Below are positions 1 to 64,000 of a stretch of DNA of 64,000 nt, in pieces (position 1 is the stretch's first letter; every line of letters starts with the position of its first letter). The stretch spans positions 1 through 64,000 of the forward strand of contig JAADIQ010000102.1 of NCBI GenBank assembly GCA_013151255.1, written 5' to 3'. The translations under genes and the position numbers were made by a program. The notes beneath the pieces are model-generated. The model saw only the letters and a program-made list of their open reading frames with translations, ran no database searches and was not told the origin of the DNA. The stretch is from Alphaproteobacteria bacterium (GTDB lineage: Bacteria > Pseudomonadota > Alphaproteobacteria > Caulobacterales > Parvularculaceae).

Positions 1-100
1 TGACGACCGTTTCTTCAAAATCTTGACGGCCAACTAAGGATGCTTCGAGCATTTCCGCGAAATCGTCGCGGGACGGGTTAAGGGTTTCAGTAGCAGACAC
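1..100 (-). CDS. rpsA: 30S ribosomal protein S1, N-terminal fragment (runs off window)
   Basis: Only the first 33 codons are present. Read from a GTG at 98-100 the protein begins (M)SATETLNPSRDDFAEML and continues into a DFEETVV segment, as S1 proteins of alphaproteobacteria do. S1 is the ribosomal protein that helps 30S subunits bind mRNA. A GGAG lies about 12 bases before the GTG. It follows aroA and cmk on the same strand, which is the usual aroA-cmk-rpsA order and supports the call. Confidence 0.85.
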   Translation of the reverse strand, partial: MSATETLNPSRDDFAEMLEASLVGRQDFEETVV

Positions 101-278
101 TAGGTCACAGTCTCCAGTTCAGTTCAGCTTTCCTGCCTACCGGTTGCTCCGGCGGTCTTTCCGATAGTTCAAGGCCTGTCGGACAAATGAGCCGAGTTTC
201 AAAAATAGCGGCGCAAGGTCGCGATAGACGGACACAAAAACACGTTTTCTAGAACCAGAGGCCGCCGCCGGGCTGATA

Positions 279-937
279 TCAGCCGCAGCGCCGGAAAACG
301 CCGTCAATCACGCGGCGCGCCGCCGCGAAGGCCGCGTCTATAGACAAATGAGTGGTGTCTAGCAACTCCCCGCATCGTCAGCGGCCGTCATGGGGGCATT
401 ATCACGGGCGGCGTCGCGCTCGTCGCGTTCCAGCAAATCCCTGTAAACATCAGCTTCCGTGAGGTCCGGCCGGCCCGCCGACAGCTCCAGCCAGCGCCGG
501 TGGGCGCGCACTTTGGCGCTTGCGGTGACGAAAAACTTCACCGTCGCATCCGGGCACACCACGGTGCCGATATCGCGCCCGTCCAACACCGCCCCGCCAA
601 CCCGTTTGGGCGGGTGAGTGGCGAAGCGACGCTGGAACTCCAGCAGCGCGGCGCGAACCTCGCCATTGGCCGCCACCACACTGGCCGCCGCGCCAACTTC
701 CCCGGTTCGGATATCGGCGCCGGCGATTTTCTCAATCGCATAGTCACGCGCCGCCGCAGCCGCAGCGTCATGGTCGGCCGGGTCGCCGCCAGCCTCCAGC
801 ACGAGCCAGGCAACACCGCGATAGAGCGTGCCGGTATCGAGATGCGCAAAAGTATATTGATCGGAAATCAGACGCGCGAGCGTGCCCTTTCCCGATGCAG
901 CAGGCCCATCAAGCGCGACAACCAAAGGTGTCGGCAT
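279..937 (-). pseudogene. cmk: Cytidylate kinase, frameshifted near the C-terminus
   Basis: CMP/dCMP kinase of pyrimidine nucleotide metabolism. The P-loop reads LDGPAASGKGT and the typical LDGRDIGTVV and ERDERDAARD motifs follow. The frame that starts at the ATG at 937 (other ATG at 964) hits a stop at 359, just after TAADDAG. In the next frame the expected tail, LLDTTHLSIDAAF and onward, continues without a stop to a TGA at 279-281. One extra G in the CCCC/GGGG run at 368-371 would join the two and give a normal length of about 219 residues. So this is either a real frameshift or a homopolymer error; since cmk is normally important for growth, an error is more likely. It lies just after aroA. 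Confidence 0.85.
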
Positions 938-1021
938 AGGCGTAGAATTTTCCGACTGTCCCATCGGGGACTGACTTATCCGCAGGCGCGCCGAAATAGC
1001 AAGATGTGATCGCAATGTGGA

Positions 1022-2341
1022 TTACTGGCGCGCAATAATTTCACCACCAAGCCGGCTGACAAGCTGAAAGAATTCCGGAAAACTTGTCGCGATCATCGAT
1101 GCGTCGTCAATTTCCACCGGTTCGTTGCTCGCCAGCCCCATGGTTAAGAAACTCATGGCGATGCGGTGGTCGTGGTTGGTTTTCACCCGCGCGCCGCCCT
1201 TTGGCGCCTGGCCTTGTCCGCGCACGCGCAGCCAATCCTCGCCGCTCGCCACATCTACGCCGCAGGCGGCAAGACCGGCTTCGACCGAAGCAATCCGGTC
1301 GCTTTCCTTGACCCGCAACTCTTCCAGACCGCGCATCATCGTCTCGCCATGAGCGTAAGCCGCGACAATCGCAAGGATTGGATATTCATCAATCATTGAC
1401 GGCGCGCGCTCGGCTGGGGTTTCAATGCCGTGTAGAACACTATGGCGCACACAAATATCCGCCACCGGTTCGCCGCTTTCGGTGCGCTCATTTTCAAAAG
1501 AGACATCGCCGCCCATCTCGCGCACGGTTTGGTAAAAGCGCAGCGGATTGACCAGGACATTGGTAATGGTGATTTCCGAGCCGGGCGTAATTAACGCCGC
1601 GGCCGCCAGGAACGCGGCCGAGGACGGATCGCCCGGAACGCTAACATCGGTGGGCGTTAAAGTCTGGCCGCCGGCAAGCGACAAGATGCGCCCCACCTCA
1701 CCGTCGTCTTTAATGCCGAGCTTGACGCCAAAAGCAGCCAACATGCGCTCGGTGTGATCGCGGCACAGTACGGGCTCATGGATTTGCGTCACGCCGTTTG
1801 CGCCGAGGGCGGCGAGCAGGATTGCCGATTTCACCTGCGCCGACGGCTTGGCGAGCACACATTTAACGGCGGTGAGGTCCCCACCCGCCAATATCTCAAC
1901 CGGCAACCGGCCGCCATGGGATTTCGCGACAACGCCCATCATCCCCAGGGGTTCAAGCACCCGGCCCATGGGGCGGCCACACAAAGACGCATCGCCCGCA
2001 AAACCCGCGCCAATGCCGGCGCCAGCGACCGCGCCCATCACCAGCCGCGCGCCAGTGCCGGAATTGGCGAAATAAAGCACCTGGTCCGGCGTCCGCCAGG
2101 GCGCGCCATCCACCCGCCAGACGCCGCCGGCGCGCTCCACCTCTGCGCCGAGCGCACGCATGGCCGCAGCCGTGCGCAACACGTCATCGCCCTCCAACAG
2201 CCCAGTGATATGGCTGGTCCCGCGCGCCAGCGCGCCAAAGATCAAGGCGCGATGGGAAATCGACTTATCGCCCGGGGCCGGGGCCGCGCCGCTCAGCGCG
2301 CCAGCCTTCCGCGATAGTGCTCCGCCGCCTTGCGCCGCCAT
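1022..2341 (-). CDS. aroA: 3-phosphoshikimate 1-carboxyvinyltransferase (EPSP synthase), class II type
   Basis: Shikimate-pathway enzyme joining PEP to shikimate-3-phosphate in the cytoplasm. The 439 residues carry GDKSISHRALIFG near residue 24, GDASLCGRPMGR, SAQVKSAILLAAL, VPGDPSSAAF, ELRVKESDR and DHRIAMSFL, all in family order. The overall pattern resembles the class II enzymes such as Agrobacterium CP4 more than E. coli AroA. The segment matching the CP4 Ala100 region reads NSGTGAR, with Gly at the position of that Ala. The ATG is preceded by GGAG at a spacing of 6. It is first in an aroA-cmk-rpsA operon. Confidence 0.96.
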   Translation of the reverse strand: MAAQGGGALSRKAGALSGAAPAPGDKSISHRALIFGALARGTSHITGLLEGDDVLRTAAAMRALGAEVERAGGVWRVDGAPWRTPDQVLYFANSGTGARLVMGAVAGAGIGAGFAGDASLCGRPMGRVLEPLGMMGVVAKSHGGRLPVEILAGGDLTAVKCVLAKPSAQVKSAILLAALGANGVTQIHEPVLCRDHTERMLAAFGVKLGIKDDGEVGRILSLAGGQTLTPTDVSVPGDPSSAAFLAAAALITPGSEITITNVLVNPLRFYQTVREMGGDVSFENERTESGEPVADICVRHSVLHGIETPAERAPSMIDEYPILAIVAAYAHGETMMRGLEELRVKESDRIASVEAGLAACGVDVASGEDWLRVRGQGQAPKGGARVKTNHDHRIAMSFLTMGLASNEPVEIDDASMIATSFPEFFQLVSRLGGEIIARQ

Positions 2342-2436
2342 CAGATCTCCACTTTCTTGAACTTTTATAGCATTTCAGACCGCATTCCTTTTGACAGCGG
2401 CCTCGCCCCGTGGCAACACGAGCCGCGTTTTTTCAG

Positions 2437-2540
2437 TAGCGCCGGGCGAAAAAGTGGAAACCGGTTTTTCGCAAAATCTGGCGCGCAACAACGAATCTAG
2501 AACACCGGGCGGTTCCTGTTAATCGCCCGTTGGGCTAGTC
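2437..2540. repeat. Dispersed ~100 bp repeat, copy 1 (family R1)
   Basis: This stretch matches 18181-18284 in the same orientation over its full length with scattered mismatches. Shared words include GCGAAAAAGTGGAA-type sequence, CCGGTTTTTCGCAA, GGCGCGCAACAA, GAATCTAGA and a closing CTAGTC. It contains short inverted pairs (CGGGCG/CGCCCG type) so it may fold. It fills most of the space between the divergent aroA and FYDLN-family genes, so their promoters must overlap or flank it. Confidence 0.85.
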
Positions 2541-2562
2541 ACAAACAGAACCGGCGACACCC

Positions 2563-3009
2563 ATGAGCAAACCAGAACTTGGCATTAAGCGCGATTGCCC
2601 GGAATGCGGCGCGCGATTTTACGACCTCTGCAAAGAACCCGCGCATTGCCCGAAATGCGACCATGATTTCGTTCCCGAAGCCCTCCTGAAGCCGCGCAAA
2701 ACGCGCGCTGAGGAAACCGGCGAGGCCAAACCAAAAGAAGAAGCGGCAAAACCAGCGCAGGAAACCACGCTTAAAAATGCCGATGATGAAAAGAAAGGCG
2801 CGAAGTCAAACCGACGACCCGGGCTTGATGGCGATGGCGATGGCGATAGTGACGATGATGATGATGATGACGAGTTGAGTGAAATTGAAGGCATCACGGT
2901 CGATGTTGAAGATGACGATGAGGCCGACGAAAAGGGTCTTCTGGTTGCCGACGATGACGACGACGACGTAGCCGCCACCATCGTCAAACCCACCGGCGAC
3001 ACGGACTAA
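2563..3009 (+). CDS. TIGR02300 / FYDLN acid family protein
   Basis: A 148-residue conserved alphaproteobacterial protein of unknown function. Two CxxC pairs (CPECGARF at about residue 13 and CPKCDHDF at about residue 30) suggest a small zinc ribbon; the family signature here reads RFYDLCKEP rather than the usual FYDLN. After residue 50 it becomes charged and ends in runs of Asp with Glu, which is typical of the family. It sits directly before tRNA-Ala, a neighbourhood often seen for this family. The Shine-Dalgarno is weak. Confidence 0.9.
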   Translation: MSKPELGIKRDCPECGARFYDLCKEPAHCPKCDHDFVPEALLKPRKTRAEETGEAKPKEEAAKPAQETTLKNADDEKKGAKSNRRPGLDGDGDGDSDDDDDDDELSEIEGITVDVEDDDEADEKGLLVADDDDDDVAATIVKPTGDTD

Positions 3010-3109
3010 GAAGACGCTTGTGCGGCCAGAACCGGACAGCTAGTTTCCATCTTCCGTCTGCGTCAGTTTTGTCTACCGTCGGCTTCCCTTTCCGGCGCGT
3101 TAAAATATC

Positions 3110-3185
<76 letters not shown>

Positions 3186-3532
3186 CCATTATACATATCT
3201 CACGGCGCGAAGAGGCGCCTCCGATGGGGCGCCCTGACCGGGCGGCGGGCCGTCGCCCTTGCGAACCCTTCGGGTTCGAACTTTGCTCCGAAAGCTCCAC
3301 CACGGTCTTATGGAAAAAAATTCAGGATTGCCCATACCGTTTTGTGGTTGGGGTGGAAACTCATAGATTTCAACAAACTTCTGAGTAGCGTATCGAAAGC
3401 AGTCATTCGTCCGTATCTATCGAATGACAATTTTTCGCCCATGACAGACGTTTGAAGCGAGGCCAGCAAACATCTGCGAGTGGGCGCAAAACTGGATTTT
3501 CCGCTCTACACCCTATTTTGCCTTTTCTGCAC
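3186..3532. repeat. Non-coding stretch with palindromic repeat (family R4) and a tRNA-end-like fragment
   Basis: No gene is supported here. Bases about 3197-3270 contain GGCGCGAAGAGGCGCCTCCG and neighbouring palindromes (GGCGCC...GGCGCC, GGGCG...CGCCC) closely matching 62582-62645. At 3261-3277 a perfect hairpin CGAACCC-TTC-GGGTTCG follows. At 3293-3303 the sequence AGCTCCACCAC repeats the 3' end of the tRNA-Ala (3176-3186). The last 230 bases before the next gene show nothing I can name. Confidence 0.6.
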
Positions 3533-4729
3533 TCAATCCACGACCGACACCACAATGTCGCCAAGGGCGGAAGACCGATACGTAACTTCGTCGCCTCCCT
3601 GCAGGAAATGGCCGGAGGCAAGCTCGTTGTTGATGAATACCTGTATGGCCACCTCCATCAAGTCACGGCCGGCCAGCGGACCGCCTGTTATCAGATAGGT
3701 GAGCAGCGCTTCGATATAGTCATGCCGGACGGGCGGGGTGAAGATCACGCCCTCAGACGTTCCAGACATCAAAGCCATGTCAGCCGCGATACGGCCGTCC
3801 CGCGCAAGGCGATAGAACTCATCCCGGTAGAAAAAGCGCGGCTCGGCCATGTCTGCGAGCACCTTCTCAGTGAGCTGACGGAAATCGAGGATCATCTCAC
3901 CGCCGCGCGCATCCTGCCGCGGCTCGCCATTGAGTTCTGTGGTCATGCGGACATCTGAAACGAAGGCCGCCCAATCCTGCGGTATGACGAGGAAGGGACC
4001 GGTAGGAAAAAAGCCCAGCCCGCTTTTGGCGTCGCTGAAACCATAGCCGGAATCAAGATTATCGGGGTCGACAAGTTCGACCAATGCGGTCCGATTGGTG
4101 AAATCGGAACACAGGAACACGCCCTTCGTTGCGGCGTCAAAGTCTGCCAGAGACGACACATCGCGGTCGAAACGCATGCAGAGTTCAACTTCATAGTCGA
4201 GTAGAACGCCGGGTTCGACTTGGACAATAGTCCGCGCCGGCGTCGCGGCGCCGAACTTCGGGAAGTTGAATACGGAATCGCTTGAGCTCTCTTCGGCGTG
4301 CTCGGGGAAGTTCGTACCGATGCCGATATGGCGGGCGCCGCCGGGACCGGCAGGCAGCAACTGTTCTACGGGCACAACAATCCGCGCGACATCATCCACG
4401 GCCGCATTGCGCAAGCTGTCGCGGGTAACCGCTTCCAGAACTGCAAAGGGATCTTCAAGCCGCGGCGCGCCTAGCTTGAAGAGATCGATACCTGACACGC
4501 GGCCGCTGTCGTAGTCCAAGACCAAGATCGTGGCGGTCTCGCCAGCAGTCGTCTTGAATTGCGCCAGCGTTATCGCCTGATCGGCCCGTGCAACACCCAC
4601 TACGATGGGTTCCGCCTCAAAGCTTGCCGGGTTTTTTTTAGGGTCCGACGACGTCGCCCATGCGATAGCAATCATTAAAACCGCGACCAGCGCCAGACCA
4701 CATAATATAGTCGTTAAACGTCCAAGCAT
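3533..4729 (-). CDS. Fumarylacetoacetate hydrolase-like protein with an N-terminal membrane anchor
   Basis: About 398 residues. A hydrophobic segment (roughly residues 5-25, LTTILCGLALVAVLMIAIAW) is followed by a domain with FAH-family features: LLDYEVELCMRF (the acidic metal-binding region), FLCSDFTNR, and a closing GDEVTYRSSALGDI like the usual GDVV..E..GIG end. FAH family members split C-C bonds of acyl-pyruvates or act as decarboxylases or hydratases. A membrane-anchored, probably periplasmic version is unusual, and its substrate cannot be told. The ATG at 4729 is chosen because GGAGGGGGG lies just before it. No operon partner is evident. Confidence 0.7.
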   Translation of the reverse strand: MLGRLTTILCGLALVAVLMIAIAWATSSDPKKNPASFEAEPIVVGVARADQAITLAQFKTTAGETATILVLDYDSGRVSGIDLFKLGAPRLEDPFAVLEAVTRDSLRNAAVDDVARIVVPVEQLLPAGPGGARHIGIGTNFPEHAEESSSDSVFNFPKFGAATPARTIVQVEPGVLLDYEVELCMRFDRDVSSLADFDAATKGVFLCSDFTNRTALVELVDPDNLDSGYGFSDAKSGLGFFPTGPFLVIPQDWAAFVSDVRMTTELNGEPRQDARGGEMILDFRQLTEKVLADMAEPRFFYRDEFYRLARDGRIAADMALMSGTSEGVIFTPPVRHDYIEALLTYLITGGPLAGRDLMEVAIQVFINNELASGHFLQGGDEVTYRSSALGDIVVSVVD

Positions 4730-5365
4730 TTTGCCCCCCTCCATGAGGCCCGCGCCTCTTCATGGCTCTGCGCGATCTATTTGATGGCGCCGCGCCTTAT
4801 CGACGGCGAGGTTATCTCGTCGCGAACGCGTGTGCAATTCTACTGAACATTCAAGTGTTGAGCGGCGACCGTACGCTAAAAGGTTCAAAAGGGCCTTTCA
4901 GCCCATCCCAGCCGGCTGCCTAAAAAGGTCCGTAATCCGTCATCGGGCCCAATATGACAAACGGCAAGACTGGCCAAAAATGACATTCATAGTTTTTTTC
5001 CAGTAAGCTCGGACAACCTCCCAAACACCCTCCGGCGCTTTGATCAATCGAGTTTATGACGGTGGCTCCAAAAAATCAGATGCGTCTTGCAAAGACGGTT
5101 TCCCAATCCTGCAAAATGCCAAAACCCGGTTCGATTTGTTCGGTTTGCTCCACCTTCCTTTGCCAACGTGTTGGCTTCGGCTTGGCAGGCCAGCCTTATA
5201 GACTATAGCTGATTTTGTTTACGGCCATGACGCTAGGCGAAGACTGTCTCGCCGTAGCTTTTGCGAAGGCGGGCCTCATAAAATTCTCCCGCTTTGTCCG
5301 TCCGATCCCTATGACGCCGGCGCGAAACTTGCTTTAACCTACTTGTTTAAGGTTTGGAGAAAATG
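4730..5365. other. Long non-coding interval before rfbB
   Basis: About 640 bases without a supportable gene, between two divergent genes. The sequence is less GC-rich than its neighbours and includes a run of T near 4990. A TTAA-N9-TTAA pair at about 5335-5351 is near rfbB but does not match the CtrA spacing of seven. No clear hairpin-plus-T terminator, riboswitch or RNA gene was recognised. It may hold promoters for both flanking genes or a decayed gene. Confidence 0.4.
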
Positions 5366-6412
5366 ATGCGGCTATTGGTGACCGGCGGGGCCGGGTTTAT
5401 TGGATCGGCGGTGGTGCGCCAGGCGATTGGCGACGGCCATGATGTGCTCAATATCGACAAGCTTACCTATGCGGCGAACCCGGAAAACATCGCCAGCGTC
5501 GCCGGCCATGAGCGCTATCAGTTTGCGCAAAAAGACATTTGCGACCAGCCGGCGATGGCGGCTTTGTTTGCCGACTTCAAACCCGACACGGTGATGCATC
5601 TGGCGGCCGAAACCCATGTCGACCGCTCGATTGACGGGCCGCGCGCGTTCATCGACACCAACATCATCGGCACCTATTGCCTGCTGGAAGCGGCGCGCGG
5701 TTATATTGCGGCCGGCGCCGCGCCTAAGGGGTTTCGCTTTCATCATATTTCGACCGACGAGGTGTACGGATCGCTGGGGCCGACCGGCGCGTTTACGGAA
5801 ACCTCACCCTACCAACCCAATTCACCCTACTCTGCCGCCAAGGCCTCCTCAGACATGTTGGCCCGCGCCTGGGCCGAGACCTTTGGCGTTCCCGTCGTCG
5901 TCACCAATTGCTCGAACAATTATGGCTCACATCAGTTTCCCGAAAAGCTCATTCCGGTAGTCATCATCAATGCGCTGGAGGGCAAGGATATCCCGGTCTA
6001 TGGCAAGGGCGATAATGTCCGCGACTGGCTGCATGTGGGCGATCATGCGGACGCGTTGTTGCTGGTCGCACAGCAAGGCGCGCCGGGCGAGACTTACAAT
6101 ATTGGCGGACGCGCGGAACGCACAAATCTTGAACTGGTGAAAATGATATGCGCCATTCTTGACGACGAGCTCACCGATGCGCGCGCCGCGCCCCACGAAA
6201 ACCTGATTAAATTTGTCACGGACCGTCCGGGCCATGACCATCGCTATGCGATTAACTGCGACAAGATTGAGCGCGAGCTTGGCTGGGCGCCGTCAGTCAC
6301 TATCGAGGAAGGCATGCACCAAACCGTGCGCTGGTATCTCGACAACAAAGACTGGTGGACGAAAATTCGCGACGGCGGTTTTGACGTGACAGCTCGTCAG
6401 GGGTTAAAATAA
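5366..6412 (+). CDS. rfbB: dTDP-glucose 4,6-dehydratase
   Basis: Short-chain dehydrogenase-type enzyme turning dTDP-glucose into dTDP-4-keto-6-deoxyglucose for surface sugars. It starts [19 protein letters not shown] (Rossmann NAD site), with [20 protein letters not shown] and YSAAKASSD (the catalytic Tyr-x3-Lys) and [14 protein letters not shown]. The length of about 348 is normal. Two ATGs occur in tandem; the second, at 5366, has the better spacing from GGAG. It runs with rfbD 26 bases downstream. The companion rfbA and rfbC are not in this window. Confidence 0.96.
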
Positions 6413-6438
6413 CAGGCCAGCAGAAAGGCGACAACACG

Positions 6439-7293
6439 ATGCGCATTGTTGTTTTCGGGCGGAACGGCCAGGTTGCGCGTTGCCTGCAGGAAGAAGCCGG
6501 CGACGGGTTGGTTGCGCTGAGCCGCAATGAGGCTGACCTGATGCAAGAGGGCGCCGCACAAAAAGCCATCGCCGCGCATCAGCCCGACATAGTGATAAAC
6601 GCCGCCGCTTACACCGCTGTTGACAAAGCCGAAGAAGAACAAGACGCGGCCGCGCAAGTGAACGCAAACGCGCCGGGCGAAATGGCGCTTGCCGCAAAAG
6701 CCGCCGGCGCGCAATTCATTCATCTGTCGAGTGATTATATTTTCGACGGCAAGTCGGAGGCGCCCTACGGGGAAACCGACGCTGCAAATCCGCTTAATGT
6801 TTACGGGCAAACAAAACTTGCCGGCGAACAGGCCGTGCTCTCGGCATACCCGCAAGCAATAATAATACGCACCTCCTGGGTGTTTTCAGAATTTGGCGAC
6901 AACTTCGTCAAAACCATGCTGCGGCTTGGCGCAGGACGCGATAGCCTTTCTATTGTCGCCGACCAGATCGGCGGACCGACGCCGGCGCGCGACATCGCCA
7001 AAACGCTTCTGACGATTGCCGCAAAGAAACATCGTGGCGCGCCCGGAGAGGGAATTTATCATTATCAGGGTGCGCCGACGGTGAGCTGGGCGCAATTCGC
7101 CGGCAAGATATTTGACTATGCCGGGCTGTCGGTCGCGGTCGCGCCGATACCCACCACGCAATATCCAACGCCGGCGACGCGCCCGCTCAACACCCATCTT
7201 AACTGCGGCAAAATCGAGCGGGATTTTGGCGTCGCCATGCCCGATTGGCGGGTCCGCTTGCGCCAAATCATTGATACGCTGAGCAGAAAATAG
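6439..7293 (+). CDS. rfbD: dTDP-4-dehydrorhamnose reductase
   Basis: Last step of dTDP-L-rhamnose synthesis (NADPH reduction of the 4-keto sugar). The 284 residues include the N-terminal VFGRNGQVAR nucleotide-binding loop, INAAAYTAVDKAE, LSSDYIFDGK, NPLNVYGQTKLAGE (Tyr-x3-Lys) and RTSWVFSEFGDNFVKTML. All are family hallmarks and the length is normal. It follows rfbB closely, so the two are probably one transcript supplying dTDP-rhamnose or a related sugar. Confidence 0.95.
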   Translation: MRIVVFGRNGQVARCLQEEAGDGLVALSRNEADLMQEGAAQKAIAAHQPDIVINAAAYTAVDKAEEEQDAAAQVNANAPGEMALAAKAAGAQFIHLSSDYIFDGKSEAPYGETDAANPLNVYGQTKLAGEQAVLSAYPQAIIIRTSWVFSEFGDNFVKTMLRLGAGRDSLSIVADQIGGPTPARDIAKTLLTIAAKKHRGAPGEGIYHYQGAPTVSWAQFAGKIFDYAGLSVAVAPIPTTQYPTPATRPLNTHLNCGKIERDFGVAMPDWRVRLRQIIDTLSRK

Positions 7294-7435
7294 GCCCCGG
7301 CGGCGATTTTTTGAAAGCCGCGCAGTGAGCCGCTGAAACAAACACTGGCCGCAGGGGTTGCCTATCCCGCCTCGCCCGCTCTATGAGAATGAGGGGCCGA
7401 AAAACTAATATATACAGCGCGGTATGGAGATGGTT

Positions 7436-8620
7436 ATGAAAATCCTGGTTATTGGGGGCGACGGATTTTGCGGCTGGCCAACATCGCTGCATCTTTCCAA
7501 TCTTGGCCATGCGGTCACCATTATCGATGATTTGTCACGCCGGAAAATCGACGTTGAGCTGGAAGTGGAATCGCTGACGCCGATCAAGCCGATTTCCGTG
7601 CGCCTTGGCGCCTGGAAAGAAATCTCCGGTAAGGACATCCGGTTTGAAAATATCAATGTCGCGAAAAATTATGCGCGGCTGTTGCACCTTCTTGAAGAGG
7701 AAAAACCGAACGCCATCATCCATTTCGCCGAGCAGCGTGCGGCGCCCTATTCGATGAAATCCTCCTACCACAAACGCTATACGGTCGATAACAATATCAA
7801 CGCCACCAACAATGTGCTGGCGGCGATTGTTGAATCCGGCATCGACGCCCATCTCGTCCATCTCGGCACCATGGGCGTTTATGGTTACGGCACCGCCGGC
7901 ATGAAAATTCCTGAAGGCTATCTGCCAATTAAAATCGAAACCGATGACGGCCGCGAAATTCGCCAGGAAATTTTGTATCCCGCTAATCCCGGTTCGATTT
8001 ATCACATGACCAAAACCCAGGACCAGCTGCTGTTTGCGTTCTATAATAAAAACGACGGTCTGAAAGTCACCGACCTTCATCAAGGGATTGTCTGGGGCAC
8101 GCAAACCGCAGAGACCCGCAAGGACGAACGGCTGATCAACCGGTTCGATTATGACGGCGATTACGGCACTGTCCTCAACCGGTTCTTGATGCAATCCGCC
8201 GTTGGCCACCCCTTGACGGTGCATGGCACGGGCGGGCAGACGCGGGCGTTCATTCATATTCAAGATACCGTAAAATGCATCCAGCTTGCAGTTGAAAACC
8301 CGCCGCAACATGGCGAGCGCGTGCAAATTCTCAACCAGATGACCGAGACCCACCGAGTGCGCGATTTAGCGAAAATGATCGCCGACAAAACCGGCGCCGA
8401 AATCACCAATGTCAACAATCCGCGCAATGAGGCGGCGGAAAACGATCTCGACGTCGAAAACCAGCGCCTGTTAGGGCTCGGCCTCGACCCTATAACGCTT
8501 GAGGCGGGACTGATGGACGAGGTTTCCGAAATTGCCCGGAAATATGCTGACCGCTGCGACAAGACAAAAATCCCATGCGTGTCTTACTGGACCGACACAC
8601 AAAAGAGCGGCGGCGCTTGA
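7436..8620 (+). CDS. sqdB: UDP-sulfoquinovose synthase
   Basis: Makes UDP-sulfoquinovose from UDP-glucose and sulfite, the head-group donor for the sulfolipid SQDG. The protein (about 394 residues) begins [20 protein letters not shown] and has [18 protein letters not shown] (Tyr-x3-Lys), [12 protein letters not shown] and [15 protein letters not shown], matching the SQD1 family closely. The start at 7436 is preceded by GGAGATGGTT. It is 140 bases after rfbD on the same strand. No sqdD, sqdC or sqdX-like glycosyltransferase is next to it here, so the rest of the pathway must lie elsewhere. Confidence 0.95.
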
Positions 8621-8653
8621 GCAATTTATTCCGGCTACGAACTATCTACACTC

Positions 8654-9589
8654 TCATCTAACCGGCGACCGCTTCGCGCGATCAATCTCAAGCGTAAACA
8701 CATCCGGCCGCGCATAATGTCCGGCGACGTCGAAATCCATTTTGCCGCGAGCGATCTCGTCCGGGTTTAAATCCGCAAACAAAATCGTCTCTTCGCCAAA
8801 CACCGGCCCGGCAAGCAGCTCGCCCAACGGCGAAAAAATCACGCTACCGCCATTGATCAATACCGTGTCCGCATCATCGCCCTGGATGGGGTTAAAATCA
8901 TCGGGCGCATCGGCGCGCGTCATAAACTGGTTAGCGGACAGCACAAAACAGCGCCCTTCCAGCGCGACAACGCGCATCAGCGACGTCCACGCCTCGCGGT
9001 CATCGACCGTTGGCGCGCAGTAAATTTCAACGCCTTGCGCATACTGGCTCATGCGCGTCATCGGCATGAAATTCTCCCAGCAGATGACGGCGCCAATGCG
9101 TCCGCTGCGCGCATCAAACGCCTCCAGGGTCGAGCCGTCGCCCATGCCCCAGATCACCCGTTCAGCCGCCGTCGGCATCAGCTTTCGGCGCTTGCCGAGC
9201 AATGCGCCGTCGGCGCCATAACACAGCGCCGTGCAATAAAGCGTCCCGCCGCCTTCGCTTGCGGATGCGCGCTCGATCACGCCGACGACGATATCGAGTT
9301 TCAGATCGCCGGCAATCTCGCCCATGCGTTTGGCTTCCCGCCCCGGAACATCAATCGCGCCGTCGAAATAACGCCGAAAAAGATCGCGCCCCTCGGGCGA
9401 GCGCGAACCCACCGGCGCGCCAAAATGGACGCCCTTGGGATAGCCGCCGATAAACGCTTCGGGAAAGACGCAAAGCCCCGCGCCGGCGGACGCCGCCTCG
9501 CCCGCGAGACGTTCAAACTTCTCAAGCGTCGCGGCGGTGTCGAAAAGCGTCGCGCCGGCCTGAATGACAGCGGCTTTGGTTGGCCTCAT
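8654..9589 (-). CDS. Nitrilase
   Basis: Carbon-nitrogen hydrolase of 311 residues, of the true nitrilase branch (R-CN to acid and ammonia). The Glu-Lys-Cys triad can be placed at E44 (VFPEAFIGGYP), K136 (GKRRKLMPT) and C170 (AVICWENFMP). GERGWG-like sequence is represented by ERVIWGMGDGS. The natural substrate is unknown. Its start overlaps the aminotransferase stop by four bases (ATGA), so the two are translationally coupled, with a VOC protein ahead of them. Confidence 0.9.
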   Translation of the reverse strand: MRPTKAAVIQAGATLFDTAATLEKFERLAGEAASAGAGLCVFPEAFIGGYPKGVHFGAPVGSRSPEGRDLFRRYFDGAIDVPGREAKRMGEIAGDLKLDIVVGVIERASASEGGGTLYCTALCYGADGALLGKRRKLMPTAAERVIWGMGDGSTLEAFDARSGRIGAVICWENFMPMTRMSQYAQGVEIYCAPTVDDREAWTSLMRVVALEGRCFVLSANQFMTRADAPDDFNPIQGDDADTVLINGGSVIFSPLGELLAGPVFGEETILFADLNPDEIARGKMDFDVAGHYARPDVFTLEIDRAKRSPVR

Positions 9590-10767
9590 CTTTTACCGCC
9601 TTCGCTAAAATACGCCGCCAGACGCCGCGCCGCTTCGGTTAAAACTTCCGCACGCTTACAGAAGCAAAACCGCGCGTAATTGCGCGGCGCATCGGTAATC
9701 GACGGATGGTAAAACGCCGATAGCGGCACTGCGGCGACCTTCGCGTGTTCGGTTATCTCCCGGCAGAACGCAGCGTCGTCGTCTCGCCCGACCGAGGTAA
9801 TATCAACGGTGATGAAATACGTCCCGGCGCAGGGCAACACATCAAACCCCGCCGCGCGGAGCCCTTCTGCCAGAAGATCGCGCTTGGCTTGCATGTCGGC
9901 AACGAATTTCTCGTAATACGCATCGCCGAGCGCGAGCCCGAACGCTACCGCCTGTTGCAATGGCGCCGGCGAGGTATAGGCGAGGTGTTGATGCGCCTTC
10001 ATCACCCCGGTGATGAGGTCGGCCGGGCCGGTGACATAGCCGATGCGAAAACCGGTCACGGAAAATGTCTTGCCCGCCGAGCCAATGCGGATGGTGCGCT
10101 CAAACATATCCGGCAGCGTCATCAGCGTACTATGCGCCGCGCCGTCAAACACCAGATGCTCGTAGACTTCGTCGCACACCACGATCAAATCATGCCGGCG
10201 CGCAGCATCCGCGATCATCTCTAGCTCTTCGCGGCTCATCACCTTGCCGAGCGGATTATGCGGCGTGTTGATGACGATGAGTTTTGTCTTTTCGGTAATC
10301 GCGCGCTCCAGCGCGGCGGCGTCAAGGCGCCATTGCGGCGGCGTCAACGTCACAAACCGGATCGTCGCGCCCGTCGCCTCGATTTGCGGCGCGTAACATT
10401 CATAAAATGGCGCCAGCAAAACCGCCTCGTCGCCGGGCGCGAGGAACCCCAAAAACGCCGCCGCCAGCGCTTCGGTGGCGCCCGAAGTCACCAGCGTCTC
10501 CGTTTGCGCATCAATATCGAGCCCGTAAAACCGCTTATTGTCCGCCGCCACCGCTTCGCGCAACTCTGCGATGCCTTCAACCGGCGCATATTGGTTCGGC
10601 CCAGACGCAATCGCGCGCGCGGCAAGATCGCGAATTTCCTGCGGCCCGTCTTCGTCGGGGAAACCCTGGCCCAGATTAATCGCATCATGGGCGCGCGCCA
10701 GCGCCGACATGGTCGGGAAAATCGACTGCGGGCGGTTTGCGAAGACGGGGTTTAGGGCGCGCGTCAT
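9586..10767 (-). CDS. Class I/II pyridoxal-phosphate aminotransferase (YbdL/kynurenine aminotransferase-like)
   Basis: Fold-type I aminotransferase, 393 residues. Visible marks are NLGQGFPDEDGP near residue 31, QYAPVEGIAELREAVA, the NTPHNPLGK substrate loop (about 167-175), CDEVYEHLVFD (D199, Y202) and the PLP lysine K233 in GSAGKTFSVTGFRIG. NLGQGFPD and this lysine context are typical of enzymes acting on methionine, glutamine or kynurenine. Overlaps of four bases on both sides couple it to the VOC gene upstream and the nitrilase downstream. Confidence 0.9.
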   Translation of the reverse strand: MTRALNPVFANRPQSIFPTMSALARAHDAINLGQGFPDEDGPQEIRDLAARAIASGPNQYAPVEGIAELREAVAADNKRFYGLDIDAQTETLVTSGATEALAAAFLGFLAPGDEAVLLAPFYECYAPQIEATGATIRFVTLTPPQWRLDAAALERAITEKTKLIVINTPHNPLGKVMSREELEMIADAARRHDLIVVCDEVYEHLVFDGAAHSTLMTLPDMFERTIRIGSAGKTFSVTGFRIGYVTGPADLITGVMKAHQHLAYTSPAPLQQAVAFGLALGDAYYEKFVADMQAKRDLLAEGLRAAGFDVLPCAGTYFITVDITSVGRDDDAAFCREITEHAKVAAVPLSAFYHPSITDAPRNYARFCFCKRAEVLTEAARRLAAYFSEGGKR

Positions 10768-11150
10768 AGGAGCGCGCTAATTTCGTGGCTGATTTCCCAG
10801 CGCATGCCGTCCGGGTCAACGAAGAACACGGCAGTTATCTCGCCTTTAAAAATTTGCGGCTCGGGAACCTCAAAACCTTTGGCGGCGAACGCCTTGCGCA
10901 CCGCCAACACCGCATCGGCGTCCTCTACGCGCAGCCCGATATGGTTGAGGCCGACATTGTAGCGGCCATAAGCCTCGGCGCTGCCGCTCGCCGCACGCAA
11001 ATCCACCACCCAATCGTCCGGGCCCAGATAAACATGGGCGCGGGTTTTGCGAAAACCCAAAACACCCAGGAAAGCATCATACCAGGCGGCGCTGGCGGTG
11101 ATATCGCCGGCCAGCAGCACAATATGGTCGATCAGCGCGCGCGTCGTCAC
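10764..11150 (-). CDS. VOC (glyoxalase/bleomycin-resistance fold) family protein
   Basis: Small metalloenzyme-fold protein of about 128 residues. It begins LIDHIVLLAGD and has the paired beta-alpha-beta-beta-beta modules with FYxxxLGxLGF-like AWYDAFLGVLGFRKTR, NHIGLRVEDADAV and a closing FFVDPDGMRWEI. Possible metal ligands are the His in DHI, the His in NHIG and the Glu in RWEI. A GTG at 11150 with AAAGGA upstream is preferred over the ATG at 11195. Function unknown; it leads the overlapping aminotransferase-nitrilase operon. Confidence 0.8.
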   Translation of the reverse strand: MTTRALIDHIVLLAGDITASAAWYDAFLGVLGFRKTRAHVYLGPDDWVVDLRAASGSAEAYGRYNVGLNHIGLRVEDADAVLAVRKAFAAKGFEVPEPQIFKGEITAVFFVDPDGMRWEISHEISALL

Positions 11151-11350
11151 AATAACAATCCTTTCAGCCTGACTTTTTTCATCGAGACGCATCATAAGGC
11201 GCCCCGAATCGATGAGGATAACTTTTCACCAAATATGGGTTTAAGGGAAGACTACCCTCTCTGGGTTGTATTTTCCGCACCTGCGAATGCCAATAAGTTG
11301 CGTGGGTTTGCGCGGTTTTCTCCGGTGTCCGCCCGCTTCCCTATCCGTCC

Positions 11351-11487
11351 CCGTCATCCCGGATGCATTGCGTCACGAAGTGATGCACTGCTGGTCCGGG
11401 ATCTGTTGCGTCAGGTTCCGCATTTGCCGAGAGAGGTCCCGGACCAGCGAAGCAGCATTTCACACCGCAGCGCATCCGGGATGACGG
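11351..11487. repeat. Large imperfect inverted repeat (family R2) between VOC and MAPEG genes
   Basis: The arms are 11351-11404 and 11432-11487. Both read CCGTCATCCCGGATGC on their outer ends and GCTGGTCCGGGA near the centre, with an imperfect middle. The transcript could fold into one long hairpin of about 50 bp with a loop of about 27 bases. It lies in a 363-base interval with no gene. There is no transposase and no obvious target-site duplication. It resembles the MITE/REP-like elements common in alphaproteobacteria. Confidence 0.85.
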
Positions 11488-11513
11488 AGAAGGAAAAGCC
11501 CCCGTCCGACGCC

Positions 11514-11924
11514 CTAAAACAACGCAATCGCCCGAATGATGAGAACAACCGATAGCACCGCGCCGGTAAGATAGGTGCCGGCGGCGCCGATCTTTTTCAG
11601 CGCATTGGCCTCATGCACGCTGCCGCCCGTCAAAATACCAACCGCATGGATATAGCGCGACGCAACCGCGGCAAGCATCAGCGCCGCAATCCACCCCGGC
11701 AACAGCGGGAGCCGCAAGCCCAGCGCAAGGATCATCAGCGACAGCATCGGCACATATTCAATGCAATTGCCATGGGCGCGGATTGCCCGGCGCAAAGCAC
11801 TTGCCGGATCAGCCTCCGCCTCATGCTGCGTGATAGTAACCGAACGCCGCTCGCGCGAAACATTCGCGCCAAGAAGGAAGACGAGGAGCCCTAAGAGACC
11901 GACGGAAAGAAGCGCGATAGCCAT
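11514..11924 (-). CDS. MAPEG family membrane protein
   Basis: About 136 residues with four hydrophobic segments. It carries the MAPEG pattern RAxxNxxEYxP as RAIRAHGNCIEYVPML, followed by SRYIHAVGI. MAPEG proteins are membrane glutathione transferase- or peroxidase-like enzymes; the bacterial branch is mostly uncharacterised. The ATG at 11924 has AGGA seven bases before it; an upstream start at 12020 would add an unlikely Arg/Pro-rich leader inside the repeat. Confidence 0.85.
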   Translation of the reverse strand: MAIALLSVGLLGLLVFLLGANVSRERRSVTITQHEAEADPASALRRAIRAHGNCIEYVPMLSLMILALGLRLPLLPGWIAALMLAAVASRYIHAVGILTGGSVHEANALKKIGAAGTYLTGAVLSVVLIIRAIALF

Positions 11925-11981
11925 GGCGGGGTCCTTTGTTGTTGGTGGTTTGGGGTATGCGGGTTTGGGGGATGGGGCAAG

Positions 11982-12131
11982 CAACCCCCTTCGACCGCTT
12001 CGCGGCCACTTCCCCCGCAAGCGGGGGAAGAAAAGAGCCTACCTCAATGTTGCTCACCAACCTCACAGCAAGCCCAACCTTTTCCTCCCCCGTTCACGGG
12101 GGAGGTGTCAGCGAAGCTGACGGAGGGGGGC
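11982..12131 (+). repeat. Dispersed double-hairpin repeat, copy 1 (family R3)
   Basis: Contains CGACCGCTTCGCGGCCACTT, then a perfect hairpin CTTCCCCC-GCAAG-GGGGGAAG-type stem at about 12009-12030, a spacer, a second perfect hairpin CCTCCCCC...GGGGGAGG at about 12084-12105, and GTCAGCGAAGCTGACGGAGG. The same order is seen at 48178-48306 and, inverted and partly changed, at 42261-42430. It separates the MAPEG gene from the gene after thiC. Confidence 0.9.
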
Positions 12132-12153
12132 TAAATAAAACTGAAAGCCTGAA

Positions 12154-13074
12154 TCAATTCCTATCGCCTCGCAACGATCTAACTTCATCAACCAGACTAT
12201 CAATACCCTTCGCAAGCCCATCATAAACTAAATTCAGTTTATACAAGGTCCCCGGTCGGGATTCGTATTTTTCTAGCAACCTCATATACCAATCAACTCC
12301 CGCGATGATCTCTTTAGCCCTATCAATCAAATCTTTTCGTGTCTGAATTCTGCAAAAGACGTCAATTAAATCACCCATATAGCTTTTTAGGCGAGGTGCT
12401 GACATTTTCGGCCTAACACCTTCGCAATCATTGACGGGATCAAAACTCAATTTACTCAAGGCGTATGAATAACCGTCGAGAAATTTCGAGACCTTCTCAT
12501 TGCCCCTCATCTCAGTGAGAAACTGAGCATGCATACTGTCCATCTGACCCTCGATTTGGATCATCTGATCGTATAATCCCTTTTCATTTTGACTGCTCAA
12601 TTTTTGAAAATTGATTTCAACTTCTTCCCATCGCTTTTCGTAGTAAATTACGGCCGAAAACCCATAAGCAGAAATTGACTCGCGGTCTATAAAAGAAGAT
12701 GAAATTTCGTACTCTTTCGAAGTCTTGCTGCTATGGGCGGGGTGGCCGCAAACCCTATTTCGTAAGTCCCGTATCCGCGCCAAACAACTAGTCGGCCTTC
12801 CATACTTCCAGTCGCCGAGCCCCACGCTTTCGCTTAAAATTTTTACTGCATCCTGCGCTACATAGAGTACTTGCAGGAAACCGTAACACTCCAACAACGT
12901 AGGCTTACGCTTCATACCGTCGAATTGTGCCAGCGCGTCAGAAACGGCAACCAACGTGTCAGTAGCACCATAAAATTTATTATGGTCACGACCTTCCCGC
13001 CGCACAGAATCAAAGACTGGGTACTTGTGGGATTTTTCGTGAATTCGTTGGCGTAAATCGCTAACGCTCGTCAT
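12154..13074 (-). CDS. Unrecognised 306-residue protein with an RNxxxxH (HEPN-like) motif
   Basis: I do not recognise this protein as a whole. It is soluble, mostly helical and charged, with no signal peptide. The segment ARIRDLRNRVCGHP at about residues 99-112 fits the HEPN ribonuclease motif (Arg, polar residue, then His after four more). The base composition is visibly more AT-rich than its neighbours, suggesting transfer. It starts six bases after the thiC stop, so it would be co-transcribed with thiC and under the TPP riboswitch at 15592-15699. A HEPN RNase, toxin or abortive-infection role is only an inference. Confidence 0.6.
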   Translation of the reverse strand: MTSVSDLRQRIHEKSHKYPVFDSVRREGRDHNKFYGATDTLVAVSDALAQFDGMKRKPTLLECYGFLQVLYVAQDAVKILSESVGLGDWKYGRPTSCLARIRDLRNRVCGHPAHSSKTSKEYEISSSFIDRESISAYGFSAVIYYEKRWEEVEINFQKLSSQNEKGLYDQMIQIEGQMDSMHAQFLTEMRGNEKVSKFLDGYSYALSKLSFDPVNDCEGVRPKMSAPRLKSYMGDLIDVFCRIQTRKDLIDRAKEIIAGVDWYMRLLEKYESRPGTLYKLNLVYDGLAKGIDSLVDEVRSLRGDRN

Positions 13075-13080
13075 CTCGCG

Positions 13081-15584
<2,504 letters not shown>

Positions 15585-15591
15585 GCGCTCC

Positions 15592-15699
15592 GTCCCTACG
15601 CCGGTCTTAACCGATCAGGTTCAAAGGGTGCCTGTGTGACGTTTTCTGAACGGATAGAAAAAACACAGTCTCAGCGGGTTCGGCCCGCGCCCCTCGGAA
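15592..15699 (-). promoter_or_regulatory. TPP riboswitch (THI element) ahead of the thiC operon
   Basis: On the minus strand the conserved parts occur in order: GAGGGGCGCGGG, GCTGAGA (15669-15675 region), ACCCTTTGAACCTGATC, GGTTA and CCGGCGTAGGGA ending at 15593. Between CTGAGA and ACCCTT lies a longer optional stem with CTGTGT/ACACAG ends. The Shine-Dalgarno of the next gene (start 15584) follows directly after the closing stem, so control is probably by blocking translation when TPP is bound. Confidence 0.93.
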
Positions 15700-15785
15700 A
15701 TACTGCACCCTGTCTAGCAAAGGCGCGCGCGGCGAGCAAGGAAAAGCGCGCGGGCCTCAATGCGCACACATTCCGGCAGCCGGCG

Positions 15786-16526
15786 TCAAAAATGCAGCGC
15801 GACGCCGAACAGCAGCTGTTTGGTGAAAAGATCGGTGTCGATTTCAAATGCGCTATTGGACAGGGGCGCATTCACAGGCGTGTAGTTCAATCTGAACTCG
15901 CCATAAAGTGAGACCATATCGTTCAGGGGCAAATCAACGCCAGCCAGCGCCTGCACGGTTGCGCTGCCAATTTCATAGCTGAATGTCGTAGGCAAAGCCG
16001 AAAGCGCGCCGCCCGTCACCTCGACATGCGGAATACTTAGCCCGCCGCCAACACCGACATAAGGTTGAAACTTACTGATCGGCTGAAACCGATACATCGC
16101 GCTTAGCGTTACAAATGAAATGCCGTCGGTAAACTCCAGACGGTCAAACAACGCCGACACCGCATAATCGCCAGGCGCTGCTGCGCTCGCCCCGGTATTG
16201 CCGGTCAACGTGACCGTCGCATCGGAAACCGCGCGTATTTTAGCGTGGGTATAGTCAAGCATCACGCCCCAGCCGGAGCCGTCACTGAACCAATAAGTGG
16301 CGCGCGCCCCCCAATATGGCGAGCCGGCGTTGCCCGGCAGAGAAAGCCCCTGCCACGGTACGTTTTCGATATTGAAATCTACGCCGCCTGGCCCGGTAAA
16401 TTCTACATCGCTTGACGATGTCTGGTTCCAGCCGAGGTGAAGCCCCAACTGAACTTCCGCCGCCGCTGGCCAGGCCAAGCTGAGTATAGCAAGCCCAAGG
16501 CCTCCCCCGATCAATACGTTACGCAT
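15786..16526 (-). CDS. Outer-membrane beta-barrel protein preceded by a TPP riboswitch
   Basis: About 246 residues with a clear signal peptide ending AWPAAA-EVQ. The rest has alternating beta strands and ends in GVALHF, a terminal Phe as in outer-membrane barrels. YWGARATYWFSDGSGWGVMLDYTHAK and FQPYVGVGGGLSIPHVEV resemble the OMP_b-brl superfamily, perhaps LpxQ/OmpW-like members. The ATG at 16526 has GGGGTTGGGG upstream. The TPP riboswitch at 16652-16727 suggests a link to thiamine uptake, which is inference. Confidence 0.8.
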   Translation of the reverse strand: MRNVLIGGGLGLAILSLAWPAAAEVQLGLHLGWNQTSSSDVEFTGPGGVDFNIENVPWQGLSLPGNAGSPYWGARATYWFSDGSGWGVMLDYTHAKIRAVSDATVTLTGNTGASAAAPGDYAVSALFDRLEFTDGISFVTLSAMYRFQPISKFQPYVGVGGGLSIPHVEVTGGALSALPTTFSYEIGSATVQALAGVDLPLNDMVSLYGEFRLNYTPVNAPLSNSAFEIDTDLFTKQLLFGVALHF

Positions 16527-16591
16527 CCCCAACCCCCGTATTATTGCGCATACCCCTATGACGGATACGAGTGTAACCGCTCAGCAATCGG

Positions 16592-16636
16592 TTTCCTCAC
16601 CGCTGCCTAAGCCTTTGGGATCCGGCGATGAGGAAA
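16592..16636 (-). promoter_or_regulatory. Hairpin between TPP riboswitch and beta-barrel gene (likely expression platform)
   Basis: TTTCCTCA at the 5' side pairs perfectly with TGAGGAAA at the 3' side, extended by CGC/GCG on the inside. It lies 16 bases after the TPP aptamer and about 65 bases before the start codon. No T run follows, so it is not a plain terminator. It could be an alternative structure that passes the aptamer signal on. Confidence 0.5.
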
Positions 16637-16651
16637 TCGACTTTGCGTTCC

Positions 16652-16727
16652 GTCCCTCACGCCGGCATGACCCGGATCAGGTGCAAAGGGTTCGTCTCAG
16701 TCCCATAAGCCCAGGCTCGCTCTAACC
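16652..16727 (-). promoter_or_regulatory. TPP riboswitch (THI element) ahead of the beta-barrel gene
   Basis: The minus strand reads GCGAGCCTGGGCTTATGGGA, CTGAGA, then ACCCTTTGCACCTGATCC, GGGTCATGCC and GGCGTGAGGGA. These are the conserved P2-P5 parts of the TPP aptamer in order with normal spacing. The only gene downstream on this strand before another riboswitch is the beta-barrel gene at 15786-16526. The remaining bases up to 16919 show no gene. Confidence 0.93.
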
Positions 16728-16919
16728 TTGTTAGTATGACGCACATGATTTCCGGCGCTCACAAGAGGAGGAAAGAGCGGCAGCCGAAAGATGTGCATCG
16801 CACGAGCTGTCGAACATAGTCGACAGGCGGGACGCCCCTCGGAACAAATAGAGTGTGCTCCGAAACGATGCTTTCTGCAAGTGAATTCGGCGATAGGTAG
16901 GGTTGAAACTAAAGGCGCC

Positions 16920-17420
16920 TTACGGACGATCTAGAATTTCCGGCCAGTTGGCGTTGGCGCGGGCGATGTCGCGGTCTATCTCAGCCAGCCATTCGCGCTT
17001 GTAGCGCTGACTGACATTCAGGAATAGTTTTCCTTCGTATACATACCAAACTTTCGGGTCGCCTTTGGCGAATTTGTCTCGGGCCATCGCCCAGGCGCAG
17101 TAGCCGCCATATTGCGGGCGGTATTGGTCAGGATTGGCTTTAAATTTGGCAAGATTTTCCGCTGATGCGAAGCGCCATTGGGCCCCCTTATAGTCCGTCA
17201 CATAATCATCCGCGCCGGCGACCGGCGCATCGCCTTCGTCAAGCTCAAAATATGCGACAACATCATACCCGCCAACCGCATAGTCCCAGGCGGCGCTGAA
17301 TACGCCGCCTTTGTCGATATAGATCTCCGGGGAGCGCGCTTGCGCCGCCGCAAAGCTGCAAACCACAAAACTCAAGATAGTTATGATCGCTCCACGCATC
17401 GTCTTTGGTCCCGCCTTCAT
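16920..17420 (-). CDS. Exported YHS-domain protein
   Basis: About 166 residues with a signal peptide (AIITILSFVVCSFAAAQA). The YHS-type core follows: VGGYDVVAYFELDEG, DYKGAQWRFASAENLAKFKA, NPDQYRPQYGGYCAWAMA. This matches the common periplasmic family with metal- or haem-related suggestions but no proven role. The ATG at 17420 has AAAGGG nine bases upstream. It is followed on the opposite side by a thioredoxin-like gene on the same strand. Confidence 0.8.
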   Translation of the reverse strand: MKAGPKTMRGAIITILSFVVCSFAAAQARSPEIYIDKGGVFSAAWDYAVGGYDVVAYFELDEGDAPVAGADDYVTDYKGAQWRFASAENLAKFKANPDQYRPQYGGYCAWAMARDKFAKGDPKVWYVYEGKLFLNVSQRYKREWLAEIDRDIARANANWPEILDRP

Positions 17421-17605
17421 GCCGTTGCCCTTTATGAGTTTGCTGTTTTTAAACCGGCGCGCCGAACAAAGCTCAGCACACCAACTACGAATACCGGAAT
17501 TATCACGCATAATGACGGCTTGCCAGTCACAAAGCCGGCACGCCCGGACGGTCAGAGATAACGAAAATGAGAGGCTCAAACCTCTCTGACGCAGAGCCCG
17601 CCCGC

Positions 17606-18076
17606 CTAGTTCGCGAGCGCCGCCTCTTCGCTGTCGCGCGAAGCCAACGCCACCGCCTGGGAAATCGCCGCGCGCATGGCTTTTTTGGAATGATTGATCG
17701 TCAGCATGTCGAGGATCTCGCCGGTGTCGTTATCAACCAAAATGGCAAAACCGGTGGCGCCTTTATAGCGCGGATAAAGATCGCCCAGCCCTTCGGCTTC
17801 AGCCTGGGCGTAAATTTCTTCACGCTGGCCAAAAGTGAAATCAAACTCGACAAACTTCACCGGCTTGTCGGCAAAATCGGGAATGACTTTCGCAAGACGC
17901 GGAATTAAAATTTTGCAGGATGAGCACCAGGCGGAAGAAAACGTCGCGACGATAATTTCCGGCTCGCCGGCATATTGGTAGTCCGAGCCAGCCTCAGCAT
18001 TGCGCCCGGAAAGAGCAAATATGGCGATGCCCGCAACGACGATCACCGGGAACAGAAAATCTTTCAGCCGCTTCAT
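17606..18076 (-). CDS. Thioredoxin-like exported or membrane-anchored protein
   Basis: 156 residues. An N-terminal hydrophobic segment (FLFPVIVVAGIAIFALSG) is followed by a thioredoxin fold with the active site SSAWCSSCKILIPRL (CxxC as CSSC) and ATGFAILVDNDTGEIL, where the cis-Pro region would be expected; no Pro is visible there. It probably works in the periplasm in thiol transfer. It runs toward the YHS gene on the same strand with a 185-base gap. Confidence 0.75.
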   Translation of the reverse strand: MKRLKDFLFPVIVVAGIAIFALSGRNAEAGSDYQYAGEPEIIVATFSSAWCSSCKILIPRLAKVIPDFADKPVKFVEFDFTFGQREEIYAQAEAEGLGDLYPRYKGATGFAILVDNDTGEILDMLTINHSKKAMRAAISQAVALASRDSEEAALAN

Positions 18077-18180
18077 CGCAAACTCCTGTATTGGTTGAAG
18101 TTTAGCCCATTATGCGGGCATGCGCCTAGCCCGAATTTGTCACGTCTTTGCGAGCCTGGCCCGGCATAAGGCGGGGCCTA

Positions 18181-18284
18181 TAGCGCCGGACGAAAAAGTG
18201 GAACCCGGTTTTTCGCAACACCCGGCGCGCAACAAAGAATCTAGACCATCCGGCGATTCCTCTTAATCGCCCGATGATCTAGTC
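18181..18284. repeat. Dispersed ~100 bp repeat, copy 2 (family R1)
   Basis: Second copy of the element at 2437-2540, same orientation. It begins TAGCGCCGG and ends CTAGTC. Its last bases overlap the purA stop codon (18283-18285), so the element may supply the end of the purA frame and its 3' untranslated region. Confidence 0.85.
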
Positions 18285-19575
18285 AGTCCTGAAACGGATC
18301 GCGCATCAAAATCACGTCGTCGCGCTCTGGGCTGGTGGAAACGAGCGCCACTGGCGTCTCGATCAGCTCTTCGATGCGACGGACATATTTCACCGCCGCG
18401 GCTGGCAAATCGGCCCAGGAGCGCGCCTTTTCGCTGGTTCCGTCCCAGCCCTCCATGGTCTCGTAAACCGGCTCGGCGGCGGCCTGGTTCTCGGCGCCGG
18501 CGGGCAGGTAATCATAGGTCTCGCCGTGAATGCGGTAGCCAATGCAGACTTTGAGTTCGTCAAATCCATCAAGGACGTCGAGCTTGGTCAGCGCGATGCC
18601 GTCAACGCCGGCAATTTTCAGCGATTGCCGCACCAGCGCGGCGTCAAACCAACCACAACGGCGCTGGCGCCCGGTGACAGTGCCGAACTCATGACCGCGC
18701 TCCCCAAGCCGTTGCCCGATTGCGTCTTCAAGCTCGGTCGGGAACGGTCCTTCGCCGACGCGCGTGGTATAGGCTTTGACGATGCCGAGCACATAACCGA
18801 TTGCGCGGGGCCCAAGACCGGCGCCGGTTGCCGCCTGTCCGGCGACGGTGTTCGATGAGGTGACATAAGGATAAGTGCCGTGGTCAACATCAAGGAGGAC
18901 GCCTTGCGCGCCTTCAAACAGGATACGCTTGCCGGCTTTATGCGCCGCATCCAGCTCACGCCAGACCGGTTTTGCAAACGGCGTAATCTTCGGCGCAACG
19001 GCGCGCAGCTTTTCTAGCAATGCGCCCGCATCAACGTCGTCATGACCAAAGCCGCGACGCAACGCATTGTGATGCACCAAGAGGTTGTCGATTTTTCCCG
19101 GCAAGCTGTCGAGGTCAGCAAGGTCGACAATCCGCAACCCCCGGCGCCCCGCCTTGTCTTCATAGGCCGGGCCGATGCCGCGTTTGGTGGTGCCGATTTT
19201 AACGCCGGTGCTTGAGCCTTCACGCATCGCATCGAGCTCCTGATGCAGCGGCAAGATCAGCGTCGCATTTTCGGCAATGGCAAGATTGTCCGGCGTGATG
19301 ATGACGCCCTGGGCGCTGATCCGGTCGATCTCCGCCAGCAGCGCAAACGGATCGACCACGACGCCGGAGCCGATCACGCCCTTGCAGCCCTTGCGCACCA
19401 CCCCGGACGGCAGCAGCGAGAGCTTGTAGACCTCGCCGTCAATTACCAGCGTGTGGCCGGCATTATGCCCGCCCTGAAACCGCACCACCACATCGGCTCT
19501 GGCCGACAGCCAGTCCACGATTTTGCCCTTGCCTTCGTCGCCCCACTGAGCGCCAATCACAGCTACGTCGGCCAT
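18283..19575 (-). CDS. purA: Adenylosuccinate synthetase
   Basis: First committed step from IMP to AMP (GTP and aspartate dependent). 430 residues. It starts with [14 protein letters not shown] (catalytic D13) and [10 protein letters not shown] (catalytic H41), followed by [41 protein letters not shown] and LTKLDVLDG. These are diagnostic and the length is normal. It appears to be a single-gene unit. Confidence 0.98.
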
Positions 19576-19782
19576 TCAGCCCTCCACCAAAAATGCTTGA
19601 ATATCGCAGCGCACAATAATGACTTTGCCCAGCGGGTCAAAGCATTCGTTTGGTCGCAAATAAGCCTTGGCTGGTCGGCACGATATTGTCGCGCCCGCAA
19701 AAAAGCCGCTTTATAGGGCGGACAGAGCGGCGATCATTTTATGGGCCAGCGCCCGACTGCCGCGCATCAAGGAGGGGCCAAA

Positions 19783-20316
19783 ATGTATAAACTGTTTTTG
19801 ACGGCGGCGGCTGTGCTGGGCGTATCCTGCGCCAACGCACTGGCGATGCAAAACGCCGACGCACCGCCCAAACCGCGGCCTTGTTCGTCGGACCTTTTTC
19901 ACCAGTTCGATTTCTGGATTGGCGAATGGGACGTGTTTAGTCCCGACGGCAAGAAAGCCGGCGACAATGTTATCTCGGTTGAAGAGAACGGTTGCTTGTT
20001 GGTCGAGCGCTGGACCGGCGCCGGCGGCGGCACCGGACAGAGCTACAACTATGTTGACCTCGCGACCGGCAAATGGCGCCAGGTCTGGGTGAGCACCGGC
20101 GCAACCATCAGCTATGATGGCGGCCTTAACGATGACGGCGCGATGCATCTTGAAGGCGAGATCGCCTATCCAACCGGGATGACCGCACCGTTCCGCGGAA
20201 CCTGGACGCTGAACGAAGACGGCACGGTCACGCAATATTTCCAGCAATATGATTCAGAAAAAGAAGTCTGGAACGACTGGTTTACCGGAACTTATAAGAA
20301 GAAGGGCGCCAACTAG
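19783..20316 (+). CDS. Exported protein with FDFWIGEWDV-type domain
   Basis: About 177 residues with a signal peptide (LFLTAAAVLGVSCANALA). The mature part opens with DLFHQFDFWIGEWDVFSPDG and contains ENGCLLVERWTG, a pattern shared by a broad family of small secreted beta-barrel-like proteins (DUF1579-related or lipocalin/nitrobindin-like). Function unknown. The ATG at 19783 has GGAGGGG before it. Confidence 0.7.
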   Translation: MYKLFLTAAAVLGVSCANALAMQNADAPPKPRPCSSDLFHQFDFWIGEWDVFSPDGKKAGDNVISVEENGCLLVERWTGAGGGTGQSYNYVDLATGKWRQVWVSTGATISYDGGLNDDGAMHLEGEIAYPTGMTAPFRGTWTLNEDGTVTQYFQQYDSEKEVWNDWFTGTYKKKGAN

Positions 20317-20332
20317 CCCTTACACTAAGGGA

Positions 20333-21913
20333 TTAAAACGACAGCGCCTTGGCCTGTTGCACATGCGGCAGGGCGCGGAGTTTTTCGAGCACGCTTTCCG
20401 AGACCCTCTCGTCAACTGCGACCAGCGCAATCGCCTGTTCTCCGGGCGCCGAGCGGCCGAGGTTGAAGGTGGCGATATTGACGCCCGCTTCGCCCAAAGC
20501 CTGGCCCAGCGCGCCGATAAAGCCTGGCTTATCGTCATTGGTCGTATAAAGCATGTTGTCGGCAAAGCCGGCTTCCATCCCCACACCTTTGATTTCAATA
20601 ATCCGCGGCTCACCGCCAAACACCGTCCCCGAAACTGTGCGTTCCTGTTTTTCAGAGATAATCCGTAAACGAATGATGCTATCATAGGCGTCGGCGTCAT
20701 CGCGGCTGGTCTCGGCCACCGATATGCCGCGCTCTTTTGCGAGCACTGGCGCGCTGACAATATTCACCTCCATCAGCATCGGCTTTAAAACGCCGGCAAC
20801 GGCGGCGGCGGTGAGCGGCTTGGTGTTGAGCGCGGCGACGTCGCCCTCATAGCAAATCTCGATTGACTTGATTGCGTTCTCGGTCAGCTGTCCAGCAAAG
20901 GCGCCAAGCTTTTCCGCCAGCGCGATAAACGGTTTTAACCGCGGCGCTTCTTCGGCGGTGACCGATGGCGAGTTCAGCGCATTCGATACCGCGCCGCGCA
21001 TTAGATATTCGGCCATCTGTTCGGCGACCTGAATGGCGACATTTTCCTGCGCCTCTGTCGTCGAGGCGCCAAGATGCGGCGTTGCGACAACTTTTGGGTG
21101 CCCGAACAGGGGGTTTTCTGTCGCCGGTTCGCTCGCATAGACATCAAGCGCCGCGCCGGCGAGACGGCCATCGTCCAGCGCACGTTTCAGCGCCGCTTCA
21201 TCGACCAGACCGCCGCGCGCGCAATTGACGATATAGGCGCCGGGTTTCATCTTGGAAATATTCTCTTCACTGAGAATATTGCGGGTCTGGTCGGTGAGCG
21301 GCGTGTGCAGTGTCACGATATCGGCGCGCGCCAGCAGCGTTTCCAAATCAACCTTCTCAACCCCAATCTCGACAGCGCGCTCCTCAGTCAGGAATGGGTC
21401 AAACGCAATCACCCGCATTTTAAGGCCAATGGCGCGGTCAGCGACAATCGAGCCGATATTGCCGCAGCCGATAACGCCCAGCGTCTTGGCGAAAGCTTCC
21501 GCACCCATAAAGGCGGACTTTTCCCACTTGCCGGCATGGGTCGATTGGTTGGCCTGCGGAATTTGCCGGAGCAGCGCGAACATCATCGCGATGGCGTGCT
21601 CTGCGGTGGTAATCGCGTTGCCATAGGGCGTGTTCATCACCACAACGCCGGCGGCGGTTGCGGCGGGAATATCGATATTGTCAACGCCAATGCCGGCGCG
21701 GCCGATGACTTTCAAATTCTCCGCCGCGGCGATAATCTTCGCCGTCGCCTTGGTTGCGGAGCGCACCGCAAGGCCGTCATATTGGCCAATAATGGAAAGG
21801 AGTTTTTCCTTGTCCTTGCCGAGATCGGGTTGATAATCCACATCAACGCCGCGCTCTTTAAAAATATTGACGGCGGTCTCGCTCAACTTGTCGGAGATTA
21901 GAACTTTAGGCAT
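20333..21913 (-). CDS. serA: D-3-phosphoglycerate dehydrogenase
   Basis: First step of serine synthesis. 526 residues, the long form with a C-terminal regulatory ACT domain (DNMLYTTNDDKPGFIGALGQ from about residue 452). The NAD site reads LGVIGCGNIGS, with NCARGGLVDEAAL and the HLGAST catalytic His region. The middle ASB domain is present. It is 39 bases downstream of serC, so the two serine genes form an operon. Confidence 0.97.
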   Translation of the reverse strand: MPKVLISDKLSETAVNIFKERGVDVDYQPDLGKDKEKLLSIIGQYDGLAVRSATKATAKIIAAAENLKVIGRAGIGVDNIDIPAATAAGVVVMNTPYGNAITTAEHAIAMMFALLRQIPQANQSTHAGKWEKSAFMGAEAFAKTLGVIGCGNIGSIVADRAIGLKMRVIAFDPFLTEERAVEIGVEKVDLETLLARADIVTLHTPLTDQTRNILSEENISKMKPGAYIVNCARGGLVDEAALKRALDDGRLAGAALDVYASEPATENPLFGHPKVVATPHLGASTTEAQENVAIQVAEQMAEYLMRGAVSNALNSPSVTAEEAPRLKPFIALAEKLGAFAGQLTENAIKSIEICYEGDVAALNTKPLTAAAVAGVLKPMLMEVNIVSAPVLAKERGISVAETSRDDADAYDSIIRLRIISEKQERTVSGTVFGGEPRIIEIKGVGMEAGFADNMLYTTNDDKPGFIGALGQALGEAGVNIATFNLGRSAPGEQAIALVAVDERVSESVLEKLRALPHVQQAKALSF

Positions 21914-21952
21914 GGGGCAGTTTCCCGTGATTTAGATTTTTGGAAAGAAAAT

Positions 21953-23125
21953 TTAAAGCGAGGCTTTCGCATCAGCGAAGGCCCAGTCGAGCCAGGGGCA
22001 GAGCGCTTCGATGTCGTCGCGTTCGACCGTGGCGCCGCACCAGATGCGCAAGCCCGGCGGCGCATCGCGGTAACCGCCAATGTCATAGGCGGCCTCTTGC
22101 GCCGCCAGACTTTTTTCCATCGCCTTGACGAAACGACGCTGCTCAGCTTCATCGAGTGCGGTGACCACCGGGTCAGTAATTTTGAGGCATACGGAGGTAT
22201 TGGAGCGCAAGGCCGGATCGGCGCAGAGGAAATCTATCCACGACGTCCGCTCCACCCACTCCGCCAGCATCGCCGCGTTGTTGTCCGCACGCGCATGCAA
22301 CGCTTTCAGGCCGCCAAGACCGGCCGCCCATTTCAGGGCATCGATATAATCCTCAACGCACAACATTGACGGGGTGTTGATGGTCGCGCCTTCAAAAATC
22401 CCTTCAATCAGCTTGCCGCCCTTGGTGAGGCGGAACAGTTTTGGCAACGGCCACGGCGGCGTGTAGCTTTCAAGGCGCTCAACCGCGCGCGGGCTCAAAA
22501 TCAGCATCCCATGACCGCCCTCGCCGCCAAGCACTTTCTGCCAGGAGTAAGTAACGACATCGAGCTTCGGCCAATCGAGCGCTTGCGCAAAAACCGCCGA
22601 GGTCGCATCGCAAATCACGACGCCCTCGCGCTCGGCGCTAATCCAGCCCGCATTGGGGACGCGCACGCCCGACGTGGTGCCGTTCCAGGTGAACACCACA
22701 TCATGGGCGGGATCGACGGCGCTGAGATCGGCGATCTCGCCATAAGGCGCATCAACAATGCGCGCATCGAGCTTGAGTTGCTTCACCGCATCGGTAACCC
22801 AGCCGGCGCCAAAGCTTTCCCAGGCCAGCATATCAACCGGGCGCTCGCCAAGCATCGACCACATCGCCATTTCGACCGCGCCCGTATCAGACGCCGGCAC
22901 AATACCGATGCGGTAATCCTCCGGCACGCCAAGCAGCACACGGGTGCGGTCTATCGCATCTTTAAGGCGCGCCTTGCCGATATTCGAGCGATGCGAGCGC
23001 CCGAGGGGTGCGAGGCTGAGATTTTCAGGAGACCAGCCGGGCCGCTTTGCGCAAGGCCCGGATGAAAAATAAGGGCGCGCAGGGCGCGCCGCGGGTTTAG
23101 CCACCGCTGGCTTCGTGTTTGTCAT
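21953..23125 (-). CDS. serC: Phosphoserine aminotransferase
   Basis: Second step of serine synthesis and also used for pyridoxine. 390 residues, of the longer alphaproteobacterial type. It begins with [17 protein letters not shown], has [17 protein letters not shown] and DATSAVFAQ, and the PLP lysine in [16 protein letters not shown]. It is followed by serA. The leader ahead of it can form hairpins (see 23126-23175). Confidence 0.96.
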
Positions 23126-23175
23126 TTATTCCATCCTTCCAGATGGCAAGCGCCCCGTTGGGGAGGCGTGGCCCG
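23126..23175 (-). promoter_or_regulatory. Structured leader ahead of serC
   Basis: Just before the start codon the minus strand carries a hairpin with CGCC-CCCC/GGGGCG arms (23151-23168), then GCTTG, then a CCATC/GATGG hairpin (23131-23146) and AATAA directly before ATG. Position and structure recall the serC leader motif reported for alphaproteobacteria, but I could not match it base by base from memory. A related hairpin-AATAA layout precedes tkt. Confidence 0.4.
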
Positions 23176-23281
23176 CGATCACCTTTGCGCGCCTGGCGGC
23201 GAGCCGTCAACTGAAAATTTTTCGCGCGGTAATCAGGTTTTCTACCTTGCGCATGGCCACGCGCATCGATAGCGCGTGAGC

Positions 23282-24235
23282 ATGGCCGCAAAACATACCG
23301 CTCCGAGGCAAGCAACGCTGTTCGACTGGGTGCTGCTGGCGCTAATTGTCGCGCTTGGCGGATCGTCCTTTGTGATGATCCGCGGCGCACTTGAAACCAT
23401 GCCGCCCGTGGCGATCACCATCGGGCGTTTGTGGCTGGGCGCTATCGTCCTCTACGCGATCATGGTTCACGCCGGCCGGCGCCTGCCGCCGCTGATGGTC
23501 CGGGCTCGCGGAAAACTCCGCCTGCGTCGCAGTTGGGGCTGGATGATCGCCGTCGGTATTGTTGGCAACACGTTGCCGTTCTTTATTTTTCCGTGGGCGC
23601 AGCAATTTGTCGATAGCGGTCTGGCGGGCGTCTATATGGCGTTTATGCCGATATGGACGATAGCGCTGGCATTTTTCTTTGCCGGCGAGAGCCTTACGGG
23701 ACGCAAGCTTATCGGCTTTGGCCTCGGTTTTATCGGCGTTGTCGTGTTGATGGGCCCGGAAGTTTTAAGCGGCGCGGTGGGTGCAGACCTTCGCGCGCAG
23801 GCCGCGCTTTTGCTCGCAACATTGTGTTACGCCGCTTCGGTGGTGCTCGCGCGCCGGGCGCCGCCAATGCGACCGCGCGTGTTCGCCACCGGGATGATGC
23901 TAACCGCCGCCATCACCGCAACGCCCGCTGTGTTGTTTGTCAGCCTTGACGCCGGGCAATGGTCGCTCGCCAGCATCGCAAGCGTGGTCGGGCTTGGCAT
24001 ATTCCCCACCGGTATAAACGGCGTCCTCATCATCATGGTGATCCGCCGCGCCGGGGCGGGGTTCATGGCGCTAACCAATTATTTCACGCCCATATGGGCC
24101 GTCGCCATGGGGGCCGCCATCTATCATGAGCGAATTGAAGCCGGCGCCTTTATAGCGCTCGCCATCATTCTTGTTGGCGTCGCGATCAGCCAGCGCAAGA
24201 AAAGCCCAAGCCAAACCGGTCAGACAAATATCTGA
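23282..24235 (+). CDS. EamA/DMT-family transporter
   Basis: About 317 residues with ten hydrophobic segments in two EamA halves, e.g. WVLLALIVALGGSSFVMIRGAL at the start, LIGFGLGFIGVVVLMGPE in the middle and a closing AIYHERIEAGAFIALAIILVGVAI. Such proteins are usually exporters of amino acids or metabolites. The substrate is not evident. The ATG at 23282 is used, though a GTG sits six bases earlier; neither has a clear ribosome binding site. Its end overlaps the converging PhzF gene by 16 bases. Confidence 0.88.
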   Translation: MAAKHTAPRQATLFDWVLLALIVALGGSSFVMIRGALETMPPVAITIGRLWLGAIVLYAIMVHAGRRLPPLMVRARGKLRLRRSWGWMIAVGIVGNTLPFFIFPWAQQFVDSGLAGVYMAFMPIWTIALAFFFAGESLTGRKLIGFGLGFIGVVVLMGPEVLSGAVGADLRAQAALLLATLCYAASVVLARRAPPMRPRVFATGMMLTAAITATPAVLFVSLDAGQWSLASIASVVGLGIFPTGINGVLIIMVIRRAGAGFMALTNYFTPIWAVAMGAAIYHERIEAGAFIALAIILVGVAISQRKKSPSQTGQTNI

Positions 24236-25107
24236 CCGGTTTGCACAGGAACGGCGGCGCCGCCAATCCGCACGGATTGAACCGCGCCGTTGGCGGTCTC
24301 CACCGTTGCGATGATGCGGCTTGGCCGGCCGATTTCATATCCCTGTTCGATTACCCAGCGGTGCTCGCCATCACTCAGCGTTTCGGCGCGCGCGATCTGT
24401 CCCGGCAATGCAGCCGCGGCAGAGCCCGTAGCCGGGTCTTCGGCAATTCCCGCGGTCGGCGCAAACATCCGCGCATGATAGTCCGCATCCGGCGCGTCTC
24501 CGCCCGCGGCATAAAGATATACGCCGACCGTCTGGTCAAACCCCAGCGCATCAAATGCAGAACTGTTAAGCCGCGCGCCGCGCACAGCTTCCAGCTCGGC
24601 GCAAACATAAACATAGACAGCGCCGGCGCTGATGCTTCGGGGGCGATGCCGCTTGCGGTCGACGGCGCCTTGCGGCAAGCCAAGCGCCGCCTCCAGCGCC
24701 TCCGCAGACGGCGCCGCGCCCTCTTCCGCCGGCAGGTTGGGATTACAAAATTCGGCAAATGGCGCCGGCCCGCCCATATCAAGGCGCACCGGGAATAGGC
24801 CGGTGTTTAATTCAAGCTTAACCTCGCCGCTGAGATTGCGCGCACGAGCAATCGCAATCGCCGTTCCGACCGTCGGGTGGCCGGCAAACGGCATTTCATA
24901 GCCAAGCGTAAAAATCCGCACCCGCGCGGTATTGGCGGGGTCTTCCGGCGGCAGCACGAAGGTCGTCTCGGAGAGGTTAAACTCGCGGGTGATGGTCTGC
25001 ATCTCGTCATCGCTCAACCCGCGCGCATCCATAATGACGGCGAGCTGGTTGCCGGCGAACTTGGCGTCAGTGAAGACATCCAGTGTCTCGAAATCATAAG
25101 CCTTCAT
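24220..25107 (-). CDS. PhzF family isomerase/epimerase-like protein
   Basis: About 295 residues, starting [25 protein letters not shown]. The PhzF signature is clear: FAGNQLAV, the catalytic Glu in [27 protein letters not shown] and [12 protein letters not shown]. The family includes PhzF of phenazine synthesis and many trans-isomerases of unknown substrate; there are no other phenazine genes here. GGAGG precedes the ATG at 25107. Confidence 0.9.
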
Positions 25108-25221
25108 GGGAGCCTCCTGAACATGTGCGCGGTCTATTGCGAGCAAACCCGGTATCGGCTTTGGGCTGTGTTGTTTCAAGCAAGAAATAATCAGCTTTGC
25201 GTTAGCGCGCCTGAACTGTGA

Positions 25222-26019
25222 TTACCGGCTTTCCAACGTATGCGTATGATTGAGCGGGCCATGTCCCTCGCCATAGCCGGGCGCCATTAATATCGCTTTG
25301 TGCACATAGGAAATCGCCCGCTTCACTGCTCCGGGCAGAGCCATGCCTTGCGCCAGGCCGGTCGCAATCGCCGAAGCGAGGGTGCAGCCGGTACCATGGG
25401 TGGAGGTGGTGTCGATGCGCGGGTTGGAAAACACCCGCTCGCCGGCAACCGTCACCAGCACGTCTTTGATGATGTCGCCGCGCCCGTGGCCGCCTTTCAC
25501 CAACGCCGCCCCGGCGCCGTGCGCAACCAACGCCGCGCCGGCCGCCGCCATGGTGTCTTCATCGCGCACTTTTATTCCGGTGAGCGCTTCAGCCTCGATA
25601 ATATTCGGCGTGATAATGGCGCAAAGCGGCGCCAGCTTTTCTATGATCGCCGCCGCAACGCCCTCGCCAGCCAACGCATCGCCACTGCTGGCGACCAGCA
25701 CCGGATCGAGCACAATCGGCGTCGCGTCCTCTAACTTTGCAAGCCGGGCGGCAATCAGCTCAACGGTTTCAACATCGCCGATCATACCGATCTTGATGGC
25801 GTCGGCGCCGATGTCCGACAAAACAGCATCGATCTGCGCGGCGATAATATCCGGCGGCGTTGGATGAACGCCCGTAACGCCCATGGTGTTCTGGACCGTC
25901 AGCGCGGTAATCGCCGTCGCCGCATAGCCGCCAAGCGCGGTAACGGTTTTTATGTCGGCCTGAATACCCGCCCCGCCGGACGGGTCCGAGCCGGCAATGA
26001 TGAGAACCCGGCCTTGCAT
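25222..26019 (-). CDS. thiD: Hydroxymethylpyrimidine/phosphomethylpyrimidine kinase
   Basis: Phosphorylates HMP-P to HMP-PP, the pyrimidine half of thiamine, following ThiC. About 265 residues. LIIAGSDPSGGAGIQADIK at the start, LDPVLVASSGD, ITPNIIEAEAL, LVKGGHG and HGTGCTLASAIA (the anion hole and catalytic Asp region) are typical ribokinase-fold ThiD motifs. The ATG at 26019 has AAAGGAG upstream. No TPP riboswitch is seen before it. Confidence 0.95.
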   Translation of the reverse strand: MQGRVLIIAGSDPSGGAGIQADIKTVTALGGYAATAITALTVQNTMGVTGVHPTPPDIIAAQIDAVLSDIGADAIKIGMIGDVETVELIAARLAKLEDATPIVLDPVLVASSGDALAGEGVAAAIIEKLAPLCAIITPNIIEAEALTGIKVRDEDTMAAAGAALVAHGAGAALVKGGHGRGDIIKDVLVTVAGERVFSNPRIDTTSTHGTGCTLASAIATGLAQGMALPGAVKRAISYVHKAILMAPGYGEGHGPLNHTHTLESR

Positions 26020-26126
26020 TTCCGCTCCTTTTCTCAATTCGCCATCATGTTTTCAAACAAGCGCCCAAATTAGGCAATATCGCTGGCGCACGCCTTCATA
26101 GCGCAAAAAATCAAGCGGAGAGAGAC

Positions 26127-26321
26127 ATGTCGATGAATAATGCTTTTTGGGTCGGGCTCGGCTGCTGCCTGGCGGCGTTGGCGATACAGGTTTTTCCCGG
26201 CGCCGCCTTCCGCATCGGCGTCAATGTCAGCGCCGCATGGCTGGTGTTCGGGTTCGGCGTGTTTTTGATTTTGATGGCGGCGGCGCTTAGCGTGACCCGA
26301 CCAGGGTCACATAAAGGCTAG
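26127..26321 (+). CDS. Small two-helix membrane protein
   Basis: 64 residues. Two hydrophobic stretches (about 6-24 and 34-55) and a basic tail ending in RPGSHKG suggest an inner-membrane hairpin. Not recognised as a known family. GGAGAGAGAC stands directly before the ATG. Its last four bases overlap the end of the converging HxlR gene. Confidence 0.55.
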   Translation: MSMNNAFWVGLGCCLAALAIQVFPGAAFRIGVNVSAAWLVFGFGVFLILMAAALSVTRPGSHKG

Positions 26322-26818
26322 CTTTTCAAGCGGAGCTGTGCGGAACCGATGGCAATCGGCGCGCCGGCGTCTGTCACCAGGCCGACATGGCAGGGCGCAC
26401 CGGAACGCCGTTCGACGATTTCCGCCACCGCGCCGCTCTCATTAAAATGTTTCTCGCCCCATTGCATCAGCGCAATCATCGGCAGCGCCAGTTCCACGCC
26501 CATGGCGGTCAGCACATATTGATGGCGCGCCCGCTGGCCATCTTTTTTATACGGACGGGTTTGGAAAACCCCGATCTCGCAAAGTTTTTTGAGCCGGCCG
26601 GAAAGCACCGTGCGCGGAATGCCGAGATCGGCCTGCATCGCGTCAAAACGGGTGACGCCGTAAAGCGCTTCTCGAATAATCAGCAACGTCCAGCGGTCGC
26701 CAATCAAATCCGCCGCCCGCGCCATACCGCACCGCGCGCGCGGCGTCGGCGTTATATCATCGCCTGTATCTCCGTCTGCATAGGCCATGGGAGATTCCAT
26801 AAGCTGATTTGCGCCCAT
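26318..26818 (-). CDS. HxlR-family transcriptional regulator
   Basis: 166 residues. The winged-helix core is typical: CGMARAADLIGDRWTLLIIREALYG, RFDAMQADLGIPRTVLSGRLKKL, GVFQTRPYKKDGQRARHQYVLT. HxlR regulators often sense reactive electrophiles or redox changes; here the cysteine at the helix-1 position (CGMA) is kept. The start is uncertain: ATGs occur at 26818, 26800 and 26788, and none has a strong ribosome binding site. Confidence 0.88.
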   Translation of the reverse strand: MGANQLMESPMAYADGDTGDDITPTPRARCGMARAADLIGDRWTLLIIREALYGVTRFDAMQADLGIPRTVLSGRLKKLCEIGVFQTRPYKKDGQRARHQYVLTAMGVELALPMIALMQWGEKHFNESGAVAEIVERRSGAPCHVGLVTDAGAPIAIGSAQLRLKS

Positions 26819-26972
26819 CTCGCAAATTGATTGTTGGGTTTTAAATCACGCCAATGTGTAGGCGATCTAAAATATGACGGCTTTTAGGCGCCAATTGGCG
26901 CCATTCTCGCCGCAATAGGTTTTTAAAGTTGCGTTTATGGAAACCCAGCTGGGGCAAGCACGGAGTCCAAAG

Positions 26973-27566
26973 ATGAATACGCTTTTTAAAACCATGGCCA
27001 TAGGCATAATCGGAGCCGTCACTCTGATGGTGGCCTCTGCCGCCTTCGCCAACGACCAACCCGCTTATTGCAATATCGACCATGACCACCGCAGCCATAA
27101 TGTCGACTATTATAACTATTACGATCAGGATCGATATTACCGCGCCGGCCCCTATCGCAGTCCTCATCAGAGTTCAGGCGTCAGTTTTTCGATAACAATT
27201 GGCGATGGATATTCTAACGGCAGACGATATCGCGACGGCCGTCATGCTGACCGCCGCCATAATGATCGCCGCTATAATAACCAGCGCCGCAGTGACCGTG
27301 GCAACTATCGCCGCAATAATCACCGCGGCAAAAACCACGGCTATCGCGGACGTGACGGGCGCATTGTCAACCGTCAGGTGTTCGACACCCGCTATCAGGC
27401 GCGCATCGTGCTGGTCGAGGAAGTTGTGCGCACCCGCAACGGACCGCGCCTTGTCTGCACCGTTAAAGCGCGCGGCCGCGAGGCGCATCATGTATCCAAT
27501 CGTCGGATGCGGCGCATCGCCAACAACAATTGCTCACCCCGGGCGCGCATCAACGTCTACACCTAA
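26973..27566 (+). CDS. Exported Arg/Asn/His/Tyr-rich protein
   Basis: About 197 residues. A signal peptide (MAIGIIGAVTLMVASAAFA) is followed by a low-complexity region with repeated short units of Asp/Arg/Asn/Tyr/His (RRYRDGRHADRRHNDRRYNN), then a compact C-terminal part (RYQARIVLVEEVVRTRNGPRLVCTVKARG) with two cysteines. Strongly basic. No family recognised. The ATG at 26973 follows CGGAG. A strong terminator follows at 27587. Confidence 0.65.
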   Translation: MNTLFKTMAIGIIGAVTLMVASAAFANDQPAYCNIDHDHRSHNVDYYNYYDQDRYYRAGPYRSPHQSSGVSFSITIGDGYSNGRRYRDGRHADRRHNDRRYNNQRRSDRGNYRRNNHRGKNHGYRGRDGRIVNRQVFDTRYQARIVLVEEVVRTRNGPRLVCTVKARGREAHHVSNRRMRRIANNNCSPRARINVYT

Positions 27567-27586
27567 TTTGAGGATCCCTACCCGGG

Positions 27587-27627
27587 AAAGCCGCTGGCAT
27601 GCGTATTTTGCCGGCGGCTTTTATTTT
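27587..27627 (+). terminator. Rho-independent terminator after the Arg/Asn-rich protein gene
   Basis: AAAGCCGCTGGC pairs with GCCGGCGGCTTT and is followed by TTATTTT. The stem also works in the opposite direction as a weaker terminator for glmM, whose stop codon overlaps the T tract. Confidence 0.85.
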
Positions 27628-28991
27628 GCGGCTTTTTCCACCATCGCGCAAATCTCGTCGACAACCTCGTTGATCAACGATGCGTCCTCGCCCTCACCCA
27701 TCACACGGATTAAGGGTTCGGTGCCGGATTTGCGGATGACGAGGCGGCCTTTTTTGCCAAGACGGTCTTCACCCGCCTTGATGGCTTTTTTCACCGCTTC
27801 ATCTTTGAGCGGATTGCCTCCGCCGTAGCGAACATTCTTTAAAAGGTTTGGAAAGGCGTCAAATTTGTCGCAGACATCGCTGACCTTGCGGCCCTCAGCG
27901 GCGACCACCGCCAATACCTGAAGCGCCGTCACCAGCCCGTCGCCGGTAGTGGCGTAATCGCTCAAAATGACGTGTCCGGAGGGTTCGCCGCCAATATTCA
28001 TGCCGGCAGCGCGCATTTTTTCAACCACATAGCGGTCGCCGACCTTGGTCCGTTCCAGCGTCAGGCTTTCGTGCTTGAGGTGTTTTTCAAGCCCCATATT
28101 CGCCATCACCGTTGAAACGATGCCGCCGCCTTTCAATAGACCGCGCTTGTTCCAAAAACCGGCAATCACCGCGAGGATTTGATCGCCATCAACAATCTTG
28201 CCCTTTTCGTCGCAAATGATCACCCGGTCCGCATCACCATCAAGCGCAACGCCGATATCGGCGCGATATTCGCGCACCGCATCACGCATCGCCTTGGTCG
28301 CGGTCGATCCCACTTCGCGGTTGATGTTGACGCCGTTGGGATCAACGCCGATGGTTTTAACGTCCGCGCCCAGCTCCCACAAAACCGTCGGCGCCACCTT
28401 GTATCCGGCGCCATTGGCGCAATCGATGACGATGCGCAAGCCGTCCAGGGAATGGCGCCTTGGGAACGTAGCCTTTGCAAATTCAATATACCGCGCGCCC
28501 GCATCCTCAATCCGCTTGACGCGGCCAAGATCGGCGGAAGCCGAAAGCCCGACATCAGGGCCAGCGCGCATCAGCCGTTCAATCTCTAGCTCGGTTTCAT
28601 CGGACAGCTTATAGCCGTCCGGCCCGAAGAATTTCACGCCATTGTCCTGATACGGATTGTGGGATGCAGAAATCATCACCCCGAGATCGGCGCGCATCGA
28701 CCGCGTCAACATCGCCATCGCCGGGGTCGGCAAGGGGCCGAGCAGAAAGACATCCATGCCCGAAGCGGCAAACCCGGCAGTCAACGCCGGCTCGATCATA
28801 TAGCCGGAAAGGCGGGTGTCTTTGCCGATCACCACGCGGTGACGATGGGCGCCATTTTTGAACACCCGGCCCACCGCCATGCCAAGGCGCAAAATCGCAT
28901 CGGGCGTCATCGCGCCGGTATTGGCCAGGCCCCTGACGCCGTCGGTGCCGAAAATTTTCCGTTTGCCCGTCATCTGATCGTCGCCCCGCAT
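27621..28991 (-). CDS. glmM: Phosphoglucosamine mutase
   Basis: Converts glucosamine-6-phosphate to glucosamine-1-phosphate for UDP-GlcNAc, feeding peptidoglycan and lipid A. The [10 protein letters not shown] opening, catalytic phosphoserine S110 in [11 protein letters not shown], the metal loop [10 protein letters not shown] and the GGEPSGHV sugar loop are present. The 456 residues use the ATG at 28991 (GGGAG upstream); the ATG at 28973 (MTGKRKIFG) is an alternative. It follows folP, as in other alphaproteobacteria. Confidence 0.97.
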
Positions 28992-29066
28992 GGCGCCGCA
29001 CTCCCGTTTAATCTTCGTATCAATACCAGCCTAGCACACCCGTTTGGCCAATGCCTTAACGCAGAA

Positions 29067-29900
29067 TTACGGATTTTCCATGGCTGCGGCGATGCCTTGC
29101 GCGATTTTTAACGCCTGACGGGTCTCGGCCACGTCATGCACCCGGAAAATCCGAACGCCCCGGGCAAGCCCCGCCAAGACCGCCGCCAACGAGCCGCCGA
29201 GACGCTGGTCGGCCGGGGTCTTTCGGTCGAGTGCGGAAATAAACCGCTTTCGCGACGCCCCAAGGAGAACCGGACATCCCAGCCGCTGAAATTCCTCCAG
29301 ATTGGCTATAAGCGCCAGATTGTGGTCAGCGGATTTGCCGAAGCCAACCCCCGGATCGACGATGAGCCTGGCGCGGTCAATCCCGGCAGCGGTGCAAAGC
29401 TCAATACGCGCGGCGAGAAAGCCAAGCACTTCATGAACAACATCCGTATAGGAAGGGTCCTGCTGCATGGTGCGGGGCGCGCCCTGCGCATGCATCAACA
29501 CGATATCGCAATCGAGCGCCGCTGCGGTCGCCACGCTGGCGTCATCAAATGTGAGCGCCGAGACATCATTCCAGATGACAGCGCCGGCGGCGACCGCCGC
29601 GCGGGCGACTTCCGGCTTTCGGGTGTCGATGGACAACGCCGCTTTGGTTTTACCGGCAAGCCCCTCAATCACTGGCGTCACCCGGCGCAATTCCTCTTCA
29701 AGCGATACGGGCTCGGCGCCGGGCCGCGTCGATTCCCCGCCAATATCGAGACTATCGGCGCCGTCTTCGACAAGCTGTAAGCCATGGTCAATCGCGGCCT
29801 GCGGGCCATCAAAACGGCCGCCATCCGAAAACGAATCCGGCGTCACATTGACGATACCCATGATGTGGGGGGCCGATAGTCGGTTTTGGTCAGACGTCAT
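29067..29900 (-). CDS. folP: Dihydropteroate synthase
   Basis: Joins p-aminobenzoate to dihydropterin pyrophosphate in folate synthesis; the sulfonamide target. 277 residues. IMGIVNVTPDSFSDGG, DIGGESTRPGAEPV, SIDTRKPEVA and LIVDPGVGFGKS are the standard loops, with LLGASRKRF near residue 216. It lies 75 bases ahead of glmM on the same strand. In related genomes ftsH is directly upstream; here two plus-strand genes lie between them. Confidence 0.97.
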   Translation of the reverse strand: MTSDQNRLSAPHIMGIVNVTPDSFSDGGRFDGPQAAIDHGLQLVEDGADSLDIGGESTRPGAEPVSLEEELRRVTPVIEGLAGKTKAALSIDTRKPEVARAAVAAGAVIWNDVSALTFDDASVATAAALDCDIVLMHAQGAPRTMQQDPSYTDVVHEVLGFLAARIELCTAAGIDRARLIVDPGVGFGKSADHNLALIANLEEFQRLGCPVLLGASRKRFISALDRKTPADQRLGGSLAAVLAGLARGVRIFRVHDVAETRQALKIAQGIAAAMENP

Positions 29901-29990
29901 CTCGTTTGGCTCTCACATCCTACCGCGCAAAGCAAACCGTTCGCCGCGCGCTGGGGCCATTCTATGGCTGCCTGTGCTAGATTGCGAAAT

Positions 29991-30824
29991 ATGGATATTC
30001 GCCGTAACCTAGACCGCCGCGCCGATGATCGCCCCTATCACACAATCGGCGACTATAAGGCCTGGCGGCTTGGCGTTGCTGACCAATTTCCCGCCGACCT
30101 GATCTGGATCTGCACAACTGGTGGAAACGCCGCCTATCGCCATCGTATTTTGCCGCTCGGCGAGCCAAGCATCGCCATAAAACGCCGCCTCCGCAGCGAT
30201 GGCTCCATCGCCGATGCATCGCTTGTTATTTGCGGGCCGCACAGCAAACCATGCTGGCATCAGTCCGGTCTCAATGAAGAAATTATCGCCGTGCGACTGA
30301 AGCCGGAATTTGCCGCACAAACATTGAATATCGAACCCGCCGCATTTCAAAACCAGGCGCAAACGCTAACCGCGGCGCCGATGCGAAAGAAATTTACAAC
30401 GACCGAAGCCGCGCTTGCAAACGCATCTCCGCAAGCACTCGCCCGCGCCCTTTTAGATGACATTACCCGGATCGCGCAGGGTGGCGATATGCGCGAGCAT
30501 GGCGAACACTTCACTGCAAGGCGGTTGCGAGCGACAAACGGCACGACGCCGATTCGCGATATTGCAGCGTCGCTATCGATTAGCGAACGCCAACTGCGAA
30601 GACGGTTTCGCAACGCCGTCGGCTGCTCGCCGAAAGATTATGCAAGGCGGCTGCGCGTCGCCAATGCGGCGATACTTGCCGATGCCGAAGCAAACCCGCT
30701 TTGGGCGTTCATTGCCGCCGAGACGGGATTTCACGACCAGGCGCATATGATCGCCGACTTTAAAGCGCTCAGCGGATTAACGCCGCGTACGCTACATCGC
30801 GAGAGACGGGGCGATGGGAGTTAA
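29991..30824 (+). CDS. AraC-family transcriptional regulator
   Basis: About 277 residues. The C-terminal HTH domain is clear: PIRDIAASLSISERQLRRRFRNAVGCSPKDYARRLR followed by FIAAETGFHDQAHMIADFKALSGLTP. The N-terminal part resembles the AraC ligand-sensing domain of the DUF6597 kind (GPHSKPCWHQ). The ATG at 29991 is chosen because it begins a plausible domain and lies beyond the folP promoter. The next gene, on the same strand, is a likely target. Confidence 0.88.
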   Translation: MDIRRNLDRRADDRPYHTIGDYKAWRLGVADQFPADLIWICTTGGNAAYRHRILPLGEPSIAIKRRLRSDGSIADASLVICGPHSKPCWHQSGLNEEIIAVRLKPEFAAQTLNIEPAAFQNQAQTLTAAPMRKKFTTTEAALANASPQALARALLDDITRIAQGGDMREHGEHFTARRLRATNGTTPIRDIAASLSISERQLRRRFRNAVGCSPKDYARRLRVANAAILADAEANPLWAFIAAETGFHDQAHMIADFKALSGLTPRTLHRERRGDGS

Positions 30825-30927
30825 TGACCGCTTTTTACAATCCCGCATGCATGCCCCATGGCATCAACCGCACTGACCCCGGCAGGCCCTGATGGTCCGC
30901 TGGTCTGTACTATTGGGGAGACCGCCA

Positions 30928-32058
30928 ATGTCCAACATTCGTCTGTTGCCGTTTATTCTGATCTCGTTTTTAGGCGTTAACGCCTACGCGCAGGACCTAC
31001 CGCAAACCTTATCCTTCGCTGGCCACCAATGGCGCATTGCCGCACGCAGTGCCGCCATCGAGACCCATCTCGGGCGCGAAGCGCTGGCGCTCAGCGGCGG
31101 ACGCGTTCGGCTCGACGATATCGACTTCGGCAACGGGGTGATCGAGTTCGACGTTGCTTATCCAGAAAGGGTCGGATTTATCGGACCGATGTGGCGGGCG
31201 AGCGATGATGCTCACTATGAAGAGATTTATTTCCGCTCCCATCTCAATAACAAACCTGACACCGTCCAATATACGCCGGTAGAAAACGGAAATTCCGCCT
31301 GGCAAATATTTTCTGATGAAAACGCAATCGCCGCGCTTGCGCAGAAGTATGGCGCCTGGAACCATGTCCGGCTGGTGGTTGAGGGTGACAAGGCGGATTT
31401 CTATTTCAACAGCGACACGCCAGCGCTGCACATTCCCGACCTGAAATCCAGCAACATATCCGGCAGCATCGGCTTGCGCGCATCCGGGCCGGAAGAACTT
31501 ACCGCCTATTTCAGTAATTTTACATTCCGGCCGCTGCGCGACAACGAGGGTGTCGTCGGTGAAGCCAAGCCGACCCCGCCCCTGCCCGAGGGGCTGATCA
31601 GCCGCTGGAATGTGTCGTCAGTCTTTCCCGAAAGCGATGTCAGTGAAACGCTGAAACTTCCTAAAGACGTCGCCAGCGATCTCAACTGGACCCCGCTTGA
31701 CGTAGAGACCAATGGCATTGCCAACATCTCAAAAATCAGAACACGGCTGCCCGATAGTGATTCTACCGTCTTTATTCACATGAACATTCGCGCAAAAAAG
31801 AAAATGATGAAGAACTTGCAGTTTGGTTATTCTGACCGTGTACGGATTTATCTCAATGGCAAGCGCGTATACGCTGGCGACGCTGGCTGGACTGTGCGCG
31901 ATTACCGTTTTCTCGGAACTGTCGGGTTCTTCGACTCTGTCGGCCTCGACCTCAAGAAAGGCGATAATGAAGTCTTGGTCGCCGTCTCAGAGACATTTGG
32001 CGGCTGGGCCTGGGCCGGTGCGATTGAGGATCAAGCTGGCATTAAAATTGAAAATTGA
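30928..32058 (+). CDS. Exported protein with concanavalin-like and jelly-roll domains
   Basis: About 376 residues. A signal peptide (LLPFILISFLGVNAYA) precedes an N-terminal beta-rich domain (about 22-200) with GVIEFDVAYPERVGFIGPMW and WNHVRLVVEGDKADFYF, resembling LamG/DUF1080-type lectin folds. A C-terminal domain (about 220-376) with YSDRVRIYLNGKRVYAGD and VGLDLKKGDNEVLVAV resembles the jelly-roll of glycosidases. No catalytic residues are evident. GGGGAG precedes the ATG. It is paired with the AraC gene upstream. Confidence 0.65.
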   Translation: MSNIRLLPFILISFLGVNAYAQDLPQTLSFAGHQWRIAARSAAIETHLGREALALSGGRVRLDDIDFGNGVIEFDVAYPERVGFIGPMWRASDDAHYEEIYFRSHLNNKPDTVQYTPVENGNSAWQIFSDENAIAALAQKYGAWNHVRLVVEGDKADFYFNSDTPALHIPDLKSSNISGSIGLRASGPEELTAYFSNFTFRPLRDNEGVVGEAKPTPPLPEGLISRWNVSSVFPESDVSETLKLPKDVASDLNWTPLDVETNGIANISKIRTRLPDSDSTVFIHMNIRAKKKMMKNLQFGYSDRVRIYLNGKRVYAGDAGWTVRDYRFLGTVGFFDSVGLDLKKGDNEVLVAVSETFGGWAWAGAIEDQAGIKIEN

Positions 32059-32095
32059 GCCCTTATGAGCTTGGCGCACTCATTGAAGGCTCGAC

Positions 32096-32124
32096 GGCGC
32101 CCGTTCTCCCCAAGCGCGGGCGCC
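32096..32124. terminator. Possible hairpin terminator between converging genes
   Basis: GGCGCCCG pairs with CGGGCGCC around an 13-base loop, between the end of the exported protein gene (32058) and the end of ftsH (32147). There is no strong T tract on either strand, so its role is uncertain. Confidence 0.35.
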
Positions 32125-32146
32125 AATTCATTTGAACCGGGCTAAA

Positions 32147-34071
32147 TCAAGCCCCTTGCGGGCTTGGCTCCATGCCGCCGGTATCGTCGTCTTTTTTCCC
32201 GGTCGCTGGCGCGCCGGCGGACGGCACGGATGAGGGCGGCGTGTGGTCGGTTGTGTCGGCAGGGTCTTCGCGCACGACTTTCTCGCCGCGCATCAGCCCT
32301 TCGATTTCTTCGCCGGTGAGCGTTTCATATTCCAAGAGCGCCTGAGATATCGCTTCCCAATCGTCACGGCGTTCGGTGAGAATTTCGCGCGCCTTTTCAT
32401 AGCCCTCGGTTACGAAGCGGCGAATTTCATCTTCGATGGTTTTCGCCGTGTCGCCGGAAATCGCTTTAGAGCGGGCAATCGACTGCCCCAAAAACACTTC
32501 ACCCTCATCTTCGCCATAGGCGATGGGCCCGAGTTTTTCTGAAAGCCCGTATTGCGTGACCATGGCGCGTGCGAGCTTGGTCGCATATTCAATATCCGAT
32601 GATGCGCCGGAGGTTACGTGTTCCTTGCCGAATTTCAATTCCTCTGCAACGCGCCCGCCCATGACGCTGGCGAGCCTGGCCCTCATCTGTTCGAGAGAGA
32701 AGGAATATTTATCGCGCTCGGGCAAATATTGAACCATGCCCAGGGCGCGGCCGCGCGGAATGATGGTGGCTTTATGCACAGGGTCTGACCCCGGCATGCA
32801 CAGGCCGACCAGCGCGTGGCCCGCCTCATGATAAGCGGTGAGCATTTTTTCTTCTTCTGTCATCACCAATGAGCGACGCTCCGCGCCCATCATGATTTTG
32901 TCCTTGGCGTGATCAAATTCGCTCGCCGTCACAAAGCGCTTGCCGCGCCCAGCAGCGCCGCCTCGTTGACGAGATTGGCCAAATCGGCGCCGGAAAAACC
33001 GGGCGTGCCGCGCGCTATTGTACGAAGATTGACATCCGGCGCCAGCGGCACTTTTTTTATGTGCACCTGGAGAATTTTTTCGCGGCCGATAACGTCCGGG
33101 TTCGGAACAACAACCTGACGGTCAAAACGGCCGGGGCGCAACAAAGCAGGGTCCAGAACATCGGGCCGGTTGGTTGCGGCAATCAGGATAATGCCGTCAT
33201 TGCCTTCAAAGCCGTCCATCTCGACCAGCAGCTGGTTGAGGGTTTGCTCGCGCTCGTCATTACCGCCGCCAAGCCCGGCGCCGCGATGGCGCCCAACCGC
33301 ATCGATCTCATCGATAAAGATGATGCAGGGCGCATTTTTCTTCGCCTGCTCGAACATATCGCGGACGCGGCTTGCGCCGACGCCGACAAACATTTCGACA
33401 AAGTCAGAACCGGAGATGGTGAAAAACGGCACATTGGCTTCGCCGGCAATGGCGCGGGCGAGCAGCGTCTTGCCGGTTCCCGGCGGACCGATCAGCAGCG
33501 CGCCTTTGGGGATTTTACCGCCGAGGCGCTGAAACTTCATCGGGTCTTTGAGATATTCAACAATTTCTTCGAGCTCTTCTTTCGCCTCGTCAATGCCGGC
33601 TACATCGTCAAAAGTAACCCGGCTCTGGCGCTCGGTGAGAAGTTTGGCGCGCGATTTGCCAAACCCCATCGCCTTGCCATTGGCGCCTTGCATCTGCCGC
33701 ATGACAAAGAAGAAGAACGCAAAGAAAATCAGCAGCGGCAAGATATTTAACAGGAGAGAAAGGAAAATCGGGAGCTCTTCTTCCTTGCCAATCTTGGTGT
33801 CGACGCCGGCATTATTCAGCCGCTCGGCAATCGCGGCCTGCCCGGTCTCCGGAATGGTCGTGACGTAATCGCCGCCGGTGACAAGCTGGCCGGTGACTTG
33901 CGTCTTGGCGACTTCAGCCGAACGCACCGCGCCGCCATCCACCCGTTCCACAAATTGCGAATAAGTCAGCTCCTCCGGGACCGGCCCGGGGGCTTGATAG
34001 TCGAACACTTTCAGCGCGATCAGGAAAAACACCACCACCAGGCCCCAGATCACAATATTTCGCGTGTTCAT
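32147..34071 (-). pseudogene. ftsH: ATP-dependent zinc metalloprotease FtsH, split by a frameshift
   Basis: Membrane AAA+ protease. The 5' part (34071-32929) has two transmembrane segments, Walker [15 protein letters not shown], Walker [12 protein letters not shown] and ends NLVNEAALL then GAASAL-stop. The 3' part (read from about 32944 down to 32147) resumes with [20 protein letters not shown] and has the zinc site HEAGH and the GGRVAEELKFG region. The expected linker, about ALLAARRGKRF, is short by seven bases near 32944-32951 in a GC-rich tract. FtsH is usually essential, so an assembly deletion is likely. The ATG at 34071 has AAGGA before it. Confidence 0.9.
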
Positions 34072-34190
34072 TCGTTTTTCCTTGCTTTGCGGCGCCGGCA
34101 ATGGCTCTCGCAAAATTATCGTTTCACCCTATCAAATAGGGATTAAAAAAGCCCAGCGCCATGGCTCACGGTGAGATTCCTCGAAATCTA

Positions 34191-35606
34191 CTAAAATCTA
34201 ATGATCGCGCCATAAAACCGCGCCGCTGCTTGGGCCTCGCCTGAAAATCCGCCGGTCTTTGCAGATAAGAGGGCCGGCGCGCTTATCAATACGGCCTCGC
34301 GCTCAACATCAGGCGCAAAAATCCCCGGCAGACTGGCAAGGCCCTCTTTGGGCCCTGAATAGAGCGCTGCCGCCATTGCGCGCTGGTTTGGCTCTGCCAG
34401 GCCTAAGGGTTTTACGACAACGCCCGGCGCGACCGCATCGCCGGCGACAATGAACCGGTTGTCCCAGAGGATGGGTTGTCCGGGCGCCAGCGCTACCGGC
34501 GCGATGGCCGGGGCGCCAGTGCGACCGACAACCGCAGCGGGCTCGCGCAGGAACCACAAGCGGTCTTGCCATAGTTTAATCAATGCGCCGCCCGCGGTCG
34601 CGGCGCCGGTTTGCAGCGCGCATGTCAGCGCATTGCGCGCCTTGTCCTCATCGGGCGCATAGGTCTCGCCGCTCACCGCATGGATGAGCCGCCGGCAAAG
34701 CCCGGCCAGCGCATCGCCATCACTGTGGCGAACTGCGTCAGCGCAAAGTGAGACGCCGCCCCAGCGATAAAAACACCCTTCAGTATGGCGAAACAACGCC
34801 TCTTCTTGGTCACGCAATCGGCGCGCGGCGTCGCGCTGGCGCGCGATTGTGCGCAGCAACGCCTGCGTACTCAGCGCGCCATTCTCTTCCAGCTGCGCCA
34901 ACAAGGCGCGCATGCGAATGCGTTCATAGGCGGGGTCGTCATTGCCCGGATCATCGACAAAGGCTTGGCCAAACGCCTTCACCGTCGCCGTCAGCCGGGC
35001 TCTGGAATAGTCGAGCAAAGGCCGCAGCAAGCGGATCGGCGCGCCGGCGCCGGCGGCTATTTGCGTCTCCTGCGCCATCGCCGCAAGACCGCTTGGGCCC
35101 GCGCCGCGAGCAAGCCGCATCAAAAATGTCTCCGCCTGATCGCTGGCGCTATGGGCGGTCAGCACCGCGCCAACCCCCGCCTCATTGCAGGCCGCGGCCA
35201 GCAAGCGATAGCGCGCATGACGGGCGGCTTCCTGAATGCCGCTCTGAGGTTTGTCGCCGGTCCAGGCCAGCGTCCGGTGCGCAAGGCCCGCCGCCTTGCA
35301 CCATTGCGCCGTTTGCGCCGCTTCGCTGGCCGATTGCGGCCGCAAGCCGTGGTCCACAGTGAGGGCTAAAACGGTTGCGCCGGTCTCTTCCGCATAAAGC
35401 GCCGACAACCGGGCGAGCGCCATGGAATCGCGCCCGCCGGAGACGGCAATGGCGAAGCCGCCCTCCAGCTGCAACGCGCAAAGCCGCGCCGCGAACGCTT
35501 CGTATTCAATGGGCTGCGCTGTGCTTACCGCCGCCAAGGCGGGGTTACTGACAGCTGATGCGCGACATCTCAAGATCGGCGCGCTGGCGGACCGGTTGAG
35601 AGACAT
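34191..35606 (-). CDS. tilS: tRNA(Ile)-lysidine synthase
   Basis: Modifies C34 of tRNA-Ile(CAU) to lysidine so it reads AUA. 471 residues at most. The PP-loop SGGRDS (56-61) and the following LTVDHGLRP and TAHSASDQAETFLMRLARG are typical. The C-terminal part is less conserved. The longest frame overlaps the end of cpoB by 62 bases; a TTG at 35573 or 35537 would remove most of that, and none has a strong ribosome binding site, so the start is open. It sits in the usual place between cpoB and ftsH. Confidence 0.9.
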   Translation of the reverse strand: MSLNRSASAPILRCRASAVSNPALAAVSTAQPIEYEAFAARLCALQLEGGFAIAVSGGRDSMALARLSALYAEETGATVLALTVDHGLRPQSASEAAQTAQWCKAAGLAHRTLAWTGDKPQSGIQEAARHARYRLLAAACNEAGVGAVLTAHSASDQAETFLMRLARGAGPSGLAAMAQETQIAAGAGAPIRLLRPLLDYSRARLTATVKAFGQAFVDDPGNDDPAYERIRMRALLAQLEENGALSTQALLRTIARQRDAARRLRDQEEALFRHTEGCFYRWGGVSLCADAVRHSDGDALAGLCRRLIHAVSGETYAPDEDKARNALTCALQTGAATAGGALIKLWQDRLWFLREPAAVVGRTGAPAIAPVALAPGQPILWDNRFIVAGDAVAPGVVVKPLGLAEPNQRAMAAALYSGPKEGLASLPGIFAPDVEREAVLISAPALLSAKTGGFSGEAQAAARFYGAIIRF

Positions 35607-36360
35607 TGGGGAATTTCGCTTTCATGGTTTTGAACACCGTGCAGGCCTGATCCGATTTTTCAAGCCGCGAAAACGCCGTGCCGAGTTTCAAATAAGCTTC
35701 CGCCGCACGCGGATCATTCGGATAGGCGCGAATATGGGCGATGAAAACATCCGCCGCATCGGCATTCTCGCCCAGCGCCAGATGAATCTCGCCCAGCCGG
35801 AACCGCGCATCAGGCGTGCGTGCATGATTTGGGAACGCTTCAACATAAAGTTCAAAGGCGGCTTTGGCGCGCTGATAGTCCCCCTTCAGAAGAAAGCCGG
35901 AGGCGTAGTCAAAGGCCGCAGCCGGATCGAGCGGCAACTCAACTGAGGCTGCGTCCGGGCCGTCCTGGACGCCGGTGCGGCTTAACTGGTCCGCAATCGG
36001 ATCGCCGGGCGCAAGCGCAACGGGGCCTTGTTGTTGAAACTGCGCGCCACTGAGAAAAGCGCCCGCTCCGGGCTGGCCGTCCTCTCCAGACAAAGCCGCG
36101 CCGATTGCGTTAAGGCGTTGGTTGGCCTGATCGAGCTGGAAGCTAAGCTCTTCAATGCGGCCGGTCAGAAACTGGTTTTGACGCTCAAGCTCGCTGAGCC
36201 GAACCGTTGCCGCGCTCTGTGCAGCGGCGGCCTGTTCCACCCGCGCCATGCGCTCTTGCAGATTGCGTATATCGTCCTTGGTTCCAGCCGCGGCAGGCGC
36301 GGCGCTGGCGACGATGAGTAAGGCGGCGGCAAAGCCGGCGACGGCGGAAATCTTGCTCAT
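35545..36360 (-). CDS. cpoB: Cell division coordinator CpoB / YbgF-type TPR protein
   Basis: Periplasmic partner of Tol-Pal that links outer-membrane constriction to peptidoglycan synthesis. 271 residues. A signal peptide (about 1-26, ending APAAAG) is followed by a coiled coil (about 28-90) and TPR repeats with YASGFLLKGDYQRAKAAFELYVEAFP and RFRLGEIHLALGENADAAD, and a last AYLKLGTAFSRLEKSDQACTVF. Follows pal in the conserved cluster. Confidence 0.93.
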   Translation of the reverse strand: MSKISAVAGFAAALLIVASAAPAAAGTKDDIRNLQERMARVEQAAAAQSAATVRLSELERQNQFLTGRIEELSFQLDQANQRLNAIGAALSGEDGQPGAGAFLSGAQFQQQGPVALAPGDPIADQLSRTGVQDGPDAASVELPLDPAAAFDYASGFLLKGDYQRAKAAFELYVEAFPNHARTPDARFRLGEIHLALGENADAADVFIAHIRAYPNDPRAAEAYLKLGTAFSRLEKSDQACTVFKTMKAKFPNVSQPVRQRADLEMSRISCQ

Positions 36361-36481
36361 TTTGACGATCCTTACTGTGGCGGGCCTTACTGTGGCAGTC
36401 TGTGTCGTTAAAGGCGCATGGATGGGCTAATATCCGAACCGTAGCCTAGCGCCCACAAAAGACAAAACTAAGGCGAAAAAC

Positions 36482-36516
36482 AAAAAGAGCGCGCCGAAGG
36501 TTCCCGGCGCGCTCTT
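36482..36516 (-). terminator. Rho-independent terminator after pal
   Basis: On the minus strand AAGAGCGCGCCG pairs perfectly with CGGCGCGCTCTT around an eight-base loop, followed by TTTTTG and more T. It lies 27 bases after the pal stop codon, so cpoB and the genes beyond it probably need their own promoter or read-through. Confidence 0.9.
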
Positions 36517-36542
36517 AAAATCAAGTCATGCAAGCCGGTGGT

Positions 36543-37046
36543 TTAAGCGCCGGCAGCCGAAATTGTCGTGGTCGCGTTGCGGTTCAACGACCAGGCGTCT
36601 TCCGTCGAGCGCGGATCAAGCGGGCGTTCTTTACCGTAAGAGACCGTGGTGATCCGTGCGGCGTCAACGCCGAGGCTCACCAGATAGGCGCGCGCCGCTT
36701 CGGCCCGGCGAGCGCCGAGTGCGAAGTTGTATTCCCGCGTGCCACGCTCGTCAGCATTGCCGGCAAGCTTGACCCGGGTTTCGGGATATTCCTGCAGCCA
36801 TGCGGCCTGACGCGATAAAACACCCTGCGCCTGCGGCGTCAGCGTATATTCGTTAAAGGCGAAAAAGACGCGGTGGCCGGCAGATTCTTCAAGATCGGCC
36901 TGGCTGCCCGGAACCGGACCGATGGGGCCCGAAGCAACGTCCGTCCCGGCGCCTGCTGAGGCGTCAATATCCGGGCCCGTTGTCGTACATGCGGAAAGAA
37001 GCACCAGCGACGCTGCGATCCCTGCAAATTTCATCAATGTTTTCAT
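36543..37046 (-). CDS. pal: Peptidoglycan-associated lipoprotein Pal
   Basis: Outer-membrane lipoprotein that binds peptidoglycan through its OmpA-like domain. About 167 residues. Lipobox LLSAC at about residue 15-19, then an Ala/Gly/Ser linker and the OmpA domain with FFAFNEYTLTPQAQGVL, GNADERGTREYNFALGARRAEAA and ITTVSYGKERP. The ATG at 37046 has AGAGAG before it. It follows tolB. Confidence 0.97.
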   Translation of the reverse strand: MKTLMKFAGIAASLVLLSACTTTGPDIDASAGAGTDVASGPIGPVPGSQADLEESAGHRVFFAFNEYTLTPQAQGVLSRQAAWLQEYPETRVKLAGNADERGTREYNFALGARRAEAARAYLVSLGVDAARITTVSYGKERPLDPRSTEDAWSLNRNATTTISAAGA

Positions 37047-37379
37047 AATTCTCTCTTGCTCCACTTCCCCAGTTCAAAGGCCCGATTTTGATGCCAGACC
37101 CAGCGATGCTCCTGTCCGGGACGGCTTGCGCCGCCTGATAACGCATTGTTACTCAAATATAATAACGCCCAAAAGCGCCAGCTTTGCGAACGACCCATAT
37201 TGCGTACGGGCCCACTTTACGTACGGGATGATAATACGCCCACCTTTAGAATCAGTGTCAGCAAAACACTAATATTTAACCAACGGGGGAATCGTAGCCG
37301 CGTCTGCGCCCCCAATCAAGCTCGGCTGTTCCGGCGCAAGAATGAAATTTCTGTTATTCAACAACCTTAGCGCGATATC
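37047..37379. other. Non-coding interval between tolB and pal
   Basis: 333 bases, AT-richer than average, with no supportable gene. A short near-duplicate (GCGTACGGG and TACGTACGGG, at about 37201-37228) is present. A separate pal promoter may lie here; no clear hairpin-T terminator for tolB was seen. Confidence 0.4.
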
Positions 37380-38711
37380 TTACGGCAATAATGGCGACCA
37401 GGCCGGGTCTGAGGCGTCTCCGGGGGTGCGCACCAGCCGCACATTGCGGCCGGTGAGGTCAACCGACCACAGCGATGCGCTGCCGCCTTTGCCGTCCCGC
37501 CGCGACGGGGTCTGGCGATAGAACATCAAAACCCTGCCATTGGGGGCCCAGGTTGGCCCCTCCTCAAGGTAGCTTTCGGTCAGTAACCGCTCGCCGGTGC
37601 CGTCAGGCCGGATGATGCCGATATAAAACCGGCCGCGATACTGCCGGGTAAAGGCGATCAGATCGCCGCGCGGGCTCCATACCGGGGTCTGATAGCGGCC
37701 CTCGCCAAAGGTGATGCGCTTTTGCTTGGAGCCGTCCGCATTCATCACATAGATCTGCTGCGAGCCGCCGCGGTCAGAGGTGAAGCTGATGCGCCGGCCG
37801 TCCGGCGACATTGACGGCGACACATCAATCGCCGGGTGGTCCGTCAGCCGGGTCAAGCGCCGGGTGGCGAGGTCCATTTTGAAAACGTCGGAATTGCCGT
37901 GACGCTCAACCGACAACAGCACCTGCCGGCCATCGGGCGAAAAGCGCGGCGCGAAGGTCATGCCGCGAAACGTGCCGAGCTGTTCCTGCTCGCCGGTCTC
38001 GATATTAAACAAATAGACCTGACCCGGACGATTATCGAACAGCGCCATATAGGTGATCTGTTGCTGGGTTGGAGAAAAGCGCGGGGTCAGCGCCTGATAG
38101 TTTAGACCGTCGGTGAGCGGCACCGGATTGGCGCCGTCCTGGTCCATAATCATTAGCCGTTTGATGCGCTTTTCTTTCGGCCCGGTCTCATGCACGAAGA
38201 CAATGCGGGTGTCGAAATAACCGCTCTCGCCGGTGAGCGCCTTATAGGCAAAGTCCGCCACCTTGTGCGCGGCGCGGCGCCAATTATCCGCAGGCGTCTT
38301 AAAGGCGACGGCGCCGATTTGTTCGTCGGCGTAAATATCCCATATCCGGGTTGAAACCTGAATGCGCCCGTCATCCAGCTCGACCACCTCGCCGACAATC
38401 AGCACTTGCGCGTTGATCAGCCGCCAGTTGGGAAATGTCGGGCGGACATTGACGCCCATATCATCGCCCATAATATAGGCGCGCTGGTCGATGACCTTAA
38501 ACAGGCCGGAACGATCGAGATCGTTCATCAACACTTTGGTGAGGTCGTGGCGCAGCTCCGACGTCGTATCATCAGCGCCTAGAAAATCCGGCACCGCAAT
38601 GGGCATCGGGTCAACATTGCCCTGGGTGATGTCGATGGTCACCTTAGCGCCCGCCGATAGCGGCGCGGAGACGACAAAAATCGTCAGGAGTATGGTCAAC
38701 AGTCTTGGCAT
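37380..38711 (-). CDS. tolB: Tol-Pal system beta-propeller protein TolB
   Basis: Periplasmic partner of Pal. About 443 residues with a signal peptide (LLTILLTIFVVSAPLSAGA). The N-terminal domain (YIMGDDMGVNVRPTFPNWRL region) precedes a six-bladed propeller with repeats such as RFSPDGRQVLLSVE, SPDGRRISFTSDRGGSQQIYV and SPRGDLIAFTRQ. The ATG at 38711 is preferred over a GTG at 38723. Follows tolA. Confidence 0.97.
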   Translation of the reverse strand: MPRLLTILLTIFVVSAPLSAGAKVTIDITQGNVDPMPIAVPDFLGADDTTSELRHDLTKVLMNDLDRSGLFKVIDQRAYIMGDDMGVNVRPTFPNWRLINAQVLIVGEVVELDDGRIQVSTRIWDIYADEQIGAVAFKTPADNWRRAAHKVADFAYKALTGESGYFDTRIVFVHETGPKEKRIKRLMIMDQDGANPVPLTDGLNYQALTPRFSPTQQQITYMALFDNRPGQVYLFNIETGEQEQLGTFRGMTFAPRFSPDGRQVLLSVERHGNSDVFKMDLATRRLTRLTDHPAIDVSPSMSPDGRRISFTSDRGGSQQIYVMNADGSKQKRITFGEGRYQTPVWSPRGDLIAFTRQYRGRFYIGIIRPDGTGERLLTESYLEEGPTWAPNGRVLMFYRQTPSRRDGKGGSASLWSVDLTGRNVRLVRTPGDASDPAWSPLLP

Positions 38712-38728
38712 TCTTCTACTCACTTTCA

Positions 38729-38757
38729 GGCCCCCTGAAATTGGGCCCCCTGAAATT
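38729..38757. repeat. Short tandem duplication between tolA and tolB
   Basis: GGCCCCCTGAAATT occurs twice with a 15-base period. It occupies most of the 55-base space between the tolA stop and the tolB start. Confidence 0.8.
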
Positions 38758-38766
38758 TATTATCCG

Positions 38767-39606
38767 TCACATTCCCGCCATCTGGCTCGGGTCGAAGTTC
38801 AACGTGAATTCTCTCCAGGTCTCATAGCGGTCTTGCGGCAGAAAGTCATATGGCGCGCAAGCAACGACGGCGCGCAGCGCTGATTGTTCGGCAACCTTCC
38901 AGAACCGGTTTCCTGATAGATTGATTTGCAACTGGTTCATCACCTTTGGCGGGCTAGCCAGTGAGCCATCGCGGTCCAGCGCGATATCAATCGTGACAAT
39001 CAATGTTTCGGGGTTCGGCGCGCCAATAATGGCGCCCGCATTCCAGCAGCGCTCAACAGCGGCGCGCATTTTCGCCTCATCGCTGGCGGTCAGGCGGTCG
39101 CCAGCGCCAACTTTCCGGCGTGCATTGTCGGCAGCCTCTGCGGTCTGCGACGGCGCTTCGCGCGCGGTTGCGGCGCTGTCATCGCGAGACTTGTCGACCA
39201 GCTTTGACAGGGCGTCGAGGTCGAGCTCAGCGGTTCTTTGCGGTTTGACAGAGGGCTGTTTTTTCGGCGGCGTCGGTTCGGGCGTTTCTGGTTCCGCCGC
39301 CGCGACAACGACGGGCTCGGGCTCGGGCTCTGGTTCAGGCTCCGCCGCTACGGGCTCGGGTTCGAGCGCCGGTTCTTCTTCGATGATCGGTTCGGGAATA
39401 TCGGGTTCGGATTCTTCTTCAACTATCGGTTCCGGCGCGGCGGCGGGCACGCTGGTGGTGAGGTCCAGTTCCGCCTCGGCGATCAGCTCAAGCGGAATAT
39501 AGGGCTCCGCCTCAACATCCGGCCGCCAGCTCGGCGGCAACGACACGAAGGCCGCGCCGAGAATGGCGAGGTGGAACAGCAGGGATGCAAAGACGCCAAA
39601 ACGCAT
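38767..39606 (-). CDS. tolA: TolA-like protein of the Tol-Pal system
   Basis: Inner-membrane-anchored protein bridging TolQR to TolB-Pal. 279 residues. One N-terminal membrane segment (about 5-24) is followed by a Pro/Glu-rich spacer (about 55-120, many Glu-Pro and Pro-Glu pairs), then a TonB/TolA-like C-terminal domain with AVERCWNAGAI and PKVMNQLQINLSG. The spacer replaces the long helical Ala/Lys domain of E. coli TolA, as is common in alphaproteobacteria. Confidence 0.9.
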   Translation of the reverse strand: MRFGVFASLLFHLAILGAAFVSLPPSWRPDVEAEPYIPLELIAEAELDLTTSVPAAAPEPIVEEESEPDIPEPIIEEEPALEPEPVAAEPEPEPEPEPVVVAAAEPETPEPTPPKKQPSVKPQRTAELDLDALSKLVDKSRDDSAATAREAPSQTAEAADNARRKVGAGDRLTASDEAKMRAAVERCWNAGAIIGAPNPETLIVTIDIALDRDGSLASPPKVMNQLQINLSGNRFWKVAEQSALRAVVACAPYDFLPQDRYETWREFTLNFDPSQMAGM

Positions 39607-39732
39607 GGAACCCGGCGGCCTTTCGGTTACAAACTAGAGCGCCTTCAGCAACAATCACTTTCGCTGAAAGCGCGACAAAACTAACATTTAGAGCGGATTG
39701 GGTGATGCGCTGAGCTGACCATCTCGCCCACT

Positions 39733-40173
39733 CTAATAAGAGCCGTCCAGCAACTCAGGATTGGTGACCAGACCGATCTGACGGAAGCCCGCTGCATTGA
39801 TGCGACCCATAATCCGCACAACATCGCCATAGGCGCGATCTTTGTCGCCGCGAATGAGTATCCGCTGGTCATATCCAGCCGTCGCAATCGCTTCGAGATG
39901 CGACACCAGATTTTCATATTCGATGGGCGTGTCCTGCACATAAATTGTGCCGTCCTCGGCGATGGTCACGGTCAGCGGCTCTCCCGCTTCCTGAAGCGGC
40001 GCGGCGGCCGTCTCCGGCAAATCGACAGCCACGCCGGAAACCAACAGCGGCGCGGCGACCATGAACACAATCAACAACACCAGCATGACATCGACCATTG
40101 GCGTCACGTTAATCTCCGCCATCGGCCTTGTGCGGCCGGGTTTGTGGCGGCCGCCAGCAACTGAACCGACCAT
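39733..40173 (-). CDS. tolR: TolR, Tol-Pal membrane protein
   Basis: ExbD/TolR family, 146 residues. The membrane segment with the functional Asp reads AEINVTPMVDVMLVLLIVFMV (about 19-39), and the periplasmic domain ends with GRINAAGFRQIGLVT. It forms the proton channel with TolQ. Its ATG overlaps the tolQ stop by one base (TAATG), so translation is coupled. Confidence 0.97.
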   Translation of the reverse strand: MVGSVAGGRHKPGRTRPMAEINVTPMVDVMLVLLIVFMVAAPLLVSGVAVDLPETAAAPLQEAGEPLTVTIAEDGTIYVQDTPIEYENLVSHLEAIATAGYDQRILIRGDKDRAYGDVVRIMGRINAAGFRQIGLVTNPELLDGSY

Positions 40174-40883
40174 TACTTGCTCCTGTCGTCGAGTTGGCGT
40201 GACAATATCGCCGAGAACTCATCGGCAAAGCCCTGCAAACGCACCGCATAGGAATTAAGCGCGGCTGAGTAACGGTTGTAGCCAACCACGGCGGGAATTG
40301 CCGCGACCAGCCCGAGCGCGGTGGCGAACAGCGCTTCGGCAATGCCCGGCGCGACCACGGCGATGTTGGTGTTCTCGGTAATCGCAATCGCCTGGAACGC
40401 GTTCATGATGCCCCAGACGGTGCCAAGGAGGCCGACAAACGGCGCCGTCGAACCGACAGTTGCCAGAACGCTGAGATTGCCTTCAGCTTTTTCAAGCTCG
40501 CGCGCGACGGTGACGTTCAGCACCTTGTCGATGCGGTCGCGCGCGCCGATCACCAGCACGTCCGACCGTCCGACATTTTTGGAACGGGCCCATTCTTCCA
40601 TTGCCGCGGTGAACACGCGCGCCATCGGATGGTCGGCCTTGTCGCGGGTTTTGCGAAAAAGATCGTCCAGCGGCTTGCCTGACCAGAACTGCGCTTCAAA
40701 TCTCACCGCTTTGCGCTTCAGCCGTCCGAAGGCGAGCGACTTGTCGATCATCACCGCCCACGACCATACCGAGGCGATGATGAGAATGCCCATCACGGAT
40801 TTGACCACCGGGTCGGCGCGCAGAAACAAGCTCCAGAGGCTGAAATCACCTCCCAGCGCGACTGCTGCGACTTCTGTTTCCAT
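40173..40883 (-). CDS. tolQ: TolQ, Tol-Pal proton-channel protein
   Basis: ExbB/TolQ/MotA family, about 236 residues with three membrane segments (near VMGILIIASVWSWAVMI, then two in the second half, VLATVGSTAPFVGLLGTVWG and IAEALFATALGLVAAIPAVV). TAPFVGLLGTVWGIMNAF is diagnostic. The ATG at 40883 is preferred over the in-frame ATG at 40967; its ribosome binding site is weak. CtrA-like sites lie upstream at 40991-41004 and 41107-41121. Confidence 0.96.
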   Translation of the reverse strand: METEVAAVALGGDFSLWSLFLRADPVVKSVMGILIIASVWSWAVMIDKSLAFGRLKRKAVRFEAQFWSGKPLDDLFRKTRDKADHPMARVFTAAMEEWARSKNVGRSDVLVIGARDRIDKVLNVTVARELEKAEGNLSVLATVGSTAPFVGLLGTVWGIMNAFQAIAITENTNIAVVAPGIAEALFATALGLVAAIPAVVGYNRYSAALNSYAVRLQGFADEFSAILSRQLDDRSK

Positions 40884-41106
40884 TTTCTTTGTAACCCTTG
40901 ATACGACCCGCAAACCGGGACCTGACGAAACCACCAAACGCCAAAATTGGCGCAAACGAAACGGCATGCGCTATATGCCGGCGCATCGGCTAAACCATGG
41001 TTAACATTGAAAGCGCCGGTGTTTAATCCCCCTTGCACGGGAAATTGGTCAATTCAGCGGCGCCGGGACGCCGGAATAGCGGCAATGACCGAATTTTAAT
41101 GACCCG

Positions 41107-41121
41107 TTAACAAGGTTTTAA
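41107..41121. promoter_or_regulatory. Candidate CtrA-binding site upstream of tolQ
   Basis: TTAA-CAAGGTT-TTAA fits the CtrA consensus TTAA-N7-TTAA exactly. It overlaps the ybgC stop codon, about 224 bases before the tolQ start. A near-match on the minus strand (TTAA-N7-TTAG, 40990-41004) lies closer. CtrA control is inferred from the motif only. Confidence 0.45.
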
Positions 41122-41531
41122 CCGCGCCCGCCGCCATTAAAGCGCGCCGCAACATCGCTTGGCAGGCGGCGCGGGCGCCCAGCGAGGGTCATGCAGAACG
41201 CCTCAACCTCTGCTTGTGCGATGAGGGTTTCTTCGCGCCAGATTTCCTGTGTGAGGAACATCCGCGCGCCTTTTGCCGAAACAAACACTGTGCGCACCTC
41301 CAGCACATCGTCGATCCGCGCCGGGGCGACCCATTCGGTAGTCATCTTGCGGACCGCGAAGGCCAGCGGGTCGTCGCGTTTGAGAAGCTCGGTGTGATGC
41401 ACGCCGCTTGCCCTGAGCGCTTCGGTGCGCCCGCGCTCGAAAAATTTCAAATAAGCCGCATGATAGACGACGCCTGAAAAGTCGGTGTCTTCGTAATAGA
41501 TGCGGATCGGGTGGGTGAAGGGTTCGGTCAA
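41118..41531 (-). CDS. ybgC: Tol-Pal-associated acyl-CoA thioesterase YbgC
   Basis: Hotdog-fold 4HBT thioesterase, 137 residues. The active-site segment IYYEDTDFSGVVYHAAYLKFFERGRTEAL is typical (catalytic Asp in YEDTD), followed by FAVRKMTTEWVAPARIDDVLEV. It is the usual first gene of the tol-pal cluster, ahead of tolQ. Confidence 0.96.
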   Translation of the reverse strand: MTEPFTHPIRIYYEDTDFSGVVYHAAYLKFFERGRTEALRASGVHHTELLKRDDPLAFAVRKMTTEWVAPARIDDVLEVRTVFVSAKGARMFLTQEIWREETLIAQAEVEAFCMTLAGRPRRLPSDVAARFNGGGRG

Positions 41532-41603
41532 GCGCTATATCCTTGTCTTGCCCGTTTGTCTCAAGGCGCCGTCATCGTGTCAAACCCAAGCGCACAAAAC
41601 CCG

Positions 41604-42110
41604 CTAATCGAATTTCACGCGGCGATATTGTAAGCTGGCGATCCCCTGACCGCTAATGTTCACCGCCGCCTGCATTTCGTCAGGGCCGGTCATCGCGAAT
41701 GTCAGGCCGTCGAAATAGACCGCATCATCGGTAATTTCCACCAGTGGAAATTCAACGAAGCCATCCTTTTCTTCCCAGCCGACAAAGTCTGGCGAGAAAT
41801 GTTTAAGCCGCAGGACCATGCTCTCGCCGACTTCTGAAATTAAATAGAGCTCATAAAAATTGGGCGCACCGTCGGCGTTAATATGGCGGAATATGCCCAT
41901 CATCTGACCGCCTGCGGGAGGCGCAAAAACTTCCATCGCCGTACCGCCAAGACCTTCGCCGTCCCAATGACCGGCCAGCCAGGACAGCATTTCAATTTTC
42001 GCCGGCGGCGAGGCGGCGCCATCGAGCGATTTGACCTCCACAGTGTCCGCCGCAACGGCGCCGGCTGTCGCCAGGCTCCATATGCAAACCAGTATGCTGA
42101 GAATTTTCAT
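41604..42110 (-). CDS. Exported DUF6265-type protein
   Basis: 168 residues with a signal peptide (ILSILVCIWSLATAGAVAA). The core WLAGHWDGEGLGGTAMEVFAPPAGGQMMGIFRH and NFYELYLISE matches the DUF6265 pattern (small secreted beta-barrel proteins, function unknown). It lies between ruvB and ybgC, where many relatives have no gene. Confidence 0.75.
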   Translation of the reverse strand: MKILSILVCIWSLATAGAVAADTVEVKSLDGAASPPAKIEMLSWLAGHWDGEGLGGTAMEVFAPPAGGQMMGIFRHINADGAPNFYELYLISEVGESMVLRLKHFSPDFVGWEEKDGFVEFPLVEITDDAVYFDGLTFAMTGPDEMQAAVNISGQGIASLQYRRVKFD

Positions 42111-42260
42111 CGCGCCCTCCAGTTTAGATAAATGAATGTATCACAACCGGATGACGCTCACGCCGCTTCGATTTCGACAATTTCTGGGGGCTATCGGATT
42201 CACACATTTATGGGCGCTGAAGTCCCTGTGCTCTGACGTTTCTATCTCCTTCCGGCGAAG

Positions 42261-42430
42261 CCCCCCTCCGTCCGCTTCGCGGACACCTCCCCCGCCCGCG
42301 CGCGAAGGCGCGCTAGTTATAATTCGACCGCCTTCGCGGTCGGACGGAGGAGGAATTAGGCTGCACTTACGGCGAGGGTAATTCTTCCCCCGCTTGCGGG
42401 GGAAGTGCCCCGAAGGGGCGATGGGGGCTT
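42261..42430 (-). repeat. Dispersed double-hairpin repeat, inverted and modified copy (family R3)
   Basis: Read on the minus strand it begins AGCCCCCATCGCCCCTTCGG, has the perfect CTTCCCCC-GCAAG-type hairpin and ends with GGGGGAGGTGTCCGCGAAGC and GGACGGAGGGGGGCTTC. The middle carries an extra palindromic insert (GACCGCGAAGGCGGTC and GCGCGCCTTCGCGCGC). It fills most of the 417 bases between ruvB and the DUF6265 gene, which hold no gene. Confidence 0.85.
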
Positions 42431-42527
42431 TGCGGCAGCTCAACATGCGCTGACGTTTCAGTTTCCTTAAGTGACAAAACGAGATGTGTGAATGCGATAG
42501 GGGGAGAGGAAGCCAACGTTTTCTGGT

Positions 42528-43559
42528 CTATTCGTACGGGTCGCCAGAGGCCTTCGGCGCCGCCATGCCGAGGTGCTTCCAGGCGCTGACCGACAAAACG
42601 CGGCCCCTTGGGGTTCTTTGAATGAGCCCGCATTGGAGCAGGAACGGCTCGACCACGTCCTCGACCGCATCGCGCGCTTCGGCCAGGGACGCGGCCAGCG
42701 TTTCCACCCCGACCGGGCCGCCGGCGAAATGTTCCGCAATCAGACGAAGATAGCGCCGGTCGAGCGGATCGAGACCGAGGCCGTCAATTTCAAGGCGGGC
42801 GAGCGCCTTGTCGGCGACACGCTCGTCAATCTCGCCGGCGCCCTCGACCGTCGCCACATCGCGCACCCGGCGCAACAACCGGCCGGCGACGCGGGGCGTG
42901 CCGCGTGCGCGGCGGGCAATTTCCATGGCGCCGTCAGCGCGCATATCAACATTGAGCTTATCGGCGCCGCGGCGGACAATCGCGCACAAATCCTCATGGG
43001 AATAAAATTCTAGCCGCAGCGGAATGCCGAACCGGTCGAGCAGCGGCTTGGCCAACAGCCCCGAACGCGTTGTCGCACCGATGAGCGTGAAGCGCGGCAG
43101 ATCTATCTTCACCGAGCGCGCCGACGGGCCCTCGCCAATCATTAAATCAAGCGCGTAATCTTCCATCGCTGGATACAGCACCTCCTCCACCACCGGGGTG
43201 AGGCGATGGATTTCGTCAATGAACAAAACATCGCCCGCTTCCAAGTTGGTGAGGAGGGCCGCGAGATCGCCCGGCTTGGTGATCACCGGCCCGGAGGTTG
43301 AGCGGAAATTGACGCCAAGCTCATTGGCGACAATCTGCGCCAGCGTCGTCTTGCCGAGCCCCGGAGGCCCGTGAAAGAGGACATGATCGAGCGCCTCACC
43401 GCGGGTTTTCGCCGCCTCAACAAATATCCGCAGATTATCCTTCGCCCCCGGCTGGCCGACAAAATCGTCCAGCCGCTTAGGGCGCAACGCCGCGTCAGCG
43501 TCCTCGGGCTTGCGCTCCGGTTCGATCAGGCGGTCATCGTTGAATGCGGGTTCAGACAT
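42528..43559 (-). CDS. ruvB: Holliday junction branch-migration ATPase RuvB
   Basis: AAA+ motor of the RuvAB complex, 343 residues. Opens [22 protein letters not shown], Walker [13 protein letters not shown], Walker [22 protein letters not shown] sensor 1 and the winged-helix end [18 protein letters not shown]. It follows ruvA with one small gene inserted between. Confidence 0.98.
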
Positions 43560-43591
43560 TTCTCACTCAATTAATTCACTTTACGGCGAAG

Positions 43592-43882
43592 CTAACAACT
43601 ATCGATATTGCGTACCGGCGCATTGTGCGCTCGTTTGACAGCGCTAATTCCGTTTTCACATGCCTGATAACTATCGTAGGGCTGGCTATGTTCTGCAATT
43701 TGCTCTCCGTTTGCAGCAAAAAGGCGCCATCGCCATTTGCGGCCGGATGGATATATTTCAAACCGAGAGCCAGCACATGGTTTTGCATTTGCATCCCCCG
43801 CGCTTGCGACGGTTAGCCCGAGACCTAGCGTAGCGCCTGTAATGAAAATCCGTCGTCCAATCTTTTCGTTTGAGTTTTCCAT
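43592..43882 (-). CDS. Small exported DUF1508 (YegP-like) protein
   Basis: 96 residues. A Tat-like signal (RRIFITGATLGLGLTVASAG) is followed by one DUF1508 unit, RFEIYPSGRKWRWRLFAANG and SYQACENGISAVKRA. Such units usually come in pairs in YegP. Composition is a little AT-richer. It is inserted between ruvA and ruvB, and its function is unknown. Confidence 0.75.
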   Translation of the reverse strand: MENSNEKIGRRIFITGATLGLGLTVASAGDANAKPCAGSRFEIYPSGRKWRWRLFAANGEQIAEHSQPYDSYQACENGISAVKRAHNAPVRNIDSC

Positions 43883-43947
43883 TGTAATTCCCTTCCATTG
43901 ATTACTCAGGTTTCCTTTAATACTTACCGATCATCAGGCAGCAGCCC

Positions 43948-44577
43948 TCACGCCGCCAACTGCTTCAGCGCCGCTTTAATCAACGTCTCAACGCCGGGGC
44001 TGTCGATGCCTTCCGCGGCCAGGGCGACGGCGCGGCGGGCGTCCAGCCCTTCATAGCCGAGATTGGCGAGCGCCGAGACCGCGTCGGTTTTCGCCGCCAG
44101 CGCTGCATCGGCGGGCGCATTGGCGCCGACTTTCGCCCGCGCCGCGGCGGCAAAGCCCTGTCCGCCTGCTTTAGCAAGCGCGCCGACTTTCGATTGCAGC
44201 TCGGTCGCGATGCGCTGGGCGATTTTCTTGCCGACGCCGTGGGCGCGCGAAAGCGCCGTCACATCCTGCGCCGCCACAGCATCATAAAGCTCGTCCGGGC
44301 GCAAAATCTGCAGCATGTTCAGCGCATGTTTGGCGCCGACGCCCTGCACGGTTTGCAACAGGCGAAAACACTGCCGCTCGGCTTCGCTTTCAAAGCCATA
44401 AAGCCGGATCATATCCTCGCGCACAATCGTCTCTATAGAGAGCGTCGCAGCCTCGCCAACCGCCAGACGTTGCAGCGTGCGCGATGCGGCGTAAGCCTCA
44501 TAGCCGACGCCCATGACGTCTATCAGCACGGTGTCCTCGCCAACCGCGATAACGGTTCCTTTGAGCCTGCCGATCAT
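43948..44577 (-). CDS. ruvA: Holliday junction DNA helicase RuvA
   Basis: Junction-binding subunit. About 209 residues, starting MIGRLKGTVIAVGEDTVLIDV. The OB-fold, the helix-hairpin-helix pairs (LLQTVQGVGAKHALNML and LSRAHGVGKKIAQRI) and the C-terminal RuvB-binding domain (AVSALANLGYEGLDARRAV) are present. Its ATG overlaps the ruvC stop by four bases. Confidence 0.97.
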   Translation of the reverse strand: MIGRLKGTVIAVGEDTVLIDVMGVGYEAYAASRTLQRLAVGEAATLSIETIVREDMIRLYGFESEAERQCFRLLQTVQGVGAKHALNMLQILRPDELYDAVAAQDVTALSRAHGVGKKIAQRIATELQSKVGALAKAGGQGFAAAARAKVGANAPADAALAAKTDAVSALANLGYEGLDARRAVALAAEGIDSPGVETLIKAALKQLAA

Positions 44578-45092
44578 GACGCCGCCTCCAGCCTTCTCAC
44601 GCTTATTTTTTGCAGTGGGGCATGATGCGCATGACAAATCGCAACCGCCAGCGCGTCCGCCTCATCAGCGGCAAGTTCGCCGCACGTGGGCAACAACACC
44701 TTCACCATCGCCATCACCTGTCGCTTGTCTGCATGGCCGCGCCCGACCACCGATTTTTTCACCGAATTGGCGGCATATTCCGCCACCGCCAAACCGCCAA
44801 GCGCCGGCGCCAGCAGCGCCACGCCGCGCGCCTGGCCCAGCACCAGCGCATCGCGCGGGCTGGCGTTCACGAAAGTCTCCTCAACCGCCGCCTCGTCGGG
44901 CGCGTGCTCTTCAATCAACACCTGCAAGGCGGTAAAAATATGTGCGAGCTTTTGCGCATGGGCCGCCCCGCGCTTGGGCCGGATGACGCCCGACGCCGCA
45001 TAAGTCAGCCGCGGGCCGGCGCAGTCGATCACCCCCCAGCCGGTCGCCGCCGAGCCGGGATCAATCCCAAAAATGCGAATCACCTGGTTCAT
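44574..45092 (-). CDS. ruvC: Crossover junction endodeoxyribonuclease RuvC
   Basis: Holliday junction resolvase, 172 residues. The first catalytic Asp is in IFGIDPGSAATGWG, followed by AVEETFVNASPRDALVLGQARG and the late acidic residues in ADEADALAVAICHAH. Leads ruvC-ruvA with ruvB further on. Confidence 0.97.
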   Translation of the reverse strand: MNQVIRIFGIDPGSAATGWGVIDCAGPRLTYAASGVIRPKRGAAHAQKLAHIFTALQVLIEEHAPDEAAVEETFVNASPRDALVLGQARGVALLAPALGGLAVAEYAANSVKKSVVGRGHADKRQVMAMVKVLLPTCGELAADEADALAVAICHAHHAPLQKISVRRLEAAS

Positions 45093-45156
45093 CGCCCCAG
45101 CATAGGGCGTGTTCGCACGAGAACGAAACGGAAACTTTAGCGGACCATCAGGCTTT

Positions 45157-46146
45157 TTAGTTTGACGGCTGGGCTTTCAATCGCTGTTGCAGCGCCCGGG
45201 CGCCGGGCGCGATATCATCGCTCAGCGCTTCATTCGCCAATGCCCGCTCCACCCAGACCAGCGCCCCGGACACATCTTTCGCCCGGCCATCGCCTTCGCT
45301 GAGCGCCACCGCATAAAGGAACTGGCCCTGCGCATTGCCGGCCTTGGCGGCGCGCTCAAACCAGTCTGCGGCAAGCTCCTCGCCGGGGCCGGCGCGGCCC
45401 TCATGGGTGAGGAGCCCCATCGCCACCATCGCGTCCGGCATGGCTTGGTCCGCCGCCGCGCGCATCCAGCGGGCGGTTTTTTCAGGAACCGGTGCGCCGA
45501 GCAATTCTGAATCATAAAGCAGCGCCAGGTTGAACTGCGACAGCGCATGGCCTTGCAGCGCGGCCTGTTCAAACAAGCCCGCCGCCTTTGCATAGTCCTG
45601 CGGCTTGCCCTCACCGGTTAGATAGATGGCGCCAAGATTATATTGCGCGTCGGCGTCGCCCGCTTCTGCTGCTTGTTCAAAATAGCCAATCGCTTTGTTG
45701 ATGTCTTTTGGAAAATAGAGGCCCTGCGCATGCATTACGCCGAGCTGCGCTTTGGCGCCGGCATGGCTGCGCGCGGCGGCGAGCTTGTACCAGCCGGCGG
45801 CGCGTTCAAGGTTGCGTTTGACGCCGTCGCCAGTGAAGGCGAGATCGCCAAGCGCATATTGCGAATCCGCCTGGCCCTGATTGGCGGCCTTGCTGTAATA
45901 GGCCAGCGCCCGCGCCATATCGCGCGGCACGCCGAGCCCGTTTTCATAGATGTATCCGAGCAGGTGCTGCGCATCGGCGTCGCCAGCTTCCGCCAACGGC
46001 GCAGCAATCTGGCGCGATTGCGCAAACTCTTCCGCCTTCAGATGCTGAAACGCGGCGCGCACCGCCGCAACATTATCCTCCGCCGCCCAGGCAAAGGAGG
46101 TGAGCGCAAACAGGGCTAGAAATGAATATGTAAGTGGGCGTTGCAT
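45157..46146 (-). CDS. Exported Sel1-repeat protein
   Basis: 329 residues. A signal peptide (YSFLALFALTSFAWA) is followed by seven or so Sel1 (SLR) repeats, e.g. DAQHLLGYIYENGLGVPRDM, ADSQYALGDLAFTGDGVKRN, DAQYNLGAIYLTGEGKPQDY. Sel1 repeat proteins are usually protein-interaction scaffolds. Downstream on the same strand comes ruvC, 64 bases away. Confidence 0.9.
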   Translation of the reverse strand: MQRPLTYSFLALFALTSFAWAAEDNVAAVRAAFQHLKAEEFAQSRQIAAPLAEAGDADAQHLLGYIYENGLGVPRDMARALAYYSKAANQGQADSQYALGDLAFTGDGVKRNLERAAGWYKLAAARSHAGAKAQLGVMHAQGLYFPKDINKAIGYFEQAAEAGDADAQYNLGAIYLTGEGKPQDYAKAAGLFEQAALQGHALSQFNLALLYDSELLGAPVPEKTARWMRAAADQAMPDAMVAMGLLTHEGRAGPGEELAADWFERAAKAGNAQGQFLYAVALSEGDGRAKDVSGALVWVERALANEALSDDIAPGARALQQRLKAQPSN

Positions 46147-46186
46147 GCGTGAGCATTGTTACGCCGTTTCGACGAACCGCGCTAGC

Positions 46187-46327
46187 TTATGTGTCGGTGT
46201 GTTGCGAGGCGACTGTGGTTCTGGCGGCCGTTTCGGCTGCCGCATTTGCGCCTTCCAAAAACGCAACCGTAAAGGTCGCCGCAATCATAATGACGCCGCC
46301 GATAATAACGATCCAGTTGAGTTTCAT
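46187..46327 (-). CDS. Possible 46-residue membrane peptide
   Basis: ATG with AGGGA nine bases upstream opens a 46-codon frame: one hydrophobic N-terminal helix (LNWIVIIGGVIMIAATFTVA) and an Ala/Thr-rich tail. It lies between thiE and the Sel1 gene on their strand. The ribosome binding site and helix favour a real small protein, but there is no family support. Confidence 0.45.
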   Translation of the reverse strand: MKLNWIVIIGGVIMIAATFTVAFLEGANAAAETAARTTVASQHTDT

Positions 46328-46412
46328 CGCTTGCATCCCTATCTCACCGCCGTTTCGGATAACGGCGATTAGAGTGGTGCAAGGATCGTTCCGATTGGGT
46401 TACCCGATATGG

Positions 46413-47060
46413 TTAAGCCGCTGCGATGGCCGCATGAAAGGCCTTCACCGCGGCGGCGGGGCCATCATCCGCGTCCCACACCGCCGACGACACGGCGAGA
46501 AAATCTGCCCCGGCGGCCACCAGCGGGGCGCAATTTTGCGGCGTGATGCCGCCTATGGCAACACTCGGCGTGGTGGTGGCGAACGCCCACCATTGCAGAA
46601 TATCCTGATCTGCAATCACCGCCGCGACTTTTGTCGTTGTCGGAAAGAACGCGCCAAAGGCGACATAATCGGCGCCCGCCTCACCGGCGACGAGGCCTTG
46701 ATGTTTCGAATTATGACAGGTGACGCCGATCACCGCGTCGTCGCCAAGCAGCGCGCGCGCGTCTCCAAAAGGCGCATCGGACTGGCCGATATGAACGCCG
46801 TCGGCGCCGGCTTTGAGCGCTAGGTCGGGCCGGTCATTAATCAGGAACGCTGCATCGAATTCACGCGCCACCGGCAACAGCGCATCGGCCGCCGCCAGCA
46901 CATCGTCATCGGCTGGCGCGCCGCCGTCTTTGTCTTTCAGGCGCAACTGAATGCAAGCAATGGCGCCCGCATCCAGCGCTGCGGTCAGCCGGTCTGCAAA
47001 GCGCGCAAGATCGGCAATTTGCGGCGGGGTGATAAGGTAAAGTTGGCAGGCCTCGCTCAT
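46413..47060 (-). CDS. thiE: Thiamine-phosphate synthase
   Basis: Joins HMP-PP to thiazole phosphate to give thiamine phosphate. 215 residues, TIM-barrel. LYLITPPQ at the start, [55 protein letters not shown] and [10 protein letters not shown] are standard. It is part of the scattered thiamine genes (thiC, thiD) in this window and has no TPP riboswitch of its own that I can see. Confidence 0.95.
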
Positions 47061-47122
47061 GGGCGCGATCTATAATCCAGCGAGCAATGAAATGCGAGGA
47101 CGCAAACCCTTCCGGGCGGCGA

Positions 47123-47977
47123 CTACAGCGCCGGCTCCGGATTGTGCAGGCTTTCGCGCTCACTCTGGGTCTGTTTGACTTTCGGCTTCAGCAGGCTGTC
47201 TTTCACTTCATCCGGGATCGCATTATAAAACACCGGCTCGGTGATATTCATCCGCCGGCGCACTTCGGAAAGCGGCAATGGCAGCATTTCCTCAACGTCA
47301 AATTCGGGCACCCACGCCACCCCGCGCACATTGCGGCGCGCCTCAGCCAACGCCTTTAACACTGGCGCCGATGGCTGTTCGAGCTTTTGCGCCAGGGCGC
47401 CAATGAACACGATGAAGCCGAAGCCGCGCGTGCGGGTATGGGCGCGGCTGAAGATGAGGTTGCAAAGCTCGCCCAAAGCGTCACGGCCATAACCGGACAG
47501 CACATGCCAGAGGTCATGGGAGACATCGAGATGCAGGAAGAGGCGGCGATAGTCTTCAAATTGCGTCTCGCCGCGAAAATCTATGCCGGCCTCTCCGGCC
47601 GCATCAATCAGCCCTTCCGATGTCAGGTTTTCACCTTCCATAAAGTCGAGATAGACGCGGCCAAGGCTGCCTTCGGGAAGCGCGCGCAGCGTTTCGTGGT
47701 CGCTTAGAATATTTTCAAGCCGCACCGGCTGGGTTATGACGCGCCGGCCGTATGGCGTGGCGACAAATCGGGCGAATAATCGTTTGGCGGCGCCGCCGGA
47801 CAGCGCCTGCACAATCTCAAACACCTGGCGCGTGTCTTCCTTGTTGCGCACCAGACGCCACACCGAAACCAGCGCATGAAGCGGCCGGATGGGCGGCGTC
47901 GGCGGGGTGGGAAATCCCGCAATCCACTCGATCTTATCGGCCGGAACTTCTTCTACAGGCGCGGTCGGGTCGGACAT
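47123..47977 (-). CDS. coq4: Ubiquinone biosynthesis protein Coq4
   Basis: Coq4 family, 284 residues. The metal motif HDx2Hx11E is present as HDLWHVLSGYGRDALGE. GSLGRVYLDFMEGENLTSEGL and the Coq4-like helices surround it. Coq4 helps build ubiquinone (C1 decarboxylation/hydroxylation in eukaryotes and some alphaproteobacteria). Followed by thiE on the same strand. Confidence 0.92.
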   Translation of the reverse strand: MSDPTAPVEEVPADKIEWIAGFPTPPTPPIRPLHALVSVWRLVRNKEDTRQVFEIVQALSGGAAKRLFARFVATPYGRRVITQPVRLENILSDHETLRALPEGSLGRVYLDFMEGENLTSEGLIDAAGEAGIDFRGETQFEDYRRLFLHLDVSHDLWHVLSGYGRDALGELCNLIFSRAHTRTRGFGFIVFIGALAQKLEQPSAPVLKALAEARRNVRGVAWVPEFDVEEMLPLPLSEVRRRMNITEPVFYNAIPDEVKDSLLKPKVKQTQSERESLHNPEPAL

Positions 47978-48177
47978 AGCGGGCTCGCTTCCTCGTGTTA
48001 CCGGATAGCATTACACTGAGTAGTTTACTTCGCGTAATGTCGCCGCTGGACGGGGAAATTACAAGGCCTGCTGATGAAATTCTTCTGAGGGGGGAATTTC
48101 GCGGGGGTGGCGCTGGCTGTTTCGGCTGTATCCACACTGACCAGACTTGGCGTGTCATGATTATCTCTTGGGACAAG

Positions 48178-48306
48178 AACCCCCATCGACCGCTTCGCGG
48201 CCACTTCCCCCGTAAACGGGGGAAGAAAGGTCTTACCTCAAGAACAACCTAATTCCTCCCCCGTGATAACGGGGGAGGTGTCAGCGAAGCTGACGGAGGG
48301 GGTTGC
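48178..48306 (+). repeat. Dispersed double-hairpin repeat, copy 3 (family R3)
   Basis: CGACCGCTTCGCGGCCACTT, a CTTCCCCC/GGGGGAAG hairpin with a TAAAC-type loop, a spacer, a CCTCCCCC/GGGGGAGG hairpin with a longer loop, then GTCAGCGAAGCTGACGGAGG. Compared with 11982-12131 the loops vary while the stems are kept. It lies between coq4 and fba; no gene is seen in this 380-base interval. Confidence 0.9.
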
Positions 48307-48356
48307 CCCTTAGAGTGAGGTGAAATCTTGTCAGGCGGTGTGAAGCCTCGCCCTAG

Positions 48357-49388
48357 CTAACCCGCGTTTTCAATCCCTTCGGACCAGTGGCCAAGCTGCG
48401 CGAGGCTGTTCATCTTAGCACGGTGCGCAAACGCGGCTTGCGCGGCGGCGACGTTTTGCGCCTTGCCGCCCCATGCTTTCAGCGGCGCGGCCTGCAAAGC
48501 GCGGCCATAGGAAAACGACACCGCCCACGGCATTTTGTCTTTATACCCCGCATTCATCGCATTGAGATGCGCGGTGGCTTCAATGTCGGACTGACCGCCG
48601 GACAGAAACACAATACCCGGCAGCGCCGCCGGGACACTGGCCCGCAACACCCGGACCGTCATCTCTGCAACTTCATCAACGCTTGCACGCTTGGCGCATT
48701 TTTTACCGGAAATCACCATATTCGGTTTGAGGATTGTTCCCTCAAGCGCCACGTCCTGCGCATAGAGCTCGTCAAACAGCGACTTCAAGGTGAACTCGGT
48801 GACGTCATAGCAGCGGTCAATGTCATGGTCGCCATCCATCAACACTTCCGGCTCGACAATCGGGACGATGTTAGCTTCCTGACATAGCGCTGCATAGCGC
48901 GCCAGCGCATGAACATTCGCCGATATACAGTATCCGGACGGAACTTCGTCGCTGGCAATATCGATTACCGCGCGCCATTTCGCAAACCGTGCGCCGAGCT
49001 TGTAATATTCACTGAGGCGGTCACGCAAACCATCGAGACCGTCGGTGACTTTTTCGCCCTCAGCGCCGGCGAGTGGATGGGCGCCCTTATCGACCTTGAT
49101 GCCGGGAATGGCGCCGGCGTCTTCAATCAGCTTAACCAGCGCAGTGCCGTCCGCCGCCTTCTGGCGGATGGTCTCATCAAACAAAATCACCCCGGAAATA
49201 TGCTCGCGCATCGCAACGTCGGTGCGGAACAGCAATTCGCGATAGTCGCGGCGGCTGTCTTCGGTCGATTGCGTATCAATGGCGTCAAAACGCTTCTTGA
49301 TGGTGCCGGAAGATTCGTCCGCCGCGAGAATGCCCTTGCCGGGCGCGACCATTTTAGTTGCTACTTTATTTAGCGCCGTCAAATCCAT
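48357..49388 (-). CDS. fba: Class I fructose-bisphosphate aldolase
   Basis: Schiff-base aldolase, 343 residues, of the eukaryote-like class I type. It has MVAPGKGILAADESSGTIKKRF, GVILFDETI, PGIKVDKGAHPL, LEGTILKPNMV (Schiff-base Lys in KPN) and FLSGGQSDIEATAHLN. It is the last gene of tkt-gap-pgk-fba, four bases after pgk. Confidence 0.96.
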   Translation of the reverse strand: MDLTALNKVATKMVAPGKGILAADESSGTIKKRFDAIDTQSTEDSRRDYRELLFRTDVAMREHISGVILFDETIRQKAADGTALVKLIEDAGAIPGIKVDKGAHPLAGAEGEKVTDGLDGLRDRLSEYYKLGARFAKWRAVIDIASDEVPSGYCISANVHALARYAALCQEANIVPIVEPEVLMDGDHDIDRCYDVTEFTLKSLFDELYAQDVALEGTILKPNMVISGKKCAKRASVDEVAEMTVRVLRASVPAALPGIVFLSGGQSDIEATAHLNAMNAGYKDKMPWAVSFSYGRALQAAPLKAWGGKAQNVAAAQAAFAHRAKMNSLAQLGHWSEGIENAG

Positions 49389-49391
49389 GTT

Positions 49392-50612
49392 CTACGCCCC
49401 CTCTGTTTGTTTTGCCGCCGACGCCTCAAGCGCTGCGACCCCCGGTAATGTTTTGCCTTCGAGCCATTCAAGAAATGCGCCGCCCGCGGTCGACACATAG
49501 GTGAAGTCTTTAACCACATCGGCGGCGGCGAGCGCGGCCACCGTGTCGCCGCCGCCGGCAACGGCGACGAGCCCCGCCTCTTTCACGCGCCGGGCGGCAA
49601 AGCGCGCCGCCTCAACCGTCGCGGTGTCGAACGGTTTGATTTCAAACGCGCCGAGCGGTCCGTTCCAGACCAGGGTTTTCGCACTCTCGATTTTTTCGGC
49701 GATGAGGTCGGTGGTCTCCGGGCCAAGGTCGAGGATCATTTCGTCAGCAGCAACTCCGTCCGGCGCGCGCACTTCGCGGTCGGCGCCCTCGGCAAATTCC
49801 TTGGCGACCACCACATCGACCGGCAAGACGAGATCACACCCCGATTGCTTGGCTTGCGCAATAATTTCCAGCGCGGTCGCCGCAAGGTCCGGTTCACACA
49901 ATGATTTGCCGACGCTTTGGCCTTGGGCATATAAAAATGTGTTGGCCATGGCGCCGCCGACCGCCAAAATATCAGCGCGGCTGACCAGATTAAGCAGGAG
50001 CTCAATTTTGGTTGAGACTTTTGCGCCGCCGACCACCGCCATCATCGGCCGCACCGGTTCGGAGAGCGCGGCTTTCAGATAATCAAGCTCGCGCTCCATC
50101 GCCCGCCCGACCGCAGACGGCAGCACATACGCAATCCCCACCGTCGAGGCATGGGCGCGATGGGCCGCCGAGAAAGCATCATTGACGTAGATGTCGCCCA
50201 GTTCGGCGAGCTGCCTGGCGAATGCAAAATCATTTTGCTCTTCACCCGGATGAAACCGGGTATTTTCCAACAACGCCACATCGCCGTCGATTAGACGCTT
50301 GACGACCTTACGCGCCGCATCACCAATACAGTCCTCGGCAAACTCCACCGGACCGCCGAGCTTGTCGCTCAAAACTTTGCGCACCGGCGCCAATGTCAGT
50401 TCCGGATCGGGTTTGCCCTTGGGCCGGCCATAATGCGACAGCAGCAGCGTTTTGGCGCCTTTTTTCGACAGCTCCTGAATGGTCGGCAAGGCGCGGTCGA
50501 TGCGGGTGGCGTCGGTCACCGCACCATCCTTCATCGGTACATTAAAATCGACCCGCACCAGCACAGTTTTGCCAGCGACATCGACATCATCAAGCGTTCG
50601 GTATGCAGCCAC
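49392..50612 (-). CDS. pgk: Phosphoglycerate kinase
   Basis: Glycolytic kinase, about 406 residues. VLVRVDFNVPMKDGAVTD, SHYGRPKGKPDPE, LLENTRFHPGEE, MMAVVGGAKVSTKIELL and the nucleotide loop VAVAGGGDTVAAL are typical. A GTG at 50612 with AGAGG ahead is used; it lies eight bases after the gap stop, whereas the ATG at 50678 would overlap gap. Confidence 0.97.
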   Translation of the reverse strand: MAAYRTLDDVDVAGKTVLVRVDFNVPMKDGAVTDATRIDRALPTIQELSKKGAKTLLLSHYGRPKGKPDPELTLAPVRKVLSDKLGGPVEFAEDCIGDAARKVVKRLIDGDVALLENTRFHPGEEQNDFAFARQLAELGDIYVNDAFSAAHRAHASTVGIAYVLPSAVGRAMERELDYLKAALSEPVRPMMAVVGGAKVSTKIELLLNLVSRADILAVGGAMANTFLYAQGQSVGKSLCEPDLAATALEIIAQAKQSGCDLVLPVDVVVAKEFAEGADREVRAPDGVAADEMILDLGPETTDLIAEKIESAKTLVWNGPLGAFEIKPFDTATVEAARFAARRVKEAGLVAVAGGGDTVAALAAADVVKDFTYVSTAGGAFLEWLEGKTLPGVAALEASAAKQTEGA

Positions 50613-50620
50613 GCCAGCCT

Positions 50621-51628
50621 CTAAAGATGCTTCGCCATTTCCAACGCCGTATCGGTCATCCGCGTGGAAAAGCCCCATTCATTATCATACCAGGCCAAGA
50701 CGCGCACCAACTTGCCGTCCATGACTTGCGTTTGCGGCAAGGCAAATGTCGATGAATGCGGATCATGATTGAAGTCCGACGACACTAGCGGCTTGTCGGT
50801 GACGGCCATGACGCCGCGCAGAAAACCATTTGCCGCCTCAACCATCGCGTTGTTGATTTCCTCAACCGTGGTTTCGCGTTTTGGCGTGAACACCAAATCG
50901 ATCACCGAGACATTCGCCGTCGGCACGCGGATCGACGAGCCGTCGAGCTTGCCATTGAGTTCCGGCAGCACAATCCCCACCGCTTTTGCAGCACCGGTTG
51001 ATGTCGGGATCATGTTGATCGCCGCGCCCCTGGCGCGATAAAGGTCTTTATGCAGCGTATCGAGCGTCGGCTGGTCGCCGGTATAGGCGTGGATGGTGGT
51101 CATATAGCCCTGCTCGATGCCGACCGTATCGTTCAGAACCTTCGCAACCGGCGCGAGGCAATTGGTGGTGCAGGACGCGTTGGAGACAACAACGTCGTCC
51201 GCCGTCAAGGCGCCATGATTGACGCCGAAGACGATGGTCTTGTCGGCGCCGGAAGCGGGCGCGGACACCAGAACACGCTTGGCGCCAGCCTCCAGATGCA
51301 TCGCCGCTTTGTCGCGCGCGGCAAAAATGCCGGTGCATTCAAACACCACATCAACATCCATCTCGCCCCAGGGCAGTTGGGTCGGGTCGCGCTCGGCGAT
51401 TACCTTAATCGGGCCCATGCCGACATCGATGGTGTCATTGGCGACTCTCACCTCATGAGGGAAGCGTCCGTGTACGGAATCATACTGCACAAGATGCGCA
51501 TTCGTATCCACAGGACCAAGATCGTTGATCGCAACGACATCCACGCCCTTGCGGCCAGTCTCAACAATCGAGCGTAAAGCCAGCCGCCCGATCCGTCCAA
51601 AACCGTTAATTGCAATTTTCAACGCCAT
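50621..51628 (-). CDS. gap: Glyceraldehyde-3-phosphate dehydrogenase, type I
   Basis: 335 residues. KIAINGFGRIGRLALRS Rossmann start and the catalytic Cys in SNASCTTNCLAPV, then TIHAYTGDQPTLD and the closing WYDNEWGFSTRM. The ATG at 51628 has AGGAG. Located between tkt and pgk. Confidence 0.98.
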   Translation of the reverse strand: MALKIAINGFGRIGRLALRSIVETGRKGVDVVAINDLGPVDTNAHLVQYDSVHGRFPHEVRVANDTIDVGMGPIKVIAERDPTQLPWGEMDVDVVFECTGIFAARDKAAMHLEAGAKRVLVSAPASGADKTIVFGVNHGALTADDVVVSNASCTTNCLAPVAKVLNDTVGIEQGYMTTIHAYTGDQPTLDTLHKDLYRARGAAINMIPTSTGAAKAVGIVLPELNGKLDGSSIRVPTANVSVIDLVFTPKRETTVEEINNAMVEAANGFLRGVMAVTDKPLVSSDFNHDPHSSTFALPQTQVMDGKLVRVLAWYDNEWGFSTRMTDTALEMAKHL

Positions 51629-51637
51629 CAAATTCTC

Positions 51638-53623
51638 CTAACCAATCAGTCTTTTCACTTCACCGACAACCGCGTCCGTGGTGATGCCGAAATGTTTGTA
51701 TAAATCCGTCGCCGGGGCCGAGCCGCCAAAGCCGGTCATGCCGATAAATCCGTCTTTGAGGCGCAGGAACTGGTCCCAGCCCTGGCGGATCGCCGCCTCA
51801 ACGCCAACGCGGGGCTTGTCGCCGAGAACTTCCAGCCGGTAGCTCTCCGTTTGCATCGCAAATAGCTCAAACGACGGCGCGCTGACGACGCGCGCTTTGA
51901 CGCCCTCGCCCGCAAGCCGCGCCCGCGCCGCCATGGCGATTTCAACCTCAGACCCGGTGGCGATAATCGTTGCGTCATAATCTTCATCATCGGCGATGAT
52001 ATAAGCGCCGTGGGCGGAAAGGTTTTTATCTTCCTCGGTAAGGCGCGCCGGCTCCAGCGCCTGGCGGGTGAGTGCAATGACCGATGGCGTTGCAATATTC
52101 TTCAGCGCAACCTCCCAGCACTCGGCGGTCTCTACCGCATCGCATGGGCGAAACACATTGAGATTAGGGATCGCCCGCAGCGCCGCCATATGTTCGACCG
52201 GCTGGTGTGTAGGCCCGTCCTCGCCAAGGCCGATGGAATCGTGGGTCATGACATATACGACGCGCAATCCCATTAGCGCGGCAAGCCGCATGGAGGGGCG
52301 GCAATAATCTGAAAACACCATAAACGCGCCGCTATAGGGAACCACGCCGCCATGCAGCGCCATACCGTTCATCGCCGCGGCCATGCCATGCTCGCGGATG
52401 CCGTAATGGATATAACGGCCGGCGTAATTGTCCGCATCGAGAATATCGAGGCCTTTGGTTTTGGTGTTGTTCGAGCCGGTAAGGTCGGCCGAGCCGCCAA
52501 TGGTCTCGTCAATGACGCTATTGACAATCTCCAACGCCATTTCAGAGGCTTTGCGGGTTGCAACTTTTTTCGGCTCGGCGACCAGCGTGGATTTGTGCGT
52601 GCGAATTGCCGGCGACAAAACGCCGGCATAATCGCCCGCCAGCGCCACAAGCAGAGCCTCGCAATTGGCGTCGGCCTTGAAGCGGTCTTCCCATGCGTTG
52701 CGAACAGCTTGCCCGCGCGCGCCAGCCTCGCGCCAGGCGCTTAAGATTGGTTCGGGAATGTCAAACGGCGGATGCGGCCAGTCGAGCGCCTTGCGGGCGC
52801 CGGCGATTTCATCTGCGCCCAGGGGCGAGCCGTGGGCGGCGGCCTTGCCGCTTTTGGTTGGCGCCCCAAAGCCAATCTGGGTTTTGCAGGCAATCAGCGT
52901 CGGACGGTCAGAGCCGCGCGCCGTTTCAATCGCCGCAGCAATGGCGCCCCGGTCATGGCCGTCAACCCGTGTCGTCGCCCAGCGCGAGGCGGCAAAACGC
53001 TCTAGCTGGTTGGTTGAGTCCGAAAGCGAAATCGGTCCGTCAATCGAAATATCATTATCGTCGAACAGAACAATCAGCTTGCGGAGCTTTAAATGGCCGG
53101 CAAGCGAAATCGCCTCCTGGCTGATGCCTTCCATCAAGCAACCGTCGCCGACGGTCACATAAGTGTGATGGTCAACCAACCCGTCGCCGAACCGCGCATT
53201 GAGATGCGCCTCGGCAAGCGCCATGCCGACCGCATTGCCGAGCCCTTGGCCGAGCGGGCCAGTGGTCGTCTCAACCGCCGGCGCATGGCCATATTCCGGG
53301 TGGCCCGCGGTCTTCGCGCCAAGCTGGCGGAAACTTTTAATGTCCTCAATCGACATGCCTTTATAACCGAGCAGATAGCCGAGCGAATAAATCAACATCG
53401 AGCCGTGGCCGGCGGACAATATGAAGCGGTCGCGATCCGGCCAGGACGGATCGCCCGCGTCAAATTTCAAAAACTGGGTGAACAAAACCGTTGCGACATC
53501 GGCCATGCCCATGGGCATGCCAGGATGGCCGGATTTGGCTTTTTCCACAGCGTCCATGGAAAGCGCCCGAATTGCATTTGCCATCTGCGAAAAATCGACG
53601 CCGGCGGGCGGGGTTCCAGACAT
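51638..53623 (-). CDS. tkt: Transketolase
   Basis: Thiamine-diphosphate enzyme of the pentose phosphate pathway, 661 residues. LSMDAVEKAKSGHPGMPMG, GPLGQGLGNAVGMA, TPP-binding VGDGCLMEGISQEA with FDDNDISIDG, and the later YGIREHGMAAAMNG. First gene of the tkt-gap-pgk-fba operon. A structured leader precedes it (53639-53704). Confidence 0.97.
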   Translation of the reverse strand: MSGTPPAGVDFSQMANAIRALSMDAVEKAKSGHPGMPMGMADVATVLFTQFLKFDAGDPSWPDRDRFILSAGHGSMLIYSLGYLLGYKGMSIEDIKSFRQLGAKTAGHPEYGHAPAVETTTGPLGQGLGNAVGMALAEAHLNARFGDGLVDHHTYVTVGDGCLMEGISQEAISLAGHLKLRKLIVLFDDNDISIDGPISLSDSTNQLERFAASRWATTRVDGHDRGAIAAAIETARGSDRPTLIACKTQIGFGAPTKSGKAAAHGSPLGADEIAGARKALDWPHPPFDIPEPILSAWREAGARGQAVRNAWEDRFKADANCEALLVALAGDYAGVLSPAIRTHKSTLVAEPKKVATRKASEMALEIVNSVIDETIGGSADLTGSNNTKTKGLDILDADNYAGRYIHYGIREHGMAAAMNGMALHGGVVPYSGAFMVFSDYCRPSMRLAALMGLRVVYVMTHDSIGLGEDGPTHQPVEHMAALRAIPNLNVFRPCDAVETAECWEVALKNIATPSVIALTRQALEPARLTEEDKNLSAHGAYIIADDEDYDATIIATGSEVEIAMAARARLAGEGVKARVVSAPSFELFAMQTESYRLEVLGDKPRVGVEAAIRQGWDQFLRLKDGFIGMTGFGGSAPATDLYKHFGITTDAVVGEVKRLIG

Positions 53624-53931
53624 CTAAATTCCTTTATTCCAACGGCCAAAAAGGATGGCCGTTGGGCGTTCAAGCGCCACGCAGGCTTTCGCGCCATAAG
53701 GCGCGGCGGCCAGTCGCCCTTGCCAAAATTTAAAATGAAGAGCTCATTTTAAATTTCGGTGTGATACCGGGCAAAACCGGGACAATATATTCGCCGCTTC
53801 ATGCATCGGGGCGGATGACGGGTCAAGGGGCGCAAATCGTTCTTCAGCCCGCGCCTCCACGGCGCTGGACAGAATCAACTGCGCCCGTCAGATTGGCGTT
53901 GTTCAACGCCCTAACCTGAATAGGCGCCCTA
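53624..53931. promoter_or_regulatory. Structured intergenic region between tkt and the DUF4164 gene
   Basis: No gene in these 308 bases. Close to tkt, CCAACGGCC/GGCCGTTGG (53639-53665) forms a perfect nine-bp hairpin, followed on the tkt strand by AATAAAGGA. Further on are GGCG/CGCC and GCGCC/GGCGC pairs (53691-53704). At 53726-53756 AAATTTAAAATGA and its exact complement flank AGAGC, a 13-bp AT-rich palindrome. Divergent promoters for tkt and DUF4164-zapA must lie here. Confidence 0.6.
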
Positions 53932-54165
53932 ATGTCTGTGATAGAAAAAGCCGTTATCGACCTCGCCAATGCGCTCGACACGCTTGAAGCTAAAATCGAC
54001 GGCAAGTTTGACGACCACGCCGCCAGTAGCGACGCAATCGTCGCCGCCCGCCGCCAGGCGCAGACCGCGCGCACACATGCGGAAACCGCCGCCCAAGGCG
54101 TCGGCGCGGCGATCAGCGATATAAAAGCGCTGCTCGACAACAACCCGGCAAACGGAAAAGGCTGA
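53932..54165 (+). CDS. DUF4164-type small coiled-coil protein
   Basis: 77 residues, almost entirely amphipathic helix (AVIDLANALDTLEAKIDGKF and the QAQTARTHAETAAQ part). It lies four bases before zapA and divergent from tkt, the usual place of the DUF4164 gene in alphaproteobacteria. Function unknown, presumably linked to cell division. Confidence 0.8.
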   Translation: MSVIEKAVIDLANALDTLEAKIDGKFDDHAASSDAIVAARRQAQTARTHAETAAQGVGAAISDIKALLDNNPANGKG

Positions 54166-54169
54166 AACC

Positions 54170-54499
54170 ATGGCCCAGGTGGAAATTCAACTGAACGGTC
54201 GCGATTACCGCATCACTTGCGATGACGGCCAGGAAGCGCGCCTGCATGAGCTGGCTGCATATTTTGACCGCCATGTCTCAGAGCTCGCCAAAGAGCTCGG
54301 GCAAATCGGCGACGCCAGGTTGATGTTGTTATCGGCGCTGACGGTTTGCGACGAATTGTTCGAGGCCAAGGCGCGCATCGGCGACCTTGAAGAGGCAACC
54401 GACAGCCTCGACCCGGACACCGCCGGCGCCGCCGGCCGCGCCATTGAAGCCGCGGTCGCCCGCGTCAACGAAATCGGCGACCGCGTGGAAGAGGCTTGA
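54170..54499 (+). CDS. zapA: Cell division protein ZapA
   Basis: FtsZ-ring associated protein, 109 residues. The opening VEIQLNGRDYRITCDDGQEARLHELAAYFD and LMLLSALTVCDELFEAK match the ZapA family; the rest forms a C-terminal coiled coil. Directly downstream of the DUF4164 gene. No 6S RNA is visible in the short space after it. Confidence 0.93.
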   Translation: MAQVEIQLNGRDYRITCDDGQEARLHELAAYFDRHVSELAKELGQIGDARLMLLSALTVCDELFEAKARIGDLEEATDSLDPDTAGAAGRAIEAAVARVNEIGDRVEEA

Positions 54500-54558
54500 T
54501 TTGGGTTTTTAAGGCCAATAGCACGCCCTAGAAGAAGGCCGCGCACGCGTTATCTTCG

Positions 54559-56616
54559 CTACCCGGCAGACATCTTGATTGGCGCGCTTTCGTCGCTCTC
54601 TATTGCCGCATCCGCCTGCACATACGCACCGCCCTCAACAACGCGCGCAAGCGCCGCCTGAAGCTCTTCCTGATTGAACGGCTTGCTAACGTAATCATTC
54701 ATGCCGGCGTCGAGATATTTCTCCCGGTCGCCCGACAGCGCATGTGCGGTCACTGCAATGATGGGTATATCCCGATCAACACTAGCGCGCGCGCGGATCG
54801 CCTTGGTTGCGGCGATGCCGTCCATAACCGGCATCTCGATATCCATGATGATGGCGTCAAAGGAATGGGAATCCATGGCCTCAACCGCCAATTGTCCGTT
54901 TTCCACCATCACGGTCTCGTGGCCCAAGGACGCCAAAAACAGCTTGAGCACCTGCTGGTTCACCGGGTGATCGTCCGCCGCAAGAATGCGCATTGACCGG
55001 GCGACAGGGGCGCCCTCGGCCGCAGCCTCCTCGTCGCTCAAAACCGCTTCCCCCGCATCACCACTTGCCACAATCTGGGCTGGGACAGTGAACCAAAATG
55101 TGCTGCCTTTACCTTCTTCGCTGCGCACGCCGATTTCTCCGCCCATGAGTTCGACGATCTGCTTGCTGATAACCAGACCGAGCCCGGTCCCGCCGAACCG
55201 TCGGCTCATCGAGGAATCGGCTTGCGCGAAATGTTTGAACAGCTTTGGGCCCGCCGCCTCAGAAATCCCGATCCCGGTATCGCGCACCGTGATCATCAAC
55301 TGATCTGAACTGCGCGTTTTGCCCAGCCCGGCAGAGACCTCGACATGGCCCCGGTCCGTAAATTTTATCGCATTCCCGATCAGGTTAATCAGCACTTGCC
55401 GCAACCGCACGCCATCGCCGTCCAGCATTCCAGGAATGTTCGAGTTTTTTTCAATTTTGAGCTGCAATCCTTTTTCCTCCGCCTTCGGACGAAGGAGCGC
55501 CGTTACGTCATCAATAACCTTGGAGGGAGAATAAGGGACATTTTCAATAGTAACGGCGCCAGCCTCAAGCTTAGAGAAATCGAGAACATCGTTTAGCACA
55601 CGCAACAGCGATTGCGCAGATGATCGCGCAACATCGATATATTCGTGTTGTTGCGCCGTGAGCGGTGTTTTTAATACCACCTCCAGCATACCCAATACGC
55701 CGTTCATAGGAGTGCGCAATTCGTGGCTCATGGTCGCTAGGAATTGGCTTTTTGCAATATTGGCCGCCTCGGCCTGAAGGCTTTTTTCTTCCAGTGCACG
55801 CTCATGCGCCATGCGTTGGGTAATATCGACTTGGGTCCCGGCTATCACAGCAGGGCGGCCGTCCGCATGTTGCTCAACGATGCGACTGTTAATGGCGACC
55901 CACACCCAGTGGCCTTTTTTGTGGCGAACGCGCACCTCCAGGATGCGCGTCTGCATCCGCCCGCGTAAACACGCCTTAATGTGCGCCCATCCTTTGACGA
56001 CATCGTCAGTATGGCACAGCCGCCTCCATTGCTGGATTGAATAGGTGTCGTCTTCGTCTTGTTCGAGGCCAAGCATCTGACGCCAATGATCGTTCACCCA
56101 GATATCTCCGGACTTCACATCCCATTCCCAGCAACCAGCTTCGGTGGCGGCGATAACGTTCGACAGGCGTTTTTTTGTCAGCTCAATAGCCGCACTGCGT
56201 GCGTGCGCGTGAATGACCTCCTGCCGTAATGCTTTAAAGGCTTCTTTGTCGGCAGAATCTTTACTAAGTGAAACGATATAGCGGGCCGCGCCGGGCTCAT
56301 CGCGAAGACGGCGCAGACGGGCCTCAAAAACATGGGTTTTGTCAGCGCCCGCCAGCATAATCCGAAGCACCACCCATTCGCCAGTAGATGACGCCTGCGC
56401 GAGCGCTCTGCGCATTTTTGCTGGTTCGGAAAATTCTGGGTATTGCGCATCAATTGTCGTACGGAGTAGTTTCAAAGTAGCGCGATTAGCGCAAAAAATA
56501 TCGAGCTGATCGTCTACTATAAAATAGGCTTCACTTGCGCGTTCAAAAACCTCGCCAAACATCGCAACATTAGGCGCACGCATAATATTCGCGCGCATCT
56601 CCTTTTTCAGCGCCAT
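54559..56616 (-). CDS. PAS-domain hybrid sensor histidine kinase
   Basis: About 685 residues from the ATG at 56616 (56598 and 56583 are also possible). It has one PAS near the start (FERASEAYFIVDDQLDIFCANRA), a second PAS with WEWDVKSGDIWVNDHW and a PAC end, then HisKA (FLATMSHELRTPMNG, phospho-His in SHELRTP), HATPase (LINLIGNAIKFTD, DTGIGI, RFGGTGLGLVI) and a C-terminal receiver (phospho-Asp in IIMDIEMPVMDG). No membrane segment is seen, so it is probably cytoplasmic. It overlaps the end of the MetOD1 gene, so the two are coupled. Confidence 0.93.
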   Translation of the reverse strand: MALKKEMRANIMRAPNVAMFGEVFERASEAYFIVDDQLDIFCANRATLKLLRTTIDAQYPEFSEPAKMRRALAQASSTGEWVVLRIMLAGADKTHVFEARLRRLRDEPGAARYIVSLSKDSADKEAFKALRQEVIHAHARSAAIELTKKRLSNVIAATEAGCWEWDVKSGDIWVNDHWRQMLGLEQDEDDTYSIQQWRRLCHTDDVVKGWAHIKACLRGRMQTRILEVRVRHKKGHWVWVAINSRIVEQHADGRPAVIAGTQVDITQRMAHERALEEKSLQAEAANIAKSQFLATMSHELRTPMNGVLGMLEVVLKTPLTAQQHEYIDVARSSAQSLLRVLNDVLDFSKLEAGAVTIENVPYSPSKVIDDVTALLRPKAEEKGLQLKIEKNSNIPGMLDGDGVRLRQVLINLIGNAIKFTDRGHVEVSAGLGKTRSSDQLMITVRDTGIGISEAAGPKLFKHFAQADSSMSRRFGGTGLGLVISKQIVELMGGEIGVRSEEGKGSTFWFTVPAQIVASGDAGEAVLSDEEAAAEGAPVARSMRILAADDHPVNQQVLKLFLASLGHETVMVENGQLAVEAMDSHSFDAIIMDIEMPVMDGIAATKAIRARASVDRDIPIIAVTAHALSGDREKYLDAGMNDYVSKPFNQEELQAALARVVEGGAYVQADAAIESDESAPIKMSAG

Positions 56617-57109
56617 TGCTTGTCGGCGTAAAAGAAATAACAACTCGGCAACGTGTATCCCCCTTGGCGATTGCCTCTGGTATCGCCACTTCCGCATAGC
56701 CCGTATTTTGTGCAGCGATGCGGCCGAACACATTTGACGTCATCATGCACAGAGAGGGGCGGCCTTTGACATATTCACCGAATGGGCAACGCGAATTGAC
56801 CAAAACAATACGTTCAGCGCTAATCGACTCAACTTGGAAATCGCCCTGGATACGCTGCTTCAAATCAATCAAGCAGGCGGCGATCTGCTTAAGAGACATA
56901 GATTTAACGCGCGCATGTGAACAATATTCATCATTCATCACATCGCCGATGCGCGCACCAACAACACTGATAAAACCAGCCGCATCCTCAGCGCCAACAA
57001 CTTCCTCAAGCGTACCAGAGAGCTCTCGAATCAGCTCACGGAGGAACTGATCGCGGTCCCTGGATATCTCAAATGCGGCGAATTCTTCTATTTCAGCAAG
57101 TGCAACCAT
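56570..57109 (-). CDS. MetOD1 (methanogen output domain 1) protein
   Basis: 179 residues. The C-terminal half matches the MetOD1 pattern: IVLVNSRCPFGEYVKGRPSLCMMTSNVFGRIAAQ and EAIAKGDTRCRVVISFTP, with cysteines at RCPFG, SLCMM and TRCRV that could bind a cofactor or metal. MetOD1 proteins in alphaproteobacteria are often next to a sensor kinase, as here; it probably supplies or modifies the input signal. Confidence 0.8.
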   Translation of the reverse strand: MVALAEIEEFAAFEISRDRDQFLRELIRELSGTLEEVVGAEDAAGFISVVGARIGDVMNDEYCSHARVKSMSLKQIAACLIDLKQRIQGDFQVESISAERIVLVNSRCPFGEYVKGRPSLCMMTSNVFGRIAAQNTGYAEVAIPEAIAKGDTRCRVVISFTPTSNGAEKGDAREYYACA

Positions 57110-57305
57110 GCCCGCCCACTATTCTTGACTACTCATTGATGTTAAGTGGTTAAGGTAAATAATCTGTATGGAAACCCAAACACGATAACGCCTGACAAAA
57201 CAATGCGATGAAGGCGCGATTGCCTTCCCCACACCTCCGGGCTCATTAACCATTACTTATTTGGATGCGGCATCACAGCTGGGAGTGAAGGCGGTCATTA
57301 CGCGC

Positions 57306-58304
57306 TCATTGACTAAGCGCGATATCCATAGCAGCGCCAGTTTCGATATCCGGCGCCACCCCGACGCCTTCAATCCTCCCGTTTTCCGCCGAGTAGTAAT
57401 CAGCAATAGGCAGACTCAATTGAAACCCGCCTGGCACATCAAATATCTTCTGTGAAAGCATTTGGCCGGCGGTCGTTTCACCGATGATCTTTGCGCGCCC
57501 TGAAATTTTGAAGGCGTCGGCGGCAAGCTCCGCAGCGCTCGCCGTGCGTTTGCTGGTAAGGACGTATACGGGCCCCTCAAAAATCGGTTCAACCGGCGCA
57601 AAGCGCACTCTTATGACCGGCGCATCTTGAACATCGGCCCAGAACGCCCGGATAGACCAGCCATCCCAGGGCTCAACAGCCTTCATATCGGATGCGGTCG
57701 GCGCATGGTGATTTTCTGCATTCCAGCGTTGCGATACGAAACCGCCCGCGTCGAACGGTTGATCTATCACATGGCCAACCAGCGGACGGACCGCAAAGGC
57801 ACCGCCGCCATTTTCTCGCAGATCGATGATAAGGCTATCGGCGCCCTTATCGGCAATCGTTGCATAGGCGGCGTCAATCTCCTCTATCGTGTCGAGGCCC
57901 ATCATGGTGTTCACCGTAAGGATGGCGACATCGCCGCGCCATGTCAGAACCGCACCGCCGCCGCCAATACGCAAATTATCGAGATAGGCCGCCACGTCGT
58001 CCGCCGTTCCCCTCGCCGGATTAAGTTCGACATGTGAGAACGGGCCGTCTCTCCAAATCGCCCGAAACCCAGCGATGAAAGCTTCATCAGACCCGGCCGT
58101 CTGCGCTAACGCTGCAACCGCCGCCTCCACCTGCTTGTAGCCCGGCGTCTCCAACTCGGCGGGGTTGTAATGGTTGGCGCGCATCGTCTTTGCGATATGC
58201 GCGGCCACATCCACATAGTCAGTAGGCGGCGCTTGTGGTTCATCTGCATGCGCGACCGTAAACGATAAAATAGTTATGGCGCTGACGGCGAGGAACTTTT
58301 TCAT
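57306..58304 (-). CDS. Exported S41-family peptidase
   Basis: About 332 residues. A signal peptide (AVSAITILSFTVAHA) precedes an S41 core: VAILTVNTMMGLDTIEEIDAA, SLIIDLRENGGGAF and VYVLTSKRTASAAELAADAF, where the Ser in TASAAE is the likely nucleophile, and GETTAGQM. C-terminal processing peptidases of this kind act in the periplasm. No PDZ domain is obvious, so it is a short form. The ATG at 58304 is used. Confidence 0.85.
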   Translation of the reverse strand: MKKFLAVSAITILSFTVAHADEPQAPPTDYVDVAAHIAKTMRANHYNPAELETPGYKQVEAAVAALAQTAGSDEAFIAGFRAIWRDGPFSHVELNPARGTADDVAAYLDNLRIGGGGAVLTWRGDVAILTVNTMMGLDTIEEIDAAYATIADKGADSLIIDLRENGGGAFAVRPLVGHVIDQPFDAGGFVSQRWNAENHHAPTASDMKAVEPWDGWSIRAFWADVQDAPVIRVRFAPVEPIFEGPVYVLTSKRTASAAELAADAFKISGRAKIIGETTAGQMLSQKIFDVPGGFQLSLPIADYYSAENGRIEGVGVAPDIETGAAMDIALSQ

Positions 58305-58469
58305 TTTATGAACCCCTACTTCCCCAAGATGCGCGTTGCTATCCTTTGGCGACAGCAACGGTCATCGATCATTCGACGCCTTAGAAGATTTTTAGGGCGT
58401 TGAACATTCGTAGACGAAGCAAATTCGCCGGAATGACGGATTTTAGCGACAGGGCGCTTGGGCGGCGCG

Positions 58470-59192
58470 TCAACCGTTCGCCGGCAGCGCTGCTGCGCGT
58501 TCCTCATCGAGGTAGCGCACCGTCGCCGGTTTGATTGAGCGGTTTTCAAATTCAAACAATAGCGGATTGCCGGTTGGGATTTCCACATGGACGATGTCGT
58601 CGTCGGAAACGTTCAACAATAGCTTCACCAGCGCGCGCAATGAATTGCCATGGGCGGCGATGATCAGTGACTTGCCGTCTTTCAACTGCGGCGCAATCTC
58701 CGTTTCAAAATAGGGCACCACCCGCTCCAGCGTCAGCTGCAACGATTCCGCCACCGGCACATCTACGCCGAGCGCGCGATAGCGCGGATCGTCGGCCATA
58801 TTATACTTATTGTCCGGCGTCATCGGCGGCGGCGGCGTTGAATAGCTGCGTCGCCAGATTTTCACCTGTTCGGCGCCATGCTTTTCCGCAGTTTCTTTTT
58901 TGTTGAGGCCCGTGAGCGCGCCGTAATGGCGCTCATTTAGCCGCCATGACCGTGTCACCGGCAACCACATGCGGTCCATTTCATCGAGCATGAGCCACAA
59001 CGTGCGGATGGCGCGCTTTTGAACAGACGTATGGCAGGCGTCAAATTCCGCGCCGGTCGCGCGCAACAGCGCGCCAGCTTTTTCCGCCTCCTCGCGGCCC
59101 TTTTCGGTGATGTCGACATCGACCCAGCCGGTAAACCGGTTGTCGAGATTCCACTGGCTCTGGCCGTGGCGAACCAACGCAAGGCGCGTCAT
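58470..59192 (-). CDS. gpmA: 2,3-bisphosphoglycerate-dependent phosphoglycerate mutase
   Basis: Glycolytic dPGM of 240 residues. The phospho-histidine is H9 in [12 protein letters not shown], followed by [40 protein letters not shown] and the second catalytic His in [12 protein letters not shown]. Normal length. Divergent from the isoaspartyl peptidase gene. Confidence 0.97.
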
Positions 59193-59290
59193 TTGTCTCT
59201 CCTCGTAAAGTTTCGTCTGTTTAGGGGTTACGCAGCGCGTTGGCTAGGCGCACATAGGCGGTAGAGTATGCGTAGTTCCAGGATTTAGGG

Positions 59291-60187
59291 ATGACCAAAC
59301 CTTCCAAAGCAGCGCTCGCAATCCATGGCGGCGCCGGCGCGCGCGCCGGGCGCGATTATTCAAAAGCCGAGGCGCATCTTCTGGGCCTTGCTGTGCGCGG
59401 GCAGGAATTGTTGCAAGGCGGCGCCGAGGCGGTTGACGTGGTCGAACTTCTGGTGCGCGACATGGAACGCTCGGGGCTCTACATCGCCGGCAAGGGCGCG
59501 GCGCCAAACGCTGCCGGTTACGCCGAACTTGACGCTTCGATCATGACCGCTAAGCCCGGCGTCTTGCACCGCCAGGCAGGCTCCATCGCGGCGGTAAAAC
59601 ATCTTGTCAGCCCGATTGAGGCGGCGCGCGCCATCATGGATGAAACACCCCACGTTATGCTGGTCGGGCGCGGCGCGGAAAATTTCTGCCGTGCACGGAA
59701 TTTTGACTTTGTCGATAACCCGGACGCTTATTATGTGATTCCCGTCGGCGTCTTGCCGGAAGAAATGACGCAAGCCGAACTTGGCCACGGCACGGTCGGC
59801 GCCGTCGCCCGCGATGAGCAAGGCGGGCTTGCCGCGGCAACCTCCACCGGCGGCGTCTTCGGCAAGCTTGAAGGCCGGGTCGGCGATACGCCGCTGATCG
59901 GCTCAGGCAGTTGGGCTGACGAACATGTCGCGGCGTCCTGCACCGGGCTTGGCGAATATTTCATCCTCGCCGGCGGCGCCCAGGATGTGGCGAGCCGGGT
60001 GCGCTACCAGGGCGCCGATTTGCACCAGGCAACGGCAGGCCTCATCAAAGACGTCGCCCGGCTTGGCGGCGATGGCGGCGTGATAGCGGTTTCAGACGAC
60101 GGCGATATCGCCTTCGCCTGGAATTCCGACGGCATGAAACGCGCCGGGTTTGGTCCGGACCAGGAATTGTTTTCCGCGACTTTTTAA
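59291..60187 (+). CDS. iaaA: Isoaspartyl peptidase / L-asparaginase (Ntn hydrolase)
   Basis: 298 residues. [10 protein letters not shown] at the start and the autocleavage nucleophile T168 in [12 protein letters not shown] are diagnostic. The following [23 protein letters not shown] is typical of the plant-type asparaginase family. Splits isoaspartyl dipeptides and asparagine. Single-gene unit. Confidence 0.93.
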
Positions 60188-60211
60188 GAGCGTGTGAACA
60201 GCACGCCAGCG

Positions 60212-61495
60212 CTATTCATCAACGATTAAAAGATCGCGCCACACCAGACGGTGGTCGGAACTTTCAACCGGAAACCCCGGGCCGATGAGGTCGTAATATT
60301 CATCCTCCGGGCCGGGCCAGAAAATCCCTGACGCGCCGTCGCGCTGGCGCAGGCCAAACTTTGAATAGAGCACAACATCGAGCCTGAGATTGCCAATGCC
60401 GCGCTCCGGGTCGTCATTGAAGTCGGCCGTGTCTTCGGCAGCATCGCCGATATGGGTGAGGTTGGCGCCGCCCTGAAGGCCTGCCTGCACGGCCCCGCCA
60501 TGGCTCATCGGCGCAGGCGCCTGGGCCACCGCCGGCGCGTTTAGCAGCTGGCTGATAGCGCCCTCAACCGCACCGCCATCATTGGGATCGGCATTGAGAT
60601 CGCCCATAATTACAAAGCGCGCGCCAGCCTCAAGCCCGCCCGTAACGCCCATGTCATCATATATGTATCCGCCCTTGCCGTCCGTAATATAGTCCGCCCA
60701 GAAACGGTTTTCATCGAAATTGCGCTTTCCGTTGCGGTCTTCTTCGCCATCAAATCCCGGCGGCGTCGGATGGCTGGCGAGGACATGGACGCGGGACGCG
60801 CCGATGATCACCGGAACGTCCCAATAGTTTTTCGACGACAGGCGAAAATCTTCCAGCGCCTCGGCGCTGTACCAGTCTGCGGGTTCTGGCGTCGCCGGGT
60901 CGTCCGGCAAGAGCGCGCCGGGCATGTCTTTCCACAGGAATGTCTGAAAGGTGCGCACCGCCGCCTCGTCTATCGGATATTTCGACAGCATCGCCATGGC
61001 GTATTGGCCGGGGAATTCACCATAACCGAACGCGTCGCCGCCATAAGCGCGCGAGCCCGGCTCAGTTGTGACAACCCCGTCGCGGTTAAGATCGTGACCG
61101 GAGGCCAGCCCTGTATTGGATGGTGCAACGAAGACGTATGGGTAGATCGCGGGCGCGGCGCCGTTCTGGCTGACTTCTAGGTAGTTCTTCTGAAACGAGC
61201 GCAGAGCCGCGCCAGCCTCGTCATAGTCAAACTCATTGAGCACCAGAACATCCGGCGCCATGCGCTGAATAATTTCCGCAACTTTTCTTGCCTGTGCATT
61301 ATCCGGCGTTTGCAAATCTGTTTGCAACACGCCCTCCGCCGGGCGGTTCAAATAGGTGTTGTAGGTCGCAAAGCGCACCGTCTGTTCAGGCGATGCGGCT
61401 TCGACCGCCTGCTCCGGCTCAACTGCCGGCGCCGGCGCCTGTTCGCCGGAACACGCCGCCAGCAACAGCGCCGCAAGGCTCGCCAAAACTCTCAT
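60212..61495 (-). CDS. Exported endonuclease/exonuclease/phosphatase-family lipoprotein
   Basis: 427 residues. A lipobox LLLAACSG near residue 12-18 predicts an outer-membrane or periplasmic lipoprotein. The EEP core has RFATYNTYLNRPAEG, the metal Glu in LVLNEFDYDE, the DLNADPNDGG loop (about residue 297) and the late SSDHRLVWRDL Asp-His pair. Proteins of this type often cut phosphodiesters in lipids or nucleic acids; the substrate is unknown. Confidence 0.85.
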   Translation of the reverse strand: MRVLASLAALLLAACSGEQAPAPAVEPEQAVEAASPEQTVRFATYNTYLNRPAEGVLQTDLQTPDNAQARKVAEIIQRMAPDVLVLNEFDYDEAGAALRSFQKNYLEVSQNGAAPAIYPYVFVAPSNTGLASGHDLNRDGVVTTEPGSRAYGGDAFGYGEFPGQYAMAMLSKYPIDEAAVRTFQTFLWKDMPGALLPDDPATPEPADWYSAEALEDFRLSSKNYWDVPVIIGASRVHVLASHPTPPGFDGEEDRNGKRNFDENRFWADYITDGKGGYIYDDMGVTGGLEAGARFVIMGDLNADPNDGGAVEGAISQLLNAPAVAQAPAPMSHGGAVQAGLQGGANLTHIGDAAEDTADFNDDPERGIGNLRLDVVLYSKFGLRQRDGASGIFWPGPEDEYYDLIGPGFPVESSDHRLVWRDLLIVDE

Positions 61496-61568
61496 ATCGC
61501 ACCCTCTCCAACTCTCCCGGAGAGGCTACGCAAAATTACCGGCGCCGACAATCTCTTTGGTCAACAGC

Positions 61569-61934
61569 CTATTTCGTCTGCAAGCGGGCAATCTGTAATT
61601 CGATGCGTTTGAACTCGCGCAACATCCGATTGGACTCCATGCGCATCCAGAACCAAATTTTCATGAATCCGACCATAGTCATCAAGAGCCAGGTGACCGC
61701 GCCCCAATGAGCGGCCTCAAGGCCAGTTGGCGAATACAGGAAGTTCCAGCCCGTATAGACCGCGCCGACGAGCATAACCAGCATGACGAATGTCGCGCCT
61801 ATCGCGATCCAACCCTGCTTTCCGCGATAAACGCTAAAAAATAGAGTAAAAAGTCCCTGCTCGCCGAGTTGCTCGAACAACTCGCGCTCTTCTGCATCAA
61901 GGGCTTGTTGAATTTCTCGATCAAGATCGTTCAT
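61569..61934 (-). CDS. DUF6768-type two-helix membrane protein
   Basis: About 121 residues. A charged N-terminal helix (DLDREIQQALDAEERELFEQLG) is followed by two membrane segments (about 44-64 and 79-97) and a basic C-terminal helix. It matches the DUF6768 pattern found next to ECF sigma factors. Its start overlaps the sigma gene by 14 bases. It may act as an anti-sigma-like membrane partner, an inference from context. Confidence 0.75.
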   Translation of the reverse strand: MNDLDREIQQALDAEERELFEQLGEQGLFTLFFSVYRGKQGWIAIGATFVMLVMLVGAVYTGWNFLYSPTGLEAAHWGAVTWLLMTMVGFMKIWFWMRMESNRMLREFKRIELQIARLQTK

Positions 61935-62490
61935 TGGATTTTCCTCCTTCCAGCGCGTCGCGCATCTTGCGCCGCGCATGCATCAGACGGGTCTTGACGG
62001 TGCCCGCCGGAACCTCCAGCGCGACGGCGATTTCCGCAACGCTAAAACCTTCCTTGTAATGAAGAGCCACCGCCGCGCGTTGGCCCGGCGGCAGCGCCGC
62101 CATCACTTTATTGAGTGCGCCGCCATCAGCGGCCGCTTCCATGGCGCCGGTTGCGACTTCATTATTCTTAGGCTCGACCGCATAGGCGGCGACCGTACGG
62201 CGGTCGCGCTGGGTGCGGCGAATTGTGTCGGCGGCGCGGCGTGTAACGATGCGATAGGCCCAGGCCGGAAACACCGCCGCGTCTTTCAGGCGCGGCAACG
62301 CTCTGACAATATCGCGCCAGGCGTCCTGCACCACATCGCGCGCCATCTCGCCGTCACCGGTGAGCCGAAACGCATGGGCGAGCAGTCTCGATTGCCATCG
62401 CTGCGCCAGCCGGCCAAACGCCGCCCGGTCGCCAGCGCGCGCCGCCGCCGCCAGATATTCATCGAATATGCGTTCCGCATCCCGGCGCAT
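61921..62490 (-). CDS. ECF-type RNA polymerase sigma factor
   Basis: 189 residues with the sigma2 region (FGRLAQRWQSRLLAHAFRLTGDGEMARDVVQDAWRDI) and the sigma4 region (LPPGQRAAVALHYKEGFSVAEIAVALEVPAGTVKTRLMHARRKMRDAL). It is coupled to the DUF6768 gene. The group cannot be told from sequence here. Confidence 0.93.
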   Translation of the reverse strand: MRRDAERIFDEYLAAAARAGDRAAFGRLAQRWQSRLLAHAFRLTGDGEMARDVVQDAWRDIVRALPRLKDAAVFPAWAYRIVTRRAADTIRRTQRDRRTVAAYAVEPKNNEVATGAMEAAADGGALNKVMAALPPGQRAAVALHYKEGFSVAEIAVALEVPAGTVKTRLMHARRKMRDALEGGKSNERS

Positions 62491-62577
62491 GGCCCGCAGC
62501 CTTTCGGCAAAATTAAGCGTTCAGACCATAAGTCGCCGCTTGTGGCAAAGCGGTTCAAATAGGTTCCGCTGCGCGAT

Positions 62578-62650
62578 CTTTTGTCTCGCGGCGCGAAGAA
62601 GCGCCTCCGACGGGGCGGCCTAACCGGCCGGCGACCGGTCGGTCGCTTGA
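62578..62650. repeat. Palindromic repeat, family R4
   Basis: TCTCGCGGCGCGAAGAAGCG then CCTCCGACGGGGCGGCCTAA and CCGGCCGGCGACCGGTCGG closely resemble 3197-3265. It carries several overlapping hairpins (GCGCCTC/GGGGCG and CCGGCCGG/CCGGTCGG types). It lies upstream of the ECF sigma gene and after the glycosyltransferase gene, in a 266-base interval without a gene. Confidence 0.75.
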
Positions 62651-62756
62651 AGCGCCATGTTCAAACACTCTCCCTCATGCAGCACGATAAATACTAGCAA
62701 TCCATTGTTTTTAATGAAAATATTTTAAACTCAGGGAACCGTCAGGCGGCCGGCGC

Positions 62757-63778
62757 CTATTCGGCCGCCGCTTTTGCGGGCGGTTTGGCGTCCTCGCCGG
62801 CGCCGGCATAGACCTCGTCGACGATATAGATTGGCCGCCCTTTCACCTCGACAAACAGGCGCGCAATATATTCGCCCAATATGCCGACAGATATCATCTG
62901 CACACTGCCGAAGAAAAGAATAAATGTTAGCAGTGATGCATAGCCGGGCACATCATTGCCGGTGACAAGCGTTCTTATTATGATCACAGAAGCGTAGAGA
63001 ACCGAGAGCAAGGCGATAACGCCGCCGATATAACTCCAAACCCGCAACGGCGCGGTCGAGAAGCTCGCAAAGCCGTCAATCGCAAAGTTCCATAACCGCC
63101 AGAAATTAAATTTAGTCTCACCGGCGGCGCGCGCCGGGCGCGCATAAGCAACGCCTACGGATTTGAACCCGACCCAGGCAAACAATCCCTTCATAAAGCG
63201 CGACCGCTCAGGCAATGTCTTGATGGTTTCCACCACGCGGCGGTCCATCAACCGGTAGTCGCCGGTGTTCTCGGGAATTTTCACCGCCGATATCTTGTTA
63301 AACAGACGGTAGAACCCGCCCGCCGTAAACCGTTTGGCGAATGTATCGGCGCCGCGATCTTCGCGCGTAGCATAAACGACGTCATAGCCTTCGCGCCATT
63401 TTTCGATAAAACCTGCAATCAGTTCCGGCGGGTCCTGCAAATCGACATCCATCACCACCACCGCATCGCCCTCGGCGTAATCAAGCCCGGCGGTGAGCGC
63501 TGCTTCCTTGCCGAAATTGCGAAGGCGATGACGCGGATTTCCGAATGGCGGTCCGCGAGCGCCGAAAGCTGTGCACGCGTGTCATCAGTACTGCCGTCAT
63601 CGACAAACACCAATTCGTAACGCGCGCCGCCGCCCTTAATGATGTCCATCATTGCGGTGACAAAAGGCGCGATGGCGTCCGCCTCATTATAGCAAGGCGC
63701 GACAATAGAGATCAGCGGGCTGTCGGGGCGCACAATATTACGCGCCGGCCTACGTTCAATATCTGTAACGTCGCTCAC
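62757..63778 (-). pseudogene. GT2 glycosyltransferase (GtrB/ArnC-like), split by a frameshift
   Basis: Undecaprenyl-phosphate or dolichyl-phosphate-type sugar transferase. The 5' part has SIVAPCYNEADAIAPFVTAM, VFVDDGSTDDTRAQL and IRVIAF, then runs to a stop at 63452. The correct frame resumes at about 63519 with NFGKEAALTAGLDYAEG and continues with VMDVDLQDPPELI, FKRFTAGGFYRLFNKI-type motifs and two C-terminal membrane segments. The usual FSRNFGKEAAL is short by four bases at 63513-63523. An assembly deletion is likely, but the gene may be dead. Confidence 0.9.
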
Positions 63779-63900
63779 CTCTTCGCCCTCGCGGATTGGC
63801 GCTCAAAAGAGCTGCCCGATGGGCCCGAACTTGGCTGTCAGGCATTAAAAATTAACCAACACTTTACTATAAAGACCGAGCGCCAGACGGGTGCGCAGCG

Positions 63901-64000
63901 CTAAACGACAAATCCGACGATTTCCTTGACTTGTTTGACAATCGGGTCGGCGGTTGCCGCGGCGCGTTCCGCGCCGTCGCTCAGCACTTGCTGGAGGAAG
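63901..64000 (-). CDS. trpS: Tryptophanyl-tRNA synthetase, C-terminal fragment (runs off window)
   Basis: The last 32 codons read FLQQVLSDGAERAAATADPI and then VKQVKEIVGFVV before the stop. This matches the end of bacterial TrpS, with the typical DGAxRAxxxAxPxxxxVKxIVGF pattern. The assignment rests on the fragment only. Confidence 0.7.
   Translation of the reverse strand, partial: FLQQVLSDGAERAAATADPIVKQVKEIVGFVV

Follow-up and report, generated by a model that had tools for sequence, protein, structure and literature searches.

Sequestration of the ribosome-binding site is a usual platform of TPP riboswitches, and the P3 helix is commonly regarded as the free, variable arm of the aptamer. 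The accessible parts of the literature describe long, nonconserved insertions and an optional P3a in these RNAs (PMC2258182), extended P3 arms in Klebsiella, Serratia and others (PMC12632268) and a variable P3 in the eukaryotic representatives (PMC6414600). They also record 213 tandem TPP representatives together with ligand-shifted variants for thiamin or TMP (PMC9481103), contiguous TPP elements (PMC12452182) and, in Bacteroides, an outer-membrane TonB-dependent receptor (OMthi) that is under a TPP riboswitch and was tested genetically (PMC5613172). The element described here shares with RF00059 the P1-P5 topology with two arms and the CUGAGA/ACCUGA/GGCG core, and lies in the vicinity of thiamine genes, but a conserved domain of several stems is built into its P3 (80-132 nt in 32 loci, 259-261 nt in two) and its downstream gene is not fixed. 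Extra P3 length is a trait in common with the extended-P3 riboswitches of Klebsiella, Serratia and eukaryotes; as far as the sources consulted go, the arm in those RNAs is variable in length and sequence, whereas the insert of this element is conserved and partly complementary to the P2/P3 strand.

The locus was analyzed within a stretch of 64,000 nt (hereafter, the window), and all window features given below lie on the minus (-) strand. A thiC gene (13081-14991; PF01964, 612.9 bits) is preceded by a 198-aa ORF without a Pfam match at E up to 0.1 (14988-15584) and, ahead of both, by a regular TPP aptamer (15576-15704) that is the only TPP match in the window above the gathering score (66.3 bits in Rfam). 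The 3' strand of P1 in this regular aptamer carries a GGAG close to the ATG of the 198-aa ORF, so that direct occlusion of the site by the aptamer is likely. The original prediction was silent on this RNA, which is located on the other side of a small outer-membrane beta-barrel ORF (15786-16532; PF13505) with a listed TTG start and an ATG at 16526. The genome (assembly 92% complete) contains two TPP matches, the regular aptamer and a weak second element upstream of the barrel. The Rfam match to the second element (16635-16723), at 35.3 bits and E 8e-5 with 1.5 kb searched, is below the RF00059 gathering score of 54.3 bits, as in its relatives (about 33-52 bits).

Once the surroundings of the weak TPP matches were aligned, the absent 5' half came to light upstream of the match in each of 28 loci. 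The complete TPP aptamer of the window comprises 199 nt (16647-16845) and runs from P1 (GUUCCG/CGGAAC) through P2 (GGGG/CCCU) and P3 (GUCCC/GGGAC, with the nested domain inside) to P5. It is because of the insert in P3 that the Rfam match lacks the 5' half and scores under the gathering threshold; one insert can thus make a complete riboswitch score as a weak half-match. The original prediction of a well-formed TPP aptamer ahead of the barrel was right in that a TPP-aptamer-like RNA is real and is directly followed by the barrel gene on its strand, but 'well-formed' does not suit the predicted stretch, which captured only the 3' part of an RNA that is complete at 16647-16845 with a 124-nt insert. 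The core between P3 and P2 (CUGAGA, 16695-16700) and the ACCUGA and GGCG of the P4/P5 arm (ACCUGAUCCGG...CCGGCG..AGG, 16655-16682) are invariant in 27 of 27 loci. These three motifs make up the conserved core around the ligand of RF00059.

Comparative evidence for the structure comes from an alignment (A1) of 27 of the 34 element loci, which omitted L061 and six further loci; one additional candidate (L067 in genome G034, an 18.9-bit match) had been dropped before alignment. Standard pairs fill 96.0% of the pair cells, compared to 32-44% when the partners are slid by 1-3 columns, and eight pairs show changes on both sides. None of 500 shuffles reached the observed values, except for the pair types, which nine of them reached. 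P3 itself is invariant and, therefore, adds nothing to the covariation. For the 199 nt of the window, the minimum-energy fold coincides with the proposed aptamer structure; unconstrained minimum-energy folds contain P3 in only 11 of the 27 loci, and enforcing the aptamer costs 0.3-9.8 kcal/mol. The folding energy of the region 16530-16740 was no better than that of shuffled sequences (z -0.84; 36 of 200 equally good) and, taken alone, would not reveal the element. Judged by its structure and its core sequence, the second element is a TPP aptamer, and as such it would be expected to bind TPP. A decayed copy of the thiC aptamer, as the weak Rfam match might suggest, is ruled out by a complete aptamer that is intact and covarying.

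The 5' part of the aptamer can also adopt an alternative hairpin (16793-16837) that pairs GCGUC with GAUGC in the window, and with GACGC in most relatives, and is incompatible with P2/P3. RNAalifold favours this GCGUC/GACGC pairing over the first 55 columns, to the exclusion of P2/P3. In the alignment, 96.3% of its cells are paired, with mostly invariant columns, and its changes on both sides are confined to an inner hairpin that is common to both folds. The first 56 nt of the window's RNA fold into the alternative hairpin, which is kept in none of the 27 full-length minimum-energy folds. These folding predictions make an early anti-aptamer fold possible. Upstream of the aptamer, a -35-like motif (CTTGC, 16877-16881) sits 32-36 nt from the first aptamer base (16845) as part of a putative promoter. 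The CTTG is held at a constant distance, with one base of play, in 34 of 34 loci, which places the probable start of the RNA at P1 or immediately beside it. An E. coli-type scan returned no promoter in 15500-17000.

The domain nested in P3 (16705-16828) occupies the 124 nt between GUCCC and GGGAC and consists of a closing stem, a hairpin (GUCGA/UCGAC), an arm (GCUC/GAGC and GAUGCACA/UGUGCGUC) and a variable tip. An insert-only model, R2, found a single strong copy per genome in 32 of 62 family genomes, always at the coordinates of the element, and scored the long inserts of G029 and G074 at 22 bits in the same place as the element. It also gave a 27-bit match in G033. Among the matches listed, there was no convincing copy of the domain outside the element in the 62 family genomes or in 384 other genomes of the class; two matches of 26-27 bits in the latter resemble coding sequence. 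Nor did Rfam offer a credible further family over 15500-17000, nested domain included. Hits to mir-791 (on the strand opposite to the downstream hairpin HP1; 24.2 of 70 bits) and sR44 (15.1 of 45 bits) in this region were rejected as far under gathering. In the portions of the TPP riboswitch literature that were surveyed we did not find a conserved domain nested in P3, which is no proof of its absence from print. The conserved, structured P3 domain is a newly seen feature, in one family only as far as sampled. Since pairing between its 5' part and the P2/P3 strand is possible, the nested domain may delay or tune the folding of the aptamer. Conservation of sequence and structure within P3 suggests, more generally, that the arm itself can be regulatory, for example as a co-transcriptional brake on aptamer folding or as a second input. 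Two other long P3 arms came to light: a TPP aptamer from another genus (L156 of G084, 2650-2950) has a long P3 of different sequence, and a 157-nt TPP match among the class genomes (L138 of G390) has its own extended P3, both without an R2 match. Extended P3 arms may, therefore, have arisen more than once.

The element is present in 34 of the 62 genomes of the family, which we assigned to Parvularculaceae by the named matches, and in the same neighbourhood, a recurrence that speaks against chance. Covariance model R1 scored above 140 bits in 32 of them and at about 63 bits in G029 and G074, which have the longer insert. An exact pattern of the aptamer 5' part recovered 32 loci in genome contigs, the taxa named being Marinicaulis, Amphiplicatus metriothermophilus, Parvularcula and Parvularculaceae or, for some, just Alphaproteobacteria. 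Among the matches listed, R1 found the element in none of the 384 other sampled genomes of the class, and its best other match in the 385 class genomes (own included) was a plain aptamer of 70.4 bits over 73 nt; these searches scored a small number of candidates in each genome and listed the best matches, so that a copy whose insert is far longer, as in G029 and G074 at about 63 bits, could escape them. Within the genus, TPP matches number two or three in 25 of 28 genomes (own included), the second-best scoring 35-52 bits and the third ones being chance-like at 18-20 bits, whereas G025 has one match and G001 and G010 have none. The element apparently can be lost, because it is absent from the inspected loci of G025, G063 and G066. 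A literature search, with subscription papers mostly outside its scope, found no report on a TPP riboswitch in Parvularcula or Marinicaulis.

Downstream of the aptamer is the separate hairpin that had also been predicted, which we call HP1 (16587-16641) and which proved to be real and covarying. Its 3' arm carries a Shine-Dalgarno-like GAGGA (16594-16598). Across 31 of the 34 loci (alignment A4, omitting L032, L061 and L155), 97.4% of the pair cells are standard, compared to 39-68% in slid pairings, and five pairs show changes on both sides. A pattern scan had recovered HP1 in 29 loci, with a doubtful site in L032, and missed L061, L150, L151, L153 and L155; a later search recovered it in L150, L151 and L153. 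We read HP1 as a hairpin that hides a ribosome-binding site because two outgroup loci have an HP1-like hairpin after a TPP aptamer with a GAGGAG 10 nt ahead of a start codon: that of thiC in L156 and, in L154, that of an ORF which by eye resembles the 198-aa ORF of the window. The L154 aptamer (genome G069, 3693-3880) is of the plain type, with a short P3 that lacks the long insert, and lies with its hairpin 2.4 kb upstream of the regular aptamer, an arrangement that is possibly the form preceding the P3 insert. We rejected an ordinary intrinsic terminator as the function of HP1, since the window scan gave no terminator-like site and no steady T-run was seen by eye; in a few loci, also by eye, four T's follow the hairpin. 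Conservation as a peptide-coding region was discarded as well, as some loci share an open frame and others with paired changes do not (by eye).

Folding of the 319-nt leader of the window with ViennaRNA produced two states. In the free fold (-120.7 kcal/mol) the 5' arm of HP1 is paired with the aptamer (p 0.99), and the GAGGA has an unpaired probability of 0.80-0.95. When the aptamer is enforced (-113.8 kcal/mol), HP1 forms (p 0.80) and the unpaired probability of the site drops to about 0.2. Over the 31 loci, the duplex between the HP1 arm and the aptamer had a median rank of 13th of 200 shuffles and was in the best 5% in only 12; this ranking is suggestive and not uniform across loci.

Given the conserved structures of aptamer and hairpin and the two computed states, we favour, with moderate confidence, a TPP riboswitch of unusual build with a promoter of its own that works as a translational OFF switch and contains a nested domain in P3. 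Its transcript would start at P1 and form the standard TPP pocket (P1-P5) with the structured domain in P3. TPP would hold the aptamer together, so that HP1 would form and mask the GAGGA as a ribosome-binding site. When TPP is lacking, the HP1 5' arm would instead pair with the 3' half of the aptamer and leave the site open. The repression under plentiful thiamine that had been proposed originally agrees with the two-state fold, which predicts repression once the aptamer is formed. In the window, the barrel would probably come under TPP repression by way of a short, translationally coupled leader ORF. Six nucleotides past the GAGGA, a TTG opens a 22-codon frame (16519-16587) whose TAA overlaps the barrel start at the ATG (ATGCGTAA). 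The leader ORF may couple translation of the barrel to the GAGGA site, a tentative reading of an arrangement limited to two near relatives, the window and, with one step more, L052. In the latter locus, whose barrel is 94% identical to the window's, the first frame has 15 codons and a second frame (by eye) reaches the same overlap of stop and barrel start.

Downstream genes vary across loci. The GAGGA is followed by a start codon 5-11 nt on that leads into an ORF of at least 190 aa in six of 29 loci (L034, L036, L037, L041, L046 and L049); most loci have no properly spaced start after the GAGGA that opens a long gene. Five of the six ORFs belong to the NAGPA cluster and that of L049 to another cluster of probably secreted proteins. 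From ORF clusters and codon-use scores, read by the author, about 12 of the 34 loci lack a direct same-strand gene. In seven of the 34, the first gene is on the opposite strand (L033, L047, L051, L055, L061, L064 and L152), and in five the stretch up to the regular aptamer, or the first 800 nt, contains no supported gene (L032, L048, L054, L149 and L063). A same-strand gene follows the element in the other 22, including an uncertain case (L150) and a gene that looks interrupted (L039). In L046 the codon score favours a minus-strand ORF, and the NAGPA gene was retained on homology. The mean R1 score is 171.4 without a following gene (n=11) and 169.6 with one (n=21; Mann-Whitney p 0.58), in a comparison that left out L061 and L155 with their larger insert. 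Because scores do not differ in the absence of a following gene, conservation of the RNA is independent of any one gene, which trans action, a tandem arrangement with thiC or slow decay could each explain.

SreA, Rli55 and EutX are riboswitch RNAs that act in trans. They resemble the element in being riboswitches kept without a dedicated downstream gene and differ from it in their ligands; for the element, a role in trans is only a candidate. By this account, aptamer and HP1 would make up a stand-alone, TPP-sensing small RNA while downstream genes come and go. The R1 scores of the 12 loci without a direct same-strand gene, which are no lower, and the recognizable HP1 in 10 of them (all except L032 and L061) argue for it. 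We nevertheless hold it to be rather unlikely: no conserved terminator was established after HP1, and the gene insertions may be too recent for the RNA to have decayed. In L054, moreover, a 27-codon frame after HP1 (3009-3170) looks by eye like the beginning of a NAGPA gene; it seems to be a remnant of that lost gene, next to an RNA that is intact. The same-strand ORFs of L048, L061 and L149 lack codon-score support, and a real small gene in any of them would cut the count of 12. Also doubtful is an extended version, a free-standing TPP-sensing RNA kept for itself in Parvularculaceae, with a second regulatory domain nested in P3, while its neighbours, the barrel included, are exchanged; the nested domain might then be a second sensor, bind a protein or act as an anti-aptamer. 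Persistence of the RNA without a following gene provides a test case for TPP sensing outside cis control.

A tandem arrangement is improbable, in our estimate. The element would then be the upstream member of a spaced pair, its transcript continuing into the regular aptamer and thiC to pass two TPP gates in series. In all 28 loci with both RNAs on one contig, the two share a strand and the element is found 352-7073 nt upstream of the regular aptamer; in four of these loci (L149, L054, L032 and L048; 352-901 nt) they are not separated by any supported gene. Tandem TPP riboswitches are known and, as far as the source was accessible, likewise line up a pair of TPP elements along the same strand close to thiamine genes (PMC9481103); in contrast, the elements studied here are 0.35-7.1 kb apart, often with genes between them, and differ in build. 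Read-through is made less likely by a median spacing of 3.2 kb and by opposite-strand genes that intervene in several loci. Furthermore, the purA-thiC neighbourhood is retained in L060, in a genome with a single TPP match, and, therefore, the proximity of the element to thiC may be plain synteny.

The least probable account makes the barrel a pore through which thiamine or a precursor is taken up. The barrel ORF does score above cut-off for PF13505 (38.3 bits) and PF02462 (21.9 bits), but not for OmpW (13.8 bits), and matches no TonB-receptor family at E up to 0.1, in agreement with the original description of a small beta-barrel other than a TonB-dependent receptor. TPP-riboswitch control of outer-membrane thiamine transporters has a precedent in the TonB-type receptors of Bacteroides; according to the accessible text (PMC5613172), OMthi is, like the window barrel, an outer-membrane gene after a TPP riboswitch, but the window barrel is of the small PF13505 type. 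The pairing of aptamer and barrel, for which a search in relatives had been proposed as a check, is limited to four of the 34 element-bearing loci, with the barrel as immediate next gene in three and behind a NAGPA gene in L041. All four barrel-bearing genomes, of 62 in the family, have the barrel at the element locus, and the family yielded no further homologue at E up to 1e-10. Among the 384 other class genomes there was a single homologue (G335; residues 120-248 at 39% identity), and the surrounding 3.4 kb contained no RNA family scoring above gathering. AlphaFold2, given four sequences, returned no usable fold model (pLDDT 28.7), and sequence searches for solved relatives gave only weak matches (NspA, E 0.1; AlkL, 0.51) among antibody chains. 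Searches of the genome for two transporter families weigh against the pore as well: PF04973 identified one PnuC-type transporter (L169 on contig C29, 1456-3116), for which nicotinamide riboside is a likelier substrate than thiamine because a NadR-like gene (by eye) adjoins it, and TIGR01254 gave only a 35.1-bit match against a cut-off of 93.4. In the literature searched, with subscription papers mostly outside its scope, we found no report on a TPP riboswitch with an outer membrane protein in Alphaproteobacteria. With the barrel not found in 30 of the 34 element-bearing genomes, it is a current, lineage-specific neighbour of the element rather than a conserved partner, which leaves the thiamine-pore reading unsupported and, in our view, very improbable.

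Several neighbouring genes deserve mention in their own right. A secreted NAGPA-type gene often comes after the element (L034, L036, L037, L041, L042, L044, L046, L056 and others); the sole member tested, that of L056, matched PF09992 with 74.9 bits. A gene of the same type stands between the regular TPP aptamer and thiC in L157. A search without a positive control gave no NAGPA homologue in the window's genome. The literature, again with subscription papers mostly outside its scope, yielded no report tying riboswitch and thiamine to a phosphodiester glycosidase. The recurrence of NAGPA-type genes beside TPP elements may reflect a link between this family and thiamine. Near the place of the element, L047, L051, L152 and L151 have a DsrE-like gene on the opposite strand (PF02635 match on the L151 member), as does L158, which has no element. 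Elsewhere in the window, an ordinary serC leader (23126-23178; RF00517, 58.3 bits) directly precedes the ORF at 21953-23125.
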